The translations under genes were made by a program, and so were the position numbers. A stretch of DNA of 64,000 nucleotides. It comes from a virus. The stretch is taken from positions 52,445 to 116,444 of IMG/VR virus record IMGVR_UViG_3300044646_002092, one strand, 5' to 3'. Numbering within the stretch: the stretch's first letter is position 1; the number at the start of each line of letters is the position of its first letter. This document shows positions 1 to 64,000 of the stretch, piece after piece. Below the pieces are notes generated by a model. It saw only the letters and a program-made list of their open reading frames with translations. It was not told the origin of the DNA and did not search any database.

Positions 1-2
1 AA

Positions 3-569
3 ACTTTTGGTAGGGGGTCTTTAGGATACACACAGGCTCATCAAAACAATGGTAAGCCTGTATTTGTCCGAAAAGACCACATCTCTTGCACAACTTATGC
101 ACATATCGACCTTGTTAATGCAGCTATCGGTAAAGTAAAATCTACTCTCACCGAGACTAGCAAGACATGGAAGACGCTCGATAAATTGCAAGATGCTATG
201 TTCAATATAGGCTCAATGATTTTCGATACTAAGTATGCCACTTATGAAGTAAATCTAAAGAATCTCATCTCCCGCATGGAGTCCAGAACTAGTGCTGTAA
301 ATACGACCCTAGAAGCGACTGAATTTGTTAAGTATGGACTAGACCCTATTCATGCTGATTGGGGTACGTTAACTACTCAAACAAGACTTGCAGAGACTGT
401 TTTTGTATCTTGGGTTCATACAAGCACTTTGGACGAAGAAACACTGACTCAGTATCAGTATGTTTTAGATTTACTCAATACAATGTCTAAGTGGACTTTT
501 GCGGAGAGTAGAGCTTATGCAGCTTCAAAGCAACTCAAAGAAAAAACTTGGGAAAGTAAAACCGAATGA
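3..569 (+). CDS. Cobalamin adenosyltransferase-like protein, 5' truncated
   Basis: The frame is open from the first bases of the window, so the start lies upstream; 188 codons are visible. The order of helices resembles PduO-type corrinoid adenosyltransferases: an early VRKDH stretch, then IDLVNAAIG (family pattern IDELNxxIG), LDKLQDAMFNIGS (family IQxxLFxxGxxLA) and, near the end, YVLDLLNTMSKWTFAESR (family LNRLSDxLFxxAR). The usual RRAER motif is only weakly represented (TRLAETVF), so activity is uncertain. If genuine, it would make adenosylcobalamin, for example for a B12-dependent ribonucleotide reductase, which is not in this window. It ends in an ATGA overlap with the next gene, so the two are probably co-transcribed. 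The family call rests on pattern memory, not on a search. Confidence 0.5.
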   Translation, partial: TFGRGSLGYTQAHQNNGKPVFVRKDHISCTTYAHIDLVNAAIGKVKSTLTETSKTWKTLDKLQDAMFNIGSMIFDTKYATYEVNLKNLISRMESRTSAVNTTLEATEFVKYGLDPIHADWGTLTTQTRLAETVFVSWVHTSTLDEETLTQYQYVLDLLNTMSKWTFAESRAYAASKQLKEKTWESKTE

Positions 570-811
570 GATTCTTCAACTACCGCTTCCATCAACGAGA
601 TGGTATTTCCAAAGCTAACTGGCATCCTCGCGCAATGAACAATTGGCGCAAACAAGGGCTTCCATTTATCGATTTTGGTACTCGCGTTGATTTTGGGCAG
701 CATCATCCAGAATGCCCTCCCAACTACAGCCAAGTGCGACTTCGGGTTGGAAACTGGCGGCTAACGCTTCATTTTAATTTTGTAAACTGCGAATACGATA
801 CATGGGGCTAA
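566..811 (+). CDS. Small hypothetical protein
   Basis: 81 residues; starts in an ATGA overlap with the preceding gene and is followed within two bases by the next start. Rich in Trp, His, Arg and Asn (NWRKQG, QHHPECPPN). No recognised domain, signal peptide or membrane segment. The tight coupling on both sides is the main reason to accept it as a real gene. Confidence 0.75.
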   Translation: MRFFNYRFHQRDGISKANWHPRAMNNWRKQGLPFIDFGTRVDFGQHHPECPPNYSQVRLRVGNWRLTLHFNFVNCEYDTWG

Positions 812-812
812 T

Positions 813-986
813 ATGTGGCAAACACTAAAAGATTTTCAAGACCAAATCGACAAGTACTACAAGATTAATGGGGAATACCCCAGAGAACTCCGACTGTCAC
901 TAAGAGTCCCTAGACCTAAAGGATTCCGCGCTTACTGTAATCGAATGAAAATCAAGGTAAACTATAGTCAATACCCTAGAAGATAA
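813..986 (+). CDS. Small basic hypothetical protein
   Basis: 57 residues, starting MWQTLKDFQDQIDKYYK and ending NYSQYPRR. It fills the gap between two tightly spaced genes: the start is one base after the upstream stop and the next ATG begins one base after its own stop. The amphipathic N-terminus could form a helix; the remainder is Arg/Lys/Pro-rich. No family recognised. Accepted on operon geometry. Confidence 0.65.
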   Translation: MWQTLKDFQDQIDKYYKINGEYPRELRLSLRVPRPKGFRAYCNRMKIKVNYSQYPRR

Positions 987-987
987 C

Positions 988-1461
988 ATGATTGACCCAA
1001 CTCAAGATGGTAAAACTCACATCAGGATTGATTCTAAGGCAGCAACTTTTATTGGCAAATTTCTCGCGCCTCGTACTCTTTGCGAATTAAATATGCCTGA
1101 AGGCAGATTCCTATGCGTAGCCGCTTACCAGTATCATCTAACTTGCAAAGAAGACAGCCGCCTTAACCGTGTTCATGATTGGGAAACTGAACTTCTTGCT
1201 ACTCAACTTCAATCACTTCCTCGAAAAGAGCAATTACCAGCCGCCGAACTTCAAGCGAAGCTGAAAAAAGCGCTCGACCAAAAAATCAAGTGGAGCGAAT
1301 ATTGGATGGAAGAGTTCACTGAATCAGAACTTCCTTTTCTGTACTATCATCTTGATGCTGAAGGTAATGTGGTTGATGAAAGTAGGAAATATCGTTGGTT
1401 GCTGAATCACTTAGAAGCAAGACGAAAACTATTACAACAGAGAAGAGACAACGCCGCATGA
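988..1461 (+). CDS. Hypothetical phage protein
   Basis: 157 residues. The N-terminal pattern THIRIDSKAATFIGKFL, followed by a Phe-rich stretch and an AYQYHL segment, is reminiscent of a phage family that starts THINVYSKAxTELGRxLSNF and binds an unknown partner; I recall the pattern only loosely. The C-terminal third is strongly helical and charged (KAL-DQKIKW, EARRKLLQQRR). Its stop overlaps the next start (ATGA), so it belongs to the nucleotide-metabolism operon ending in thymidylate synthase. No function assigned. Confidence 0.8.
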   Translation: MIDPTQDGKTHIRIDSKAATFIGKFLAPRTLCELNMPEGRFLCVAAYQYHLTCKEDSRLNRVHDWETELLATQLQSLPRKEQLPAAELQAKLKKALDQKIKWSEYWMEEFTESELPFLYYHLDAEGNVVDESRKYRWLLNHLEARRKLLQQRRDNAA

Positions 1462-1748
1462 ATCCATTACTCACCGAACAAGAGTGCCTAGATTTTATAA
1501 AAGTTTACTTATGTCAAGCAGTTACAAAATATTATTTTGAGTTAGGTTGGTATCCCCCTGAAGGTGCTGCTTTACCTGAGAGCTACGCAAGCCTTAATTT
1601 TGCTTTAAGGGATGATAGTGTGAAAATACTAGAGTCTGGTTGCTGCATGAAAGAAGCCCTCAACAATCTAGTAACTTATCTCAAGCACCCGTCAAACCAA
1701 CATTATAAAACTACTGACTTCACATTACCTGAATATAACCATGACTAA
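1458..1748 (+). CDS. Small hypothetical protein
   Basis: 96 residues from the ATG that overlaps the upstream stop (ATGA); an in-frame TTG/ATG-like start at 1395 would give an extra 21 residues inside the upstream gene and is less likely. The protein has one Cys pair (GCCMKEAL) and mixed helix propensity, no recognised domain. Its last 8 bases overlap the thymidylate synthase start, indicating translational coupling. Confidence 0.7.
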   Translation: MNPLLTEQECLDFIKVYLCQAVTKYYFELGWYPPEGAALPESYASLNFALRDDSVKILESGCCMKEALNNLVTYLKHPSNQHYKTTDFTLPEYNHD

Positions 1749-2628
1749 CTACACTTCCGCCGACCTTACATACGCTTTTCTATTGCAAGACATTCTGCGC
1801 TTCAACAATGTAGTAGAGACACGTAACCATTCGTGTTACTGCAATCCATTTCTTGATACCGTTACCTTTAACTCTCTACCTCTAATTACCGTTCGCAAGA
1901 CAGCTTGGAAGCTTGCTCTAACTGAGATGGAGTGGTTTATGTCGGGGTATAGAGAATGCCCCGAAAAATTATCTAAGTGGTGGGCTGGACAACTTAATCA
2001 TGATGGAGAGTACGTGGACGGATACTCACAGCAGTTTCGAGAGTCCAGTTACTTCAATAGAAAAGAAGATGATTTAGGAGGCTTCGACCAAATTGCTTAC
2101 ATTCTTGATGGTCTGAAAAATCACCAGCACTCTCGCCGTTTAGTTATGACATCTTGGAATACAGGTGAGATGGCTAACATCACGAAGACCAACAACAATC
2201 CTCAAACGCCTTCGACCTGCCATAGCACACTAATTCAGTTCTTTGTGGTTAATGGCGAACTGCACGTAAAACACTATCAAAGGTCTGCGGATACCTTACT
2301 TGGCGTTCCTTGCAATTGGGTTCAGCACTGGGCTTTGCTGACTTACTTCGCTTTCCACAGCAATCTAAAAGTTGGCTCACTTACTTGGGTATTTGGTGAT
2401 GCTCATATCTACAATGAAGAATCTCACATCGAAGCTGCTAATCAGATTATTAAAGTTCTTATGAATAGAAATAATTCTGGATTTGTCGAGCCTATAGAAC
2501 TTAACCTCGCCTATAATTACTCTGGTGAACTTGACTCATTTGGTACACCTCGCTTTGCTGCTGCTGACTTCACTATCGAAGGTGAAATTCCTAAACCAAC
2601 TGTATTGGCTAAACCTAAATTGTTGTAA
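1741..2628 (+). CDS. thyA: Thymidylate synthase (ThyA family)
   Basis: 295 residues. It should convert dUMP to dTMP with methylene-tetrahydrofolate, feeding phage DNA synthesis. All signature blocks are visible: SRRLVMTSWN near 131-140 (phosphate-binding Arg pair), the catalytic Cys160 in PSTCHSTLIQF, QRSADTLLGVPCN at 180-192 and GDAHIY at 219-224. Asn192 sits where ThyA has the uracil-reading Asn; dCMP hydroxymethylases carry Asp there, so a dUMP substrate is favoured, although dUMP hydroxymethylase cannot be excluded. Length is typical (about 260-300). The start overlaps the upstream stop by 8 bases. It is the last gene of its operon, followed by a terminator. Confidence 0.9.
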   Translation: MTNYTSADLTYAFLLQDILRFNNVVETRNHSCYCNPFLDTVTFNSLPLITVRKTAWKLALTEMEWFMSGYRECPEKLSKWWAGQLNHDGEYVDGYSQQFRESSYFNRKEDDLGGFDQIAYILDGLKNHQHSRRLVMTSWNTGEMANITKTNNNPQTPSTCHSTLIQFFVVNGELHVKHYQRSADTLLGVPCNWVQHWALLTYFAFHSNLKVGSLTWVFGDAHIYNEESHIEAANQIIKVLMNRNNSGFVEPIELNLAYNYSGELDSFGTPRFAAADFTIEGEIPKPTVLAKPKLL

Positions 2629-2658
2629 TTTACTCCTTTAGATAGATACAATCAATAG

Positions 2659-2703
2659 TTACATGATGTTAACTTTAAGACAGTAAACATCATGTAATTT
2701 TTT
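2659..2703 (+). terminator. Rho-independent terminator after thymidylate synthase
   Basis: A perfect 12-bp stem, TTACATGATGTT (2659-2670) with AACATCATGTAA (2686-2697), has a 15-nt loop and is followed by six T residues. It lies 30 bases past the thymidylate synthase stop and closes the first operon. Confidence 0.75.
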
Positions 2704-2704
2704 C

Positions 2705-2797
2705 ATGTTAACTTTTTTAATAGCTACATTTGGTACTGCTTTTATATGTTGGCTAATTTCATTAGCTTGTGGCACTGAAGGAAATGGTAAGTCTTAA
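2705..2797 (+). CDS. Tiny membrane peptide
   Basis: 30 residues, MLTFLIATFGTAFICWLISL then ACGTEGNGKS: one hydrophobic span of about 20 residues with a short hydrophilic tail. Its stop overlaps the next ATG by one base (TAATG). It starts directly after a terminator T-tract and has no obvious Shine-Dalgarno, so expression is uncertain. A Cys follows the span, but the residues before it do not form a good lipobox. Confidence 0.4.
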   Translation: MLTFLIATFGTAFICWLISLACGTEGNGKS

Positions 2798-3405
2798 TGG
2801 TAAAACATGACATTCGCCTCAGAACCGCCAATATTATTCGTCAACTAGATTATCCACAAATCCGCCTAAAACGCCTAGACATCGATAAGGTACGCAATTG
2901 GTGTTACGTCAATATTCCTAAAGCAGTTTCTAGATTTAAAGATAATCGTTTCGACTTAAACGAAGCAACAACTTGGGAAGAGCTTTGCGCTTATAATACC
3001 ATCTTACAAATCTATGGTCGTAAAGTGGCTGTGTACTTCACTTTTGGATGGCTTGATTATCAGGGGGTAAAAGAGTTCATAGCTTCGCGTAAGGGGGCAA
3101 AGTTTCGTCAAGAGTTTGGGCTTGACCATCACAGTGCAATCTTACTATCTCCTCAAACTTTCTTTTCTGCCGAGTCGTTAGATGAATTTTGGGTGAGTTT
3201 TGACTTAAAAGGGGGTAAAGGGTATAACTTTCTAGACTATTCACATTATAATGACGATGAAGATATGGATTCATCTCAATATGATTGGCTCAATGAAGCC
3301 CTAGCTGAACAAGAGAATGAAAAAATAAAGAATCCTTACGAGGATTTGAATCGCCGTACTAGTACCAAGACTAAACAGAAAAAAAATGTCTCTATTACCA
3401 ACTAA
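2797..3405 (+). CDS. Hypothetical protein
   Basis: 202 residues; basic N-terminus (IRLRTANIIRQ, RLKRLDIDKVR), a central hydrophobic alpha/beta-like section, and an acidic low-complexity C-terminus (HYNDDEDMDSSQYDW) followed by a Lys/Thr-rich tail. No recognised motif. The end overlaps the next gene by 20 bases. The mixed charge layout suggests a nucleic-acid or protein-binding role, but that is only an impression. Confidence 0.75.
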   Translation: MVKHDIRLRTANIIRQLDYPQIRLKRLDIDKVRNWCYVNIPKAVSRFKDNRFDLNEATTWEELCAYNTILQIYGRKVAVYFTFGWLDYQGVKEFIASRKGAKFRQEFGLDHHSAILLSPQTFFSAESLDEFWVSFDLKGGKGYNFLDYSHYNDDEDMDSSQYDWLNEALAEQENEKIKNPYEDLNRRTSTKTKQKKNVSITN

Positions 3406-3790
3406 AAAATACGCCCGAATCCCGCAGCATCAGCCTGAACTTGTTGCAGTCAAAAAAGAACCTCCGACACTCGTTGAAGTGCTTGAAAATGAAGGGTATG
3501 ACCTTCAACATGAACTCAATCAAATTGAGGAAGCTAAGAGCCGAGAACGTGACCTGAGATTGCGGCTTAACGTAGTCCAACAATCACTACAAGCATTTCG
3601 TGCCTTGGAAGCTGCGCCCGAACCTGTACAAGAACAATCCGCACCTGCGCCTATCGTCAAAAATGTTCGGAAAGCCGCCACTAGAAAGACGGCAAGACCT
3701 ACCCAAAGTAGTGTTGCACCAGAGCCAACTGTGAGCGATACTGAAAATATTGAACTTGTACACGATGATTTTTCAACTTTTCCTGACTAA
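3386..3790 (+). CDS. Coiled-coil hypothetical protein
   Basis: 134 residues. Residues about 30-72 are rich in heptad-like Leu/Glu/Arg spacing (LVEVLENEG to RLRLNVVQQSLQAF) and probably form a coiled coil; the rest is Pro/Ala/Thr/Lys-rich and likely disordered with an acidic end (DTENIELVHDDF). It overlaps the upstream gene by 20 bases and precedes the next by 8, so it is part of the same operon. Function unknown. Confidence 0.75.
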   Translation: MSLLPTKKYARIPQHQPELVAVKKEPPTLVEVLENEGYDLQHELNQIEEAKSRERDLRLRLNVVQQSLQAFRALEAAPEPVQEQSAPAPIVKNVRKAATRKTARPTQSSVAPEPTVSDTENIELVHDDFSTFPD

Positions 3791-3798
3791 TAACTAAT

Positions 3799-4290
3799 AT
3801 GACCAACAATAGTTTTTATTTTTCTGACCTGATTGGTATTCCAGTAACCGCAGCATATTCAAAAGCAGCTAGAGACAAAGAACTGAAGCAATTATCCGAT
3901 GCTTTGTATTCTGCACTGACTTCCTCCCCCCCTAAAAAAGAGAAGTTTCTCGAACCTGTAACTATTTTCCATAACGACGCAAGGTTAACCAGAGTGAAGC
4001 CTGAAAATTCTCAGTATTACGAAGATGCTAAAGAGTTTTATGTTTCTCTCGGCATTTTCGACCTCGACCCCAGTTCTGCTGTTGTCACTGTCACCAAAGA
4101 CAACAAACTTGAACTAACTTGGACTGAACGTGCAGGCAAAGGGAAATTCTTTAGTAAAATTCCTAGCTATCTAGTTGCTACTTCAGCGCCTGTATTGAGT
4201 TATGAAGGCGGTGTTCTCGATATTCGAGTCAATGTGAAGTCCCGAAGCGAAAATGATGTGGTATTTGTCGGTAAGCTTGAATCGAAGTAG
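3799..4290 (+). CDS. Hypothetical protein
   Basis: 163 residues, with mixed beta-strand-like segments in the C-terminal half (AVVTVTKDNKLELTW, GGVLDIRVNVKSRSENDVV) suggesting a small beta domain, and a Lys/Pro-rich linker around residue 50. No recognised family. It is the last gene before a strong terminator. Confidence 0.75.
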   Translation: MTNNSFYFSDLIGIPVTAAYSKAARDKELKQLSDALYSALTSSPPKKEKFLEPVTIFHNDARLTRVKPENSQYYEDAKEFYVSLGIFDLDPSSAVVTVTKDNKLELTWTERAGKGKFFSKIPSYLVATSAPVLSYEGGVLDIRVNVKSRSENDVVFVGKLESK

Positions 4291-4352
4291 TAAAGAGTTA
4301 CGAAAACTAATTCTCCCTATCTTTATTGAAAGGGTAAAGCAACAAATTTATA

Positions 4353-4380
4353 GGGGACGCTGCGGTGTCCCTTTTCTTTT
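4353..4380 (+). terminator. Rho-independent terminator
   Basis: GGGACGC (4354-4360), a TGCG loop, then GTGTCCC (4365-4371) forms a GC-rich 7-bp stem with one G-T pair, followed by TTTTCTTTT. It lies 63 bases past the preceding stop, so the 2.7-4.3 kb operon ends here. Confidence 0.85.
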
Positions 4381-4394
4381 ACTAAGGAGTAACC

Positions 4395-4523
4395 ATGTTC
4401 AATTTTGACCAACTCTACAAATTGATGCTTGAGTATCTACTAATAGTAGTATTGACTATTCTTGGTCTTCAAGTTACACTTCTGTTTGTTAAAACTATTT
4501 GGGATTTATACAATTATGGCTGA
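4395..4523 (+). CDS. Small membrane protein
   Basis: 42 residues starting MFNFDQLYKL, with a hydrophobic span at about 13-33 (EYLLIVVLTILGLQVTLLFV) and a short polar tail. A good AAGGAG Shine-Dalgarno (4384-4389) sits five bases before the ATG, and the stop overlaps the next gene by 8 bases. Too small to be a typical holin, but an inner-membrane location is likely. Confidence 0.6.
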   Translation: MFNFDQLYKLMLEYLLIVVLTILGLQVTLLFVKTIWDLYNYG

Positions 4524-4944
4524 CCCTCGCCGTTACAGTATCTCAATCATCGAAAACTTTTCAGACAAATCACTACACGAAATTGCACTTGTCGTTACTG
4601 AATCTGTATTTTACATTAAACCAGACGAATTTATTTTAGGGCAAACTAAGGAACTTACACTTGGCACTGAATTTTTATATACCGAAGAGCCTATTACTTG
4701 GCGCGAAGCAGAAAAAGAACTTGCGCCAGCTTTTCGAGATTTTCCTGATGCTTGCTTCTGTGTTTTTGTCAGTGATGGTGAAGATGGCGGTCAATATCGT
4801 ACATTGTTCTTCAACGGTAAGGCAGTGACGCAGTACCCTGAAATTCGTTATCCAGAGTTTCGCTTGAATGAGTTTGAATACGAGACTTCGAGCAAGAAGA
4901 GTTTGTTTAGAGATATTATTTTGGAGAGCGTACAGGATGCTTAA
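4516..4944 (+). CDS. Hypothetical protein
   Basis: 142 residues from the ATG at 4516, which overlaps the upstream membrane-peptide gene; an in-frame upstream codon at 4462 would lie inside that gene and is rejected. The product is acidic, with beta-strand-like segments (YRTLFFNGKAV, EIRYPEFRLNEFEYE). Nothing recognised. Its end overlaps the macro-domain gene by 8 bases, so the two are co-translated. Confidence 0.75.
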   Translation: MADPRRYSISIIENFSDKSLHEIALVVTESVFYIKPDEFILGQTKELTLGTEFLYTEEPITWREAEKELAPAFRDFPDACFCVFVSDGEDGGQYRTLFFNGKAVTQYPEIRYPEFRLNEFEYETSSKKSLFRDIILESVQDA

Positions 4945-5413
4945 ATCGATGCCTCAAGGCGCTAACATTCTCGACGTTGACTTAACTAAGCCTGAGAACT
5001 GCATCTTTGTACCTGTGAACTGTGTAGGGGTGATGGGTAAAGGTTTGGCGCTCGACTTCAAGAAAAAATATCCCGATTTAGTTTGGCAATACAACAATCT
5101 TTGTGAAAAGAATTATCTTAGAGTGGGTTTCCCTGAGTTTATTTCTTTTGATGGCTCATTTTTAAATATTGTCCTTTTCCCAACTAAAAAACATTGGAAG
5201 GACTTATCTCAACTTCATTGGATTAAGCAGGGATTAATAGAATTAGCTACAAGCCCTAACTTAGACTTTCAGCATTGGCGCAAACAAACTCGCAACCTAC
5301 ATATACCTAAACTTGGTTGTGGTCTTGGTGGTCTTAATTGGGCTGATGTACGCCCTTTGATTGAACAGTTTGCAGAAATGATGCCTGAACATGAGGTGTA
5401 TTTATATGAATAG
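4937..5413 (+). CDS. DarG/TARG1-type macro domain protein
   Basis: 158 residues, a stand-alone macro domain that should bind ADP-ribose and hydrolyse it from a modified target. Visible signatures: VNCVGVMGKGLALDF at 27-41 with Asn28 and the glycine loop; FPTKKHW at 81-87 with Lys84 in the place of the catalytic Lys of DarG and human TARG1; and the second loop GCGLGGLNWADV at 127-138. In that subfamily the enzyme removes ADP-ribose from DNA bases or from acidic residues. Unlike bacterial DarG, it lacks the C-terminal half that binds the DarT toxin, and no toxin gene is adjacent. That makes a phage counter-defence role against host DarT plausible (inference). The start used is the ATG overlapping the upstream stop. 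Confidence 0.85.
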   Translation: MLKSMPQGANILDVDLTKPENCIFVPVNCVGVMGKGLALDFKKKYPDLVWQYNNLCEKNYLRVGFPEFISFDGSFLNIVLFPTKKHWKDLSQLHWIKQGLIELATSPNLDFQHWRKQTRNLHIPKLGCGLGGLNWADVRPLIEQFAEMMPEHEVYLYE

Positions 5414-5416
5414 AAT

Positions 5417-5866
5417 ATGTTAGGAAGTTTACCAACTGAACCAGAAGAAGTTAAGTTAGCCATCATTGATGATGAACTTAATAAACTTTATATTGATACT
5501 CAACATCTATTACAGAAATACAGTTCTCTTGTTTCTGAAAATACCCCACTCCTAATCAACCAAATTAAAAAAGCTCTCAAAGATTTAGACTTTATTTTTG
5601 AAAATCTGAGTCTCGAAAGTGAGGATTGGAAAGTAAGTTCCTGTAAGCGGGAGTACAAATACTGGTACAAACAATTTACACATTTCGATGAGCTACTTAT
5701 TCCCGAAGTTATTGAAAAATATCTTGAAGAGGAGTTGGAAAAAGAAAGGCAAAGAGAATTAGAACGTGAAAAACGTTACCAACTACAAAAAGAAGAGGTT
5801 GAAAAAGCAAAATTAAATAATAGATGGATTGACGAAATGCGCCGTACCCACTACAATACTTTTTAG
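5417..5866 (+). CDS. Coiled-coil hypothetical protein
   Basis: 149 residues. The C-terminal third is an almost uninterrupted charged helix (EKYLEEELEKERQRE, then REKRYQLQKEEVEKA), likely a long single helix or coiled coil; the N-terminal part has shorter helices. It starts four bases after the macro-domain stop. A structural or scaffolding role is possible; no family recognised. Confidence 0.75.
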   Translation: MLGSLPTEPEEVKLAIIDDELNKLYIDTQHLLQKYSSLVSENTPLLINQIKKALKDLDFIFENLSLESEDWKVSSCKREYKYWYKQFTHFDELLIPEVIEKYLEEELEKERQRELEREKRYQLQKEEVEKAKLNNRWIDEMRRTHYNTF

Positions 5867-5887
5867 TAATACTTAAGGAGCAAAAAG

Positions 5888-6169
5888 ATGTCACGCACCA
5901 AGAAGCACAGAGACTTGTTTTTTCTTCAGTTTCTTCACAAACTTATCAAGTCCATCGGTAGCCCTTTTACCCATCCTCGCGCATCTCGTTGGGCTAAAGT
6001 ACGTAGCAGAGTCAGCAGACAGTATGGAGGCTCTAACTGGGGCGATAATCAGCGTGTAGATACCAAATACAACTTCACACCCAAACATCGTGCAATGAAG
6101 CGTGCAGCCCGTCGAGAAGCTTTGGAGCAAGCACAGCAACAACTTGAAGAATACGAATATGGAGACTAA
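5888..6169 (+). CDS. Small basic protein, possibly nucleic-acid binding
   Basis: 93 residues, highly basic over residues 1-80 (MSRTKKHRD, RASRWAKVRSRVSRQYG, KHRAMKRAARREA) with a Gln/Glu-rich acidic end. AAGGAG at 5875-5880 gives a good ribosome site. The charge pattern is like small RNA- or DNA-binding proteins, but no defined fold is recognised. The stop overlaps the next gene by 11 bases. Confidence 0.75.
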   Translation: MSRTKKHRDLFFLQFLHKLIKSIGSPFTHPRASRWAKVRSRVSRQYGGSNWGDNQRVDTKYNFTPKHRAMKRAARREALEQAQQQLEEYEYGD

Positions 6170-6464
6170 CCTGCGTTGGCAAGATAATGGACAATTTTCT
6201 TACGCTTGGTTCGGTATTACTAAGCTCAGCGTCGAGTATGAAGGGTCTATGCATCCAAGAGGCTCAGATTTACCTACTGGCTACCGAGTAAGCGTAGAAG
6301 GTTACAAAAAACGCGAACTCAAGCATCTTTTCTCTAAGCGAGACAATGCAAAAATTGCTGCTGAACGTCTACTCTGGAAAATTGTAAACGAAATGCACCA
6401 AGACCTATCTCAATATTCTTGGGATACGCACAACAAAGAAGAAGTTAAATGGGTGGTGAGATGA
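6159..6464 (+). CDS. Small hypothetical protein
   Basis: 101 residues from the ATG at 6159 (METNLRWQDNGQFSY...), which overlaps the upstream stop; the reading frame extends further upstream but without a better start. Trp/Tyr-rich beta-like N-terminus and a helical C-terminus with several aromatic residues. Ends in an ATGA overlap with the next gene. No family recognised. Confidence 0.75.
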   Translation: METNLRWQDNGQFSYAWFGITKLSVEYEGSMHPRGSDLPTGYRVSVEGYKKRELKHLFSKRDNAKIAAERLLWKIVNEMHQDLSQYSWDTHNKEEVKWVVR

Positions 6465-6703
6465 TTAAATTACCGCCAAGGTTCAAAATTTTCCACAATG
6501 TTAGCGAGGACTATTACTTCATCAAAGAACGATTCTGTTTCTTTTGGTATATGACAGAAAGGGATATTATTGCTTACGATGGTTCTACAGTAATAACTCG
6601 TTACGAGAGTGTTGAAGCTGCCGAAACTGTAATCGACCAATGGCTCCGTAATAAAAAACAATCCAAAACACCTGATGAAATCAAACTGGTAAAAGAACTA
6701 TGA
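6461..6703 (+). CDS. Small hypothetical protein
   Basis: 80 residues from the ATG overlapping the previous stop (ATGA); an in-frame ATG four codons earlier at 6449 is possible, but the GGTGGTGAG just before 6461 looks like a ribosome site. Aromatic-rich (FHNVSEDYYFIKERFCFFW). The end overlaps the next ATG (ATGA), linking it to the RNA ligase gene. Confidence 0.7.
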   Translation: MIKLPPRFKIFHNVSEDYYFIKERFCFFWYMTERDIIAYDGSTVITRYESVEAAETVIDQWLRNKKQSKTPDEIKLVKEL

Positions 6704-7830
6704 CCAACGCAGTCGAAATCGTAACAATCTCTCGCATCATCCCTATCTATAAAAATGGCGAAGAAGCCTCATCAATCCAAGTCGTTAACTTCAATTTTGC
6801 CAATGGCGATGAATGTGGTTATAACGTTGTCTCACAAAAAGGCATCTATCAAGTAGGCTAAAAGGCTGTATACATCCAACCTGACTACTGCTTACCTGAT
6901 TCTTCTTTGTTCACAAGCTTCACAGCCCCAAACGGCGACCCCAACAAATCCAGACTTGGACGCAACAATCGCATTCGGGCGCTCAAGTTCAATTTCAGCT
7001 TTGAGAATAGTAGCGACCCAATCTATTCCGTCGGCATCTTACTGAATACAAACGAGCTGCCTATCGAGTTACTTGCGGCTGAAGACCTCGCAGCAGCTTT
7101 GGGCATCACTAAGTACGAAGAACCAGAGAAAGGCGCTACAGGTCAAACCAGAGGCACACTGCCTTCTTTTTTGTACTCTACTGATGAAGAAAATTGTGCG
7201 AATCTCAAATCCCACATCAATCGTGTTCTTGAAAGTGGGGCAGAAGTTGCTTACACTATTAAAGTTGACGGAAGCTCATTCACTGAGTATTTCAAGAAAG
7301 ATGCTGAAGGCAATTGGTACACAGGTATTTGCTCTCGCTCGTTAGAGAAGAAAATTACTGATGACACTGCTGATAGTTGGGTCAAACTGGCTAAGTCTTC
7401 TGGATTGTACGAGCGTGGCATGGAATATTGCAAGAAGCACAACGTCGAGTTGGCGTTTCGGGGAGAAATCTATGGTCAGGGCTTGAAAGGTAGCGGCAAT
7501 AAGCTGAATCCAGATGCTAATAAGAAGCAAGGACTAATTCTTTTCGGTATCGATAACTTATCAAGTGGTTTTGCTACTCGAATCCATTATGGTCAGCCTC
7601 ACAATCTTGAACTTGTTTGCGACGAACTGCAACTCCAATATACTCCTTTAGTAAGGTTTTTCTCCCAATTTCGCCCCAAAAATTACGACGAACTAATCTC
7701 GTTTGCTTCTGATGTTTTTAAAAGAGAAAAAGAAGCTGGTCGAGTCGTTGAGGGTATTGTCGTTCGCACACTTTACTCAAACGATTTGTCGGTCAAGGTC
7801 ATGAACCCATACTACGACAGCAAAAAATAA
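6700..7830 (+). pseudogene. ATP-dependent RNA ligase with in-frame TAA stop
   Basis: Read through one internal stop, this frame gives about 375 residues of an RNA ligase of the type with an N-terminal OB-like domain (DRB0094-like, by memory). Nucleotidyltransferase motifs are intact: motif I KVDGS with adenylated Lys188 in read-through numbering, motif III FRGEIYGQ, motif IV VEGIVVR and motif V LSVKVMN. The TAA at 6859-6861 falls in a conserved stretch, VVSQKGIYQVG-stop-KAVYIQPDYCLPD, where relatives have an acidic residue, so a single GAA-to-TAA change explains it. Reinitiation at TTG 6907 would give 307 residues keeping all catalytic motifs but losing the N-terminal domain. Neighbouring genes end with TAA, so the codon is not reassigned. 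Either a nonsense mutation, a sequencing error or programmed readthrough. Phage RNA ligases usually repair tRNA cut by host defences. Confidence 0.75.
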
Positions 7831-7832
7831 TA
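7813..7832. repeat. Left 20-bp flank of the IsrB element
   Basis: TACGACAGCAAAAAATAATA includes the last codons and stop of the RNA ligase gene (Y-D-S-K-K-stop). It matches 9221-9240 at 18 of 20 positions. The last 16 bases before the presumed element are the expected source of a guide if the upstream RNA works like an omega RNA. Confidence 0.8.
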
Positions 7833-8117
7833 CTAGATGTACTTCGCTAGGTAGAGGACAAAAAACTATACTTTTGCATATAATAAAGAAATGAACCCTG
7901 AGTTTCACTAACCCTACTTTTTAAAATAGGGATTAACCTAATCAGTTAGGTTAACGTAAGAAGCGAATAGCTCATTGAGACTTGATTTGGTACAGACTTC
8001 CGAATGCTTCTCTAGTTCGGATTATCTCTAAACCTGATTGTTCAGGTGTTGGGTAAAGCCAAGACATCTTAATCAAGTTGAGCGAGGAGACTTAAACAAT
8101 TTTGGGTTATACCAACA
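7832..8117 (+). ncRNA. Putative omega RNA (HEARO-like) of the IsrB element
   Basis: This 286-base region has no good reading frame but several strong hairpins: CCCTA/TAGGG (7912-7916 with 7927-7931), a perfect 9-bp stem TTAACCTAA/TTAGGTTAA with a 4-nt loop (7933-7954), CCGAA/TTCGG (8000-8004 with 8016-8020) and ACCTGA/TCAGGT (8032-8047). It ends in GGGTTATACCAACA directly before the IsrB start, an ending I associate with cyanobacterial HEARO RNAs. Position, length (about 300 nt) and structure fit the guide RNA of IscB/IsrB nucleases, whose guide lies at the 5' end in flanking DNA. The precise 5' end is unknown. Confidence 0.7.
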
Positions 8118-9215
8118 ATGCGTATTCCAGTAGTAGATACAAATCATCAACCCTTAATGCCTACTACACCCGCGAGAGCTAGAAAGTGGATTGAATCTGG
8201 CAAAGCGGTAAAACGTTGGTCAGATTGTGGTCAGTTCTACGTTCAGCTACAAGTAGAGCCATCTGGAAAAGAAAAGCAAGCTATTGTCATCGGGCTTGAT
8301 TCAGGCAAGAAATATTCAGGTATAGGTGTGCAATCTGCAAAATTCACTTTATACTCAACCCATTTAAAATTACCATTTCAGATGGTGAGGAATCGGATGG
8401 AACTAAGAGGGTTATTGCGAAGAAGTCGTCGGGGTCGCAGAATTAATCGCAAGGTAAAGTTCTCAAAACGCGCTCATAGACAATTAAGGTTCTCGAACCG
8501 CAGGAAAACTAAACTAGCCCCGTCAATCCGTTCTAATCGGCAACTAGAACTTCGTATTATATCCGAATTGTGTAAGATTTTTCCAATCAGCGCAATTAGA
8601 TATGAATATGTAAAAGCAGACATAGATTTAACTAGTGGACGCAAAAAAGCAAGGTCAGGTAAAAGTTTTTCTCCTGTTATGGTCGGTCAGAAATGGTTGA
8701 TTGAACAGTTAAATAAATTCGCCACCACTACCACTATTTTTGGCTATCAAACATCCCTAGTACGTTCTCACCTCGGTTTGGTAAAAAATAAAAATGATAA
8801 ATCAAAACCTTGCTTTGAGACACACGCTGTTGATGGAGTAGCTATTGCTTGCTCCCATTTTGTAGAGTATAAAAAATACCATAAACAAGGAGAGGATGGA
8901 GCAGATTGGGTTGGTGCAGTCAGTGTTACTAAAGCTTCTTTTTTTGTAATTCGCAGACCATCTTTTTCTCGTCGCCAATTACATTTGATAATACCAATTA
9001 AAGGTGGTGTTAGGCATAAATATGGAGGCTCTACTACCCGACACGGTTTCCGTAAGGGAGATTTAGTAAGCTCCCCTAAAGGTATTGGCTATATTAGTGG
9101 CGATACTGTAAAAGCCGTATCTGTTAGCGATTTCAACTGGAAAAGATTAGGGCAAATAGCCCCCAGTAAAATTAGATTGATACACCGTTCAAATGGGTTA
9201 GTTGTTACTTCCTAA
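8118..9215 (+). CDS. isrB: IsrB-type RNA-guided nickase (RuvC without HNH)
   Basis: 365 residues. Domain order: PLMP motif at 12-15, RuvC-I IGLDSGKKYSGIGV with Asp61, Arg-rich bridge helix at about 100-115 (RRSRRGRRINRK), RuvC-II with Glu163 (RYEYVKADID), and RuvC-III ETHAVDGVAIA with His236 and Asp239. Where IscB carries an HNH domain between RuvC-II and III there are only about 70 residues without Cys pairs or an HNH signature, which defines IsrB. The C-terminal region (GGSTTRHGFRKGDLV, GIGYISGD) matches the conserved tail of the family. IsrB proteins are known to nick DNA under omega-RNA guidance. All catalytic residues are present, so it is probably active. The protein is very basic. It may act here as a homing-type endonuclease (inference). 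Confidence 0.9.
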   Translation: MRIPVVDTNHQPLMPTTPARARKWIESGKAVKRWSDCGQFYVQLQVEPSGKEKQAIVIGLDSGKKYSGIGVQSAKFTLYSTHLKLPFQMVRNRMELRGLLRRSRRGRRINRKVKFSKRAHRQLRFSNRRKTKLAPSIRSNRQLELRIISELCKIFPISAIRYEYVKADIDLTSGRKKARSGKSFSPVMVGQKWLIEQLNKFATTTTIFGYQTSLVRSHLGLVKNKNDKSKPCFETHAVDGVAIACSHFVEYKKYHKQGEDGADWVGAVSVTKASFFVIRRPSFSRRQLHLIIPIKGGVRHKYGGSTTRHGFRKGDLVSSPKGIGYISGDTVKAVSVSDFNWKRLGQIAPSKIRLIHRSNGLVVTS

Positions 9216-9220
9216 GTTAA

Positions 9221-9240
9221 TACGACAGTAAGAAATAATA
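9221..9240. repeat. Right 20-bp flank of the IsrB element
   Basis: TACGACAGTAAGAAATAATA differs from 7813-7832 at two positions (C/T and A/G, both synonymous for D-S-K-K). It is followed by ATGA, whose ATG starts the next gene. The copy encodes a second version of the RNA ligase C-terminus and stop. Confidence 0.8.
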
Positions 9241-9500
9241 TGAGTAAAACACTGCAACTGAAATGGGAGTACTCTTCTGCCAACCTGCCTAACGGAGAAA
9301 TTATGGCTCGATTCGGGCTACTCAAGGCTGCTGTTGATGGTACTCATAGTACTATGAGTTACCCTGACAGATTCACTTCAATAAATGCTGCACAGTTAAA
9401 AGCTGAAGATATGCTTTTCCGCCATTTGAAAGAGCTATCAGTAGGTATTGATGCTCTTGACGTAGATGAGGCTGTTGAAACAAACAAACTCGATAACTAA
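9240..9500 (+). CDS. Small hypothetical protein
   Basis: 86 residues (MSKTLQLKWEYSSANLPNGE...), acidic, with predicted beta strands at the N-terminus and a helix at 51-66. Before the IsrB insertion its start would have lain two bases after the RNA ligase stop, so it was part of that operon. The last 63 bases overlap the convergent tail gene on the minus strand. No family recognised. Confidence 0.7.
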   Translation: MSKTLQLKWEYSSANLPNGEIMARFGLLKAAVDGTHSTMSYPDRFTSINAAQLKAEDMLFRHLKELSVGIDALDVDEAVETNKLDN

Positions 9501-9947
9501 AAAATTACTGGTGAAAGTAGGGCTAGAAAGTGCCCCAAAACGAAAGCGTGAGTCCCACCCCGTAATCGTCCAGCTACCACTATTTCTATCTAAAAGCAAG
9601 CTACCAGCACCATTTCTCAGCGTCGTCTGTAGATTAATGGTGCTGTTTTGTGTAAATACCACTCGAACCTGCTCGACGGAAGTGAAGTCAGCTATAGTTG
9701 TTCCTGAAGTCGTTGTAATACTCGTAATTGTGTTTAATTTATTTGCAGTATTATTTGACCTGAACCATCGCCCAGACCCCGCAGTGGGAGCAAATATCTG
9801 ACCTGAAACAGTTGCATCTGAAGCTGTTGCATCGTATATTAGCCAAGACTTGAGTTCAATGCAGACAACTGCAAAACCTTGTGGAAGTGCGCTGACATCG
9901 AGATTGAGAACTTCAGTAAGTGTAGAAAAAGAGATAGGATGTGCCAT
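9438..9947 (-). CDS. Tail-fibre-associated protein with GRWF module
   Basis: 169 residues. Residues 15-62 form a small module seen in several proteins of this window: ALPQGFAVVCIE, then WLIYDATASDATVSG and APTAGSGRWF. The C-terminal part is beta-rich (TINLQTTLRNGAGSLLLDR). Such modules are common in phage tail and head-decoration proteins. The start lies 4 bases downstream of the next fibre gene stop on the same strand. The 3' end overlaps the convergent plus-strand gene by 63 bases, which is unusual for this genome. Confidence 0.7.
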   Translation of the reverse strand: MAHPISFSTLTEVLNLDVSALPQGFAVVCIELKSWLIYDATASDATVSGQIFAPTAGSGRWFRSNNTANKLNTITSITTTSGTTIADFTSVEQVRVVFTQNSTINLQTTLRNGAGSLLLDRNSGSWTITGWDSRFRFGALSSPTFTSNFLVIEFVCFNSLIYVKSINTY

Positions 9948-9951
9948 CTAA

Positions 9952-12144
9952 CTATTGACCATAAAAAACATCAGGAATGTAGTTGCCAGTATACCGCGCA
10001 GACTTAGTGACTCGTAGCTGTGAAATCTCAATCCAACTTCTACTTCTAAACAAAGAGGTGTTTATAGTGGCTATAGAAGAATCTTGACTGTACAACCTCT
10101 TGATACTAAATTCAGACGCTGACGAGGCTATATTCATCGCTTCGCTTGTTGTTGCAGTTGCTTCGAGTTCGCCATTCAAGAATAGAGAACAGCTTGTACC
10201 AAATTTCACAAAAGATACATCAACTACTGTGCTATCTGGAATATCAGTTACACCATCCAAAGTGAAGCTACCAAAAGTGACACGAAGCTTGAGGTCATAG
10301 ATGCCCCACGTAAAACCCCCCTCAACATCGATAATAGCCCCACGAGTATTGCCAGATGGATTAAATATCTTGGCTTCAAGTGTTACATCGCCAGTTATCT
10401 CCAAGCTGCTATCGGTATACCCAATATGAGAGTACTTATTGAGCCGTCCTGACGCGATGAGTGGTTGTACTGTAGTATTTGACGTGAAACTTCTTGTGAG
10501 GCTGTACTGAGCAAAATCTGCCTCACCTACATTAAATTTGAGAAGTAGTACTGTGTTCGCCGTTGCGGTGTCTTTAGGCGGAACGTCATTAGCAGAAAAG
10601 GGAATACTAGCTGCTGTATTAATGGTAAGTTGACGCAAATATCCTTGCCAACTTTGGGAAGTCCATGCAGCAGTACCTACCGAGTTTTTCAAGCTACCTA
10701 TGCACAGTGGCTCAGTTGAATTATTGTTGAAGTTGTTAGCTGCTTTGAGGTGAGCGCTTAAGACTCCATCGATAAATATTTTGTAGACTCGCCCGATTCG
10801 ATTAATGACAACGCTATGCTCGAAGAGGTCGTCTGGTAAGGCACAAGACAGCACGTTAGACCCAAAGGCAGCAAACAAGGTACTATCTGCCGCTACACCC
10901 ACATAAAAGCCTATACTAGATGCTTTGTGGCTACCCACAATACAACCATACTCGCCTACGCTCGTTTTGGCAGAAAAGAAGGAAATAGTGAAGTCAGTTT
11001 CGTTGAGGTCGAATGCCGATGTTTTTGTCGCCTCAAGTCTGCCCCCTGAGAGTAATAGACGTGCCTTACTGATGGTTGGAGTGCCGACTGTATTGCCGAT
11101 TGTTGAAATGCCAGCGCCAGTATATGCAGTTGTTGATGATGCAAATGCCAGATACAACGCTTCGCTGAAAGGAGCCTCCCACCCTATTTTTTCTGCATAA
11201 GCGACAGCGCCAGTTTTGTCCACATTGTCGCTGTAATCAATGTTCGCGTAAAGTTTGTTGACGTACTGCAATTCAAGTACTTGTTTGCCAAAATATGCAG
11301 TGAGAAGTGTTGCTTGGCTGTATTGCTTAGGGAGCGCGAAGATGTCAGTGAAATTCTTGATTATGTGACCGTTTGGAATCAGCTCGATGAAGTATTTCGT
11401 ATACTTGCCAGCATTGAGGATTGTGAGCGTTGTATTAGTCGCTAGAGTGATGCTGATGTATTGGGTCGCGCCAGCAAGGTCAAGCGAGTATGTGTCGGTA
11501 GAAATAGTAATTGAGGTCAGGTCGTATGCGTCGATTTGATTTTGAGGTATAGGCTCCCAAGTAGCAGGAGTCACAATTAACGTAGCTTCACATTTTAGTT
11601 CTAACTCTCGGATACTGATTGTTGTCTGAGAACCCCGATAAAATACGAAAAGATAGGTCGTCGAAGGTGAAAACTCTTCAGTTATAAAATATTCTGTAGT
11701 TGCATAATTACTTACTATAAACGTACCTACTAAGCTAGTCGGCTCTACGGCGCTGCCCCTATAAACATCCACTTGTTCTGGTTTATTGAAGTTGCCATTG
11801 AATTGACCGTTAGTAAGTAAAAAGCTTGTTAATAATTTAGCTTCAGGAAATGTTGTGATTACTCTAAAAACATTTGATGTATATGGCATACACGCTTCAC
11901 CAGTACCGTCATTAAGTTTATCCAAAGCATAACTTGCATTAAAGTAAGAATAGCTTTCTGGTGTTGATGCTGTATAGGGAATGACTTGAGGTACACCGAT
12001 TTCGGAAGTCTCAGGAATATACACTTGCCAACACTTGCGGTCAAAGTTGATTAGCGGTGTATTTGCAGGTACTAGCGACAAATCGAGAGCTGAAAGTTCG
12101 CTGTCGCTATTAATCGTGTAGCCGTTGCGGGGAGGTCTGCTCAT
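9952..12144 (-). CDS. Tail fibre protein with two LamG-like domains
   Basis: 730 residues. The N-terminus has the short module SALDLSLVPANTPLINF followed by a discoidin-like region (about 65-185, VFRVITTFPEAKLLTSFLL). Two concanavalin/LamG-like jelly-roll domains follow, at about 340-520 (FTISFFSAK, then RVYKIFIDGVL) and 575-725 (VTLEAKIFNP, FLNGELEATA, ISQLRVTKSARYTG). These domains usually bind glycans, so host-surface recognition is likely. A TATAAT-like TTATTATACC and a CTCTAGAGG stretch precede the start. It forms a pair with the downstream 169-residue gene. Confidence 0.8.
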   Translation of the reverse strand: MSRPPRNGYTINSDSELSALDLSLVPANTPLINFDRKCWQVYIPETSEIGVPQVIPYTASTPESYSYFNASYALDKLNDGTGEACMPYTSNVFRVITTFPEAKLLTSFLLTNGQFNGNFNKPEQVDVYRGSAVEPTSLVGTFIVSNYATTEYFITEEFSPSTTYLFVFYRGSQTTISIRELELKCEATLIVTPATWEPIPQNQIDAYDLTSITISTDTYSLDLAGATQYISITLATNTTLTILNAGKYTKYFIELIPNGHIIKNFTDIFALPKQYSQATLLTAYFGKQVLELQYVNKLYANIDYSDNVDKTGAVAYAEKIGWEAPFSEALYLAFASSTTAYTGAGISTIGNTVGTPTISKARLLLSGGRLEATKTSAFDLNETDFTISFFSAKTSVGEYGCIVGSHKASSIGFYVGVAADSTLFAAFGSNVLSCALPDDLFEHSVVINRIGRVYKIFIDGVLSAHLKAANNFNNNSTEPLCIGSLKNSVGTAAWTSQSWQGYLRQLTINTAASIPFSANDVPPKDTATANTVLLLKFNVGEADFAQYSLTRSFTSNTTVQPLIASGRLNKYSHIGYTDSSLEITGDVTLEAKIFNPSGNTRGAIIDVEGGFTWGIYDLKLRVTFGSFTLDGVTDIPDSTVVDVSFVKFGTSCSLFLNGELEATATTSEAMNIASSASEFSIKRLYSQDSSIATINTSLFRSRSWIEISQLRVTKSARYTGNYIPDVFYGQ

Positions 12145-12222
12145 TTCATTATTATACCTCTAGAGGGATTCGCAAAAAAGAGGTTGCAGGTAATATTGAG
12201 TTGTTAATTACGAGCAAAGCCA

Positions 12223-12459
12223 ATGAATACTAGACACTTATATACATTTCAAGATGGTAGGGTTCTTGTACTTGAGCATATTGTAGCTATAGGTAGCATT
12301 TACCCCTCGCGAGATGAGGGTATGTTTTTTCAAGTGGATATGCTTGGTGATGTTTGCTATTGCTACCCAGATGTTGAGTTTGAAAAGACTCGCTCAGCAT
12401 TGCAAAACTACAAAACTACCGAACGCGCCGAACTTATTAAAGCATTACGTGCAATTTGA
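12223..12459 (+). CDS. Small hypothetical protein
   Basis: 78 residues, beta-rich N-terminus (HLYTFQDGRVLVLEHIVAIGSIYP) and a helical C-terminus. This looks like a short SH3/PH-like small domain but I cannot name one. It is the first gene of a plus-strand operon (12.2-14.3 kb); the stop overlaps the next ATG by one base (TGATG). Confidence 0.75.
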   Translation: MNTRHLYTFQDGRVLVLEHIVAIGSIYPSRDEGMFFQVDMLGDVCYCYPDVEFEKTRSALQNYKTTERAELIKALRAI

Positions 12460-12701
12460 TGCTAAGAATTGAAAACACTCAAGCTGAGACTAGTTTTGGA
12501 TTCGATTCTACATTAATCGAACTATTCATTAATTTTTTTACTTTATTTCAGATAGAGTTTTATTTTTATCCACTTATTGAATGGGGATGGAGATGGGAAC
12601 ACTCAGTAGAGAATTTATCAAATACTCAGACAGACTTCATTTCTTCGTATATCCTGCCCACACTTGATGTAAAAATAAGAGTTAGGTACATATTAAGATG
12701 A
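12459..12701 (+). CDS. Small hypothetical protein
   Basis: 80 residues from the ATG overlapping the previous stop. A very aromatic middle (LFINFFTLFQIEFYFYPLIEWGW) could be one membrane-inserted or buried segment; the remainder is polar. Its stop overlaps the next start (ATGA). No family recognised. Confidence 0.65.
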   Translation: MLRIENTQAETSFGFDSTLIELFINFFTLFQIEFYFYPLIEWGWRWEHSVENLSNTQTDFISSYILPTLDVKIRVRYILR

Positions 12702-13267
12702 TTAAGCAATTCCTTCGATTATTCCCTTACGTGCGACAACTTGAAGACCAGCTTCAGAAAGCTCTTTGCGGTGAAATCTCACTCGAAAGTTTGCAAGTTA
12801 AGGACGGTAACATTGACCTAAAGCTAAAGTCGAAAATTGTTCCTATTGTAGCTGGAGCATTTCATGAACTACTTGACGAGATGCAAGCACCTAACTACAT
12901 AGAGTTCAGCCTAGACCACTTAGAAACACACGAAACTATTCTTGTGATAGTGCAGAAAAAGAGTGGTAAGTCACCTCATGAATTGCGCGTTGAGGCAGAA
13001 GAGAAGTATAAGGCTTTGCTCGAAGGTAATCCTGAAGCTACAAAGTTATCTGAAATTCCTTGTTGGTATGTGAGTTATCGAGGTAATTGCTTTGGTATTT
13101 TTATGACTGAGAATCTTGCTGAAGAGTTCTCAGAATTTATTAAACCTAAAATAGATGCTAAAGCCTCCGTGAACTGCAAAGACTGGATTCCCGCCATCCA
13201 TGAGTCAAATGTAAAAGATTGTTTGAATCGTGCATTTCCCACAACTTATTTTGAGGATGTAGTATAA
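12698..13267 (+). CDS. Hypothetical protein
   Basis: 189 residues, mixed alpha/beta, with an acidic helix at about 105-135 (ELRVEAEEKYKALLEGNPEA) and a C-terminal Cys-containing stretch. It sits in the operon leading to the PhoH-like ATPase, with an ATGA overlap upstream and three bases to the next start. Function unknown. Confidence 0.75.
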   Translation: MIKQFLRLFPYVRQLEDQLQKALCGEISLESLQVKDGNIDLKLKSKIVPIVAGAFHELLDEMQAPNYIEFSLDHLETHETILVIVQKKSGKSPHELRVEAEEKYKALLEGNPEATKLSEIPCWYVSYRGNCFGIFMTENLAEEFSEFIKPKIDAKASVNCKDWIPAIHESNVKDCLNRAFPTTYFEDVV

Positions 13268-13270
13268 GTT

Positions 13271-13552
13271 ATGAATTTAATTGAGCAATGCAAACAAGCA
13301 ATAGAGAGAGATATTCTTAAGGATGGTAAACCTCGTATAACAGTCGTACTTAAAGGCAAGTGGACTAAATCTGGTAAGAAGAAACTGTTTAATCTACCGA
13401 AAGCCCCAAAGGGCGATATTTTTGCTGACCACAGTGAAGGTAAGTTGGTCGTGAGTTTTGATGCTAAAGAAGTTTTGGTTTACTGTGAGCAGTTAGTTCC
13501 TGTGATGTTAAGTATAGAAAAACAGAGAACTATAAAACCTCCTGAGGTATAA
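13271..13552 (+). CDS. Small hypothetical protein
   Basis: 93 residues; Lys-rich centre (KGKWTKSGKKKLFNLPKAPKG) followed by a beta segment. Possibly nucleic-acid binding from charge alone. It immediately precedes the PhoH-like gene. No family recognised. Confidence 0.7.
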   Translation: MNLIEQCKQAIERDILKDGKPRITVVLKGKWTKSGKKKLFNLPKAPKGDIFADHSEGKLVVSFDAKEVLVYCEQLVPVMLSIEKQRTIKPPEV

Positions 13553-13581
13553 TCAATAAAACTAGCACATAGGCAAAGATT

Positions 13582-14274
13582 TTGGCTAAACAAAGAAACC
13601 AATCCACCGCACTATTCGATATTTCAAAGCTACTTAAAGTAGAGGCTAAAACAGAGAACCAGCAACGAGCATTTGATTATTTTTCGGAGGGGTATAACCT
13701 GATACTATCGGGGTCTGCTGGTTCTGGGAAAACGATGCTGGCTCTGTATCTTGGTCTTAAATCTCTACTACTTCGCAAATATGAAAAAGTTGTAATCGTT
13801 CGCTCAATTGTTCCGACACGCAATATTGGCTTCCTCAAAGGGACGCAGCAGGAGAAAGAGTGCGTGTATGAACAAACTTATTTGAATCTGGTCAACAAGC
13901 TTCTACCCACAATTCCTAATGCTTACGATGCGATGAAGAAGGAGAAGACTCTTGAATTTACATCTACCAGTTTCATTCGTGGGAATAACATCGATAATGC
14001 CGTAGTAATCATTGATGAATTTTCCAACCTTACTTACCATGAGTTGAGTTCAGTAATAACGAGACTCGGAGAGAATGTTAGGGTAATATTTTCAGGAGAT
14101 TTTTATCAATCAGATTTACGATATTCTGACGAGAAAGAAGGTGTTTTAAAATTTTTAAAAGTTCTTTCACTAATGGAGGAAGATTTTAAACGTGTTGACT
14201 TTACTATTGATGACGTAGTTCGTAGCGGTTTAGTGAAAAGGTTCCTCCTTGCGGAGCATGAACTAAGACAATAG
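13582..14274 (+). CDS. phoH: PhoH-like P-loop ATPase
   Basis: 230 residues. Walker A GSAGSGKT at 44-51, Walker B VVIIDEFSN at about 140-148 and the family-typical FSGDFYQSDL motif near 175. PhoH-like proteins are RNA/DNA-associated ATPases common in phages, especially cyanophages and related marine and freshwater phages; the role in infection is not settled. There is no ATG near the N-terminus: translation likely starts at TTG 13582 (or the preceding ATT), since the residues just after it align with the family. It is the last gene of its operon and is followed by a terminator. Confidence 0.85.
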   Translation: MAKQRNQSTALFDISKLLKVEAKTENQQRAFDYFSEGYNLILSGSAGSGKTMLALYLGLKSLLLRKYEKVVIVRSIVPTRNIGFLKGTQQEKECVYEQTYLNLVNKLLPTIPNAYDAMKKEKTLEFTSTSFIRGNNIDNAVVIIDEFSNLTYHELSSVITRLGENVRVIFSGDFYQSDLRYSDEKEGVLKFLKVLSLMEEDFKRVDFTIDDVVRSGLVKRFLLAEHELRQ

Positions 14275-14307
14275 GGCAGCTTTAGTCCAAGCTATTTTAC
14301 GATATGA

Positions 14308-14330
14308 CCCAGCAGCAATGTTGGGTTTTT
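14308..14330 (+). terminator. Rho-independent terminator after phoH
   Basis: CCCAGCA, a GCAA tetraloop and TGTTGGG form a 7-bp stem with one G-T pair, followed by five T residues. It lies 33 bases past the PhoH-like stop and separates this operon from the KilA-N gene. Confidence 0.85.
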
Positions 14331-14335
14331 GTGTA

Positions 14336-14386
14336 TATACCCTCAGATAGATGTTTTACAAAATTATACGTGCTTCAATGAAGTTG
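14336..14386 (+). promoter_or_regulatory. Conserved upstream box of KilA-N gene 1
   Basis: ATATACC then CTCAGATAGATG (14342-14353), 15 bases, and CGTGCTTCAATGAAG. The same arrangement lies upstream of the second KilA-N gene on the minus strand and two other genes. Probably a promoter or operator, located about 20-60 bases before the start codon. Confidence 0.55.
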
Positions 14387-14404
14387 TTGTAAACAGCAAA
14401 ACAA

Positions 14405-15100
14405 ATGTTTGAAGATTTAGTAAATAGCTCCAAGCGCGAAAACGACAATTATGTTAACGCTACGAAATGGTGTAAACAGTTTGGTAAGGGCAAAGAGTGG
14501 TCTAGATTTATGCAAGTCGAAACTACTATAAAGTTTGTCGAAGCTTGCTGTCAGAAATTAAACCTCTCCACAAAAGAGGTTATCCAAGCAAAGCAAGGAC
14601 GCAATGGTGGTACTTGGGTTCACCCACTTATCGCAATCAAATTGGCTGAATGGCTTAGTCCAGATTTTGAAGTTTTTGTCAAGGAAGTATTTGTTGCCTA
14701 CATCGAAGCAGATATTAGTTTGGCTGACTCTATCATTGAACGTACTGATGACCTCGAAGGACTCAAAAAGCACAACACCAAATCTGCTGCCAGACAAAAG
14801 CAGCTTGAGGGCTACCACGACTTGATGAACGAATTGCGTAAACACAAGTGCGAGGATATACACTTCGCAACCGTGAACAAACACAATAATCAACTTATTG
14901 GTGTGGAAACTCGTAAAGCTGGGCTGACTAAAGATGAAGTCAGTGTAGTCACTATTTTGGAGAATTTCGAGAGGCTTCGACTGTCGGGCGAAATCCCTAC
15001 AAAACCTTGGAAGGCTGTGAATCTGACCAAGGATGCAGGGAATCGCTTGATGCAGTTTCTAGCTGGGGAACTAATTCCAGAAACTAGAGCTACAACTTAA
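14405..15100 (+). CDS. KilA-N domain DNA-binding protein 1
   Basis: 231 residues. The N-terminal KilA-N domain is clear: NDNYVNATKWCKQFGKGKEWSRF, then QGRNGGTWVHPLIAIKLAEWLSPDFEVFV. The C-terminal half (about 120-231) is conserved with the minus-strand paralogue at 24.3-25.0 kb (for example HFATVNKHNN, IxVETRKxGLT). KilA-N proteins are phage DNA-binding regulators or antirepressors. It stands alone between a terminator and a convergent small gene, with its own conserved upstream box, so it is probably expressed as a single transcript. Confidence 0.85.
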   Translation: MFEDLVNSSKRENDNYVNATKWCKQFGKGKEWSRFMQVETTIKFVEACCQKLNLSTKEVIQAKQGRNGGTWVHPLIAIKLAEWLSPDFEVFVKEVFVAYIEADISLADSIIERTDDLEGLKKHNTKSAARQKQLEGYHDLMNELRKHKCEDIHFATVNKHNNQLIGVETRKAGLTKDEVSVVTILENFERLRLSGEIPTKPWKAVNLTKDAGNRLMQFLAGELIPETRATT

Positions 15101-15330
15101 AAACGCTTACTATCTTCGGGAACGGGGTCGGGCTTATCAACAGGCTCGTCCTCGTCGTTATCATCTTCATCCCAGAAGACCTCCGAAATGCCATAGAGTT
15201 CAAACAAGAGATTTAGATGAGTTTCTACCATTTCGCTATTCTTTTCTGTCAAGTCCACTAATGCGAGATTCTGAGCTTTGGCGATTAGCTTAATTTGATT
15301 CTCAATTAAGAGGCTTAGGTCGGTATCCAT
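15097..15330 (-). CDS. Small acidic hypothetical protein
   Basis: 77 residues with a helical N-terminal half and a very acidic tail (FWDEDDNDEDEPVDKPDP). It overlaps the KilA-N gene by 4 bases at the 3' end and is divergent from the next plus-strand gene. A CTCTAGAG stretch precedes the start, as before the 730-residue fibre gene. The acidic tail recalls DNA-mimic or charge-neutralising proteins, but nothing specific is recognised. Confidence 0.65.
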   Translation of the reverse strand: MDTDLSLLIENQIKLIAKAQNLALVDLTEKNSEMVETHLNLLFELYGISEVFWDEDDNDEDEPVDKPDPVPEDSKRF

Positions 15331-15401
15331 GTTATTTCTCTAGAGGTATTGCTGTGCTGAGCTGGTAATGTTTTAATGATTGTATCACTTGGAGGTTAAT
15401 T

Positions 15402-15713
15402 ATGACTAGAAAAATTGTTTGTCTTTGCGGCTCGACTAGATTCAAAGAAGCTTTTGAGGAAGCTAATAAGCGTGAAACCCTCAAAGGTAACATCGTTCTC
15501 AGTGTAGGTTGGTATGGTCACTGTGAAGATACGCCTATATCTGAAGAGCAGAAAGAGAAACTTGACGAGCTTCACTTGGACAAAATCAGAATGTCTGACG
15601 AAGTGCTTTTTCTCAATGTGGGTGGCTATATGGGTAAGTCTACTTGTAGAGAGCTAAGTTTTGCGGTCGGATTGCAGAAAAAGATTAGTTGGTTAGAGGA
15701 GCCTGAGTATTAG
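15402..15713 (+). CDS. Nucleoside 2-deoxyribosyltransferase-like protein
   Basis: 103 residues with the family layout VCLCGSTRFKEAFEEAN at 5-21 and LHLDKIRMSDEVLFLNVGGYMGKSTCREL at the C-terminal half, including a Ser-Asp pair and a Gly-rich loop. This small Rossmann-like group is widespread in phages and related to nucleoside deoxyribosyltransferases (DUF4406-like); true enzymatic activity is untested. TTGGAGG 8 bases before the ATG is a strong ribosome site. It could join nucleotide salvage with thymidylate synthase. Confidence 0.75.
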   Translation: MTRKIVCLCGSTRFKEAFEEANKRETLKGNIVLSVGWYGHCEDTPISEEQKEKLDELHLDKIRMSDEVLFLNVGGYMGKSTCRELSFAVGLQKKISWLEEPEY

Positions 15714-17110
15714 AAGTATTGCTTAATTTGTTCAAATTCACTACCAAGCCAATTCCAAAAACTCACATTGTCCCAGCTATACACCCTTTTGGGCAACGGC
15801 TGGGACATCACACTGAAGGCACTCGCGCCACTTTCAAGGTAAATACCGTTACATAGTCCTAAAATACCGCCAGCTATAGAAAAGAGATTGGAGTTTGTTG
15901 CGATTGTAGTTGCGTAAGAAGTTACAATGTTGATGTCTGCCGAATTTACTCTGAGACGTAGTTCTGTAGCTGTTTTTTGAACCCAAATGTGTTGCCAAGC
16001 ATTTGTGGGCGCGACCCACGAAGTTGAGATAACTGCACTGCCATTGATAGCCACCTCAAGATTATTACTGCTCGTTTTTTTAAGCGCAAACACACCATTC
16101 TTTTCTGCCAACGTCGCTTGACGACCTGCGGTTGGGGTCGTAAAATAGCAAAAACAATTGAAAGTGAACTCATTAGGAAAAACAACATCTTCATAAGATA
16201 TAGATGTACCCGCAGAAGCTACTAAACACTCGGTTCCAAATAATTTCTTTTCTGACTCATATTCAATCCCCGACATTGATGCGATTTTTGAATTGCTGCT
16301 CTGGTCACTCAACCTACCATTGAAATCTAAGTGTAGGAGGCTCGAATTATTACTTGGGGATACATATGACATTAAATCTACTGCAACGTCTGGAATCCTC
16401 AAAACGAGACTATTAGAATAAATGATAGAATTTGGCTTGAGAGTTGTAGGAATCGAAATATCCGCCTCGAACCAAATGTTGTTGCTTGCATCAGTAATTC
16501 TTGCGAGATTTATTGTGCTATTAATACTCGGTAAAGTCTGCGTGTTACCATACTCGAAAAATATCTCGCCAAGTGTACCGATTTCTTTTTTTGACCATTT
16601 GCTCGGTGTCAGTGCTAGTGTGGCTTGCAGCGTATTGTTATTGTTGTAATACTTGGCGCTCAGCGCGCTGGGAAAGAGCGAAGCTGTACCTTTGAATAGT
16701 AAGTTAAGTATAGCGTTGCTAAGCGTAGCCGTGCCAAAGTCCAGTGTCAGTGTTAAGCCTGTACCAGAGTAGAGAGTTAGTTCGCTGCCAGCCTCTATGG
16801 TGACATCAGAAAATGCAGCATTAGCAACGATAATGCCGTCAGAGGTAGTAAGGCGGAGGGAGAGGGGTAGCGCATAGGTTGAGATGGCAGCTCCGAAATT
16901 GATGTCGAGTGTGTTAGTGCAAATGTTGTTTGTAATTATCCAGTAGCTTGCGTCTAGATTGAGCGCTGAGATGCCAAACAGTGTGTTGGTGATGTTAGTT
17001 CCGCTTGTGTCATGCAGAGTAGCTAGAATTGGCAAAGAAGCTGCTGTGATGGTTTGCTGCTTTATTACTTTTTCTGTGATATCGACGCAAGTGCTGAAGA
17101 GTGTGGTCAT
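15710..17110 (-). CDS. Tail fibre protein with LamG-like domain
   Basis: 466 residues. The first half is beta-rich repeats with a leucine/Ala/Thr bias (about 1-240), likely a fibre shaft. A LamG-like domain spans about 255-445 (LLHLDFNGRLSD, ATLAEKNGVFALK, WQHIWVQKTATELRLRVNS, GGILGLCNGIYLESG). It starts in a 4-base overlap with the 150-residue gene upstream on the same strand, forming a pair, and overlaps the convergent plus gene by 4 bases. A glycan-binding adhesin role is likely. Confidence 0.75.
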   Translation of the reverse strand: MTTLFSTCVDITEKVIKQQTITAASLPILATLHDTSGTNITNTLFGISALNLDASYWIITNNICTNTLDINFGAAISTYALPLSLRLTTSDGIIVANAAFSDVTIEAGSELTLYSGTGLTLTLDFGTATLSNAILNLLFKGTASLFPSALSAKYYNNNNTLQATLALTPSKWSKKEIGTLGEIFFEYGNTQTLPSINSTINLARITDASNNIWFEADISIPTTLKPNSIIYSNSLVLRIPDVAVDLMSYVSPSNNSSLLHLDFNGRLSDQSSNSKIASMSGIEYESEKKLFGTECLVASAGTSISYEDVVFPNEFTFNCFCYFTTPTAGRQATLAEKNGVFALKKTSSNNLEVAINGSAVISTSWVAPTNAWQHIWVQKTATELRLRVNSADINIVTSYATTIATNSNLFSIAGGILGLCNGIYLESGASAFSVMSQPLPKRVYSWDNVSFWNWLGSEFEQIKQYF

Positions 17111-17559
17111 TCTAAAGTAAATTGAGGGACAGGTCTTTTTATTTTTATCCCACTCTTGATAGTGGGTACAGGTTCTTCCATCATTCCGCCAAACCCTTTA
17201 AATGGGTCTTTGCGGAATCCTAGATACCCCGTAGGACTAGCTGCTGTGTCAGAAACTTTGCGAATATCTGTAAATCCTTCTGAAATTGGTATACGTTTTG
17301 AGGTTGAGTATTTCTCAGAGGGCATATATACTTTAGCTTTTGGGTTATCGTTCTTATATTTGTTTCCGTCCCAATACATAGATTGCCTAGCTAAATACAT
17401 GGGTGTATCATCAGCCCAACCGCCCATAACTTTTTGATGAGTCTCGATGTCATATCCTGTATTGTTCAGATAGTTTTTGTTCCCTTGGTCTAATTGGAAC
17501 TGTTTTTTCTTTAACCTATTAACAGTTCTAGTAATTCCGAAATCAGCAAAGTGTTGCAT
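17107..17559 (-). CDS. HFANF-motif virion-associated protein A
   Basis: 150 residues. Begins MQHFADFG and is paralogous in its C-terminal part to the 166-residue protein at 49.6-50.1 kb: GFTDIRKVSDTAASPTGYLGFRKDPFKGFGGMMEEPVP-like segment with shared DIRKV, GFRxDPFKG and GGMMEE. Like that gene it sits directly upstream of a fibre gene on the same strand. Unknown family; I infer a virion protein or fibre-attachment partner because of context. The overlap with the next gene (ATGA-like) suggests co-translation. Confidence 0.7.
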   Translation of the reverse strand: MQHFADFGITRTVNRLKKKQFQLDQGNKNYLNNTGYDIETHQKVMGGWADDTPMYLARQSMYWDGNKYKNDNPKAKVYMPSEKYSTSKRIPISEGFTDIRKVSDTAASPTGYLGFRKDPFKGFGGMMEEPVPTIKSGIKIKRPVPQFTLE

Positions 17560-17654
17560 ATTAGTCTTTAAGTAGTTAATCTTATTGTACCAAAGAGGTA
17601 TTGCAATGCAAATGATATTGTGGTAATTTGAATACGAACATTATACAGACACCT

Positions 17655-18122
17655 ATGATTGAAACTCTCGGTTCGCCAGCATCCTCTTTTATGCAAGAAA
17701 GGTTGGACAAGTCCAGAAACTTTTTGCGCGAATATTCAGAAATTATCGATACATATCTTGTTGGTCTTAGCACTCGACTAGGTATTCCTTTTACTTTCGA
17801 GATTGATTGTGAGAATGGTTCGGTAATCTTCAAACGCCAACTACCTCCGAAAGGTAAATTGCTGGGTATCACGTACACTTTCGATGAAGAAACTCTATTC
17901 TTTAAAGAACCGACCGCAGAATTACTTCGTGTATCTATCGCATCCTTGAGATATTGCATCACAAAAACATTGCTTAAATTCAGCGACCAATTTTACCGAG
18001 ATAGATTTGAGGGTAAGCCATTTGTTGACGACTCGTTGTTTGAATATACCAACAAGGATGGTTCTACCAGTTTGATTCGAGTTGACGCTATTGACTGGTC
18101 ATCTGTGTTCGAGGCTGTTTAG
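17655..18122 (+). CDS. Hypothetical protein
   Basis: 155 residues from the ATG at 17655; an in-frame TTG at 17628 would add nine residues. Helical N-terminus (ERLDKSRNFLREYSEIIDTYL), beta-rich middle and mixed C-terminus. An overlapping minus-strand frame exists but has poorer codon character. No family recognised. It is the only gene between the minus-strand pair and the 18.4 kb operon. Confidence 0.65.
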   Translation: MIETLGSPASSFMQERLDKSRNFLREYSEIIDTYLVGLSTRLGIPFTFEIDCENGSVIFKRQLPPKGKLLGITYTFDEETLFFKEPTAELLRVSIASLRYCITKTLLKFSDQFYRDRFEGKPFVDDSLFEYTNKDGSTSLIRVDAIDWSSVFEAV

Positions 18123-18428
18123 CTAAATTTCGCTGACGTTCTTTTCTGCATCGAGCGTCAGCGAGTATCTCAATCGCCGAAGGGCTAGAAGAAAATATCC
18201 GAGAAGAAGAAGAAGTAGAAGTATAAAGGAGATATTTAAACTATTAGCACCAAGGCACTGTAAGGTTTTCAGTGTATTTTAGTGTTAGCAAAACAACTTA
18301 TTAAATTAGCAAAGTAGCCCATACAAACCTAAAAAATTATAAAACAGCCCTATTCGGTTAGCACTCTAACAGCAAAATCACTGCTAATAGGTATGCTAAT
18401 ATAATAATAGGAAACTAATTAAATAAGT
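18123..18428 (+). other. Long noncoding region with hairpin and promoter
   Basis: 306 bases without a gene. A perfect 8-bp stem CGCTGACG/CGTCAGCG (18131-18138 with 18156-18163) encloses TTCTTTTCTGCATCGAG. The segment 18139-18166 is repeated at 50099-50126 with one difference. A purine-rich GAAGAAG stretch (18197-18222) resembles one at 52369-52390. Close to the next gene, TATAAT at 18400-18405 in GTATGCTAATATAAT is a plausible -10 element, 24 bases before the ATG; no clear -35 is visible. Confidence 0.5.
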
Positions 18429-19076
18429 ATGGAAGATAATTTAGCTCTCGTAGCACAAGTAGAAAAAAGCCTGTGGCGTAACCCTACAGATGAGGAGGGT
18501 GTTTTGCAACTGTTTAGTGATGCCGATAGACCATTAGCTAGTGTCCTTGTAGGTGGTTTTGTCAGTATGCAAAAGCAGATGGCGGAAATCAAATCGCTTA
18601 TCACTACTATTGCAAGTAACAAGACCAACTCAGTAACACCGACAGAGTTAGGTATGTTCTTCAGCATGGACGCTTACAAGTACCTTATTGAAGACTTTAG
18701 CCTTATAGAGGACAAAGTGGCTTACAAAGGTGAAATATGCGGTCAGAGTGATTCGGTGATTTTGCAGTTATCTATACGGCTTGAAGATTTCTTTGGTTCT
18801 AAGGATGTTCACTTTGCTAATTTGTTCAAGGGATTGCGCCGAGCTTTGACTAAACGTGGTAATGTATTGCAAGATTATAAACTACTCCTACAAAATGAGC
18901 TAGATGAGTATTTCAATCAACACAAGAAAGCAAAACGAATTAAGTTCAAGACTATCGCAGACATTTTTTCTGAACTGCCAGACATGACAGAGCAAAAACT
19001 GAAACTGTGGCTTGAAGAATTAGGTTACAGACCTAAGCCCGATGTAAACCGAGTATTGTGGTATACAGACAAATAA
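18429..19076 (+). CDS. Hypothetical protein with C-terminal winged-helix-like region
   Basis: 215 residues. The N-terminal half is helical and unrecognised; the end (about 165-215, IADIFSELPDMTEQKLKLWLEELGYRPK, VLWYTDK) reads like a winged helix: helix, recognition helix, then a beta wing. The 214-residue protein at 52.7 kb ends in a comparable element (VSEILKDTQ, then VVADSLVRLGWTKQ, AVFYLKP). Both are first genes behind long noncoding leaders, so regulatory DNA binding is a reasonable inference. Confidence 0.6.
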   Translation: MEDNLALVAQVEKSLWRNPTDEEGVLQLFSDADRPLASVLVGGFVSMQKQMAEIKSLITTIASNKTNSVTPTELGMFFSMDAYKYLIEDFSLIEDKVAYKGEICGQSDSVILQLSIRLEDFFGSKDVHFANLFKGLRRALTKRGNVLQDYKLLLQNELDEYFNQHKKAKRIKFKTIADIFSELPDMTEQKLKLWLEELGYRPKPDVNRVLWYTDK

Positions 19077-19077
19077 A

Positions 19078-19521
19078 ATGACACAAACATTTGTACGGTT
19101 AGAAGACTCTAAAGGTTCTGAGATTCTATACTTGAATTTACCAGAAATGCGAATTGAAGAAATTACCGATAGAATATCTATCACTAGTTACAAGGGTAAC
19201 ATTGGTATACTTTCCGAGCTATCTTTACCTTTAGATTTTGTAAGTTATTCTGGTGCTTTAGGTGATTTACTTATCCAATACAAACTAGAAAATTTATATA
19301 AAGTTAGTGCAAACTTAGCAGAGAATATTTTGTGGTTATCTTGTAAAGCTAAACCGTCTTGCTCTGTAAGTTTTGAAATGGTTCCTTTGACCTCTAACCC
19401 TCTCTTCAGGACTAAGAACGCAAAAACAGTAGCTGCCAGACTATTCCACGACTTACTGATTAAGATGGATAAACTAGAATCAGCTTTCCGTGTTTATACC
19501 GATTACCTACAGGAAAAATAA
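19078..19521 (+). CDS. Hypothetical protein
   Basis: 147 residues, one base after the upstream stop (TAAAATG). Alternating hydrophobic beta-like segments in the first 70 residues and a helical C-terminus. No family recognised. Part of the 18.4-19.9 kb operon. Confidence 0.7.
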   Translation: MTQTFVRLEDSKGSEILYLNLPEMRIEEITDRISITSYKGNIGILSELSLPLDFVSYSGALGDLLIQYKLENLYKVSANLAENILWLSCKAKPSCSVSFEMVPLTSNPLFRTKNAKTVAARLFHDLLIKMDKLESAFRVYTDYLQEK

Positions 19522-19526
19522 ATACC

Positions 19527-19880
19527 CTGAACAACAAAGTAATCACAAACTTCCGCGACCATCCATCCCTCCGTTTCAATGACCCACAATCTGTATTCAA
19601 AATCGATGACAAAGTGTATCTCATCAAGGAAGATGTTGTGCGCCAAATCAGACCACTAAGTATTCGCCACACTAATTTAGGTGAGCCTTACGCAAAATTA
19701 GTTCGTCTCAATTATTTCTTTTCTGCTGAAGCACATCTTTTCGACTTTACCGATGTACTTAACGAGCAGCATCAATTGTGTATCGACTTTGCCCCAGAAG
19801 ACGAAGAAGCTCTGAGGCAATTGCTCGACCAGCCTACGACTCTAATTGAGTCCTTAAATAAGGCTGGCTTGCTTGATTAA
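19527..19880 (+). CDS. Hypothetical protein with non-ATG start
   Basis: About 117 residues if translation starts at CTG 19527, six bases after the upstream stop and about 13 bases after AGGAAAA. A later GTG at 19614 would give 88 residues, but the upstream part (VITNFRDHPSLRFNDPQSV) has good coding character, so I prefer the longer form. There is no ATG in frame. Contains an acidic helix (DFAPEDEEALRQLLDQ). It meets the convergent RlpA-like gene, overlapping by 4 bases. Confidence 0.55.
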   Translation: MNNKVITNFRDHPSLRFNDPQSVFKIDDKVYLIKEDVVRQIRPLSIRHTNLGEPYAKLVRLNYFFSAEAHLFDFTDVLNEQHQLCIDFAPEDEEALRQLLDQPTTLIESLNKAGLLD

Positions 19881-20233
19881 AGCCTACAAACTTGCACATT
19901 CAGCACCCCACTATCTAAACTCCCGATAGCACTGAACGCAGCTTGTGACAAATCAATATTGTCCCCGAAGTCTCCAGTATCATTCGCGTAAACCTCCACA
20001 GAAGCTCCTGTACGCTCGTTTGTGACTCTGTAGTTACCGAAACCTCTCCAGTCTGCTATTGCGGCTGTGTAACCCGAATTACTGAATGTCTCACCATTTG
20101 CGGTTTGTCTATTTTCGTAGTAATCCGAGTAGAAAGTAGCGGTCGCGTAAAAGCATTCAGCTAGGGCGTTTGCAGGGCTTGAAACTGTTGCCAATAGTGC
20201 CAAACTTGCTGCGGAAATATTTTTAATTAGCAA
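19877..20233 (-). CDS. RlpA-like double-psi beta-barrel exported protein
   Basis: 118 residues. A signal peptide is clear: MLIKNISAASLALLATVSSPANALA, with likely cleavage after ALA. The mature part follows RlpA: FYATATFYSDYY, TANGETFSNSGYTAA, YRVTNERTGASVEVYANDTGDF, IDLSQAAFSAIGSLDSGVLNV. RlpA-type barrels are murein-binding and in some bacteria lytic transglycosylases; the Asp in NDTGDF corresponds to the conserved catalytic region. Exported from the infected cell, it might weaken or modify the host wall at lysis or interfere with superinfection (inference). Start is TTG; an in-frame stop four codons upstream excludes a longer form. It is a stand-alone minus gene. Confidence 0.8.
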   Translation of the reverse strand: MLIKNISAASLALLATVSSPANALAECFYATATFYSDYYENRQTANGETFSNSGYTAAIADWRGFGNYRVTNERTGASVEVYANDTGDFGDNIDLSQAAFSAIGSLDSGVLNVQVCRL

Positions 20234-20277
20234 ACCGTGATTCCATTACTTTATTTCATAAACTACCGTAGCATACT

Positions 20278-20330
20278 GAGTAAATATACCTTCAGACAGA
20301 TGCAGAAAAGAGAATTGGCGCTTAGTATGG
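20278..20330 (+). promoter_or_regulatory. Conserved upstream box before the 20.3 kb operon
   Basis: AAATATACC followed by CTTCAGACAGATG (20290-20302), a 16-base gap and CGCTTAGTATGG. It matches the arrangement before both KilA-N genes and the 52.7 kb gene. One copy of the TTTTCTGC octamer (minus orientation, 20302-20309) overlaps it. Confidence 0.5.
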
Positions 20331-20334
20331 AGTC

Positions 20335-20427
20335 ATGTTTGTACATTTAATTCTGCCACTCACATTAGCGCTCGTCATTCCTGCACTTCTTGGCTACATC
20401 GCATTGAAACTTTATTTTGGTAATTAA
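20335..20427 (+). CDS. Tiny membrane peptide
   Basis: 30 residues, MFVHLILPLTLALVIPALLG then YIALKLYFGN: almost entirely one hydrophobic segment. GGAG lies only two bases before the ATG, which is short spacing. It precedes the coiled-coil gene by five bases. A single-span membrane peptide, function unknown. Confidence 0.45.
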   Translation: MFVHLILPLTLALVIPALLGYIALKLYFGN

Positions 20428-20432
20428 TTGGC

Positions 20433-20903
20433 ATGACTGAATCTATCGCACTAAACCCTACTACCGAACTTTCCACCGAAGAAAATGAGCTACTCCTTTC
20501 TGCAATCAACTTGAGCAGTCAAGAAAAGAGCGTCCAAGCCGAGTTGAAAGACGTAAAGGCAAAAGTGACCGAACTGTTTACAAAACGCTTTGACACCGCA
20601 AAAACTGGCACAATCGCGAAGCTTGGTAAATCGAGCATCCAAGTCAAGCGAAAAGCTGGCAAAGTCGTGTTGACCGATGAGCTACTCGAACTAGCAAACA
20701 ATATCGATGGCGCTAGAACTGATTTAATCGCGGCAAATGAAGGTGAAGTCCAGAAGTTGCAGAAACAAATTGAAGCTCTGCAACAACAGATTCTTGCATT
20801 GCAGACTAACGAAGAAATTGAGTTCATGGAGTTCGACTTCAAACAACGTGTGGCTGCACTGCCTGAGCCTGAAGCGACCTATGAAGTTGCGATTAAGGTT
20901 TAA
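20433..20903 (+). CDS. Coiled-coil hypothetical protein
   Basis: 156 residues with two coiled-coil stretches, at about 25-50 (SSQEKSVQAELKDVKAKVTEL) and 103-130 (GEVQKLQKQIEALQQQILAL), joined by a basic patch (KLGKSSIQVKRKAGKV). The layout resembles phage proteins that help with recombination or binding but no name can be given. The last 4 bases overlap the convergent fibre gene. Confidence 0.7.
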   Translation: MTESIALNPTTELSTEENELLLSAINLSSQEKSVQAELKDVKAKVTELFTKRFDTAKTGTIAKLGKSSIQVKRKAGKVVLTDELLELANNIDGARTDLIAANEGEVQKLQKQIEALQQQILALQTNEEIEFMEFDFKQRVAALPEPEATYEVAIKV

Positions 20904-23900
20904 CTGTAAAGTGACCTCTCCCCCAACCCCAGATATTCATATATATTAGTTTCAATTGACTGAATCTCAGCCGTAGTAAGCTGTCTGCCATAAAGCAAAC
21001 AACCCAAGAAAAGTCCATTTACGTTGCTTGCTATCGAATCGATTGTTAGTGCGCTGCTTGAACTAAATACCAATACCTGAGCGTCAGTGCTGTCTAGATT
21101 AGAATCTAAAGGCACTGACGCTTTTTTTTGCCTACAATCTGTAATTATCTGAGGAATACTAGCTCCGTCGCTACTGTAAAATTCCAATTGGTCTGTGTAG
21201 TTGCTTATCAGGACACTATCAGCCGTTAGAGCGTTAGCATAGCCATATAGTCCAGTACTAACGAAACTTTTTGGCGTAGTCCAGTTGTCAGAAAAAGAGT
21301 ACAGAAAAGAAGTACTTTCATTAGGACTTCCCACTAGCAAGTCATAATTGGCGTTGAAGGATAAAGAATACCCAAAGTTAGCGGTCGCACTTGTAATAGT
21401 CTTTACTACACTCCAAGTGCCAGTTTCATATTTCCAAATTTTTACTTCGCCAGAGAAGTTAGCGGTCGCCAAGTAATCGTCCTTCAGCGCAAAATCCAAG
21501 TCTGCGCCTGTAATTGTTTGGGTGAGCGTGTCTGAGTCGAAAACCCTAACATTGCCTGAGTTGTCCTGCGCCGCCCAACGAGACAAAGAAAAATTACCCA
21601 GAATTTTTTTCCCGAAAAAGTTGAAGACGTTACTAGGGGTCGTGTTATAGATGCCAGCAGTCGATGTGAACTTGTAGATGTTGTTGCTACCTTGAACCGA
21701 AGCCAAAAGCGCCGTATTATCGTCCCTTACAAAAGCTGCCAGACCGAAACCATCGACGTAAGGCACAGGACTAGTTTGCCCCAAATTGAGGCTAGATGTC
21801 CAAGTTGCTGCTCCAGTTCTTGTGAAGTGAAGTACGCGACCCTCGCCCAAGTTACTATTTTTAACACCAATGCAAATCAAATCTCCAGTGTTATTTATTT
21901 GAAGCGAGGCGTTAGCCAGAGCAGCAGCATCACCTAAAGTTAGCGCCAAAGTTACAGCCGAATCAAATCGCCACACACCAGAGATTCGCCGTACCACTTT
22001 GACCGTGTTTGCCAAGTCGTCAATGTAAACTAAATTACTCTCGTCTTCCGAAATTGCCACCTTACTGAATCGACCCAACTGCGTAGAAACTTTTACAAAA
22101 TCGCCTTCGTTAAATTGGAGTGCGCCAACTAACTGAGTACCAGAGCCGCCATTGAATGTATAGCCAGAAGCTGAGCCAACATATTTTCGATAAGACTTAG
22201 CCACCAACTCCCGATAAACAAAAAATAAGGTACGAACGCCAACCACCGAAGAAGACAAATTTATTTTCTGCCCTGAGCTTGCGATGTTATAAGTCTTGCC
22301 ATATAAGAGTGAAGTTTCCAATGTCGAACTAGTTGTCGCGTTAGCTGTTGCAGTGAGATTAGGTATTGTGCCGCTAGTTACGCTTGATTTAGCAAAGTAG
22401 CCGTCAAGATATCCAGAAATATTCGTGATGCCGAAAGTACGTGACTCATTAAGACTCACTTCATAATCTTGATAGTAAGTGCTGTTTGAAATTCTTATGG
22501 TAATTGGTGTTCGGGCTGGACGTACTGCAAAATTGCTTAGAACTAGCTGGAAAGTTGCTGTAAGCGAATTTGGTGCTACAGATACAGTACTAACATTTAG
22601 AGTTGCTTCATTTAATTGCCAGTCGGAATTATCAGGAATTAGTAAGTGTAAAAAATAAACTGTGGAATCTGAGTATGAGCCAGCTTGGGTAATTGTATAT
22701 GTGGTGGTTGAATTAGGAGCGACAGAAGTTGCGCCAGCAACGGAAAAAATTTGCCTAGAAAAAATCCCCTGAAAATTTGAAGACGTTTTGTTCCTGAACT
22801 TAATCGGATAAAATTGTTCGACCTTGGCTTGAGGCAGGAGTGTAGCGACTTGGGGGAAGTATTGGTCAAGATTCGCTACTCGCTCATAGGCAGAAAAAGA
22901 AATTAGGCTGTAGTTTCCTGTAGGTGCTTGGTACTTACTCGAATTAAACCAGAACTTGTAGCTCGGTATTTTAATTTGTAGCGTTGTAGTAAGCTTTAGT
23001 ACGCCATTGAACCATACTTTGACAGCAAACTGGCTAAACTCTAGCCGAAGCACTTGAGCAGGCTCTGAAGTGTCAAAAGTGCCAATATCCTGTAGATTGA
23101 TGGCGCTTGAGTTGAGTCTGCCAAATTTAAGCAGATTGTCCAGTTTCCTTACAAAAAAACTGAGGTTAGGCGAGTCCCAGTAGCTTAGTAGCTCTACATT
23201 TGCGCCGATGTTAGCTGATAAAAATCGTAGCTCGACTGTAAAGCTTGATGTGAGAGGTCGAGCGCTTTGTATGGCAAGGGAATTGGGCGTTACTAGCTTC
23301 GTCTGTGTCTTGTAGTTATTTGTAGTCGTGTCGGTCGGTTTTGTGAAGTTGCCAATCTCGTCAGCATATTTTAGGTAGCAGATTTGATTGTCGCTTGGTT
23401 GGTACGCCGTCAACGCGCCAGCGAAAACCTCTGCACTTATTGATAAAAGCCAAGGTAATGCCACAGACTTGTAGCCAATATTTTTGACATCACCAGTGAA
23501 GTTGCCAATCTTGAAAGTGCCAGACTGAATTTTGTAGTTGAAGGTGAGAGTAGCCGCCGACTCGTTCACTTTAATACTCAGCACATTTCCTTTTCTGACA
23601 ACGCGCAGTAGCGCCCAAGTGGCATCGTTTACAGTAAGACCACTTGATATAGTTTCAAAGACACCAGAAGCTATCTGACGCTTAATTACTAGCACACCAG
23701 AGATGATTGCAAACGTGAAATTATCCGCTATAGTAAATAAAGTTTGATTTATAACTCCAGAGGGATAAAATTGCCCAAAAAAGGAAAAATCGTACTTGTT
23801 TGTTACGGCTGAGTAGCTTGTAGATGAAGTGGTGTAGGAGGTCGTGCTGCTATCGTATACGTCCAAAGGAGTAGGTAGATAGTTCTGCTCGGTTTCGGTG

Positions 23901-23941
23901 AGTTGAAGTCGTTCGGGAGAATAGGTAAATCGTGGATGCAT
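20900..23941 (-). CDS. Large tail fibre protein with LamG and propeller-like regions
   Basis: 1013 residues. Two LamG-like domains occupy about 40-170 (FSFFGQFYPSG, ALLRVVRKGNVLSIKVN) and 190-365 (SFTVELRFLSANIGAN, VWFNGVLKLTTTL). A beta-rich stalk (about 390-600) follows, then a propeller-like series at about 600-920 with repeated solvent strands (FSKVAISEDESNLVYI, NASLQINNTGDLICIGVKN, FGYSLSFNANYDLLVGSP), resembling FG-GAP/integrin-type beta-propeller repeats. The end (GCLLYGRQLTTAEIQSIETNIYEYLG) matches the C-terminal edge of LamG domains. Likely a receptor-binding fibre. It is followed upstream on the same strand by the 118-residue gene, one base away. Confidence 0.8.
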   Translation of the reverse strand: MHPRFTYSPERLQLTETEQNYLPTPLDVYDSSTTSYTTSSTSYSAVTNKYDFSFFGQFYPSGVINQTLFTIADNFTFAIISGVLVIKRQIASGVFETISSGLTVNDATWALLRVVRKGNVLSIKVNESAATLTFNYKIQSGTFKIGNFTGDVKNIGYKSVALPWLLSISAEVFAGALTAYQPSDNQICYLKYADEIGNFTKPTDTTTNNYKTQTKLVTPNSLAIQSARPLTSSFTVELRFLSANIGANVELLSYWDSPNLSFFVRKLDNLLKFGRLNSSAINLQDIGTFDTSEPAQVLRLEFSQFAVKVWFNGVLKLTTTLQIKIPSYKFWFNSSKYQAPTGNYSLISFSAYERVANLDQYFPQVATLLPQAKVEQFYPIKFRNKTSSNFQGIFSRQIFSVAGATSVAPNSTTTYTITQAGSYSDSTVYFLHLLIPDNSDWQLNEATLNVSTVSVAPNSLTATFQLVLSNFAVRPARTPITIRISNSTYYQDYEVSLNESRTFGITNISGYLDGYFAKSSVTSGTIPNLTATANATTSSTLETSLLYGKTYNIASSGQKINLSSSVVGVRTLFFVYRELVAKSYRKYVGSASGYTFNGGSGTQLVGALQFNEGDFVKVSTQLGRFSKVAISEDESNLVYIDDLANTVKVVRRISGVWRFDSAVTLALTLGDAAALANASLQINNTGDLICIGVKNSNLGEGRVLHFTRTGAATWTSSLNLGQTSPVPYVDGFGLAAFVRDDNTALLASVQGSNNIYKFTSTAGIYNTTPSNVFNFFGKKILGNFSLSRWAAQDNSGNVRVFDSDTLTQTITGADLDFALKDDYLATANFSGEVKIWKYETGTWSVVKTITSATANFGYSLSFNANYDLLVGSPNESTSFLYSFSDNWTTPKSFVSTGLYGYANALTADSVLISNYTDQLEFYSSDGASIPQIITDCRQKKASVPLDSNLDSTDAQVLVFSSSSALTIDSIASNVNGLFLGCLLYGRQLTTAEIQSIETNIYEYLGLGERSLYS

Positions 23942-23942
23942 T

Positions 23943-24299
23943 TTAGACCGTTACGATAACATTAGCAAAACCAACTACACTAATTGAGCCTGTAAGGGAA
24001 GCGTAAGCCTTGATAACTAAGCTCCCAGTTACTGTGACACCCGAAAGAATCGGCACTAGTCCACGACCTGCGGGAATTACTTGTGAAAATATTTGAGAGG
24101 CGCTCGAACCTCCCACTAACACATATAAAGTCTGGTCAATATTAGAATAGTTAAATGCCGATACCCAAAGTTCGTGAATATCGGTAGACCCCGCAGTGTG
24201 TATAGTATTGGCACTACCTGAAGTGGTAGCATTGATGGCTATTGGCAAACCATTTGTGCTACCACCTAAAATCGACTTCTGAAAAGTATCCACAGACAT
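23943..24299 (-). CDS. Small probable virion protein
   Basis: 118 residues, Ser/Thr/Gly/Ala-rich and beta-strand-like throughout (AINATTSGSANTIHTAGSTD, SVVGFANVIVTV), without charged helices. It is one base upstream of the large fibre gene and probably co-translated with it. Similar small beta proteins accompany phage fibres or decorate capsids. No family named. Confidence 0.65.
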   Translation of the reverse strand: MSVDTFQKSILGGSTNGLPIAINATTSGSANTIHTAGSTDIHELWVSAFNYSNIDQTLYVLVGGSSASQIFSQVIPAGRGLVPILSGVTVTGSLVIKAYASLTGSISVVGFANVIVTV

Positions 24300-24332
24300 T
24301 AATTATTGATAAATATATGTCTCTAGTTTACC

Positions 24333-25016
24333 TTAGATTGCGGGAAGCAAGTTTTGGTCTAAAAAGCCCATAAGTTTGTCACCAGAATCTTTGACTGAAT
24401 TAACAGCTTTCCACTTTTTTGCGTCTGGGTTGCGAGACAGTTGTAATTTCTCGAAATCTTCAAGTAGAGATACGATAGTTACTTCATCAGCAGTCAGACC
24501 ATTTTTACGAGTTTCGATACCTACAAGCTTATTATTGTGCTTGTTGACAGTTGCAAAATGCATATCTTCGCACTCACGACCTCGAAGTTCGCCCATAAGT
24601 CCATGATATTTTTCAAGCTGCTTTTGTCTCGATACAGATTTGGTATTGTGGCGAATAATTGCTTCAAGGTCATCGCTGCGTTCAACGATAGAGTCAGCAA
24701 GTGCCATGTCAGCTTTCAGGTAAGCATGGAAAGTCTGCTTGACAAAGACTTCAAAATCTGGATTAAGCCACTCAGCCAATTTAATTGCAACTAGAGGATG
24801 AACCCATGTACCTCCTGTCCTGCCTTGCTTTGTTTGTATTAGGACGCTTTTATCGACCATTAAATTTGAACAGCAAGACTCGATAAATTTAGGTGTGCTG
24901 TCCAAATCCATAAACCTTTTCCATTCACGACCTTTGCCAAACTGTTTGCACCATTTTGTAGCGTTAATAAAATTGTCGCTAACACGTTGAGAGCTTTCTA
25001 CCAATTCATCAAACAT
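24333..25016 (-). CDS. KilA-N domain DNA-binding protein 2
   Basis: 227 residues and a clear paralogue of the plus-strand gene at 14.4 kb: MFDELVESSQRVSDNFINATKWC versus MFEDLVNSSKRENDNYVNATKWC at the start, the same KilA-N core (GRTGGTWVHPLVAIKLAEWLNPDFEVFV) and conserved C-terminal half (HFATVNKHNNKLVGIETRKNGLT). The upstream 60 bases are also conserved between the two. An inverted duplication is likely. DNA-binding regulator or antirepressor. Confidence 0.85.
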   Translation of the reverse strand: MFDELVESSQRVSDNFINATKWCKQFGKGREWKRFMDLDSTPKFIESCCSNLMVDKSVLIQTKQGRTGGTWVHPLVAIKLAEWLNPDFEVFVKQTFHAYLKADMALADSIVERSDDLEAIIRHNTKSVSRQKQLEKYHGLMGELRGRECEDMHFATVNKHNNKLVGIETRKNGLTADEVTIVSLLEDFEKLQLSRNPDAKKWKAVNSVKDSGDKLMGFLDQNLLPAI

Positions 25017-25027
25017 AGATTATGTCT

Positions 25028-25093
25028 TTATATTTACAATAACTATATTAAAGCACATCTAGTTTAGTAAAACATCTATCTAAAGACATATAT
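25028..25093 (-). promoter_or_regulatory. Conserved upstream box of KilA-N gene 2
   Basis: On the minus strand: TATATATGTCTTTAGATAGATG, with the core CTTTAGATAGATG at 25085-25073, a 15-base gap, then TGTGCTTTAATATAG. The same elements and spacing lie before KilA-N gene 1. TATAGT or TAATAT inside the second element could be a -10. Confidence 0.6.
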
Positions 25094-25118
25094 AATAAAA
25101 ATCCAGCCGCTAAGCTGG
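25090..25118 (-). terminator. Probable terminator of the RuvC-like gene (minus strand)
   Basis: CCAGC/GCTGG (25103-25107 with 25114-25118) with a six-base loop. Read on the minus strand it is followed by ATTTTTATTATA. It lies about 70 bases past the RuvC-like stop. Confidence 0.5.
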
Positions 25119-25184
25119 AAAAAATTGTAAATATAAATAGACAACTCCAAGTTTACTATAAAGTGAGATATTCCGTCTATTATT

Positions 25185-25646
25185 TTACTGAATATAACAT
25201 AAAAATAATCCGAGTGAGTCTGCGGCATGATTCTCGTCTTTTGTGAATACTTTACTGGGAAACACTTTTTGTACAGCAGCTATAACATCCTCCTTCTCGC
25301 TTTTTCCAGAGCCAGTTACAATTTTTTTCATCTCGGTCGGTGTGTAACTTTTTTCTATTAAGTCCCGCTTTTTAGCTAAACACCGCATTATGCCAATAAC
25401 TTGATTCAACTTAGCCCCTACCTGCCCTTTCATAATAGGCTCTTCGTAAACAAACACGCTTGGACTATATTTATTCAGTAGTTGCTCAAAGTGCAACGAG
25501 TACTCAACAAGTTTGTCTGTAAAGCCTTTACTCTTTGTAATTATGTTTTCACAATAGAGTAAATCTAATTGCCCTTTATCGTTAAAGTCAACTATACTAA
25601 ATCCGCCAGTCGCGTATCCTACATCCCAACTCAGCACTCTTGTCAT
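25185..25646 (-). CDS. ruvC: RuvC-like Holliday junction resolvase
   Basis: 153 residues, the usual RuvC length. Motifs: SWDVGYATGG at 6-15 with the first acidic residue, VFVYEEP at about 65-71 with the catalytic Glu, KKIVTGSGKSEKEDV at about 107-121, and DENHAADSLGLFL at the end providing the last two Asp residues. Should resolve branched phage DNA before packaging. It stands between a divergent plus-strand structural gene and the KilA-N gene, with its own terminator downstream. Confidence 0.85.
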   Translation of the reverse strand: MTRVLSWDVGYATGGFSIVDFNDKGQLDLLYCENIITKSKGFTDKLVEYSLHFEQLLNKYSPSVFVYEEPIMKGQVGAKLNQVIGIMRCLAKKRDLIEKSYTPTEMKKIVTGSGKSEKEDVIAAVQKVFPSKVFTKDENHAADSLGLFLCYIQ

Positions 25647-25680
25647 AATAGTAAAATATAAATAATAACAAGCCTAACAC

Positions 25681-26586
25681 ATGACACTATCGCTCGATTA
25701 TATAGCCACAAACTCACTTCCCTGCCGTAGTTATCTGGACTTCACTAATGTTGCATACACCTCTATAGTTGGAGCAACCTTCACTCAATTAAACCTCACT
25801 GGCAACACAGATTACGATTTTATCTCTACAGGTCTATCTAATCATCCAACAAGGGGCGACTTTGGCATCCAATTTACTTCTGCCCAGAAACTATCTCCTC
25901 GCGTGTCAGGTATCATTTCAGGTGCTTCTAGTTATTCTTTACTCGTTGTGTCGAGAAATTCAGACAACTCGTTACTAAAAATAGGCAAAACCAACCCAAA
26001 TCTACCGAAACTGCTAGAAATTGACTATACAGCCACTAACTTTGCACAGAATTACTCACGACTGAACGTTGCTGACCGAGAATTAACACTTGGCGACCTC
26101 GAAACTACACAAGTTTGCCTACTTTCACATGATGTTGTTACTGGAGTGACCAACACATCGATAAATTTGACTGATTTTCAACAAAATACCAAACTTGATG
26201 CTGGATATATGTTGCCAAACTTGTCCTCATTTGTTTTAGGCGAAGGATTTGGCGGGGAACTACTTAATTTCTTACTTTTTGTGCCAGCTATTGAAAATAT
26301 ACATCTTTTGGAGCTTGGGCGACGGGTATCAGATTATATCCCGCAATCAGAACTAAAATTTGACAAATTGCTACTGACAACTGAGAGCAAACTAGAACTG
26401 GCAACCACATTCTTTTCTGCACCCCGAATCATGTACAATCTACCGCTAAAAATAAAAAACCTAGAGACAAACTCTAAGCTATTATTTAGTAGTAATTTAA
26501 TAGTTATTGCAAGCTATTTATGGGACAACCTTAGTGGTGCTAATTGGGATGCAACCTCTGAGGCGTTATGGGACTCAATGGGCTAA
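25681..26586 (+). CDS. Probable fibre or virion protein
   Basis: 301 residues, beta-rich with a LamG-like order of strands (FGIQFTSAQ, YSLLVVSRNSDNSLLKIG, LLNFLLFVPA, then ELGRRVSDYIP) over residues 20-225. The C-terminus ends with a Trp-rich piece (YLWDNLSGANWDATSEALWDSMG). It is divergent from the RuvC-like gene and stops exactly where the convergent gene stops (26586/26587). Virion role inferred from composition and neighbours. Confidence 0.65.
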   Translation: MTLSLDYIATNSLPCRSYLDFTNVAYTSIVGATFTQLNLTGNTDYDFISTGLSNHPTRGDFGIQFTSAQKLSPRVSGIISGASSYSLLVVSRNSDNSLLKIGKTNPNLPKLLEIDYTATNFAQNYSRLNVADRELTLGDLETTQVCLLSHDVVTGVTNTSINLTDFQQNTKLDAGYMLPNLSSFVLGEGFGGELLNFLLFVPAIENIHLLELGRRVSDYIPQSELKFDKLLLTTESKLELATTFFSAPRIMYNLPLKIKNLETNSKLLFSSNLIVIASYLWDNLSGANWDATSEALWDSMG

Positions 26587-27261
26587 CTAATATACGAACC
26601 CGTTGTAACGTCGCACTTTGAAGTTGGCAAAGGGGGAGGTATTCATAGAAGTATTTGCAGACTTCATTGGTTTGGCTCCACGACCAAACCTATTATCTAA
26701 AGGAAGTACGCCATCTGCTTCTGCTCTACTTAGGTCAGTAATTCCATTTTGCTCGTAATTTTGTTTCGCATTTTTTCTTGTCTTATTAACAAAATCTTGA
26801 GTTGCATCTTCTGCTGGTACTGCAACTGGTTTAGCCGCAGGTAACTGAGCTTGCTGTTTAGGTGCGTTAGGTGTAAATGGCTGATTGTTAATCGGTGTCT
26901 GAGTTACATTTGTAGCGGAAGCATTAGTAGTAGCTGGCAACATAGCCTGATTACCGACTTGCCCTGCTTTACGTGCTTGCCAAGCATTCTTTAGTCTAGA
27001 ACCGCCATAACCCGCAGCACCACCTAAAGCAGCACCACCACCGACTTGACCAGCAAGATTACCAATCGATTTGTCATCGCTACCAAGATAGTTAATTGCA
27101 CCGACTCCTGCGCCGATACCAGCACCAAGTTTAGCGGCTCCTCCAGATGTAGAGAGCGCTTTACCAGCTTTAGTGCCAAGTTGCCCTGCCAATCCTGCCC
27201 AATCGACAGCAAAATTGGCGTATTTAGGATTTGTTGCTAATGCGTATGCGGAAATTCTCAT
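26587..27261 (-). CDS. Glycine-zipper protein with HFANF-like motifs
   Basis: 224 residues. Residues about 35-90 are Gly/Ala-rich (GAGIGAGVGAINYLG, GGGAALGGAAGYGG), a glycine-zipper-like stretch that could insert in a membrane; the middle is Pro/Gln/Asn-rich; the C-terminus ends SPFANFKVRRYNGFVY. A KYANF appears near the N-terminus. Glycine-zipper internal proteins are known from phages that inject proteins with DNA, so an ejected virion protein is plausible (inference). It is the last gene of a six-gene minus operon (26.6-30.3 kb). Confidence 0.65.
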   Translation of the reverse strand: MRISAYALATNPKYANFAVDWAGLAGQLGTKAGKALSTSGGAAKLGAGIGAGVGAINYLGSDDKSIGNLAGQVGGGAALGGAAGYGGSRLKNAWQARKAGQVGNQAMLPATTNASATNVTQTPINNQPFTPNAPKQQAQLPAAKPVAVPAEDATQDFVNKTRKNAKQNYEQNGITDLSRAEADGVLPLDNRFGRGAKPMKSANTSMNTSPFANFKVRRYNGFVY

Positions 27262-27280
27262 AATTGTTTGTACTATATTT

Positions 27281-27649
27281 TTAATTAAATGAATTTGCTA
27301 AGTCAAATATTTCTTTAGTATCTAGTCCCAAATTAGTTGCCAAAGCTAAAACAAGGGGATAATCCTCACGAATATTCGTAGCATATTCCCATTCTATCTG
27401 TGCTGCTCTACCTAGTTGAGATAGTGCCGCCTCTATGTCATCTAGTAACTCCATTTGTAGTAAAGCTAGCCTTAATTGCCTTGCATCTATTTCTCTAATA
27501 GCTACGGACAATGGCTCGGCAGGCAATGGCACATTGCCATCAGCTAGCCATTGCTCATATGCTTGCCAATCGCCATTAGGAGCATTAGGAATTACCGCGC
27601 CATCGGATAGGCGGATAATTTGGTCAGGATTTGAGGTGAGTTGGTACAT
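27281..27649 (-). CDS. Tail-fibre-assembly-like small protein
   Basis: 122 residues. The pattern [25 protein letters not shown] at 23-47, then [21 protein letters not shown], is the recurrent layout of small proteins encoded next to phage tail fibres (NxDWxAYxxWLAxGNxPxPA and a helical QxRxALxxxGLLDxVEAA). Probably assists fibre assembly or forms a fibre end. Lies in the minus-strand fibre operon. Confidence 0.65.
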
Positions 27650-27655
27650 ATATGC

Positions 27656-27934
27656 TTAGGAGATATGGGCGGAGCAAGACGCAGAAACAGTCCAAGAAGT
27701 GTTGGTAAAGTTTGTACCTGTCACAGGGACAGAGAACCCTTCTGAGGTAACTTGAGGAGTCACAAATGAGGTGACATTGGAAGCATTTGTATAGGTTGGC
27801 GCAATCACAGGAATTAGCTTGTATCGCTTTTCTCGATAAACTCTAGCTGACATAACTTCACAAGGATTACCTCCCAATAAAGCGTTTAATGTATTATCTG
27901 CCGCTATTGCTATATTGAATAAATACTTTTTCAT
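27656..27934 (-). CDS. Small phage protein with LLGG-P-E motif
   Basis: 92 residues. The first 35 residues, IAIAADNTLNALLGGNPCEVMSARVYRE, match a pattern I remember from small phage proteins of lysis or tail clusters (ALNxLLGGxPxETxSxRxxR). The rest is beta-rich and Thr/Ser-rich. Function unknown. It lies between two fibre-related genes, 4-6 bases from each. Confidence 0.6.
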   Translation of the reverse strand: MKKYLFNIAIAADNTLNALLGGNPCEVMSARVYREKRYKLIPVIAPTYTNASNVTSFVTPQVTSEGFSVPVTGTNFTNTSWTVSASCSAHIS

Positions 27935-27938
27935 AGCC

Positions 27939-28478
27939 TTATGGTAAATGCACCAAATTAGAAAAGTTTAGAGAATCTGTTAAACTATTCCACAACGTTT
28001 TCTCTTCATTAGTGAATCTATAATCAGATGTACCAATTAGTAGTTGAAAAGAAGCATAAACAGCACTTTCATTTTTAGTAACAGTAACAGCTTGGTCAAG
28101 TTTACCAGAAGCTACGGCAATATTATTAGCATTAATAATTTGAGCTAAAGTAGAATCGGGGGCAGCAAAACTAGCAGCAGTTAATCTTATATAGATATCA
28201 TATAAAGCACCGCCTAAGATAAGGTTTTGCAAGGCAGCCCAATCAGCTACAAGGATAACAGGGCTAGGCTCTATAGGTTCAGAACCTTTCCCTTGCTCAT
28301 ACCACGCTGCAAGGTTTTGTAAGTCAGCCCATTGCAACCATTCAGCATCAGTAAGTAATTCACCAGTGCGTTGATTGTGTGCTGTTCTTATTTGAGCTAG
28401 CCCTTGTTGTAGTTGGGCTTGAGTATAAGTAATACCATTTACTTCTTGAGTGTCTTCAATCTTGATAATAAATTCCAT
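27939..28478 (-). CDS. Hypothetical fibre-operon protein
   Basis: 179 residues, mostly helical and acidic, with NGITYTQAQLQQGLAQIRTAHNQ near the N-terminus and WNSLTDSLNFSNLVHLP at the end. No domain recognised. AAGGAGTATAT in front of the start is a good ribosome site. By position it may be a fibre chaperone or tail protein. Confidence 0.65.
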   Translation of the reverse strand: MEFIIKIEDTQEVNGITYTQAQLQQGLAQIRTAHNQRTGELLTDAEWLQWADLQNLAAWYEQGKGSEPIEPSPVILVADWAALQNLILGGALYDIYIRLTAASFAAPDSTLAQIINANNIAVASGKLDQAVTVTKNESAVYASFQLLIGTSDYRFTNEEKTLWNSLTDSLNFSNLVHLP

Positions 28479-28487
28479 ATATACTCC

Positions 28488-29543
28488 TTAAAATGCCACT
28501 TCGGCACATTCAACAGTAGCCACCCATCTAATCGTCGTTTCTGCTTGCCCTGTGGCGGTGATTGTTAATCCCCCATTAGTTGTGTTAGCAGTTGCAGCGA
28601 TTGCCCATCCTGAAGCCCCTGCATCCTGTCCTACTAGAGTCGTTGTGACTGTACCCACCAAGGCTGTAGAAGCTGCGTTTGCACCTCTTTTGATTACACC
28701 TTTAAGTTCCCATCCACTGGTATTTTCGCCACCTGTTACATTAGCGATTACCAATATATTGAATCGCATGGCGCTATTATTTTGGAGGAAAATTTGGTTG
28801 CCGCCGCCACTAGATAAAACAGTTGGAGTCGCTTCAGTAGTAGAAGCCCCAACAATAAATATATTGTATTGAGATTTACCTTGCCCTGGTTCAAAAATCC
28901 GCGCCCCCATTGCAACTTGATGGGCTATCCTAGCCAAAGCACGACGTCCAAGTGCGACAGAGGAAGTCGCAGAAGCTGAATTATCAGCCCCAGCCACAAA
29001 AACCCCAGCCCCAGAGGCAGTATTGACAACTCCAATTGCTGTCGACCAAGTCCCGCTTGCTATACAATCTTGTCCCGCCGCAAAAGAATGATTTCCACTT
29101 GCTGTATTATTCTGCCCCGCCGCAAAAGAATGATTTCCACTTGCTGTATTATTCTGCCCCGCCACAAAAGAATGATTTCCACTTGCTGTATTATTCTGCC
29201 CCGCCACAAAAGAATAATTTCCACTAGCAACCTGAGTCGCCGCAATCCTAATCCTCTGCAAATCAACAGCATATTGACCTCTAGCGTTGCCACCTGTAGC
29301 GGTGTTATCAGCGATTTGAGCTTGGATTGCACCAGTTCCAATAGGCGCAAGTATCAAATTCACATTGCCACTACTTGCCGCCGCGACAATTGGAACAATG
29401 ACGGAACCTGTAACAGATAGAGCGTCAGTAGTTTTGTTGTAAGTTAAGCCAGCGTCAGCGCCAAAAGCGCCGCCATCATTGAACTGTACTTGTGTATTAG
29501 TACCAGCTACATTTACAGGTAGTGTGTAAATAGTTCCACTCAT
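28488..29543 (-). CDS. Tail fibre with adhesin-head (YadA-like) repeats
   Basis: 351 residues. Starts with the phage-fibre pattern NTQVQFNDGGAFGADAGLTYNKTTDALSV. Residues about 107-200 carry repeats of the YadA/Hia head type, unit ASGNHSFAAGQNNT (14 residues), which normally form a trimeric left-handed beta-roll. Four copies are almost identical in DNA. The C-terminal domain (about 225-351) ends in a beta-rich region common to fibre tips. Likely a trimeric fibre. Starts in a one-base overlap with the upstream gene. Confidence 0.8.
   Translation of the reverse strand: MSGTIYTLPVNVAGTNTQVQFNDGGAFGADAGLTYNKTTDALSVTGSVIVPIVAAASSGNVNLILAPIGTGAIQAQIADNTATGGNARGQYAVDLQRIRIAATQVASGNYSFVAGQNNTASGNHSFVAGQNNTASGNHSFAAGQNNTASGNHSFAAGQDCIASGTWSTAIGVVNTASGAGVFVAGADNSASATSSVALGRRALARIAHQVAMGARIFEPGQGKSQYNIFIVGASTTEATPTVLSSGGGNQIFLQNNSAMRFNILVIANVTGGENTSGWELKGVIKRGANAASTALVGTVTTTLVGQDAGASGWAIAATANTTNGGLTITATGQAETTIRWVATVECAEVAF
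29055..29235. repeat. 42-bp tandem repeat inside the fibre gene
   Basis: Copies start at 29081, 29123, 29165 and 29207, each 42 bp (14 codons), with only one or two differences between neighbours; a degraded copy precedes them. Unit start CAAAAGAATGATTTCCACTT. Confidence 0.9.
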
Positions 29544-30274
29544 TACAAGTACCCCACACTAGAAGTTTGGTCAGCAGCATCACCTAATGTTAAAGTTGTT
29601 TCTGTTGTACTAAAAGCCCATGACACACCAGTATTACAAGCACGACCAGATGCACCCCAAAAAGCAATGTCAAGTAATAGTGCTGAATTGGGGGCTATTG
29701 GGAATGACTCAATCGGCACATCATTATTAACGGGGGCTGCTGCTTTATTGTGGATTTGAAAAAATCTTACAGATGTACTTTTGTTATAGCAATACAGCTT
29801 ATAAACTACACCTGCACCAGCCTTTAATACCGCTTGGTTAACTACACCGAGGTTTACAGGAGAATTGGTGAAAGCAGGTATCGTTTTAATATCAATACTA
29901 GATAGGGCTGTGTTTCCAGTAGTTTGTAAAGCACTTGTACTAGCGCCTGTTGGCAGAGAAACCGTACCGCTAATATTGGTTACATCCCAAGAACCTGATT
30001 GAGTTACAGCTTGTGGACTTGCAAATACTACAGAATTACCATTACTTGCAATTACTATTCGTTGGGTTTTTGCATCTACAACTCCAGCCCCATACTGAAT
30101 TGAACTATTTGAAGTTATATCCGAGGAACTCTCACCATCAGCACCAATACCTAATAGTCCGTTGATTGTGAGAAGTCTATTTATTTGATTTTGCTCAAGC
30201 TTAGAGCCACGCACAGAATCTAAATAAGACTCCAGACCAGCTTTTTCTGCTTGTAATTTATCTGTAAGCGCCAT
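29543..30274 (-). CDS. Fibre-operon virion protein
   Basis: 243 residues; a helical N-terminus (TDKLQAEKAGLESYLDSVRG) followed by a beta-rich body containing SGSWDVTNISGTVSLPTGAST and a C-terminal beta domain. The middle pattern is frequent in phage head-tail or decoration proteins (GSWxVxxxxGTVSLPTGAAT). It is the first gene of the minus-strand fibre operon, divergent from the plus fibre cluster at 30.3 kb. Function not established. Confidence 0.65.
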   Translation of the reverse strand: MALTDKLQAEKAGLESYLDSVRGSKLEQNQINRLLTINGLLGIGADGESSSDITSNSSIQYGAGVVDAKTQRIVIASNGNSVVFASPQAVTQSGSWDVTNISGTVSLPTGASTSALQTTGNTALSSIDIKTIPAFTNSPVNLGVVNQAVLKAGAGVVYKLYCYNKSTSVRFFQIHNKAAAPVNNDVPIESFPIAPNSALLLDIAFWGASGRACNTGVSWAFSTTETTLTLGDAADQTSSVGYL

Positions 30275-30314
30275 TCGCCTATCACTTTTTTAATTTATAT
30301 ACTACAATACTATC

Positions 30315-31760
30315 ATGGCAATTAAAATAGGCTATTCAATTTCTGACGTTTCGGCAATCAAGGCTCTTCCAACAGCTTTGCTTCTGAATGGCTATGCACG
30401 ACTGTGTAGGTCAGTAAATGCTTGGTTCAGCTATAATTCCACCTCTACGGCTACTGCTGATGATGTATCGATACTTTTACCAGCTTCAGGTACAGGACGA
30501 TGGCTGAAGCTTAAAGCCGATGTAGCGGCAACCGATGTACTTAATTTCAACGAGTCGGTAGACGACCGAGTTGCTTCTCTTATACAAAATAGTTCAACAA
30601 TCAGTGCTAGTTATAATGACGCAGCCAATACACTTACTTTTTCTGTTGTTAACGCTAGTATCGGAGATGCACAGGTTAGCAGTCTTAGCCAAGCAAAAAT
30701 AACCAATTTAACAAGCGACCTAGCAAGTAAACTTTCAGCAAATCAAAATATCACTATATCTGGTGACGCAACGGGGAGTGGGGCAACAAGTATTACGCTA
30801 ACGCTTGCTAATTCAGGGGTGACGGCAGGGAGCTATACAAATGCAAATATAGTTGTCGATAGTAAAGGGAGAGTGACAAGTGCGGCTAACGGCACTGAAG
30901 GTGGAGGTACGGGGTCAGTATTTACTACATCCACAAATGGTTTAGTACCTGCGTCTGGCACTAATACTACAAAATTTCTTAAAGGTGACGGTACTTGGGA
31001 TAATCAAGCGGCTGGAGTTATAGTTGGCGACCCGTACTGGAGTAATGTTACTTTATTATGTCCTTTTGAAGTAGATTTAAAAAATGTAATAACAAATACA
31101 TTACCAACAACAGGAGGTACTCCACCAACTTGCCCAAATGGGGATAATCAAAAACCTTTAGGGGCTACTAATTCTGCGAAATGGACTAGCTCTGTGGATT
31201 CAAGCGTTAGGTTTCCTGCTAATTTTAACTTTGGAAGTGCTACGGTTGCTACATTTGAAACATATGTTTATATAACAGGATACATATCTGGTTATTTAGA
31301 CATCCTTACTGGCGGAACTGCAATAGGTGGCTCTCCTGAATGTTTTTATTTTAGATTTGAAGAGGCAACTAATAATTTTCAGGTAGTTTTATTTAATACG
31401 TCAAACATTTTTTTTGTAGGGACTATTCCAATAAATCTATCTACAAGTGGAAGATTTAATCAGTGGTTACATATAGCGATAACTAAAAATGGCAACACAT
31501 ATAATTTGTATATAAATGGAATATATATTGGAACTACAACTATAAGTACAAGTGGAACTATTAGAACAGCTTTATTTTACAATATACTAGGACTTGGTTC
31601 CTCTCCTATTGGGTATTGTTCATACTTTAGAATTACAGAAGGTATAGCTAGATATTCTGGTACATCAAGTTTTACAATTCCTACACTACCTTATAAACGA
31701 GCCGATGTTATAGTAGGTAGTAGCAACTCAGGACTTTACGAATTTTTCAACTTAATATAA
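30315..31760 (+). CDS. Tail fibre with GRW module and LamG-like domain
   Basis: 481 residues. Residues 8-70 are the small module ending PASGTGRWLKL. Residues 145-200 carry ISGDATGSGATSITLTLANSG and a VDSKGRVTSA stretch, classic phage-fibre shaft motifs. A LamG-like domain spans about 245-455 (VTLLCPFEVDLKN, FNQWLHIAITKNGNTYNLYINGIYIG, YFRITEGIARYSG). First gene of the plus-strand fibre cluster. Likely receptor binding. Confidence 0.8.
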   Translation: MAIKIGYSISDVSAIKALPTALLLNGYARLCRSVNAWFSYNSTSTATADDVSILLPASGTGRWLKLKADVAATDVLNFNESVDDRVASLIQNSSTISASYNDAANTLTFSVVNASIGDAQVSSLSQAKITNLTSDLASKLSANQNITISGDATGSGATSITLTLANSGVTAGSYTNANIVVDSKGRVTSAANGTEGGGTGSVFTTSTNGLVPASGTNTTKFLKGDGTWDNQAAGVIVGDPYWSNVTLLCPFEVDLKNVITNTLPTTGGTPPTCPNGDNQKPLGATNSAKWTSSVDSSVRFPANFNFGSATVATFETYVYITGYISGYLDILTGGTAIGGSPECFYFRFEEATNNFQVVLFNTSNIFFVGTIPINLSTSGRFNQWLHIAITKNGNTYNLYINGIYIGTTTISTSGTIRTALFYNILGLGSSPIGYCSYFRITEGIARYSGTSSFTIPTLPYKRADVIVGSSNSGLYEFFNLI

Positions 31761-31766
31761 ACAAAA

Positions 31767-32147
31767 ATGGCAGCATCACCAGCATATACAGCTACCCCAA
31801 GGACAGAAAGAGCTACAATATCTGTGGCTAATACTAATCGTGATGGTACAGGTACAATTGTCAATCTTTTTACTGCTGGGGCTGGGGGTAGTAGAGTAGA
31901 AAGAATTACAATTTGTGCTACTGGAACAACTACTGCGGGAATGATTCGTTTTTTCTTATATGATGGTACAAATTTTGATTTGTGGAGAGAAGTATCTGTA
32001 ACTGCAATTACACCAAGTGGAACAGTTATAGCTTATTATTTTCAAATATCTAATTTAGCGTTTATCCTTAGTTCTGGTAAAAGTTTAAGAGTAGCAACTA
32101 ATAATGCTGAAACATTTAAAATAATAGCAGAAGGGGGTGATTTTTAA
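31767..32147 (+). CDS. Small virion protein
   Basis: 126 residues, beta-rich (TVNLFTAGAGGSRVERITI, MIRFFLYDGTNFDLWREV), typical of small phage decoration or fibre-associated proteins with the pattern VxRIxIxATGTTTAGxIRFFLxDG. It is six bases downstream of the fibre gene and overlaps the next start by one base (TAATG). Exact role unknown. Confidence 0.7.
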   Translation: MAASPAYTATPRTERATISVANTNRDGTGTIVNLFTAGAGGSRVERITICATGTTTAGMIRFFLYDGTNFDLWREVSVTAITPSGTVIAYYFQISNLAFILSSGKSLRVATNNAETFKIIAEGGDF

Positions 32148-32908
32148 TGAATTTTGGTACTTACGGATTTCCTAAAGGATTAGGTATAAATTCTGGTTTT
32201 TTTGGTTTACCATCTAGCTATAATATTTGGAATCCTTCAGTAATTTCTCCTGTGTTATGGTTTGATAGTTCGGATATATCTTCTATAACGCAATCTTCAA
32301 ATTTAATTACATCTTGGTCAAGTAAAGGTATAGTTTCTGTCAATGCAATTGCTACAGGAGGTCAATCTCCTTCTTATAATGTGTATCAGACAAATAGTAA
32401 AAATTTAGTTAGTTGTAGAGGTGTAGGGGTTGGTATGCAAACAGGATATACATTATCAACTCCTTATTCTATAATTCTAGTAAGTAGAAATTATTCTATA
32501 GGTAGAGTAATTCAAAGCGGAACAATAAACGCTTTAATGTGTCCTTCTGCAAGAAGTAATTCTTTCTTTGTTTCTAGTAATGTAAGAGATGCTTCATTAA
32601 CTACAGCAGGAACATTTTCTATTATAACAATGAAAATTTTGGGGGCTACGGCTTCAGAACTTTGGTATAATTCTGTTAATTATGCAAATGGTACTACTCA
32701 TGGTAATTGGGGTACATTTAATATTGGTAACTTAGGATTTATTTCGAGTGAAGATTCTCAATCAGATATTGCTGAAATTATTGTATTAAACTATTCAATT
32801 TCGACTTATGATAGAGAAAAACTAGAGGGATATTTAGCTTGGAAATGGGGGCTTATTGGAGATTTACCTACTAATCATCCTTATAAGTATTCACAACCAA
32901 CAACATAA
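32147..32908 (+). CDS. Concanavalin-like fibre protein
   Basis: 253 residues, beta-rich. LWFDSSDISSITQSSNLITSWSSKG at 35-60 and YDREKLEGYLAWKWGLIGDLPTNHPYK near the C-terminus are the boundaries of a jelly-roll domain common in phage and bacterial adhesins. It is low in GC compared with the flanking genes. The one-base overlap upstream shows coupling to the 126-residue protein. Confidence 0.7.
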   Translation: MNFGTYGFPKGLGINSGFFGLPSSYNIWNPSVISPVLWFDSSDISSITQSSNLITSWSSKGIVSVNAIATGGQSPSYNVYQTNSKNLVSCRGVGVGMQTGYTLSTPYSIILVSRNYSIGRVIQSGTINALMCPSARSNSFFVSSNVRDASLTTAGTFSIITMKILGATASELWYNSVNYANGTTHGNWGTFNIGNLGFISSEDSQSDIAEIIVLNYSISTYDREKLEGYLAWKWGLIGDLPTNHPYKYSQPTT

Positions 32909-32910
32909 AA

Positions 32911-35610
32911 ATGACACTAATTAGACCATCAACAATATATTATTATCGAACTAAAGCAGTAAATTTGAATGGAGAATCCCCATACTCAAATATAGTTTCA
33001 GTAACAACTCCTGCGTCCTCACTTGGCATTGGCGTTACTCCTCCTTCCCCATCTCAGCCCTTAATCATAACGGTAGAAAAGAATAGCAACTCTATCAGGG
33101 TAGAATTGCAAAAAGCTGCTCCTAACGAGTACCTAAAAGAGTTAAAACTTGATGTATCGGTAAACGCTGACTTCAGCGCACCACTTTACTCTAATCTAAC
33201 GTTTTTACTAACGCAAAATATTGCGGCGACAGAAAAAGAAACTCTGGCGCTTACTATTGGCGGCTTAGCGGCAAATACGCTTTATTACTACCGCTTGCGT
33301 TTCTCAAATGCAACTGGACTTTCGGCGTGGACTTCAGCTTCACTCTCTACTACACCAAATTTCCCTATTCCAGACCTCCTCGGCACAACCAATCTCACAG
33401 CTATTGCAGCTCGACTAAACTGGGGCAAAGTGACTGGCGCAACTACATATTTTGTAGATTTATCTACAAACATTGGCTTCACTTCATTAATCCTTAATAA
33501 TGTCAATGCAGGAGATGTCAGTTTTCGAGATGTAGGGTCACTTACGGCTGAAAATCAATATTACTATCGTGTAAGGGCTTCGGATGGCACAACTACCTCG
33601 GCTAGCAGCGATGTAGTGACTTTTACGACACTTCGAGATGTAGAAACTTATGATGAGCAATTTCAGAATCTCGCAACACCGACAATCAGCAACATAACAG
33701 ATATTTACCTCACTTATTTTTCTGTATACTGGGGCAAAGTGGCTTTAGCGGATAGTTATAATGCTCAAATTTCAACTACATCTGACTTTAGCTCGATTAC
33801 TCAAACCGTAAGTACCAAAAATAACTTTGTCAATTTCACAGGTCTAACGGCTGCAACAATCTACTATGTTCGAGTACGGGCAATCTCTGTTTGGCAAACT
33901 ACTACGTATTCAGCCACACAAGTCGTCACAACGCTTTCCCTAAATACTTCATTAAATCCACCACAACTTCTTACACCAACTACAATAACCTCGAAGAGCA
34001 TTTTGTTCCAATGGGTTCTACGCAGCTATGCCACTCGTTATTTGTTTGAGCTAAGCACTTCATCAGTTTTTGCTTCTAGTGCTTACTCGACTATTGTAGG
34101 TAATGTTGGGTCTTTGCTACTAAATGAAGGTATTAGCCCCGCAACAACCTATTATTCACGTATTAGAGCGCTCAATTCTAGTCAGTCCTCAGATTACTCC
34201 AACTCTGTCACTACAACGACCTCAGCAGCCCTTACAAGCATAACTGGAGTCACTACAACTAGTATTACCGATACTTCGGCAGTTATTGGCTGGACTTTGA
34301 ATGGTAGCTACACCGATTATTTGCTTTCAGTGTGGAAAACAGAGTCAAATGCTTATTTAGGAGTCAACTTCTATCGTAATAAGAGCCTTGGGAACACTAA
34401 CACGCACACAATTGACCTATTCTTAGAGCCAAACACCAATTACAGCTACACAATCGCTGGAAAAACAGCTTCTGGGGATACTTTAACGACTCCCGTACAG
34501 ACTTTCTCGACCAAAGCGGCTGCACCAATACTTCAACTAGCTAAAAATCTGCTCACTTGGACTTACAATCTCGACAATCTCGAAGTTAGCACTGATTCTG
34601 ATTTCAAATTCTTGCTTAAGGGGTATCCAAGAAGCGTAGCGAACAATGGCAGCTTCAATGCAGAGAATTTGCTTGACTCTAGTACCAATTACTATATTCG
34701 CGGCAACTTTGAGGGGGGCATCTACTCCAATATAGTCAGTACATCAGCTTTGGCGGTTTACAAAGGCATTATTGGAAAGACTTCCTTTTCTGCCTTCTGG
34801 AAACGTAATGCTGGAGCTACTTCATACAGTGTTCAACTAAAAGTGCTAGATACTGGCAATTATGTGCCTGTAAGTGGTTTCACGTTCCCTAAAAATGTTG
34901 GTGACGTTAGCAGCTACACATTTGAATCTCTTTCTGCCGACACACAATATCAGGTAATTATATATGACTCAAGCTCAAACGTTTCTATCCCGTATTTATT
35001 CAAAACTAATCTGTTTAGCGATACAGAGGAACCTACTACTGCATCTCTTACGATTCCTACAGTAACTCTTGACGGAAGTGCTGATTTTGACCGAGCTAGT
35101 GTAGTGCTAAGTGGTTATTCCAAGTATCTGCTCAATTTGGCGCGAGATAGTGCATTTACGCTCGATAATACTTATTTTGAGAGCAGTTCCAATAATATTG
35201 AGCTTCTGCTTAAGCCTAATCGCACATATTACCTACGTGCTTACGGGTATAACGGAGATGACCGCAGTACTGACCCTTCAACTACCCTTACAATCAATAC
35301 ACCCATTGAACCATATACTGAGCTTACTATCTCTTCAGCGCCAAGCATTACTAATATCAATATACTTGATGAGTCACAAGTCGAACTAACTTTTTCGCAA
35401 GTAGTTAACGCAACTGACTACACGCTTGAGATTAGTAGAGCAAATACCTTTACAATTCTTGAGGAGCTGAGTGTTACAAGGTCTGCTGATAACAAATTCT
35501 TAATCTTCGGATTGAGTGGAACGACTGTATATTACGCTAGACTGTATGCTTTCAATAGCACCAAAATCTCTGCTTACTCATCTACAACTACGGTGGACAC
35601 AACCCCATAA
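32911..35610 (+). CDS. Fibronectin type III repeat fibre protein
   Basis: 899 residues composed of about nine fibronectin III-like repeats, each marked near its end by an aromatic-Arg strand: YYYRTKA (about 10), YYYRLRF, YYYRVRA, YYVRVRA, YYSRIRA, then more divergent YYIRG, YYLRAYG and YYARLYA. The first repeat is incomplete, as if the gene began inside a domain, possibly split from the upstream gene. A rod-like fibre is expected. The end is 4 bases upstream of the kinase-fold gene. Confidence 0.85.
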   Translation: MTLIRPSTIYYYRTKAVNLNGESPYSNIVSVTTPASSLGIGVTPPSPSQPLIITVEKNSNSIRVELQKAAPNEYLKELKLDVSVNADFSAPLYSNLTFLLTQNIAATEKETLALTIGGLAANTLYYYRLRFSNATGLSAWTSASLSTTPNFPIPDLLGTTNLTAIAARLNWGKVTGATTYFVDLSTNIGFTSLILNNVNAGDVSFRDVGSLTAENQYYYRVRASDGTTTSASSDVVTFTTLRDVETYDEQFQNLATPTISNITDIYLTYFSVYWGKVALADSYNAQISTTSDFSSITQTVSTKNNFVNFTGLTAATIYYVRVRAISVWQTTTYSATQVVTTLSLNTSLNPPQLLTPTTITSKSILFQWVLRSYATRYLFELSTSSVFASSAYSTIVGNVGSLLLNEGISPATTYYSRIRALNSSQSSDYSNSVTTTTSAALTSITGVTTTSITDTSAVIGWTLNGSYTDYLLSVWKTESNAYLGVNFYRNKSLGNTNTHTIDLFLEPNTNYSYTIAGKTASGDTLTTPVQTFSTKAAAPILQLAKNLLTWTYNLDNLEVSTDSDFKFLLKGYPRSVANNGSFNAENLLDSSTNYYIRGNFEGGIYSNIVSTSALAVYKGIIGKTSFSAFWKRNAGATSYSVQLKVLDTGNYVPVSGFTFPKNVGDVSSYTFESLSADTQYQVIIYDSSSNVSIPYLFKTNLFSDTEEPTTASLTIPTVTLDGSADFDRASVVLSGYSKYLLNLARDSAFTLDNTYFESSSNNIELLLKPNRTYYLRAYGYNGDDRSTDPSTTLTINTPIEPYTELTISSAPSITNINILDESQVELTFSQVVNATDYTLEISRANTFTILEELSVTRSADNKFLIFGLSGTTVYYARLYAFNSTKISAYSSTTTVDTTP

Positions 35611-35614
35611 AGAT

Positions 35615-36292
35615 ATGATGAAAAACTTCGCTAATTTCAATCTTAGACCTGAAAAAATAAATCTTTACGATAGCAACATAAAAAAAGTTGACTATGTTCC
35701 GTCAATGGGGCAAGTTATCATACGAAATTATCCTGAAGATGCTTTAGACCAAAAAAACGCTAGAGAGGAATTTCATAATGCAAAGAAAGCTGAAAAAACT
35801 AGAGTAGTACCTCAAGTTGGTAAAGATGTGGTAAAACAATCTGACGGAGCAGTGGCATATACTCAAAAATATGGTGGGCGAATGTTGGAAGATTATATTG
35901 ATGATATGTCCCCTAAGCAGAAGTATAAACTTGGTAATCAATTAGGGCGAAGCCAAAGCCGACTAGTTGAACAAGCAAATCTCTATCATGACGATATATT
36001 CGAGAGAAATGTCACTATACCTAATCCTAAGAAGAGCAAAGCTTATCTCATAGATAATGCTTCACTTCAAAAGGTTACGCCAGACAACATAAAATACGCC
36101 AGAAAAGTAATTGGACTACCTGATATTGTAAGTAAAGGATTCACTAAAGGTATACGATTTAACAGTATGAAACACTTCGCTAACTTTGCAAATATTTATC
36201 AGACTGGACTGCAAAATCTGATTAGTCCTGTGGTAGAAAAAGAAGCTAAGAAATACGTCAGAAAAAAGAAAGAAGAGCAGAAAGAGGAATAA
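35615..36292 (+). CDS. Kinase-fold-like virion-associated protein
   Basis: 225 residues from the first of two adjacent ATGs. It begins MMKNFANF and contains MKHFANFAN at about 185, the recurrent HFANF motif. Between them the layout recalls small protein kinase/aminoglycoside-kinase folds: a beta segment QVIIRNYP, a charged helix, a hinge-like YTQKYGGRMLEDYI, then LYHDDIFERNVTI at about 132-144 (family HxDxxxxN) and AYLIDNAS (family xIDFG with Phe replaced by Asn). The usual ATP-binding Lys is not evident (Arg in IIRNYP), so it may be a pseudokinase. The tail is Lys/Glu-rich. Kinase assignment is by motif spacing only. Confidence 0.5.
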   Translation: MMKNFANFNLRPEKINLYDSNIKKVDYVPSMGQVIIRNYPEDALDQKNAREEFHNAKKAEKTRVVPQVGKDVVKQSDGAVAYTQKYGGRMLEDYIDDMSPKQKYKLGNQLGRSQSRLVEQANLYHDDIFERNVTIPNPKKSKAYLIDNASLQKVTPDNIKYARKVIGLPDIVSKGFTKGIRFNSMKHFANFANIYQTGLQNLISPVVEKEAKKYVRKKKEEQKEE

Positions 36293-36440
36293 TAGGGCGC
36301 ACACCAGTTTCAGCATAATTTAGAGGCTTGGTGTGCTGTTTCGCTCCGAAGTTTGAGGACTGTTAGTAGCCTTTCGGAGCCTGTTAGCTGGAGGCGAATG
36401 ATGTCTTTTGCGAAGTGACTTTTTCAATATAGCACAACTA
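36293..36440. other. Convergent intergenic region with two hairpins
   Basis: Two perfect 8-bp stems: GCACACCA/TGGTGTGC (36299-36306 with 36329-36336) and GCTCCGAA/TTCGGAGC (36343-36350 with 36373-36380). Both have loops of about 22 bases and lack T-tracts. Lying between convergent genes, they may end transcription or protect mRNA ends in both directions. Confidence 0.5.
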
Positions 36441-37970
36441 CTAGGCTTGAGGCGCTCCCTCTTGAGGAGGATATTGCTCAGCTTGTCCTTCAGGTGGCGG
36501 CATAGGGGCAGACATCTGATTTATTTGAGCTTGAAGTGCAAGAACTTCACTTTGTTTTTGCAACTCTTTTTGTATCTCAGCTTTGAGTGCATCTTCTTGC
36601 TTCTTGGCTTTTTCTTCTTCGTCGAGCGAAGGTAGTCCAAGATTCTTACGGATGAGGCTAAGTACCTCAACATCATCAGCAGGAATAATGCCAGATGCAA
36701 TGAGTGAAGTGATGGTGCTGAGACGACCGTTGACTGTTGCTTGGTCTTCTTCCACATCAAAAACAAATTCTCCCCAATCTTCGCTGAACCAGCTTGAAGG
36801 AAAGTTGTCATGTAGCAAGCCACGAATCATCTTGTGAATAATTTCGTGCTTGAGTGTAGTTGTTAGCGCAAAAATAGTTGAGTCAAAGGTCATTTTGAAA
36901 TTCTGACCAAAACCATTGTTGCCTAGATTTGTCGTGCCTGAACCGCTATTAACGTCGAAGATGCCTGAAGGTATTGCGAAGCTCGATTGAATGCCTCTAT
37001 CGATGTATTCTAGAGCTTTGAAGTGATTTTCGCTAGTATTTTGTATTTGGATGCGAGTAAGTTCAACGTCGTTATCAGTGACAATGAATCCGCGTTTTTG
37101 AATGTCTTTTAGTTGGTGCGAAAGAGCCGCTTGTTTTGTTAATTGAAGTGGTTTACCCTTGCTGTCTTTTTTGACGTTACCTTGGGTGTCAACCATTGTG
37201 GTCGTGCCGTTGTTGGGTGTTTTTGCCCAGAGTAGACCTTCGCTGTCGTTTTTGATGCGGAGAGCTAGGTGCGTGAGTACTACACGTTTTAGGCGATAAT
37301 ATGGCAGCGCTGATATACCGTCCCCAATACCCCAAACACTTGAAGCGTCGAATGCTGAGCCGCTATTGTTAATTATGTGTATACATTTCTGATATGGAAT
37401 TTTTACTTCCTTTCCATCTCCGTTTCGATACAAAATCCATTCAATCTTGCCCGATTGAGTTGATGACTTCCCAAAAGAAACTATTTGGTCAGGATTCAGG
37501 ACGTTGATATTACCTATTCTCCATTGCCCCCTGTACCCTCGCAGCTTTGATGATTTTGTAAATTCCGCAACTCCAACGCCATGTAGGATAACTGAGGAAA
37601 GTAACTTAAATATAATTTGCTTGAAACTTTTGGGGAGCGTTTTTAAATTACTATTTACAAAAGCCTCTATTTCTTTCTTAGGATGTGAATATTCTCCGAA
37701 ACTTTGGGTTGCCCTAAGTGCTTTAAATGATAAGCATTGGCTTGCTATGGGGTCACGGCTCGCCATGAGCGACATTTCGCGAATTGGAGGACGCTCGGTT
37801 TCTGTAGGATGGTTAATTGCTTGTAGTGCTAATCCTGTGAGCGACGCAATTTCTGTGGAGTATTGTCCTTGTTGAAGTGCTGCCATTGGCGTAGGGGTTC
37901 CAGCAAACAGCAAAGAATCGTCTAGGTCTTCTAATAGGTTTAACTGAGTTGCTTCCTCGAACATTGGCAT
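36441..37970 (-). CDS. Portal protein
   Basis: 509 residues, the usual portal length. The order of motifs fits phage portals: a helical N-terminus, IIFKLLSSVILHGVGVAEF (the characteristic long helix leading into the clip/stem), VLNPDQIVSFG, the WILYRNGDG hairpin, a stretch IHIINNSGSAFDASSVWGIGDGISALPYYRLKRVV (stem and wing), and FKALEYIDRGIQSSFAIPSGIFDVNSGSG. The C-terminus is Glu/Lys/Gln-rich followed by a Pro/Glu tail. It resembles the Mu gp29/DUF935-like portals. It should form the DNA-entry vertex of the capsid. The next gene on the same strand is a homing endonuclease inserted between structural genes. Confidence 0.8.
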   Translation of the reverse strand: MPMFEEATQLNLLEDLDDSLLFAGTPTPMAALQQGQYSTEIASLTGLALQAINHPTETERPPIREMSLMASRDPIASQCLSFKALRATQSFGEYSHPKKEIEAFVNSNLKTLPKSFKQIIFKLLSSVILHGVGVAEFTKSSKLRGYRGQWRIGNINVLNPDQIVSFGKSSTQSGKIEWILYRNGDGKEVKIPYQKCIHIINNSGSAFDASSVWGIGDGISALPYYRLKRVVLTHLALRIKNDSEGLLWAKTPNNGTTTMVDTQGNVKKDSKGKPLQLTKQAALSHQLKDIQKRGFIVTDNDVELTRIQIQNTSENHFKALEYIDRGIQSSFAIPSGIFDVNSGSGTTNLGNNGFGQNFKMTFDSTIFALTTTLKHEIIHKMIRGLLHDNFPSSWFSEDWGEFVFDVEEDQATVNGRLSTITSLIASGIIPADDVEVLSLIRKNLGLPSLDEEEKAKKQEDALKAEIQKELQKQSEVLALQAQINQMSAPMPPPEGQAEQYPPQEGAPQA

Positions 37971-38003
37971 AGCTACACTGAAAATTTTTACTGATTAGCC
38001 CCA

Positions 38004-38924
38004 TTATACCGTACTAGATGCGTGATTGAGTTTCTCTTCTTCGGTAGCGTATCTGTAATTTACAAAATCAGGGCTGGAACTTTTTATTCTTTTGCCTAGG
38101 GTAGCCTTACTTATACCTTCTAATTTTACAGCTAATCTCATCGATTCGTAATAAACATTATTTACCAAAACAGGTATACTACTAGGAGTACCAGCACCAG
38201 TCAGTTTTGCACTTATTTTAGCTCTAGCCTCCATTGTCACATCTCTTCCCATAGTTGCAGCGCTAATTTTAGCTTTAGTTTCTTCAGATGTAACTTTACC
38301 TTTCTGAAAAGCACTCATTTTTGCTCTGCTCTCAGTAGTGTGTACTCTACCCTTATTTATAGAGGCTAAATACACTATTCTTTCTTTCATCTCATCTGTA
38401 AAGGGTCTATCTTTCGCTATTTCACTCATCTTTGCTTTTGTTTCTTCAGTATGTTTCCTACCCTTACCAGCCAAACTGATTTTTTCTCTTGTTTTTTCTG
38501 AGACAATTCTGCCAGTACTTGCAGCACGCAACTTAGATTTGGTTTCCTCGGTATGCTTCTTGCCAAGTCTAGTCTGCTGACCTTTTTTGGATGCCCTCAT
38601 TTTAGCTTTCATCTCTTCTGTAAGATTAACCCCACCCCTCCCGCCAAGACTTATATTGTAGGTGTCTTCACGTTTGACAAATTCTTGAGTTACCATTTCA
38701 GCTTCGGCTAAATAAGCATCAGTAGCACAACTAAATTCAGCCAGTGTAGTCCTAATAAATTTATCTTTACCATACTTCTTCACAGCCAACTGTAAAGCAT
38801 CCCCACTTCCGATATAACACTTAGACTTAGAAGTATTTGAAAGCTTATGCACCCCCACATAAATTTTGCCATTACAAACGTTCGTAGTTTTATATAAAAT
38901 CCAAATCTCTTTATTTGTTTCCAT
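38004..38924 (-). CDS. GIY-YIG homing endonuclease with NUMOD3 repeats (copy A)
   Basis: 306 residues. N-terminal GIY-YIG domain: WILYKTTNVCNGKIYVGVHKL, CYIGSG, an AEAEMV Glu and TYNISLGG. Four to eight NUMOD3-type repeats follow from about 100 (HTEETKSKLRAAS, SEKTREKISLA, HTEETKAKMSE, TSEETKAKISAA), then a NUMOD1-like end (SMRLAVKLEGISKATLGKRI). Free-standing homing endonucleases spread by cutting alleles lacking them. It is divergent from a 47-residue basic gene, an arrangement repeated at 43.7-44.7 kb. About 60% identical by eye to copy B in the GIY-YIG part. Confidence 0.9.
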   Translation of the reverse strand: METNKEIWILYKTTNVCNGKIYVGVHKLSNTSKSKCYIGSGDALQLAVKKYGKDKFIRTTLAEFSCATDAYLAEAEMVTQEFVKREDTYNISLGGRGGVNLTEEMKAKMRASKKGQQTRLGKKHTEETKSKLRAASTGRIVSEKTREKISLAGKGRKHTEETKAKMSEIAKDRPFTDEMKERIVYLASINKGRVHTTESRAKMSAFQKGKVTSEETKAKISAATMGRDVTMEARAKISAKLTGAGTPSSIPVLVNNVYYESMRLAVKLEGISKATLGKRIKSSSPDFVNYRYATEEEKLNHASSTV

Positions 38925-38982
38925 TGCAAATATGCCTTTCCTGAGTTATAATAGATACAGTATAGCACACTGTGAGTATAAA
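38924..38982. promoter_or_regulatory. Divergent promoter region of cassette A
   Basis: Plus strand: TTGCAA (38924-38929), 17 bases, TATAAT (38947-38952), giving a good promoter for the 47-residue gene. Minus strand: extended -10 TGTGCTATACT (38969-38959) for the endonuclease. The two overlap, so binding of one regulator could control both. Confidence 0.6.
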
Positions 38983-39126
38983 ATGCGTCCTGATAAGTCA
39001 AAACGTCTAAATGCAAAGTTATCTGCCAAAAGACATGAAAAATTGTCGAAATATGCAGAGTCCCAAGATAAAGATATGACATCCGTTATCGAGTCGTGGA
39101 TTGATTCTCTCCCCAACGTAGAATAA
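38983..39126 (+). CDS. Small ribbon-helix-helix-like regulator (cassette A)
   Basis: 47 residues: MRPDKSKRLNAKLSAKRHEK, then a helical stretch LSKYAESQDKDMTSVIESWIDSLPNVE. The order of a short basic strand (KRLNAKLS) and two helices (RHEKLSKYAES, MTSVIESWIDSL) fits ribbon-helix-helix DNA-binding proteins. A paralogue of 48 residues lies divergently beside the second homing endonuclease. Its stop overlaps the start of the next gene (TAATG). Regulation of the divergent endonuclease is a reasonable inference. Confidence 0.7.
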   Translation: MRPDKSKRLNAKLSAKRHEKLSKYAESQDKDMTSVIESWIDSLPNVE

Positions 39127-39872
39127 TGACCGATTCCCTATTCCCCAAAGTTGACGGGCATGAGTTCCTTGCACCAAGAAATTCTGTCGGAGTGCCATTC
39201 GAGACGCTGTTCGCCGCCGAGGATAATTCACTTCACCAGAAACTTAACGGTTCCTACGATAAGTACTTCCCCCTCTATGTCCTAACAAATATTCAAGGTT
39301 CTAAGACCGACTACCGCCCAAGTATCAACCTAATTAATGCCACTGGCACTGAAACGAAGCTGAAAGGAGTGATGACCCCGACAATATATAAGGAAAAGAT
39401 AAATAGGCGCGAGGTGGGTCGAAAAAACGATGTTCACCCTATACTCGGCAATAAAAATTTGGCATTAAACAGAATTTACTATCGTGAATTTCTAATACCC
39501 AAGCTCGACCCTCGATATTCTCTGATTATTGATGGCAAATTCATAACAAACACAATTCAAAAGCCAGCCGAACAATTCACAGATATCTCAGTAAGCCCTA
39601 GCAGTGTCTTCGAGCCATTTGCCAAGGGAAGTCTTGTAAAGTACTCTGGTAACTACTGGAGATGTCTAGAGCCTACCAAAGCTTACCCAAGCAGTGAGAA
39701 TACGAGCTGGAAACAACTACCACAGCAACAATCAATTTTCACTGCGGATATCTATTCAATTTTTGGTAGTAATGTACAATTTCTGCAAACTTATACCGAA
39801 GACCGCACTTTTAGACCAGAACAACAAGATACCTCTTTGGTTACATATAATGTTTCGTGTTTTTATGGTTAG
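39126..39872 (+). CDS. Probable structural protein with CBM-like segment
   Basis: 248 residues, beta-rich; no helix-rich region. Residues about 165-200 contain FAKGSLVKYSGNYWRCLEPTKAYPSSENTSWKQL-type spacing typical of small chitin-binding-like modules (YxxGxxVxxxGxxYxC...PxxxxxW). Its start overlaps the RHH-like gene stop (TAATG), so the cassette is inserted in or linked to this operon. A virion or fibre role is likely but the precise part is unknown. Confidence 0.6.
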   Translation: MTDSLFPKVDGHEFLAPRNSVGVPFETLFAAEDNSLHQKLNGSYDKYFPLYVLTNIQGSKTDYRPSINLINATGTETKLKGVMTPTIYKEKINRREVGRKNDVHPILGNKNLALNRIYYREFLIPKLDPRYSLIIDGKFITNTIQKPAEQFTDISVSPSSVFEPFAKGSLVKYSGNYWRCLEPTKAYPSSENTSWKQLPQQQSIFTADIYSIFGSNVQFLQTYTEDRTFRPEQQDTSLVTYNVSCFYG

Positions 39873-39978
39873 ATAGTAATAGGATAAACCGTCCAACAGT
39901 AGTGTAGGTACTGGGGAGTTGTATAAGCCTTAATCAAACAACCCCATCTACCACATCCATAAATTTATTAAGTAAAAA

Positions 39979-40255
39979 ATGAACATCTTATTTATTCTGC
40001 TAGCTGGCGAATCTTGAGTCTGCCTTACAGCACTGGGGATTTACTAAAGGTGGCTGCGAAGATGAAGGAATTTATTGGTATTCACAAGTTTTAGATAGAG
40101 TATTAAATGTGGCAGAATTTCACGATGGAGTATACCTATCTTCTAAGACTAGTAGCGATTTAATACCTAATTATCATGCTTTTCCTCATATTTTGCGACG
40201 TAGAGTAAGTTTGCTGATGTCAAATCATACTATTAGACCAATGTTTACCTCTTAA
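39979..40255 (+). pseudogene. Possible frameshifted small gene
   Basis: ATG 39979 encodes only 12 residues (MNILFILLAGES) before TGA at 40015. In the next frame, from just after TAG 40001, 83 codons run to TAA 40255: LANLESALQHWGFTKGGCED, then IYWYSQVLDRVL and TSSDLIPNYHAF. The two pieces would join into one protein of about 90 residues if one base were inserted or deleted near 40001-40006. CTG 40004 could otherwise serve as start. The second piece has good coding character; family unknown. Confidence 0.4.
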
Positions 40256-40278
40256 GATGGATATACATACGTCTATTT

Positions 40279-40289
40279 TGTGTTATATT
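40279..40289 (+). promoter_or_regulatory. Extended -10 promoter of tRNA cluster
   Basis: TGTGTTATATT: a TG dinucleotide one base before TATATT. The expected transcription start, 7 bases on, coincides with the first base of tRNA-Met. It resembles TGTGCTATA sites before other genes in the window. Confidence 0.6.
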
Positions 40290-40296
40290 AGTAATC

Positions 40297-40371
40297 GGCG
40301 GGATGGAGCAGTCTGGTTAGCTTGCGAGGCTCATAACCTTGAGGTCGATAGTTCAAATCTATCTCCCGCCA
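40297..40371 (+). tRNA. tRNA-Met (CAT)
   Basis: Acceptor GGCGGGA pairs with TCCCGCC, discriminator A. Anticodon loop CTCATAA gives anticodon CAT (40332-40334). T arm GATAGTTCAAATCTATC. No initiator-like 1-72 mismatch, so elongator Met or lysidine-modified Ile is possible. The CCA end is not encoded. Confidence 0.9.
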
Positions 40372-40600
40372 TAACACCCTTCCGAGTGTCTCGGATTGCT
40401 TAGTGAAAGTGGCAGTTTCAACACTGCGCTTAGCCGTATAAAGGCTAGGCTCCTACAGGTGGTCATGGAAACTAACACTGGTGTTTACGATAAGAGCTAC
40501 ATTACGTGAGTATGTAGAGTTGGGGCTGGTAATACTACAGGCTGTCAGTGGTTTCAAGAACGGTTGTAACACAGTTGAGAGCTGACCTCTTATTTAACTT
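40372..40600 (+). ncRNA. Unexplained structured segment within tRNA cluster
   Basis: 229 bases between tRNA-Met and tRNA-Gly hold no recognisable tRNA but six hairpins in series: CCGAG/CTCGG (40382-40394), GCAGT/ACTGC (40412-40427), GCTTAGCC/GGCTAGGC with one G-T pair (40428-40450), AACAC/GTGTT (40474-40485), CTACAT/ATGTAG (40497-40517) and GTCAG/CTGAC (40544-40586). All lie in the presumed tRNA transcript. GC content is higher than in surrounding DNA. It might be a new small RNA, degenerate tRNAs or a processing element. Confidence 0.45.
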
Positions 40601-40671
40601 GCGGTTATGGTATAAAGGAATTATTCTTGGCTTCCACCCAAGAGATGAGATATCGTAATTCTCTAACCGCT
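40601..40671 (+). tRNA. tRNA-Gly (TCC)
   Basis: Acceptor GCGGTTA/TAACCGC, anticodon stem CTTGG/CCAAG with loop CTTCCAC, anticodon TCC (40633-40635). T arm slightly irregular (GAGATATCGTAATTCTC), yet the overall alignment with cyanobacterial tRNA-Gly is good. A mildly degenerate T loop. Confidence 0.8.
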
Positions 40672-40674
40672 TAA

Positions 40675-40747
40675 TCCTCTATAGCTCAGTTGGTAGAGCG
40701 TCGCGCTGTTAACGCGAATGTCCTTAGTTCGAGTCTAAGTGGAGGAG
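40675..40747 (+). tRNA. tRNA-Asn (GTT)
   Basis: Acceptor TCCTCTA/TGGAGGA (one T-G pair), D arm GCTCAGTTGGTAGAGC, anticodon loop CTGTTAA with GTT at 40708-40710, T arm CTTAGTTCGAGTCTAAG. Canonical. Confidence 0.95.
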
Positions 40748-40750
40748 TTT

Positions 40751-40821
40751 GGGTCATTAGCTCATGGGTAGAGCATCTGGCTTTTAACCAGACCAAGACG
40801 ATTCGAGCGCGTCATGACCCT
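40751..40821 (+). tRNA. tRNA-Lys (TTT)
   Basis: Acceptor GGGTCAT/ATGACCC, D arm GCTCATGGGTAGAGC, anticodon loop CTTTTAA with TTT at 40783-40785. T arm GACGATTCGAGCGCGTC is acceptable. Starts four bases after tRNA-Asn ends. Confidence 0.9.
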
Positions 40822-40895
40822 TTGTGATTAGCTCAGTGGATTAGAGCATTCCCCTTCTAAGGGAAGAGTCGTTGGTTCGAGTCCAACATCACAAG
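40822..40895 (+). tRNA. tRNA-Arg (TCT)
   Basis: Acceptor TTGTGAT/ATCACAA, anticodon stem TTCCC/GGGAA with loop CTTCTAA, anticodon TCT (40856-40858), T arm GTTGGTTCGAGTCCAAC. Abuts tRNA-Lys directly. Reads AGA/AGG codons, which AT-rich phage genes use often. Confidence 0.95.
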
Positions 40896-40901
40896 CCAAA
40901 T

Positions 40902-40973
40902 GGCTCTCTAGCATAATGGTATTGCAGCTCTCCTGTAAAGAGCAGATTGTCAGTTCGACTCTGACGGGAGCCT
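40902..40973 (+). tRNA. tRNA-Thr (TGT)
   Basis: Acceptor GGCTCTC/GGGAGCC (one T-G pair), anticodon stem GCTCT/AGAGC with loop CCTGTAA, anticodon TGT (40934-40936), T arm GTCAGTTCGACTCTGAC. Last tRNA of the cluster. Confidence 0.9.
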
Positions 40974-40981
40974 TAAATTTT

Positions 40982-40992
40982 CGCGCTATACT
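40982..40992 (+). promoter_or_regulatory. Extended -10-like site after the tRNA cluster
   Basis: CGCGCTATACT, related to the TGTGCTATA sites, with TATACT at 40987-40992. It lies 24 bases before the ATG at 41016. Confidence 0.4.
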
Positions 40993-41015
40993 AAGTAAAA
41001 CACGGGAATTATATT

Positions 41016-41279
41016 ATGTATTACGCCGCACTCTTAGTATTTGTTGCATTAGTCGTATTTTTTGCTACTCCAGCCTTGAAAAAAAGCGACGATAATCCAA
41101 CTCCTCTAGACTTTCGAGAGATTCAGTATAAACTGGGCTTCCCTAAAACTGGTGGTCAAGGAGGAGGAAGTAGATACACTCCCCCTAAACGCAAGCCTCC
41201 TGAAAGAACTCAACCTACAGGAAGTCGCGTTGAAGATGAAGTTGTAACCAACCCTGAAAATAAACAAGGGAAAAACTAG
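41016..41279 (+). CDS. Small membrane-anchored protein
   Basis: 87 residues. Residues 1-20 are one hydrophobic segment (MYYAALLVFVALVVFFATPAL); the rest is polar, Pro/Lys/Gly-rich and likely disordered outside the membrane (SRYTPPKRKPPERTQPTGS). It may be a signal anchor or an uncleaved signal peptide. Resembles small inner-membrane subunits such as spanin-like proteins only superficially. It stands alone after the tRNA genes. Confidence 0.65.
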   Translation: MYYAALLVFVALVVFFATPALKKSDDNPTPLDFREIQYKLGFPKTGGQGGGSRYTPPKRKPPERTQPTGSRVEDEVVTNPENKQGKN

Positions 41280-41336
41280 TCCAAAAAACCATTGGGGAAG
41301 AAAGTTTCGTCCGACACTCCAAATTAATTCTTAATA

Positions 41337-43232
41337 CTAAAAAAATCCTGAAGGAAATAGGCTAGGTTCTTGACTCATTCTCAGTTTCTGCTCTGGATTA
41401 GGTGAACGCACAAGTATAGACTCGGTATCACTAGCTGCTATCGGTCTATACCCAATATTGAAACTACTGACGCTACTACCGCCCAAAGCTCCAAGAATTT
41501 GCGTATATATTGCTATGTACGCATTTTGTCTATTATTTGGGTTAGTGCTATCAGGAGACGAGAAACTTGGCGCTAAACTAAAACTAGGAGCCGAAGGCAC
41601 AACAGAATTGTCGTAAAAACGGTCGCCAGACGATGAACTTGACCCTATGCGCTCTGGGTTGACTTGATAGTAGTAACAGCCTTCGTGAGAAAAAAGCGGA
41701 GGCATACTATATCTTAAAACAAAGCTAAACTCTCCTCGACGAATAGGGAAGTAGCCAGTCTCAGGATTTGGCGGCGCATCCCAAGTTGTTATAACTTGAT
41801 TTGGTAATGTTTTGAATAGTTCTCCATAAGGCGCACTACCCTCTACAAATAATGTTGATTTTCTCTCTAAGCCTGTAGCTCTATCAACAAAAAATGTGTA
41901 TTGATTCTTAGTTAAAGGATATACATCAAGAATTTGCCCATAAGCCCACCAATACTTATATTGCCACTCATAACTGACACCACGTTTACCTACAGAGCTT
42001 TTTATTTCGTATGGATGATTTATTTTTCCTTCTGCCGTACCCATATCTAGTCGCAGGAGATTTGCACCTTCTTTTGAAGCTGCAAGTACACCAAAAGGAT
42101 TAGGTCGAATTACATTTGATTTCTGAGAATACTTTTGCAAACTAAATCTAGCTTGGTCAGTGCCGTAGTCAGGTGATTGACGAGGAGAAAATAAAGTATA
42201 GTTAGTATTTCCTACATAAGTCGCATCTGAATTGCAAAACTCAGTAATATTTTTTTCTGTCAGCAACGCAGATTGCCTTGGACGTAATACAAGTTCAAGA
42301 TTATAATCTGAAATTCTGTTGTGGACTATAACTCCAGTATTTTCCAATAACTTGTCATCATTACTAACAGAGTATCTTCTCCACCTATATCTGAGTACTG
42401 ATTGACCTCTGCACCAAGTATAGGAATAAGTAGGGGTGACACTGTATGACACAACAGTAAAATTGACACCATTAACAGTTGAGATTTTTTTATAGCGCTC
42501 ATCACTAGCTGGAGCTACCCCTTCAATGGGTATTCTATCTTCTGGGTCAATTACCATACAAGCCCAGATGCCTCCACCAAGATAGTTTAAGTTATCTAGA
42601 GAGAAGTTTGATTTAAAGCACTTTGGCAGTCCTACTGTATCAAGATTTAGTTGATAAATAGTCCTCTCCCCAATATTGATTCCGTCATTTTGAGGTGAGA
42701 TGTCCGAATTATCGATGCTAACTAAAGTCCAATCTACCTCCTTAAGACCATCTTGCTTATTTTTGGTAGATTTTACATATGCAATGTGAGCAGACCATCC
42801 TTCTCGATTGGATGAATTGGCTGAGACGTATGCGCGTATCTGAGTCTGGTAACTATCACAGAAAAAAGTATAGATTGGTTCATTAGTGCCCCTTAAATCC
42901 TCATCAATATACACAGAAAAATAATTAATAAGTTCACCATCAGACTCTGGGAACTTAACAGGAGCTGGCAGAGGAAACTTAGCAAGTATGGCGCTTTTTT
43001 CGAGGTTGGTTTGAGTTATTCTTAGACGCGAAATCGCCGTGGTTAAGGGAAGTCCCGTAAGTCTACGAACTGTGATGAGTTTGAATAGCGACTCATTCGG
43101 TGTCCTTTGCTTATTCCGTTTTTGTACCTTAGTGTCAACCGTTGATTGATTTGAGACTAAAATCCACTCGGAAGTTTGCGAGTCCCTCAGATATACGCGA
43201 CCCGCATTATCCCTTTTAACAAATCTTCCCAT
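41337..43232 (-). CDS. Large probable virion protein
   Basis: 631 residues, mixed with abundant beta strands, Tyr, Ser and Pro. It shows no recognised domain. The N-terminus (MGRFVKRDNAGRVYLRDSQTSEWILV) looks like a small assembly-type beta piece common to tail fibres. No transmembrane segment. The 131-residue HFANF-type gene begins immediately upstream on the same strand, one base apart, indicating a pair as for other fibre genes. Confidence 0.65.
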   Translation of the reverse strand: MGRFVKRDNAGRVYLRDSQTSEWILVSNQSTVDTKVQKRNKQRTPNESLFKLITVRRLTGLPLTTAISRLRITQTNLEKSAILAKFPLPAPVKFPESDGELINYFSVYIDEDLRGTNEPIYTFFCDSYQTQIRAYVSANSSNREGWSAHIAYVKSTKNKQDGLKEVDWTLVSIDNSDISPQNDGINIGERTIYQLNLDTVGLPKCFKSNFSLDNLNYLGGGIWACMVIDPEDRIPIEGVAPASDERYKKISTVNGVNFTVVSYSVTPTYSYTWCRGQSVLRYRWRRYSVSNDDKLLENTGVIVHNRISDYNLELVLRPRQSALLTEKNITEFCNSDATYVGNTNYTLFSPRQSPDYGTDQARFSLQKYSQKSNVIRPNPFGVLAASKEGANLLRLDMGTAEGKINHPYEIKSSVGKRGVSYEWQYKYWWAYGQILDVYPLTKNQYTFFVDRATGLERKSTLFVEGSAPYGELFKTLPNQVITTWDAPPNPETGYFPIRRGEFSFVLRYSMPPLFSHEGCYYYQVNPERIGSSSSSGDRFYDNSVVPSAPSFSLAPSFSSPDSTNPNNRQNAYIAIYTQILGALGGSSVSSFNIGYRPIAASDTESILVRSPNPEQKLRMSQEPSLFPSGFF

Positions 43233-43628
43233 TTAGAAATTTACAAAGTGCTGGAAATTACTACTGAAGCCGCCGTACTGACCAACCTGAGCATTTTGTT
43301 GACTTTTCCAGTTACCAACACTAGTTTTTCGACGAATCACACCGTTTGCGTCATAGAACTCATCTGGGGCAAGAGGTTTTTGAGGATTTCTAGGTGCTTG
43401 TTGCTTACTCATACCACGACCCACGCTGGCGCTTGCAATTGCCTCCTGCCTGTTCAAGCTAGGAGGAGCATTCTGCACTACTGCTGCCCTCTGGTCACGA
43501 GTCAGCGATAAAGGAGAAGCGTTTAAGGGAGAATTTCCCCAAGTCGGCACGTTGGGTTGTTGAGGCTTAAATGCTTGACGTAGTTGAGAGGCTTTGTTTG
43601 AAATTGTTGGTAGAAATGTTTGTGGCAT
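43233..43628 (-). CDS. HFANF-motif protein (C-terminal motif)
   Basis: 131 residues, Gln/Asn/Pro/Arg-rich and probably disordered, with the ending GGFSSNFQHFVNF, matching the HFANF motif found at the start of other proteins. Its stop is adjacent to the start of the 631-residue gene. It begins MPQTFLPTISNKASQLRQAF. A tether or packaging function is possible but unproven. Confidence 0.6.
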   Translation of the reverse strand: MPQTFLPTISNKASQLRQAFKPQQPNVPTWGNSPLNASPLSLTRDQRAAVVQNAPPSLNRQEAIASASVGRGMSKQQAPRNPQKPLAPDEFYDANGVIRRKTSVGNWKSQQNAQVGQYGGFSSNFQHFVNF

Positions 43629-43652
43629 TGTAGTTAGTTACTCTTTTATATT

Positions 43653-43799
43653 TTAGTTTAACACTTTGACTTCTGGAAGACTATCAATCCAATCTTCAAA
43701 AAGAACCGTCATAGCTCTGTCCCTTGATTCGGCATAGTTTTTCAGCTTAGTCATACGTTTCTCTGATAAAGTAGCGTTAAATCTTTTATCTTTACTCAT
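43653..43799 (-). CDS. Small ribbon-helix-helix-like regulator (cassette B)
   Basis: 48 residues: MSKDKRFNATLSEKRMTKLK, then NYAESRDRAMTVLFEDWIDSLPEVKVLN. It aligns along its length with the 47-residue protein of cassette A (KRLNAKLSAKRHEKLSKYAES, SWIDSLPNVE). Divergent from homing endonuclease copy B across 57 bases. Likely DNA-binding regulator. Confidence 0.7.
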   Translation of the reverse strand: MSKDKRFNATLSEKRMTKLKNYAESRDRAMTVLFEDWIDSLPEVKVLN

Positions 43800-43856
43800 G
43801 ATTGGTGTCAATGTTATGTTATAGTTTAATTATAACTTATAAATAGAAATTACACA
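43800..43856. promoter_or_regulatory. Divergent promoter region of cassette B
   Basis: Plus strand: extended -10 TGTTATAGT (43817-43825) before the endonuclease. Minus strand: TATAAT (43834-43829) before the small regulator. The sites overlap, as in cassette A, and both cassettes share AGTTATAAT when read toward the small regulator. Confidence 0.55.
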
Positions 43857-44726
43857 ATGAGTGATACTTGGATACTTTATCAGACCACAAATTTGGTTAA
43901 CGGTAAAATTTATGTAGGGGTGCATAAATTGGCTGATACTAGCTATTCTAGAAGCTACCTTGGTAGTGGCTGTGCTTTAAAACCAGCTATCGAAAAATAT
44001 GGGAAAGAAAATTTTAGAAGGGCTACACTGGCAGAGTTCTCTTGTGCTAAAGATGCTTACGAAGCCGAGACTCAAATGGTTACTGAGGAGTTTTGCAATC
44101 GAAAAAATACTTATAATCTAAGAATAGGTGGTGAAGGCGGTATTTTCACAGAAGAAGCTAGAGTTAAAATGAGTGCGGCAGCTAAAGGAAAACAACACAC
44201 GCCTGAAACTAGAGCAAAAATGAGTGCTTCACATAAGGGAAAAATAATAACGGCTGAAGCTAAGGCTAAAATTGGCGCGGCTTCTAAAGGGAACAAACAT
44301 CGGTTAGGTAGTGTTGCTTCATTAGAGACAAGAGCAAAAATGAGTGCTTCTCAAAAAGGTAGAACTGCAAGCGAAGAAACTAAAATTAAGCTCAGCAATG
44401 CAGCTAAAGGAAGAGTACTTAGCGAGGAACATAAAGCAAAATTAAGTGCCTTACGCACAGGTAGAACTACAAGTGCTGAAACTAAAAATAAAATGAGTAT
44501 TGCTAATGGTAGACCTGTTGTACTGCATGGTAAATACTACACATCGAGCAAAAAAGCTGCTAAAATCAATGAAATAGCTCACACTACTTTACGATGGAGG
44601 CTCAATAATCCTTCTCTTAACTGGATAGAATGGCGCTATGCTACAGAAGAAGAAGTTGCTAACTTTTTGAGAGAGGGAGTTGCGGAGGTTCAAAATTTGT
44701 TTGATAACGTTGTGCGCCATACGTGA
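43857..44726 (+). CDS. GIY-YIG homing endonuclease with NUMOD3 repeats (copy B)
   Basis: 289 residues. GIY-YIG domain: WILYQTTNLVNGKIYVGVHKL, SYLGSG, EAETQMV and TYNLRIGG. NUMOD3-type repeats from about 100 to 220 (FTEEARVKMSAAAKGK, HTPETRAKMSASHKGK, SEETKIKLSNAAKGR, SEEHKAKLSALRTGR), then a NUMOD1-like end (SSKKAAKINEIAHTTLRWRL). Its last 68 bases overlap the convergent giant fibre gene, so the insertion is at the very end of that gene. Active-site residues appear intact. Confidence 0.9.
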   Translation: MSDTWILYQTTNLVNGKIYVGVHKLADTSYSRSYLGSGCALKPAIEKYGKENFRRATLAEFSCAKDAYEAETQMVTEEFCNRKNTYNLRIGGEGGIFTEEARVKMSAAAKGKQHTPETRAKMSASHKGKIITAEAKAKIGAASKGNKHRLGSVASLETRAKMSASQKGRTASEETKIKLSNAAKGRVLSEEHKAKLSALRTGRTTSAETKNKMSIANGRPVVLHGKYYTSSKKAAKINEIAHTTLRWRLNNPSLNWIEWRYATEEEVANFLREGVAEVQNLFDNVVRHT

Positions 44727-47700
44727 TTCTGAACGACTGAATGTAACCTGAAAAATTGGTAATTGCATAGCCAATATTCAAAGTTTCTGTCCAATCCATG
44801 TTAGTATTCTTTAATTTATCGGTCAAAACTCCATCTATATAAAGTTTTGTAGTTTTATTAGTTGCAGAATTAACCAGAGCAACGTGAAACCACTGCTTAG
44901 CCTCAATTTCAGCTATAGCGGGACTTGTGTAGTTTGGTTGACCCTTATAACACCTCAACGTCGCCTCATCATTGAACGCAAATATCTTAGGTGAAGTTGC
45001 CCCACTGGAAAGAATGCCTTGAAGGATGCTATCAGAATTATATGTACTGCTAGAAGAGGTTACATCACCTACTATTGGCTCTGGAATATACTCAATCGCA
45101 TTTGTCACATCTCCAATTGAAATATTGTTACTACGAGTAAACACTCCTGAAACTGCTTGAATACTTGTATTAAATGTGCTTGATAACGACGAATAAACGC
45201 GATACCCAACAGCACCAATTTTTTTCTGCCATTCCGCAACAAATCCTTTTTCTGCCTTAACCCTATTTGGCTCTACAATAGGTGACTCAATTGCTGAATT
45301 TGTAGCAACCAAAACACTATTAACATCTCCGACCAACTTATTATCAAATCCATCTAATTTGGTAGAAAAATCAGATGTCTGAGAAACATCGACTATATAA
45401 TCTGTGGCTCCTTCAACATCACTCCAACTAATATCAAATGAAGTAGGTGTGACCGACGATGCAGGACTTGCGACAGGAGCAGAAAGAGAGAAGGTAGTAA
45501 GGGAGGGTAGGTAAATATAAAATTCAATGCAGTAGTCTTGGTTTGCACTAATTGGTTGTGATAAATTTGCCACAATACTGCTGCCTTGACCATCAAATTT
45601 CATCGATTTAAGTAAACCCGTAGGATATGTATCTGCTACTACCGATACATTATTTATTGCTAAAACGCAGTCATGTAAGCTCTCATCGATAATAGTTCCT
45701 GTTGTAGTAGCTTGAATGAAGAGCAGTAAATTGTTGTAGTAGGGGTCGGGTAAATAAGCAGGGACTACTGCTGTACGAGTCAATACATTGGAGGCTTGAT
45801 TAGGTGTCCCAATTGCAGAATTGACAGAATTAGCCAAAACTGCTAAGCTAAAATCTCCGCTTGCGTTAGCTTGCACTTCAAAATTGAAAACGTTGTTATT
45901 ACTTGCTTTTATTAATCCTCCTACAACACAGTTAGTGAGAGTGAGGGCATCAAGCCCGAACGCTGGAGCATCTTTGTTTAGTGTAGCTGTTGCATAGAGC
46001 TTATAACTGTTGTCATTGGGCTGCGTAGTCGATAAAACAATAGTAAATGGACTATTCTCTATGAATACTGAAGTTCCATTTGTCGTCGATGTGAAATTTT
46101 TGTTCGGTAAGCTTGGCTCATCATGAATAACAATGTTGAAATACACTTGTTGGTCAATAGTCTCGTTGACGAGAAGAGTAGCAACATAGGTATTGTATTG
46201 GGTGTTAGTAACCGTTGCAGTCTTACCTAAAATCGTTACTACAGGCAAATTTGTAAGCTCGATAATACTATTGAAGGTCAAAGACAGTGTATTGCCGTTG
46301 ACAGCCTTATTTGGCACATTATTATCTGATACCAAAGAAATATAGTCAAGCAGTTCACTAACATCAAGGATATTTGTTACTTGGCTGTAAGGAATCAGTG
46401 GTACATCATGTTGGTAAGCTGTATAGAGGGCTTTACCTACAGTAAGTCGAAGATTCGACAGAAAATAAGGAGCCTGAGTTACTCGGTTTTTATAATATCC
46501 AACTTTGAGCGCTCCACTTGAGATATTTAGGAATGTAGACGACCCCACAAGTCCAATACGAACTCCATTACGATAAAAGCGGTATACGTTGCCTTTTTTG
46601 GTAATTGCAAAGTGTGGAAATTTCTGTTGCAGGGTGTATGCACCATTCTCATAAGCTGGGTAGATAGGATTTCCGCTTGAGAAGATATCAGATTCCCGCA
46701 AAGTAACCGCAGGGAACAAGTTGCTCGTCAGGTCAATGCTACGAACTACCTGAATATTTCCATTAACAGCCAATACTGCAAAGCCTGTACCTGCTTTTTC
46801 TACAGAAAAGAGATGTGTAGTGTTCTGAGGGCTGTAAGTGTTGCCTCGATAATGAAACTCGATAGTCCAATCACCATTCATCACTAAAGATGAACCTTGA
46901 CCAATCGCCTCGAAGTTATCATACGTTAATCCAGACTGCTCTAATTGAGGCACTACGGCAAGAGAGCTATTTGTGCCTATAGGGAAGACTGTAGAGCTAA
47001 ATAACGTGTTGTTGGGTACAATTTCGCTAAGTTGGTAAGCATTTGGCGAAACATCATAGAAAGTATTGGAGAGGTCAAGAGGTAATTGCAAAATAGGGAA
47101 GGCTTCGGCGTAAATTCTTGCAAGCAAGTTACTTTTTGAGGAGCTAATTGCACCATCGGTAATGCCAGCACCTTCAATAGCCTGAACGTATACCACACCT
47201 TGTTTTTCGGGTGTAACGTTGAATTGATATGTCTGCGTTACTTCATCAATTAAAACTAGATTGGAAAGAACTCCATTGCTCACCCCAACCTTAGTAATAT
47301 CGAAAGTCTCAATAGCTGCATCCCAAGTAAGAGTACAAGTAAAAGTTTCATTGATATAAGGGCTTGAACCGCTAGTAATAGTTGGTACAGGGGCATTTTT
47401 GTTTATAACATAAGATTGTCCCTGAAAACTCAATTCGCCAATGTAGTTTGAGATGAGTGTGTTGATACCCTTATACCTCACCGTTCGCCTATCTACAAAA
47501 TTCAGCCCAAGTTTACCATTGCCAGTTCCAGTATCAGCCGTTACAACATATTCAAGCTCGTTATTTTTATCTATGGTTATTAGAGAAGCGCCTGACACGC
47601 CTTCTATCTGAGTAAGGCTAAAATCAGCCAAAACTAAACTATCGACTGCCTGAGCAACGTAAACATACCACTGACAAGTACCTGTACTGATAGAGGGGTT

Positions 47701-49581
47701 GCCTACGACTGGGACAATCGCAAGAATACGTGCTTTGGGGTGAGTGAGGACACCTGTAGTTAGTGGCAGAGGTTGGAGGCAGTGGGAGTAGAAATAATCG
47801 TTAGGAACTGTAGTACTTATAAATCTACTAGCATTAGTAACCCGCAAACCCTTGACACCGATAGTTCTTCTAGCAGACCCAGCAGAACTTATCCAAGGCG
47901 TATACAAACTACCAAAAGAAAGTTCTAGTTTGTTTATTTCTTGATACAAAGTGCCAGCATAAGCAACAGTTTTAACTAAAACACCATTGATGTAAAAGTA
48001 GAGGTTACCTTCTGACCTAGAGACTGCTATATGGGTGTTTGGCTCTGCAAAAGGAGAAGCGATAACCGTAGTACTGGTCGATATATTTGAAGTTACACCT
48101 AAGTTGCTATAAAAAACAATATCTGTAGAAGGGATTGTAATTGCAGGATAAGCATTGAAAGCTGAAGCATTTATTATGTTCCCAGTCTCTGAAGGCATAC
48201 TTTTCCAAACATTGCCGTCTTCACTTATACTAAACGTCAAATAAGGTACTGTGTTCCTACCATAAACTACATTGCCATCTGAATAATGATTAAAATCTAT
48301 TGTTGCAACTATTTTGCCATTAGATGTTAGCTTTAAGAGGTTTACTTTTTCTATACCTTCTGTAGCCGAAATATTACTGCTTAGCCAGCTAGATAGTGTT
48401 TTTGCTGTCGTAATCGGTGCATTATTTTCAAACAGACCCAAATAGCATTCCATAGTCCATTCAGACGCAGATAAATTTGTCTCAATCTGCTCAGAAGTGT
48501 AAACAGTGTTTCCATCTAACTCAATAAACCCAGTATTAAAGTTTGGTGTTTTTTGTCTCAGTGTTTCATTGGCTAACCTTTTTGTATTTGAGGCGTAGTT
48601 ATAAGTATCAAACTGTAAAGGAAAATTGAATAGCACATTGGCATATCTTGGGTCAATGCGGTTAGCTATACTTGACTTAGGGAAAGGTAGTGTTGCGCTG
48701 TAGAAAGTTGAAGGATATCGGACAATATTTTTTGTAATGCGGAAGTTGGAAATACCTCCACTGAAACTTGCGTCTATTAAGTTTTCTGTGCTTGCACCAA
48801 ACCAATTAAAAAACGGCGAAGCACCTAAGAATAGTCTATAGTCTCTTGTATCTATGTTGTTAGATGCAGAATGAGCCAAGTTGAAACTGCAAGCTGTTGC
48901 ACCAGTTTGTATAAAGTTAAGAAACGTTTGTAAGATATTGCCGACACGCTGTATGCAGACCGTGTAAAAAGTGTTCGCAACAATTGGTGATGTGTTTACT
49001 TTGAAGCTAGTACCCTTGGCAGAAAAATGAAGGTCTGAGTTGACTAAGAATAAACCGTAACCACCGCTTGCACCTAAAGTGGGTGGGGCAGCAGGATTAA
49101 ATCCATTCCAGTTTAAACAGCTATTTACAGAAAAAATAGTTTGTATCGGTACTATGCTATCTGTGTAAAATGATATCTCGATAGTAAAATTCCCAGTACC
49201 AAGACTAAAGCCTTCTGACCACCCACTTAATTGAACATCCGCATAGGTAGGCGCGACCAACGATGTAGTTTGACCTATATTAAGCTCTGCGGCTCTATTG
49301 ATGCGATTAACTGCGTTTGGGATATACAAGCAAGAAGAGACACCCACAAGGCTAGGAAACCCTGATGTTGGATAGCTTATAGCAGAATCAAAGTCAGAAC
49401 CAGTGTAATTCTTGACGTGGCGCTGAAAACGCGAGTAATCGCGGCTGAAAGGTAGTCCTCGACTGTTATCGGTTGCACTGCCTGAGATAAGTAAGATAAC
49501 GTCGTTGAAATATACGTCCTCGACCACAGAGTTCGTGGCATCGGCGCTTGCTAAGTATTTTGCGAGTGTTTTGCCTTCCAT
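44659..49581 (-). CDS. Giant tail fibre protein with LamG, Ig-like and FN3 domains
   Basis: 1640 residues. LamG-like domains: about 90-330 (FSLGTGNFTIEISFYTDS, GGISNFRITKNIVRYPS), 370-600 (SASEWTMECYLGLF, LYFYINGVLVKTV, KGLRVTNASRF) and 890-1070 (MNGDWTIEFHYRGNTY, SNLRLTVGKALYT). Ig-like beta domains: about 735-830 (NETFTCTLTWDAAIETFDI) and 1165-1270. The last LamG domain is split: its first strands near 1340-1390 (QDYCIEFYIYLPS) and its remainder near 1550-1640 (WFHVALVNSATN, YIQSFRITYGAQRYQ), with two fibronectin III-like segments between (ISWSDVEGATDYIVDVSQ, VAEWQKKIGAVGYRVY). The end is overlapped by the homing endonuclease. Presumably the largest receptor-binding fibre. Confidence 0.8.
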   Translation of the reverse strand: MEGKTLAKYLASADATNSVVEDVYFNDVILLISGSATDNSRGLPFSRDYSRFQRHVKNYTGSDFDSAISYPTSGFPSLVGVSSCLYIPNAVNRINRAAELNIGQTTSLVAPTYADVQLSGWSEGFSLGTGNFTIEISFYTDSIVPIQTIFSVNSCLNWNGFNPAAPPTLGASGGYGLFLVNSDLHFSAKGTSFKVNTSPIVANTFYTVCIQRVGNILQTFLNFIQTGATACSFNLAHSASNNIDTRDYRLFLGASPFFNWFGASTENLIDASFSGGISNFRITKNIVRYPSTFYSATLPFPKSSIANRIDPRYANVLFNFPLQFDTYNYASNTKRLANETLRQKTPNFNTGFIELDGNTVYTSEQIETNLSASEWTMECYLGLFENNAPITTAKTLSSWLSSNISATEGIEKVNLLKLTSNGKIVATIDFNHYSDGNVVYGRNTVPYLTFSISEDGNVWKSMPSETGNIINASAFNAYPAITIPSTDIVFYSNLGVTSNISTSTTVIASPFAEPNTHIAVSRSEGNLYFYINGVLVKTVAYAGTLYQEINKLELSFGSLYTPWISSAGSARRTIGVKGLRVTNASRFISTTVPNDYFYSHCLQPLPLTTGVLTHPKARILAIVPVVGNPSISTGTCQWYVYVAQAVDSLVLADFSLTQIEGVSGASLITIDKNNELEYVVTADTGTGNGKLGLNFVDRRTVRYKGINTLISNYIGELSFQGQSYVINKNAPVPTITSGSSPYINETFTCTLTWDAAIETFDITKVGVSNGVLSNLVLIDEVTQTYQFNVTPEKQGVVYVQAIEGAGITDGAISSSKSNLLARIYAEAFPILQLPLDLSNTFYDVSPNAYQLSEIVPNNTLFSSTVFPIGTNSSLAVVPQLEQSGLTYDNFEAIGQGSSLVMNGDWTIEFHYRGNTYSPQNTTHLFSVEKAGTGFAVLAVNGNIQVVRSIDLTSNLFPAVTLRESDIFSSGNPIYPAYENGAYTLQQKFPHFAITKKGNVYRFYRNGVRIGLVGSSTFLNISSGALKVGYYKNRVTQAPYFLSNLRLTVGKALYTAYQHDVPLIPYSQVTNILDVSELLDYISLVSDNNVPNKAVNGNTLSLTFNSIIELTNLPVVTILGKTATVTNTQYNTYVATLLVNETIDQQVYFNIVIHDEPSLPNKNFTSTTNGTSVFIENSPFTIVLSTTQPNDNSYKLYATATLNKDAPAFGLDALTLTNCVVGGLIKASNNNVFNFEVQANASGDFSLAVLANSVNSAIGTPNQASNVLTRTAVVPAYLPDPYYNNLLLFIQATTTGTIIDESLHDCVLAINNVSVVADTYPTGLLKSMKFDGQGSSIVANLSQPISANQDYCIEFYIYLPSLTTFSLSAPVASPASSVTPTSFDISWSDVEGATDYIVDVSQTSDFSTKLDGFDNKLVGDVNSVLVATNSAIESPIVEPNRVKAEKGFVAEWQKKIGAVGYRVYSSLSSTFNTSIQAVSGVFTRSNNISIGDVTNAIEYIPEPIVGDVTSSSSTYNSDSILQGILSSGATSPKIFAFNDEATLRCYKGQPNYTSPAIAEIEAKQWFHVALVNSATNKTTKLYIDGVLTDKLKNTNMDWTETLNIGYAITNFSGYIQSFRITYGAQRYQTNFEPPQLPLSKS

Positions 49582-49588
49582 TCAGGTA

Positions 49589-50089
49589 TTATAGCTTAGT
49601 AGCCATTCCCGAAAGTCTACTATAATATCTTTTCTTTTTCTCAAATATGCCGTTAGGATAAACCTCATTCAATGGAATACCTTCTTCCATCATCCCACCA
49701 TAACCTTTAAACGGGTCTGTTCTAAAACCGACATAACCAGAATCGGAAATAGCCTCATCTTTTACTTTACGAATATCACTCCAACCAGTCTTAGGGATTT
49801 CAGGTTCGCGCCGTTTACCATCATAAGTGTACGACTCAGCACCTAAAGGTTTTGTTAAAGGGTCTTTCCCAGCTTCAGATTGCCCGTACCATTTTTTATT
49901 TTGTCTTGCAATGCTTACTCTATTATCAAAAATCTCTTTGGTAGCTTCTGGACTTGTTGCAGTTTGTGCTAAATTACCGTAAGTATTGTTCGGTTGATAC
50001 TTGCGTCTAGGGGCTTCACCAGCCTCGTATAGACGTTTTAATTGTTTATTAGCTTGTTTGACATAACCAAAATTTGCAAAATGTTCCAT
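49589..50089 (-). CDS. HFANF-motif virion-associated protein B
   Basis: 166 residues, paralogue of the gene at 17.1-17.6 kb: starts MEHFANFG and shares PKTGWSDIRKV, GYVGFRTDPFKGYGGMMEEG. Like that gene it is encoded directly upstream of a large fibre gene (here the giant one, 7 bases). The N-terminus is basic and helical (KQANKQLKRLYE). Conservation of motif and context suggests a common function such as linking fibres to the tail or capsid. Confidence 0.7.
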   Translation of the reverse strand: MEHFANFGYVKQANKQLKRLYEAGEAPRRKYQPNNTYGNLAQTATSPEATKEIFDNRVSIARQNKKWYGQSEAGKDPLTKPLGAESYTYDGKRREPEIPKTGWSDIRKVKDEAISDSGYVGFRTDPFKGYGGMMEEGIPLNEVYPNGIFEKKKRYYSRLSGMATKL

Positions 50090-50098
50090 AACTATACC

Positions 50099-50126
50099 TT
50101 CTTTTCTGCACCGAGCGTCAGCGAGT
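50099..50126. repeat. Second copy of 28-bp intergenic repeat
   Basis: TTCTTTTCTGCACCGAGCGT, continuing CAGCGAGT, matches 18139-18166 with a single difference, and 51938-51966 more loosely. It contains the TTTTCTGC octamer and lies between two minus-strand genes. Confidence 0.75.
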
Positions 50127-50127
50127 C

Positions 50128-51738
50128 TTAGCCAGCGTCTGTTGTAGCAATTTTTCCACGTTTCTTAATTATACCAGCACTGTCCTTTCTAGCTGAAAAG
50201 AGGATTATGTCACTCTTCCCATTACCAGAAAGTACAGGAGTTGTTCCGCTAGGGAACAAGATACTATTATCAAACGCAACCGCGCCTGTATTCTGCACCA
50301 ATTCAACTATAAGCGCCTTAGTTTGATTATTTGCAAGTGTGGCGGTAAAGTTGATGTTGGTAATAGTGTTACTAATATCTGCAACTGGTGTTTTTAGAAT
50401 CAAATAGTCGTAATCTGCGTCGAGGTCAATTGTATAGTTTGTCGGTGAGGTAATCGTTACGGTGTTAGTCTTAATTTGGTCGCCAAGGGCATCTACGACC
50501 TCTGAAGATAGTTTGTCCAGTCCAACACTTCCATCAGGCAGTGCAGGGTCAAAAACTACCCACCTACCAGTTGTAGGGTTGGTGTTAGGAATCAGAACTG
50601 TGTCACCATTATCCGCTAGCACCGATGCAGCATCATATTTGTAAGGTCTATTAACCGATTCGACCAAACGCACTTGTCCTGACTTGTATTGCACTGAGTT
50701 CAAGCTCTTGAGCGCCGCAATATTATCTACTGGCGCGTCCCAGAAAAGAAGGTCTTGTAGAAGTGCGTAATTGACCAGCTTAGGGTAGATGCTGATGAAA
50801 CTTTGGGCGCTAACGCCGTCTAGAAGCTGAGACGAAGGCGAGACTTCGATAACTACTGCGGAGCCATCTGGAACACCCTTGTTGAGTGCAATATCGAGTG
50901 TTGGGTACTCTTGAACCACTCCGAGGTTATCAATGCCAGTGGTATCGAGGACAAACGAAGTGAGATTGATGTAACCAATGATTTTAACACCGAATACTAG
51001 CCTAATAGCTGGGTCAGAGGTATATTCGCTTAAATTGAGGCGCAAGCCCGTCAAAGTACCGCCAGTGTCGTTCACAATCCAATATTTGATAGGTACTGGT
51101 ATGGAATTGATGTTTTCAAGTGGGGCAACGAGTAGTGTCTCTTGGTCTGCACTGATTACATCAATTTCGGCTAATGAAGTGGTTTCGTATAGGCTTGCTT
51201 CCCTTGTCTTGAACCAGCGCCCGCTATTGTGCGCTAACACGGTAATATTGTCTACGGGAGATACTGAACCGCTAATAAATTCGTACACAAAACCCGACCC
51301 GTTGAGAAGTACCCTAAAGCCAGTTAATAGACCTGTGAGGGCGCTGATGTCTGCGGAGTTAGAATAGCTCGTCGGACTGTTTAAAGTGGCGTTAGCGGTG
51401 ATTACTACATTGCTGGGAGTGATTGGGGTTATGTAATCGGAGGCAAAGTGATTAAACTTGTAGATAATGCGGCTTGTCGCATAGTCGTTGGTAGTTGATA
51501 CACTGATTAAGGTTTCATGAATATCTTCGTATTGCAACGTTGTAAAGTTACTTGCATCAATTGTCACACTTCCACTTGCACTCACTGCGAGAGACTTTAC
51601 GGGTGACGGGCTAGTATACCCAGCGCGATTTCGCCTAACCAACCAGAAGTAATACGTGCCAGCCGTGATACTCCCACCAGATGCAGTTGTGATAGTCGGT
51701 ACAGGTAAGGTTTTTGACGCTGCGTAGGTAGTCTTCAT
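50128..51738 (-). CDS. Tail fibre protein with two GRW modules
   Basis: 536 residues. Starts with a FN3-like N-terminus (TYYFWLVRRNRAGYTSPSP). Two copies of the small module: about 120-185, LTGFRVLLNGSGFVYEFISG to AHNSGRWFKT, and about 340-410, SVQYKSGQVRLVESVNRPYKY to PTTGRWVVFD. Between them is a beta-rich stretch. The end contains a lipid/beta-type motif of fibre tips. Followed on the same strand by the repeat-containing intergenic region and protein B. Confidence 0.7.
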   Translation of the reverse strand: MKTTYAASKTLPVPTITTASGGSITAGTYYFWLVRRNRAGYTSPSPVKSLAVSASGSVTIDASNFTTLQYEDIHETLISVSTTNDYATSRIIYKFNHFASDYITPITPSNVVITANATLNSPTSYSNSADISALTGLLTGFRVLLNGSGFVYEFISGSVSPVDNITVLAHNSGRWFKTREASLYETTSLAEIDVISADQETLLVAPLENINSIPVPIKYWIVNDTGGTLTGLRLNLSEYTSDPAIRLVFGVKIIGYINLTSFVLDTTGIDNLGVVQEYPTLDIALNKGVPDGSAVVIEVSPSSQLLDGVSAQSFISIYPKLVNYALLQDLLFWDAPVDNIAALKSLNSVQYKSGQVRLVESVNRPYKYDAASVLADNGDTVLIPNTNPTTGRWVVFDPALPDGSVGLDKLSSEVVDALGDQIKTNTVTITSPTNYTIDLDADYDYLILKTPVADISNTITNINFTATLANNQTKALIVELVQNTGAVAFDNSILFPSGTTPVLSGNGKSDIILFSARKDSAGIIKKRGKIATTDAG

Positions 51739-51740
51739 AT

Positions 51741-51911
51741 TTACTTCATAATAGTTGTATTTGTGACGGGCGTGACTATATTAAAAGTAAACGTCTCGCT
51801 ACCTTGTGTGAGTTTTACCCGATTTCCTTCTTGGACGACTCGCGGAACCACATTTTGCAGCCCAGCTTTGATGGCGGCTAACGCCTCTGTGTAGTCGATG
51901 TCTTGATTCAT
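51741..51911 (-). CDS. Small hypothetical protein
   Basis: 56 residues from the ATG at 51911 (MNQDIDYTEALAAIKAGLQN...). The reading frame extends upstream but crosses another gene on the plus strand, so that part is rejected. Helical first half, beta-like second half (NRVKLTQGSETFTFNIV). Two bases upstream of the 536-residue gene and probably co-translated. Confidence 0.6.
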   Translation of the reverse strand: MNQDIDYTEALAAIKAGLQNVVPRVVQEGNRVKLTQGSETFTFNIVTPVTNTTIMK

Positions 51912-51937
51912 TTGATTATTATACCTTGTTCCCCATT

Positions 51938-52004
51938 TCTTTTCTGCATACGAACGCAGTGAGGTGTATGTGCTATCATAATAAGTAAACATATACCAAC
52001 CAAT
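51938..52004 (+). promoter_or_regulatory. Intergenic region with repeat and extended -10
   Basis: TTCTTTTCTGCATACGAACG (51938-51957) is a third, weaker copy of the 28-bp repeat. TGTGCTATCAT (51969-51979) is a possible extended -10 for the gene starting at 52005. Confidence 0.5.
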
Positions 52005-52286
52005 ATGACCTACCCAATCTCTAAATTTGTTGAAGCAGCCAAAGCATTGCGCGAAAATTATCCTGATGGCGAACTTATTACCATCACTTCGGACGAAACA
52101 TCGCTCACAGTCAGCCGTACAGAGACAGTAGAAAATAATGCTGCTGTTTATGAATATGGTAGCTACATCAAACTCACTCCTCCTACAGAAAACTATGAAG
52201 GTACTGTGGAAGAGTACGCTGAGAATTTGCTTGACCAACTTTACGGTTTTGGTGACGATGAGTATGATGAGAGCGAAGACGAATAG
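52005..52286 (+). CDS. Small acidic hypothetical protein
   Basis: 93 residues with beta-like segments in the middle (GELITITSDETSLTVSRTETV) and a strongly acidic tail (GFGDDEYDESEDE). Divergent from the 56-residue gene. The acidic tail resembles that of the small gene at 15.1 kb. No family recognised. Confidence 0.65.
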   Translation: MTYPISKFVEAAKALRENYPDGELITITSDETSLTVSRTETVENNAAVYEYGSYIKLTPPTENYEGTVEEYAENLLDQLYGFGDDEYDESEDE

Positions 52287-52653
52287 TATCTAGTTTGTAT
52301 GCTCGAAACGTGACCTCTGGTTGTAATGACTGGAGGTTTTGTCTCATGCGCCGACGGGCTGGAAAATTTTAGAAGAAGTAGAAGTAGTGATTCTACGTGT
52401 ATAAAACACAAAAATAAGTCAGGCTGAAATGTAAGCTCCGAAAGACTTTCAAAATTTCCGTACAAAACTTACGTTGTGTTTTTATTTTTTTAAATTTGGT
52501 CAGGTCGTGGTTTTTGTGAGGTTTTGGTTATTAGAAAAAGTTAAGTTAGTGTTTTGTTGTGGTTTTAGCTGTTGATTTTAAGTATATCTTTAGAGAGATG
52601 GTAAGCACTTTGTGGTTTGTGCTATATTAATAAAAGAAAACAAAAACTCACTA
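52287..52653 (+). other. Noncoding leader with promoter
   Basis: 367 bases without a gene. Contains ACCTC/GAGGT (52311-52336), a weak hairpin with a short T-run, and CGACGGGCTGGAA plus a GAAGAAGTAGAAG run (52353-52386) resembling the 18.17-18.22 kb leader. CTTTAGAGAGATG (52588-52600), a 17-base gap and TGTGCTATATT (52618-52628) form the same composite element found before both KilA-N genes; it lies 26 bases upstream of the ATG. The segment 52440-52600 is very T-rich. Confidence 0.55.
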
Positions 52654-53298
52654 ATGAATATATCCAAGATTACAGAAATCGAGTTAGTAAGGCTTCTCAA
52701 GCCCCCAATACCTATGGATAAAATTTCTTGCATGATAGAGACTAGCCCAAAAGAAAGTCAAGAGAGTTTGTGGAAAATGGTTGCTATTGCTTTAGCCGAC
52801 CAAGCAAACACACTAAACAAATACAGTCTTGACACTGCTCAAATTGCACAAGTTGATGGTCTTGCCAATTTTCTTCGTAGTAACCCTGAGTATCTTCGTG
52901 GATTTGATATTGACAAAGATACCCAGAAAATCATTTTCAATGGTGTAGAGGCAGAAAAAGGAGCTTATGGATTTGACCTTAGCCCAATTGACATACTCAG
53001 TAGCAAGTTGAGCGAGAATTTCAACTACCGATACAACTTTGAGTACAAATTTCTTCTTACCGCTTTGAAAAAAGCCCTGAAATTGGCAAAACACCAAAGC
53101 TCAGTTGAAACAGTCGAGTATGTTGACCGAGTTATCACTAAGTTGCTTGAAAATACTCGCAAAGCGCGAATTACAGTGTCTGAGATTCTCAAAGATACCC
53201 AAGGACTTAATAAAAAAGTTGTTGCTGATTCACTGGTCAGACTAGGTTGGACTAAACAAACATATAAAAACGGAGCCGTATTTTATTTAAAACCATGA
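52654..53298 (+). CDS. Hypothetical protein with C-terminal winged-helix-like region
   Basis: 214 residues from the ATG at 52654; an in-frame start 14 codons upstream overlaps the promoter and is rejected. Helical throughout. The end (about 165-214: ARITVSEILKDTQGLNKKVV, LVRLGWTKQTYKNGAVFYLKP) fits a winged helix, as in the 215-residue protein at 18.4 kb. The N-terminal portion is unrecognised. First gene of the 52.7-54.1 kb operon. A regulator role is inferred. Confidence 0.65.
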   Translation: MNISKITEIELVRLLKPPIPMDKISCMIETSPKESQESLWKMVAIALADQANTLNKYSLDTAQIAQVDGLANFLRSNPEYLRGFDIDKDTQKIIFNGVEAEKGAYGFDLSPIDILSSKLSENFNYRYNFEYKFLLTALKKALKLAKHQSSVETVEYVDRVITKLLENTRKARITVSEILKDTQGLNKKVVADSLVRLGWTKQTYKNGAVFYLKP

Positions 53299-53621
53299 CA
53301 GACAGCCAACTATTTGATACTCTCACCGACGAACAAAAACAATCAGGCTACTCATGCGACATGATGATTATCGATGATGTAATTGACGAGCAATATGGAA
53401 AACCAATTTTTCTTGCCTCTACTATTGACGGAACATACCCTATGCAAAAACTGCTTGATGATTACAAGATTTGGTATGACAAAGTAGTAGCCCTACAATT
53501 TAGCATTCCTGAGAGTGCTATAACGGGTTCTGTATCTGGTTCAGTATTTTTCAACGAAGCTAAACTCACTGCTCAGTTGTTTGAGGATAAACTTGCAAAA
53601 ACTTGGGGACACAAATACTAA
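53295..53621 (+). CDS. Small hypothetical protein
   Basis: 108 residues, overlapping the upstream stop (ATGA). Alpha/beta-mixed with an acidic N-terminus (DSQLFDTLTDEQKQSGYSCD). No motif recognised. Confidence 0.7.
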   Translation: MTDSQLFDTLTDEQKQSGYSCDMMIIDDVIDEQYGKPIFLASTIDGTYPMQKLLDDYKIWYDKVVALQFSIPESAITGSVSGSVFFNEAKLTAQLFEDKLAKTWGHKY

Positions 53622-53622
53622 C

Positions 53623-53928
53623 ATGACTAAACCAACTGCCCTCGACATTTGGTATGAAGAAGCACTCAAGTTTGTAGAAAGTCACTACGACAAAAACAAC
53701 ATCTCAATCGAGAAAAGCTCTTATGACAAAGAACTTCACATTACTATCAGTCGTAAAGATACGGTACTACTAAGCTATTTTATGCCAGTTAACGATATCA
53801 AGAACGAAGATATTATTCCAGATGCTCATGAATGTTTCCGAGCTTATGTGAGATGCTTTTTTCCTAAAATTTTACAATCAATGTACAACACTCTACTTTT
53901 TGGCGGGAGCCTTAAAAACCATGACTGA
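53623..53928 (+). CDS. Small hypothetical protein
   Basis: 101 residues from the ATG at 53623, one base after the upstream stop. An in-frame TTG at 53581 is inside the upstream gene and rejected. Beta-like segment ITISRKDTVLLSYFMPV and a Cys-containing C-terminal helix. Its end overlaps the next start by 8 bases. No family. Confidence 0.7.
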   Translation: MTKPTALDIWYEEALKFVESHYDKNNISIEKSSYDKELHITISRKDTVLLSYFMPVNDIKNEDIIPDAHECFRAYVRCFFPKILQSMYNTLLFGGSLKNHD

Positions 53929-54133
53929 ACAACCTGAATTTTTACGCATTGAAGGTGAAGACGGCTATCTAGCCTACGTTCACAACAAACATCACAACTT
54001 AACTAAAGAAAGCGTCTCAGCTATTCTTCAAAATGGAGGATATACTGGTGATTTCAAGATTGTCAGTAAACCTGAACTACAATCCAGACCCGTTACTTTG
54101 TGTCCATCTGCCAAACCCGACAGGTATACCTGA
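53921..54133 (+). CDS. Small hypothetical protein
   Basis: 70 residues (MTEQPEFLRIEGEDGYLAYV...). Its last 57 bases overlap the convergent hub-like gene on the minus strand. Last gene of the small plus operon. No family recognised. Confidence 0.6.
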   Translation: MTEQPEFLRIEGEDGYLAYVHNKHHNLTKESVSAILQNGGYTGDFKIVSKPELQSRPVTLCPSAKPDRYT

Positions 54134-56761
54134 AACGTCCACTCCGATATTATTCGGTAAATTTTGCACCTCAACTGTCGTCACCAGTCCGCCCTTAATA
54201 GTATTTAGTGCTGTAGCGGTCGTACTGACCGCCGTGAGGGTAACTGGTATTACTTCGCCAAACGTGACACTGACGGGCTGATTGAGCGCACCTCCATTGA
54301 TAATCTGAGTAGTAAACGTAGTAGATTTAGCAGCCCACTTTTGACCAAAGTATTGAAAAACACTATTAGGCTTAATTGCGTTTTGTGTCCACGTAAATGA
54401 CGTACTCAAACTTGCTCCATCAAACACATCTTTGTGTAGCTTAAATGTTGCGCCCTTAATTGCCTCTTGTATGTTATTTGCTCCAGTAATTGTCACATCG
54501 CTAAGTATGTTGCGGTCACGTACATTTGAGGTCAGATAAGTCAGTGAATCTTTAAGCCCATTCTTATCCTGAACAGGGTTGAGTTGATTAACTGGTTTGC
54601 GTACTGTAGCGCTAGGAGGTCGCCCCAAAGCTGTACTAAAGCTAGAACTCTGTATGTTGCTCTTAAAGCTGGCATCAGCAACTGTGCGGATTGTTCCGTA
54701 GATTGAGTAGGAGTCGTCTTTAAAACTGGCATCGTTACTTGCGGTTGAGTAGCTTGGCAAACTACTACCATCTTTTTTCTGCTTTGTTGGAATGACTTTA
54801 GTGATATCAATACTGGGCGGTACACCTTGTCCAATAACTGCGTCGTCAGGAACATTCATATAACTAAAAGGACGATAGTAAGTGCCACTATATCCCTCAT
54901 TAGCATTAATCGAATTTAGCAGCCCATTCAGGTCATTGAAAGTCTCATAAAGCCTGTCAATATTTTGTTTGGTTGTCTTGCTAGGACGAATCATGTAGCG
55001 AGTATGCTCGTAAACTTCTTCACCAGTAGTCAAGTAAATAGGGTTTTTGCCCCATAAACTCGCAGCTTGGTCTATATACTCAGGGTTGCCACTAACACCC
55101 GCAGAAATCGAATATCTCGACTTACTGACTATCATTAAGTTAGGAACCCAATCAGGACTAGGGAACAAAACTGCTACAGGGTCTTGAGTGCTTGGGGAGT
55201 TAGGTAGCTGAGCTTTAGGAATATACTCGACATTCCAATCAACTTTGTCGCCATCTTTGTAATACTTACTGAACGGCTCGATAAAATAGTCAACACGTTC
55301 AGTAATAGGGATTTTACGGTATAGGAAGCTTTCAAGCTTGCACTTGGCTTTGTAGACAGAAAGATAGTAGTACTGAAGACTGATGATGTCATTAGGAATC
55401 TGGTTCCCAATTTGAAGCAGAAAAGTAAGGTTGATGTATGCCTGAATACTCCCTTGCGACCAACTTGCAGCATCCTCATTAGCAAAACGCTTGATTGTCC
55501 ATCCTTCAGTCTGTTCAGCGACCAAAACTTGTGAATTAGACTTGAGGAGGTTCTGGTACTGCTCTGGTACTTCAATTTTAACGTAATTGCCCGACTTATC
55601 CAATACTTGAGGCTTAATATCGAGTTCTAGAGGCTGATATATAAAATCGGTCTGCTTAATACTTGTTACGCGCCATACAATAGGTCTTGCGAAGATATTA
55701 TTCCCTACCATACCCATTGCTTGATTTACTAGGTCTTTCAATAAACCTTTAAGAGCATTAGGTAGCTCTGCTGGATTTTTTTGCATCCTAGAAAGAATAG
55801 AAGTATCTATATTAATTGGAGCTAATGGATTGCTAACCAGTTCAAGAGCCGAATGAGAAAAACCATAAGTGCCAGATATTTCCGATTGAGGTTGTCCATA
55901 TTTGTACAATGTTATTTTGAATTGCTTACTCAGACCGCCATTATCGACAAACACACTAAGGTCGCGAGGAACTAAGCTACCATCACCCACTTCTGTCGGA
56001 GGTAAGTGAGGATTACTGTCGCCTTCGTAAAGCACATACTCATCGTCAGTCACTTGAACGTAAGTGTTTTGTAGCCCATAGTTAGTGCCACCATTCCAAT
56101 TGAGAAGTGTATTCTTATAACAAGGTGTTTCATTATCCGATAGGGTAATTTCAGTAAGAGGTACAGCCGTGATTGAGCGCCCAGACCCAAGGGTGACGTA
56201 ATCTATGCCTGAAGGAGAGTAAACAGCTACTTTGGCATCAAGGACGCTTCGCTCAGCCAGAAAAGAACTTACTGTGAAAAAATCGGTGTTAGCTGGTCGA
56301 TAAGGAAGATTGACAAAACCACTAAGCCCTGTAATTGGGCAGTCAATGCCAGTGAAGTCTGCTACCTGAAATAAAAGCGAAGTTAGGCTGAAACGATAGA
56401 ACTGTTCCCCAATAATTTGAGCCCAACGCCCATAAGCCAAAACAAACTTAGCTGTATTAATTCCTTTTTCTGTAAACAGCTTGCTGACGTGAGAATAGCT
56501 GAGCGAAACTTCATACCGAACCGACACATTGCCAACTTTATGAACTTGAGGAGATTCTTTGTAGCTATAGTTAGTCAAATAGAAATTGTAGTTGCCAAAT
56601 GTTAGGTCGCTTCCTAAATCTGGTATATCGTCCAGAGTTGCCACATAAATGATGGCAGAAAGAGATGGGGGTTGGTCAAGCTCCTGATTTAGCGTGTAAG
56701 TGCCTACAACGGCTCTAAGAGGATTTTCAGCGCTACTGGCAAGATTACTTACTAAGGACAC
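54077..56761 (-). CDS. Probable tail hub / baseplate protein
   Basis: 894 residues. Encoded next downstream of the distal tail gene in the tail module, the position of hub or tail-tip proteins in siphoviruses. Beta-rich N-terminal half (SAIIYVATLDDIPDL, VSVRYEVSLSYSHV), helix-containing middle, and a beta-rich C-terminus ending GFGRWTQSNGSGL. No lysozyme or peptidase motif visible. It starts inside the last 10 bases of the upstream gene. Its 3' end overlaps the convergent plus-strand gene. Confidence 0.65.
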   Translation of the reverse strand: MSLVSNLASSAENPLRAVVGTYTLNQELDQPPSLSAIIYVATLDDIPDLGSDLTFGNYNFYLTNYSYKESPQVHKVGNVSVRYEVSLSYSHVSKLFTEKGINTAKFVLAYGRWAQIIGEQFYRFSLTSLLFQVADFTGIDCPITGLSGFVNLPYRPANTDFFTVSSFLAERSVLDAKVAVYSPSGIDYVTLGSGRSITAVPLTEITLSDNETPCYKNTLLNWNGGTNYGLQNTYVQVTDDEYVLYEGDSNPHLPPTEVGDGSLVPRDLSVFVDNGGLSKQFKITLYKYGQPQSEISGTYGFSHSALELVSNPLAPINIDTSILSRMQKNPAELPNALKGLLKDLVNQAMGMVGNNIFARPIVWRVTSIKQTDFIYQPLELDIKPQVLDKSGNYVKIEVPEQYQNLLKSNSQVLVAEQTEGWTIKRFANEDAASWSQGSIQAYINLTFLLQIGNQIPNDIISLQYYYLSVYKAKCKLESFLYRKIPITERVDYFIEPFSKYYKDGDKVDWNVEYIPKAQLPNSPSTQDPVAVLFPSPDWVPNLMIVSKSRYSISAGVSGNPEYIDQAASLWGKNPIYLTTGEEVYEHTRYMIRPSKTTKQNIDRLYETFNDLNGLLNSINANEGYSGTYYRPFSYMNVPDDAVIGQGVPPSIDITKVIPTKQKKDGSSLPSYSTASNDASFKDDSYSIYGTIRTVADASFKSNIQSSSFSTALGRPPSATVRKPVNQLNPVQDKNGLKDSLTYLTSNVRDRNILSDVTITGANNIQEAIKGATFKLHKDVFDGASLSTSFTWTQNAIKPNSVFQYFGQKWAAKSTTFTTQIINGGALNQPVSVTFGEVIPVTLTAVSTTATALNTIKGGLVTTVEVQNLPNNIGVDVSGIPVGFGRWTQSNGSGL

Positions 56762-57417
56762 AAATACAAATCCCCACTCTGCATAAAGAAGGTATTTTTA
56801 CCAAAATCTAAGTATTTGTCAAATCGATAAACTTGACCATAGTAACTAACTGTTTCCACACCTATAACTTGAGTATTCACCAACTTCAGTAATCTCTTTT
56901 TTCTGACAAATGGGGAAAACCCTAAAAATGGGAGAAATACATCAAAACCAATTCGTATCTTAATAGTTGTGCGGTCAGTTATAGCAAGACCTTTTAGGTC
57001 GGATACTTTATAGGCTGTGCTTTCTTTATCTTTGTATACTGTAGCGATTTCGGAGTAGTAGTTAACCCAATCTAAATCTCTGTAAGTATTTAAGTCTGCA
57101 AAATAAAAGTCAATTGTAGCGGTTTTTGAGTTTAAAAAATCTCCTACTGTTAAGTAGTAGCAAGAGTTAAGGTCAACAGTAGGATACCGTGAACTTGAAT
57201 TATTATACCCATTTGTTCCGAGATTTGCAAAATTGAAACCTACAAGAAAAGGTAATTTACTTCTCTGTATAAAATTGATAGCAGTTAAGTAACTTGCTTG
57301 AGCTTCGTGGCTACTAAGAGAAACTGTATTGACATTTTGATTATCATAAGGTGACACAGGAGAACCTCCAATCCAAGTAGGTAAACGTTTAGGAGTATCT
57401 TTAAATAATTTCCACAT
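56752..57417 (-). CDS. Distal tail-type protein
   Basis: 221 residues, beta-rich, aromatic (FYFADLNTYRDLDWVNYYSE, VGFNFANLGTNGYNNSS). It is the gene between two small tail proteins and the hub-like protein, the position of the distal tail (Dit) protein; the sequence itself does not prove it. Starts immediately after the upstream stop and overlaps the next gene by 10 bases. Confidence 0.55.
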   Translation of the reverse strand: MWKLFKDTPKRLPTWIGGSPVSPYDNQNVNTVSLSSHEAQASYLTAINFIQRSKLPFLVGFNFANLGTNGYNNSSSRYPTVDLNSCYYLTVGDFLNSKTATIDFYFADLNTYRDLDWVNYYSEIATVYKDKESTAYKVSDLKGLAITDRTTIKIRIGFDVFLPFLGFSPFVRKKRLLKLVNTQVIGVETVSYYGQVYRFDKYLDFGKNTFFMQSGDLYLCP

Positions 57418-57789
57418 TTAACTAATTGCAAATTCTGGATTATTGAACTCGACACCTTGAATTGTATAAGTTCTATAACACTGTTCAGACCCTACAGTGT
57501 ATATCCCCCCGTAGTCAACTGCAATAACTGTCCAAGTTTGCCCTCTAAATGAAAAAGATTGACTACCAAACTGTTGTAGTGAGGGTTTTTCAAAAGGAAT
57601 ATCAGCTACTTTGATTCCTTCAAAATTTATCGTTACTGTTTCATAAGTAACAGAGCCAGCTAACAAGGAAGAGTTGTTAAGCAAGAAAAAGGCATTGGCA
57701 TTTTGAGCATTAATTTTCCCAAAAGAAACTGCTCCCGATTTTAACGGAAAGCCAAAAAGCTTCTCTTGGGAAAAACTAAGCCCAGCCAT
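57418..57789 (-). CDS. Small tail protein
   Basis: 123 residues, beta-rich (SFRGQTWTVIAVDYGGIYTVG) with a helix-poor structure, directly upstream (same strand) of the distal tail-type gene. Likely tail or tail-tube assembly protein by position. No family recognised. Confidence 0.6.
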   Translation of the reverse strand: MAGLSFSQEKLFGFPLKSGAVSFGKINAQNANAFFLLNNSSLLAGSVTYETVTINFEGIKVADIPFEKPSLQQFGSQSFSFRGQTWTVIAVDYGGIYTVGSEQCYRTYTIQGVEFNNPEFAIS

Positions 57790-57795
57790 AGGAAA

Positions 57796-58203
57796 TTAAC
57801 CCAGCTTACCAATATATTTGTTGGTGACAAAGGTGACAGGAAACGATTTGAGAGTTTCTTCAGTCGCTCCTACACGAATACCACCAGTTTCTTCGTACTG
57901 ATAAGGATACATGGTGTTACCACGATATAGAATACCACCAGTTAGACCAGTACCAGCAGTCAAATTGACCTGACCGAGCAGCATGGCTTCTTGGTTAGCA
58001 TCACAAGTTGCTTGAATATCTTCAGCAGCACTCAAAGAGATACCACCGATGTCGAAAGTGTAAGTACGAGCAGAGATGTTACCAGTAGCAACGAAGTCGC
58101 CAAGGTTGGCTACTGTGGAGTCGATGGACAGTTCGCCAGCAGTGATTTTGTCTGCGGGGACTGGTATGCCGTAAATTTTCGTTTGTTGAACGTTAAGGCT
58201 CAT
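57796..58203 (-). CDS. Small tail protein, possible tube or decoration
   Basis: 135 residues, beta-rich throughout, with a repeated Gly-Thr pattern (GQVNLTAGTGLTGGILYRGNTMYPY) and YDVPVPADKITAGELSID-like N-terminus (IYGIPVPADKITAGEL). First gene of the four-gene tail set, separated from the tape-measure gene by an antisense regulator. Tube subunits are often larger, so a different tail role is possible. Confidence 0.55.
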   Translation of the reverse strand: MSLNVQQTKIYGIPVPADKITAGELSIDSTVANLGDFVATGNISARTYTFDIGGISLSAAEDIQATCDANQEAMLLGQVNLTAGTGLTGGILYRGNTMYPYQYEETGGIRVGATEETLKSFPVTFVTNKYIGKLG

Positions 58204-58212
58204 TTATTTTAG

Positions 58213-58392
58213 TTTGTCCACTATTTTCTTCAATTATATCACTGCGGACAGATTGACAAATTACAATGATTACTTCCAAAACTTTTATTTGTTAACCATT
58301 TACTTACTAAAAATACTTTATTAACTGCTGGGTTATTATTTTTATGTGCTATAGTAAGTACAAGTAAAAATTAACTACTACCACTAATCACT
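58213..58392 (+). promoter_or_regulatory. Intergenic region with extended -10 promoter
   Basis: 180 bases between divergent genes. TGTGCTATAGT (58345-58355), with TATAGT at 58350-58355, is a good extended -10, 38 bases before the ATG at 58393. The -35 side (TTAACTGCTGGG) has no strong match. No hairpin with a T-tract is seen. Confidence 0.5.
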
Positions 58393-59214
58393 ATGGAAAC
58401 TGTAAATCCTATTATTGTTGATGACATTGAGTTATATGTAAGTGCCGATGGACAGGAATCTGGAATGTCCATCAGTGCGTTGGCTCGGTTTATTGGTAAG
58501 ACAGAAGCTAGTCTGCGTACAAGAATTTTGTCCAATATTGATAAGTCAGATGAAGACCGTGCAAAACCACTACCAAAAACCTTAGAGCCTTTTGCTGGTA
58601 AGGCTTTTAGCACCGTGCTTGCTGGTGTAAATGGTGCTAAAATCGTTCCAGCTAAAACTTGTGAGGCTTTGATTTTCTATTATGCTTTTGAAAAGCAAGA
58701 TTCTCAGGCTCTATTCGCCTATAGAAAATTTGCACAGAAAGGTCTGCACCAGTGGATTAAAGAGGCAACTAACAGCATTGAAGACAGAAACGACTCTAAG
58801 TTGCTTGCAACAATGCAGGAAATTCTTTCTGAAGTTCGTGGTCTAAAAGAAGTTTCTAAACGCTATACTGCAATCCGCGAAAAAACTTCAACATACATGA
58901 CTGGAACAGATGAGTTACTAAATCTGCTTGAAGACAATTCTGGTATGCTTCCAAGCGCTCACGACGGATTATTTCCTGACGGTAAAATGTCTCTCGAAGC
59001 TTGGCTCTACTACAAAAAAGATGGTTTGACTCTTCCTCGACCACTATTCAGACGACTTGCAAGCATTGTTGCTGAAACATATCGCTCTTTGGTTAAAGAT
59101 GACCCTGAAAAACGCCACTGCATTGTTGCTGGCAAGAAAAAATACAATGTGTCAGTGTATTCTGAGATTCATTTTCCTATTTTGCAAGTCGCGTTAAATA
59201 AAGTCATGGCTTAG
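58393..59214 (+). CDS. Phage/cyanobacterial-type regulator (DNA-binding family)
   Basis: 273 residues. N-terminal part VYVSADGQESGMSISALARFIGKTEASLRTRIL-like segment (15-50) is a helix-turn-helix-type region shared by a family found in cyanobacteria and their phages. The middle contains CEALIFYYAFEKQDSQALFAYRKFAQKGLHQWI, the family signature. C-terminal part (about 190-273) is mixed alpha/beta. The gene is antisense between the tape-measure gene and the first tail gene and overlaps the former by 4 bases, so it is probably a late insertion, with its own promoter. Confidence 0.65.
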   Translation: METVNPIIVDDIELYVSADGQESGMSISALARFIGKTEASLRTRILSNIDKSDEDRAKPLPKTLEPFAGKAFSTVLAGVNGAKIVPAKTCEALIFYYAFEKQDSQALFAYRKFAQKGLHQWIKEATNSIEDRNDSKLLATMQEILSEVRGLKEVSKRYTAIREKTSTYMTGTDELLNLLEDNSGMLPSAHDGLFPDGKMSLEAWLYYKKDGLTLPRPLFRRLASIVAETYRSLVKDDPEKRHCIVAGKKKYNVSVYSEIHFPILQVALNKVMA

Positions 59215-62200
59215 ACACCAAAAGCAACTTTAGACAAGTCCAGAAAAGCTTTACCGAAATCATTAAGACTTTTCTGGATAATATCACCACTCTTTCCAAC
59301 CGCAGCACCAACTTTATTCAGGTTGTCACCTCCGAATGTAGTCTTCACTCCGTCAAGGCTGATTGTGTTGTTGACAACTACCGATAGATTTTGTTGACCC
59401 GATACTGAGTTGGGGTTCTGAGGCTTGTTAGGAGAAGCTGCGGCAAAATCATTGGTAATTTTCTTGGTGTCCTTGTTTATTTGTTCTTGCAGTCTGAGGG
59501 CTTGTTGTTGAACCGAGTCTCTGGTGTTAGCGCCAATCCCTTGCAGTTGCTTCTGTGTTGTATCAAAGTCCTTGCCGAATGGTGTACGTTCAGCTATATT
59601 TTGGATAGGTCGTTGAGCGCTCAAACCGAATCCAGAACTTAGGGCTTTGCTTACAAGGTCAATTGAAGCTATACCAGCAATAGGGTTTCTCTGAGCTATA
59701 TCAAGAATTTGACTTTGACCAGCCAAATCGATGTTGCGAATTTTGTCAAAAGTATCTTGACGAACGAATTGCTGCGTTTCTTGATTAAGGTTAAGCGCTC
59801 CTCTTGTTTGAGCCTGAGCATAGGCAATATTTTTGGGGATATTGCCAATAACCTGATTAACAGAACTAATATCACCAACTTGAATACCACTTGCAGGGTC
59901 AATTTTCTCAACTAATTTTCCTAACAACTGAGTTTGAGTCAGTGCATTAGTCAACATCAGATTCTCGGTCAACAACTGCTGGCGTTGAACCTGAAGTGTG
60001 TTAAGTTCTTTTTCCCCAGCACGACCAGCTTCGTTTTTATCAGCTTTAGTTTTTTCGATTGTGCCAAGAATTTCATTACGACCAGCCCAAGCCACAGCCG
60101 CAGGATTATTTTGCCCGAACAAGCCAAGAACAGAACCAGTGAAACCTCTTGTAGCCTGATTAGTTTGGACTGTGGAAGCTTCTCTGCGTCCTTGTAGGTC
60201 TAAACGAGCGTTAGCTAGTGTTGCTACCTTCTCAAGCTTGTCAGAACCTTCTCTTGCGATGGCATTGAAACGTTCGAGCGAAGCGTTAACTCCTTCAAGA
60301 ATCGTGCGTTGCTTTACATACTGAACATCGCGGTCATATTCAATCTGAGCAGACTTAAGTTGTTTACTAAGGTCTTTTTCAGCTTTGTTTAAATCTGGGT
60401 CTGAGCGCCCTTGTTTTAAGGCATCTAGCTCTGCTGCTGCAACTCTGTCTCTGGTAGCTCTGAGAGTATTTACCTTAGCTGCTGACTTGGAAATGTCCTT
60501 GTTGGCATCTATTAGAATTTGATTGAGCTTGTCGCCAAATTTGGAACCAATATTACTGAACACCGCACCAAGCGAAGAGGCAGAAAAGAGAGATGAGGCA
60601 GTAGAGCCAAGTGAACTGAATGCGTCTCCAACCCCTTTCGAGATGTCGATAAGTCGTTGCTGATTAGCAAAAGAGGCATCAATAGCAGCTTCGTTACGTG
60701 CAATAGTCTCAGCTAACGCTCCAATCTCTTGTTTGAGACGATTGGCGACAACAGTGAATTTTAGGTCATCTTCAGCTTGCTTGACTACCTTCTTGGCACT
60801 TTCAATATCAATATTGGCAACGCGCTCTTTTAATTGGTCTGCGCCGCCAGTTATAGAGTCTTTACCTTTTTGGGCGTTGGCTATGTTAGTTTGTAGAGTT
60901 TCTTGCTCTGCCCTAATTTGGTCAGCCGCATCCAAATAAGCCTTACGAACAGCCTCAGAGCCAGAATTTCTAGCTACGTCAGTATCGATAAACTGATTGC
61001 CATTTGCATCTTTACCGATAAGCTTAGAGAGTTTAGTAGCTACCGAATCATTTGCAGCATTTTTTGTAAGTTCTGGCAGGGTGTCTATAGGGATTATAGA
61101 AGTAGACTCTTTTGTAAATCTATCAAACTCTTCTTTAAAAAGAGCTTGTTTTAACTGCTCTAAAGATGCGGGGTCAATTTTAAAAAATCCGCCTTGAGCT
61201 TTACTTTCACTCTCTTTCAGTTTTTCTTGATTCAACTGTATAGTCTTATCAGCTTCAGCTTTTTTGTTTGCTACATCCTTGCTACTTGCCAAATCGATAG
61301 CTGAGTCAATTCCAAACTTAGATTGAGCGTCCTTGCCAGAGATTTTTCCGTTGGTGAGTACTGATTGTAATAACTGAGTCCTGTTGCCGACTTCGACTTG
61401 CGCCGCCTCAAGAATGTTCTTTTTAGTGATTTCTTCTTCCCGCGCCGATATTGCCAAAGACTCCTGTTTAACAGACAATTCTTTTTCTGCCGCCGCAAGC
61501 TTTGCCTGAGCTAGTGAAACGGTAAAGGAGCCGAATTTACTCTCTTGCGAAAATAGAGAGACAATATTTTTCTGTACATCTAAAAGTTGCTGATTGAAAG
61601 TGAGTATTTGCTTACGTTTGCCAAGTTCTTCAGTAATTTGCCCAGAGTTTTTAATATTAAAAGCTTCAGCGCTAAGGTCTGCAATCTTGCTTAATGTGTT
61701 TGCATACTCAACAGCATCAATATTAGGTTTATCTAGCCCTGCCTTTAATGTGGCTATGTTCTTTTGTATGGATTGTAAATTACGTGCAGTTGCTTGACCT
61801 ATAGCTTCACCTCCAACTGCCCCTAAGCCAGATAAGGTAGAGAATAGTTTGGTATAAGAATTGGCGATTGCAGTGTTGTAGCCAATTGCTTTTTCTGCAA
61901 CAACTTTGAAAGCGTTGTCAGTAGCTTTTTGTAATAAAGGATTAGAGGCGATGACTTGAGTTGCCTTAGCTTCTTTTGTGATGCGTTGAAGAGCATCCAA
62001 TGCGCCTTGAGGGTCTAAGTCAGCTTGTACTTCTATGCTTTGAAGTGAATCTTTTATTTGGGAGTTTAGCTGACTGAGAATATTGACATCAACTTTCGAT
62101 ACATCAATTGTATCTACTGTAAACACAGTATCAAGAGTCTTCTTCAAGTCTGCAAATTGAGCATTAGCAGAACTTCTAGCTGCCGAAGTAAGTGTTACAG

Positions 62201-64000
62201 AAAGAGGAATATCACTTTTAAATGTGTTTAGTCGGCGTAGTTGATTATCAAGAACTGCTCGTTTTCTGTCTGTTTCTACAGCTTCTTTTTTAGGCTTTAG
62301 CTGACTTTCAAGAAGTTTTTCTTGCTCCCGAAGACTCTCAACTAAATCCCTAGCTCCTGCACCACCGTTTTCTTGAGCGTCTTTTATGGATGCACGAACA
62401 GTAGATAATTCCTTCTCAACTTGGTCAACTTGATTTTCAGCTTTGGTTTTGATTACTTGTAAGTCTTCCTCATTAAGAACAATACCTAACTGGATTTTTC
62501 TACCAACACTTTTTTCCTCGTCACTAAGGGCATTAAAATCTTTATTTTTAATAGCTTGTTGGTTTTTGGCAATTTGTGCAGATAATATTGACCTAGCTTT
62601 ACTAAACTCTTCTTGGTTGATACCGCTTATGAAAGATTTACCAGAAACAGTGTTGTAAAACTGCTTTAAGTTATCTAGTCCATCGAGAAAGTTTTTAGTA
62701 CTTTGGTCAAGTTTTTTTACCTGAACCTCTGCATCACTAAGACCTTTTACAAATTCATCTAAGCCCCCTACATTTTTTAAGTCTTTGAGGTCTTCTGTCA
62801 GTGTTTTGATTTCAGGTATGTTTGCTTTGTTTGTTAGCCCTGTGAATACATTGCCAAGAAATTGCAAAGCGGTAGACCCTGCAAAAACCGCAAGACTGAC
62901 TACTCCTAACCCTTTAGCAAAAGAAAACAATTCGCCAACTGCTCCGCCAATTACACTACGAACAGGGGCAGCAGCTTCCCAAAGTTTACCGAGACTCCCT
63001 GTGAGCTTGCCTACAGATTCTTTTACTCCACCAAAAGCACGACCTGCACCAGCAATCCCACTTTTCTCAGTAAAAGAGTTTAATCGTTTTAGTTCGGCAT
63101 CGCTTGCAGGAGGAATAAATACGCTATTCTTAATTACTTCAGGTTGTATTTTGTTACTTTTTCTTGCTCCAATTCCAGTGTTTTCTTTTACTTCTTGCCC
63201 AACTTTTTCAATTTCTTCGTTAACTTGCTTTACAATATCTTTTACTTTAGATACAACTGTCTTAGCAATTTTTACAATAGAGGCTTCAATCTTTTGGGCT
63301 AGTGTTTCATATTTAACATCTCCGTCATCAAGTTTTAAAGCTTGCTTAATTACTTGACCTAAACGACCAAGATTCTTGAACAGAAAAGAGAAAAATGCAA
63401 GAGGCGCAACTACACTAAATACACTACCGATGAAACCAGAAAATGCTTGAAATTTGTTAGCAACTCCGTCAATCGAACCTGCAAAGCTACCAAAAGCGCT
63501 ACTGCTTTTAGTCCCTAATATACCTAACAATTTATTAGTATCTTGAAGATTTTGCTTTACTCCTTCACCAAGCCCCGAACCAACCTCCTCAACCGCAGCT
63601 TGTGATTTATTAAAAGAAGACCTGAACGCACCTTCAAGTGTTTGGCTGCGTTCTTTGGAAGATTCAGTAAATTTGTCAATACCTTCAGCGCTTCCAGCAT
63701 TATCAATTTCTTCACGGAACTTTTTGCGGTTTTCCCCTCCAGACTGCAATAATGCGTTCGCGGCTTTTGCAGCTTCACTAGAACTAAAGATGTTGTTGAG
63801 GGCATCTCGACTACCGCCAGTAGCTTTGCCGATACGCTCAATAATTTTAATCAGACCTTCGGCTTTCAGCGCCCCAAATCCAAATTGAATTGGCTTTCCA
63901 GCTTCGTCTTTTAAAGTGGCTAGCGCGTTTTGAGCTTTAGGTACATTACTAACAATTTCGTTGACAAGAGACTTGATTGCAGTCGAACCCTCACTAGCAG
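59211..64000 (-). CDS. Tail tape-measure protein, 5' end outside the window
   Basis: About 1596 codons visible; the frame is open to the end of the window, so the start lies beyond 64000. The upstream-most part (FGALKAEGLIKIIERIGKAT, then GGSRDALNNIFSSSEAAKAAN) is the TP901-type tape-measure core. Then come long helical coiled-coil regions (for example KQVNEEIEKVGQEVKENTG, QVDQVEKELSTVRASIKDAQ) and two hydrophobic segments (FIGSVFSVVAPLAFFSFLF; GLGVVSLAVFAGSTALQFLGN) typical of the family. By the usual rule of about 1.5 angstrom per residue, the tail would be at least 240 nm long. It sets tail length and helps DNA passage. Confidence 0.9.
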   Translation of the reverse strand, partial: ASEGSTAIKSLVNEIVSNVPKAQNALATLKDEAGKPIQFGFGALKAEGLIKIIERIGKATGGSRDALNNIFSSSEAAKAANALLQSGGENRKKFREEIDNAGSAEGIDKFTESSKERSQTLEGAFRSSFNKSQAAVEEVGSGLGEGVKQNLQDTNKLLGILGTKSSSAFGSFAGSIDGVANKFQAFSGFIGSVFSVVAPLAFFSFLFKNLGRLGQVIKQALKLDDGDVKYETLAQKIEASIVKIAKTVVSKVKDIVKQVNEEIEKVGQEVKENTGIGARKSNKIQPEVIKNSVFIPPASDAELKRLNSFTEKSGIAGAGRAFGGVKESVGKLTGSLGKLWEAAAPVRSVIGGAVGELFSFAKGLGVVSLAVFAGSTALQFLGNVFTGLTNKANIPEIKTLTEDLKDLKNVGGLDEFVKGLSDAEVQVKKLDQSTKNFLDGLDNLKQFYNTVSGKSFISGINQEEFSKARSILSAQIAKNQQAIKNKDFNALSDEEKSVGRKIQLGIVLNEEDLQVIKTKAENQVDQVEKELSTVRASIKDAQENGGAGARDLVESLREQEKLLESQLKPKKEAVETDRKRAVLDNQLRRLNTFKSDIPLSVTLTSAARSSANAQFADLKKTLDTVFTVDTIDVSKVDVNILSQLNSQIKDSLQSIEVQADLDPQGALDALQRITKEAKATQVIASNPLLQKATDNAFKVVAEKAIGYNTAIANSYTKLFSTLSGLGAVGGEAIGQATARNLQSIQKNIATLKAGLDKPNIDAVEYANTLSKIADLSAEAFNIKNSGQITEELGKRKQILTFNQQLLDVQKNIVSLFSQESKFGSFTVSLAQAKLAAAEKELSVKQESLAISAREEEITKKNILEAAQVEVGNRTQLLQSVLTNGKISGKDAQSKFGIDSAIDLASSKDVANKKAEADKTIQLNQEKLKESESKAQGGFFKIDPASLEQLKQALFKEEFDRFTKESTSIIPIDTLPELTKNAANDSVATKLSKLIGKDANGNQFIDTDVARNSGSEAVRKAYLDAADQIRAEQETLQTNIANAQKGKDSITGGADQLKERVANIDIESAKKVVKQAEDDLKFTVVANRLKQEIGALAETIARNEAAIDASFANQQRLIDISKGVGDAFSSLGSTASSLFSASSLGAVFSNIGSKFGDKLNQILIDANKDISKSAAKVNTLRATRDRVAAAELDALKQGRSDPDLNKAEKDLSKQLKSAQIEYDRDVQYVKQRTILEGVNASLERFNAIAREGSDKLEKVATLANARLDLQGRREASTVQTNQATRGFTGSVLGLFGQNNPAAVAWAGRNEILGTIEKTKADKNEAGRAGEKELNTLQVQRQQLLTENLMLTNALTQTQLLGKLVEKIDPASGIQVGDISSVNQVIGNIPKNIAYAQAQTRGALNLNQETQQFVRQDTFDKIRNIDLAGQSQILDIAQRNPIAGIASIDLVSKALSSGFGLSAQRPIQNIAERTPFGKDFDTTQKQLQGIGANTRDSVQQQALRLQEQINKDTKKITNDFAAASPNKPQNPNSVSGQQNLSVVVNNTISLDGVKTTFGGDNLNKVGAAVGKSGDIIQKSLNDFGKAFLDLSKVAFGV

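Follow-up and report, generated by a model that had tools for sequence, protein, structure and literature searches.

Two loci in the stretch of viral DNA analyzed here (the window; 64,000 nucleotides of a 116,444-base virus record whose kin are the freshwater Pseudanabaena phages PA-SR01 and Pam2) probably each constitute a two-gene selfish cassette, in which a Seg-like GIY-YIG homing endonuclease is accompanied by its own ribbon-helix-helix (RHH) autorepressor and would be produced in a burst that is then shut off. An earlier note on this DNA, made from the letters alone, had read the small gene as a dedicated regulator of the endonuclease. This remains the best-supported reading, given the recurrence of the small gene beside homologous endonucleases and the RHH model of its product.

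Organization of the Two Loci

The genes concerned are the following.

38004..38924, minus strand: endonuclease 1, a free-standing GIY-YIG/NUMOD3 (Seg-like) homing endonuclease of 306 aa
38983..39126, plus strand: small 1, an RHH protein of 47 aa, predicted repressor
43653..43799, minus strand: small 2, an RHH protein of 48 aa, predicted repressor
43857..44726, plus strand: endonuclease 2, GIY-YIG/NUMOD3, 289 aa

Coordinates and domain matches bear out the earlier description of two GIY-YIG/NUMOD3 genes, each divergent from a gene for 47 or 48 residues, with start-to-start spacers of 58 bp (copy 1) and 57 bp (copy 2) and with the two cassettes (38004-39126 and 43653-44726) in opposite orientation to one another. 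The small proteins are 62% identical, confirming them as the paralogs they had been taken for, and the endonucleases 45%. At the outer borders of the cassettes, endonuclease 1 ends with a stop codon placed in a TATAAT-like stretch ahead of the portal gene, the stop codon of small 1 shares bases with the ATG of the gene that follows (the 39126 gene), and the final 68 bases of endonuclease 2 overlap, in antisense, the 3' end of a convergent tail gene.

In domain profile searches, both endonucleases match NUMOD3 at about 1e-19 (endonuclease 1, 4e-19) and the homing endonucleases of PHROG 314 at about 1e-58 (endonuclease 1, 3e-58), and both score above cutoff with the NCBIfam group I intron endonuclease family TIGR01453; their match to the Pfam GIY-YIG family is weak (0.0015, below cutoff). 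The catalytic positions Y11, Y22, H26, E74, and N90 show no variation across 19 cassettes. As judged from these matches, the enzymes combine the GIY-YIG catalytic core and NUMOD3 repeats of Seg-like endonucleases.

The Small Protein

The small gene is conserved and, with dN/dS values of 0.03-0.17 in close pairs, is under purifying selection. Its product is 47-50 aa in length and has no tail past the RHH core. Matches to Pfam and NCBIfam families (RHH_5, DUF6364, ParG) all fall below cutoff, a PHROG Arc-like repressor profile matches eight of 17 small proteins (best 0.0013), and no RHH entry was found when the PDB was searched by sequence with the phage and cyanobacterial profiles. Profile comparison, in turn, matched the small proteins with a cyanobacterial family at 99.6% probability, and members of this family match DUF6364, RHH_1, 56B_RHH, and antitoxin RHH families. 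An AlphaFold2 model built on 22 aligned sequences places an extended region at residues 1-12, followed by helices at 13-25 and 30-40 (pLDDT 89). Nearly all of its matches in the PDB are RHH repressors or antitoxins (CopG, PutA, Arc, AmrZ, TacA1), each individually weak, the short length of the protein keeping E-values near 1. The N-terminal strand of RHH proteins forms only in the dimer; the model obtained here is that of a single chain. With a shallower alignment of 16 close sequences, an earlier model came out as a single long helix and was set aside as evidence of fold. From the deeper model, an RHH fold is well supported, if not proven; the earlier note had staked its reading on such a fold, and the strand-like region, two helices, and RHH matches obtained agree with it.

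Distribution and Mobility

The note had proposed that other phages be searched for the divergent small gene. It was found next to homologous endonucleases in PA-SR01 (annotated as hypothetical), in Pam2 (where it is unannotated, as would befit genes said to be easily missed for their size), and at 17 IMG/VR loci; in all, about 20 distinct copies of the cassette occur in PA-SR01/Pam2-like freshwater cyanophages. Every small gene with enough flanking DNA has a divergent partner from the same endonuclease family, across a spacer of 54-60 bp, and since this holds for every such contig, the arrangement is more than chance. The endonucleases are less constant in their company: the small gene is absent from three members of the cassette endonuclease clade (L029, L034, L036) and from the distant relatives checked, none of the 68 other endonuclease relatives searched having an RHH-like divergent partner that matched the small-gene family. 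The note had named absence beside homologous endonucleases as evidence against it; set beside the loci where the gene is present, these absences do not refute the reading, and the three clade members without the gene indicate that it is dispensable in some settings. One of them begins right after the stop codon of the upstream gene, whose promoter it may borrow.

Cassettes occupy four unrelated sites.

Site 1: between the portal gene and the 39126 gene
Site 2: next to the 3' end of a large tail gene
A further site: between homologs of window genes 14405 and 15710
A further site: beside the homolog of 50128

Copies from different sites align across the small gene, spacer, and endonuclease, with flanks at background identity; both genes therefore move as one unit. 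As with Seg-like genes, occupied and empty alleles of one site were found, at both site 1 and site 2. In PA-SR01, site 1 is empty and 42 bp separate the two start codons; site 2 is empty in L018 and L032, and one contig retains there a scar of ~30 C-terminal codons of the small gene, the endonuclease being absent. From the middle of the small gene through the endonuclease and beyond, no difference separates window copy W2 from L025; on the other side they differ, which is the signature of a recent conversion tract. In the pairs L007a/L009 and L013/L015, the small gene is near-identical and the endonuclease body is not, and hence the bodies are exchanged under a conserved head.

Control Region and Candidate Operators

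The spacers hold the following predicted elements.

38924..38929, plus strand: -35 (TTGCAA) of the small 1 promoter, overlapping the endonuclease 1 start codon
38947..38952, plus strand: -10 (TATAAT) of the small 1 promoter, 17 nt from the -35
38959..38967, minus strand: extended -10 of endonuclease 1 (TGCTATACT), facing the small 1 promoter; TGnTATnnT conserved in 18 spacers
38965..38982, no strand: predicted operator of RHH 1, in the RHH-side half of the spacer; lineage-specific conservation
43800..43817, no strand: predicted operator of RHH 2; lineage-specific conservation
43817..43825, plus strand: extended -10 of endonuclease 2 (TGTTATAGT)
43829..43834, minus strand: -10 (TATAAT) of the small 2 promoter
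43852..43857, minus strand: -35 (TTGTGT) of the small 2 promoter

The promoters had been described correctly, as TATAAT toward the small gene and an extended -10 toward the endonuclease, and both are conserved: TATAAT or TATACT faces the small gene, and TGnTATnnT the endonuclease, in 18 of 18 distinct spacers, while a CATTG beside the endonuclease start is near-invariant. The small gene promoter is of the sigma-70 type, its -35 overlapping the start codon of the endonuclease; that of the endonuclease is an extended -10 type without a clear -35. TTGCAA-17-TATAAT ahead of small 1 is among the top-scoring promoter-like sites of the window.

The half of the spacer next to the RHH gene contains a block that differs at only 5.8% of positions within an RHH lineage, whereas the third codon positions of the RHH gene itself differ by 35% and the remaining half of the spacer by 31%; between RHH lineages, the block differs at 43%. 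Near-fixation within lineages and a switch between them would be expected of a cognate operator. Linkage of the block to the RHH gene means that shared descent accounts for part of this pattern, and in one copy (L017b) the match between the block and the recognition-strand residue fails. Within the window, neither candidate operator has a further copy, each giving a single match, and the regulator therefore looks local.

Relatives of the Small Protein Beyond These Phages

Among 386 cyanobacterial genomes, 60 yielded RHH relatives, which are frequently multicopy. Of 71 loci sampled, 51 have a divergent open reading frame within 260 bp, and this partner is OrfB_IS605/TnpB by Pfam in 46 of the 51. 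The spacers between the two genes contain -10 elements that oppose each other and, ahead of the RHH start, tandem copies of approximately GTGTAGaCA at 11-bp spacing, with a log-likelihood of 166 for the motif versus about 38 in shuffles and an 11-bp periodicity of z 9.5. Tandem spacing of 11 bp is one known geometry of RHH operators. The same periodicity is weaker in the phage spacers (z 3.9), where it stems in part from the duplicated -10 boxes and was judged to be confounded by them, and the TnpB operator motif fits these spacers partially (z 2.1, 3.0, and 0.4 for three motif widths).

The phage RHH proteins group together in a single clade (support 0.99) among the cyanobacterial relatives. 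In another virus (L204), an RHH relative lies divergent to a NUMOD4-HNH endonuclease at 60 bp, beside a portal gene; on further viral contigs RHH relatives adjoin TnpB-like frames, and in one other virus they adjoin Rha-like (antirepressor) proteins. We lean, by a little, toward the view that this tiny RHH family is a portable, autonomous control module of selfish nucleases, which would have passed from cyanobacterial TnpB transposons to phage GIY-YIG and NUMOD4-HNH homing endonucleases, each time with a two-way operator-promoter, such that RNA- and protein-guided homing nucleases share one dedicated type of repressor. That one family of repressors recurs next to nucleases of the TnpB, HNH, and GIY-YIG kinds suggests that the solution is a general one. 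No description of TnpB with RHH or CopG proteins was found in the open literature, most subscription papers lying outside the search.

Proposed Mechanism and Its Alternatives

On entry of the cassette into a cell without repressor, both promoters would be active; that of the RHH gene is close to consensus, that of the endonuclease is of the extended -10 type and weaker, and the two overlap and would compete for polymerase. The endonuclease would be made briefly and would cut cassette-free alleles, and repair would copy in the whole cassette (homing), occasionally at a new site. As it builds up, the RHH dimer would bind the RHH-side half of the spacer, where its predicted site covers the -35/-10 region of the endonuclease and the start of the RHH gene's own transcript; nuclease and RHH gene alike would thereby be shut off, which would keep off-target cutting and the burden on the carrier within limits. 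The predicted operators make this model directly testable.

An unlikely alternative is that the small protein serves as an accessory DNA-binding or immunity factor, which would set specificity or, like an antitoxin, protect the genome by binding either the endonuclease or its homing target. RHH domains are common in antitoxins, some matches of the small protein are to antitoxin families, and its gene is always co-mobile with the nuclease. Type II antitoxins, however, hold their toxins through a C-terminal tail, which binds and blocks the toxin, and the 47-50 aa small protein amounts to the DNA-binding core without such a tail; a role of this kind also accords poorly with one RHH family accompanying the unrelated nucleases TnpB, HNH, and GIY-YIG, with the position of the constrained block in the shared promoter, and with the existence of clade endonucleases that lack the RHH gene. 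A type II toxin-antitoxin system proper was set aside, since the genes of such systems usually form one operon and those described here are divergent, in addition to the missing tail.

Regulation by the RHH gene of neighboring phage genes rather than of the endonuclease, or its carriage as a hitchhiking regulator useful to the phage, is less likely still. The overlap of its stop codon with the start of the 39126 gene at site 1 would allow coupling, and the Rha-like neighbors of RHH relatives in another virus point the same way, but across four sites the RHH gene retains the endonuclease and not the flanking genes, and neither candidate operator has a second match in the window. A third alternative, ancient vertical descent of a single gene pair without functional coupling, would fit the restriction of all cassettes to one related phage group and of their RHH proteins to one clade, but is very improbable in view of the four insertion sites with non-homologous flanks, the cassette-free alleles, the discordant divergence of RHH gene and endonuclease, and the reappearance of the same layout beside other nucleases.

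Relation to Known Systems

How selfish nucleases are restrained in the genomes that carry them has been little studied outside phage T4, and a dedicated repressor traveling with the nuclease would be a simple answer to the protection of the carrier. In T4, either the endonuclease acts as its own repressor, as I-TevI does at its promoter, or RNA structure keeps expression down, and seven free-standing endonuclease genes are reported to be promoter-less (PMC2988022). The cassettes resemble the T4 Seg/I-TevI genes as free-standing GIY-YIG/NUMOD3 homing endonucleases in phage DNA whose expression is, here by prediction, held down; unlike those genes, they travel with a separate RHH gene and their own two-way promoter.

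Cas12k, the effector of CRISPR-transposons, derives from TnpB. In cyanobacterial CAST V-K elements, genes for MerR or Arc-like regulators (CvkR, Arc_1, Arc_2) directly precede cas12k in reverse orientation, and for CvkR repression of cas12k has been proven (PMC9938897). The likeness to the cassettes, drawn by Pfam family and arrangement, lies in a small DNA-binding gene reversed upstream of a nuclease, and Arc_2 belongs to RHH_5, a family weakly matched here. The small genes were nevertheless not assigned to the Arc_2 class, their partner being not cas12k but a GIY-YIG or HNH endonuclease in phages and plain TnpB in the cyanobacterial genomes.

In moraphages, CcdA/HicB-like antitoxins are paired with Pac-I-like endonucleases, and a regulatory module has been proposed (PMC12619734, 2025). 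Both cases involve a multicopy phage homing endonuclease adjoining an RHH-type antitoxin-like gene; the endonuclease family and the phages differ, and no operator, spacer, or mobility analysis was found in the accessible part of that paper (PMC12619734). The remark in the earlier note that pairing a homing endonuclease with a dedicated regulator is not a standard description is thus mostly right, but self-repression by I-TevI (PMC2988022) and the moraphage pairs (PMC12619734) were already known. With RHH-type antitoxins beside moraphage homing endonucleases and Arc-like genes beside cas12k, the idea is not wholly new; what is new is the GIY-YIG endonuclease and RHH autorepressor as one mobile unit, with a repressor family common to plain TnpB elements.

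CopG is 45 aa long, and RHH repressors of the CopG/Arc type autoregulate through short repeated operators. The small proteins resemble these repressors in predicted fold and size and differ from them in their partner, a homing nuclease rather than a gene for plasmid replication or lysogeny.

Association of the RHH family with other genes

Among the 71 cyanobacterial loci sampled (L124-L197), a gene encoding the nuclease TnpB was found divergent to the ribbon-helix-helix (RHH) gene in 46, and an 11-bp tandem operator-like repeat was present at RHH-TnpB loci of this set; solitary copies of the same RHH family, unaccompanied by TnpB, were also identified within these genomes. In a single virus, contig L213, the gene divergent to each of two RHH genes encodes a Rha-like antirepressor and not a nuclease.

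L213 1250-2266 and 4532-5473: two RHH genes, each with a Rha-like antirepressor

Cassette boundaries and a cassette scar

At two of the cassette insertion sites of these cyanophages (sites 2 and 3), the 3' end of the endonuclease gene extends antisense into that of a convergent structural gene, and its stop codon is therefore borrowed from flanking DNA. On viral contig L214, an RHH remnant lies between two structural genes with the endonuclease absent; this remnant is the scar of a cassette.

Window 44659-44726: endonuclease 3' end, antisense to the structural gene 3' end
L214 1792-1878, minus strand: cassette scar, approximately 30 C-terminal RHH codons

A putative RNA-guided nuclease

The phage carrying the cassettes also encodes a putative RNA-guided nuclease, directly preceded on the same strand by an omega-RNA-like structure. 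An HNH domain was sought in this protein but not found, and hence it is considered IsrB-like. A short distance 5' of its gene is an RNA ligase-like gene.

6907-7830, plus: RNA ligase-like protein (TIGR02306, 6e-16, under that model's cutoff)
7904-8097, plus: HEARO/omega-RNA-like structure (37 bits, under the family cutoff)
8118-9215, plus: RRXRR/IscB-type protein, 365 aa (RRXRR, 6e-47; IscB model match partial)

Between the two cassettes of the window is a tRNA cluster, the first two genes of which are separated by approximately 230 bp without an assigned gene.

40297-40973, plus: six tRNA genes (Met, Gly, Asn, Lys, Arg, Thr)
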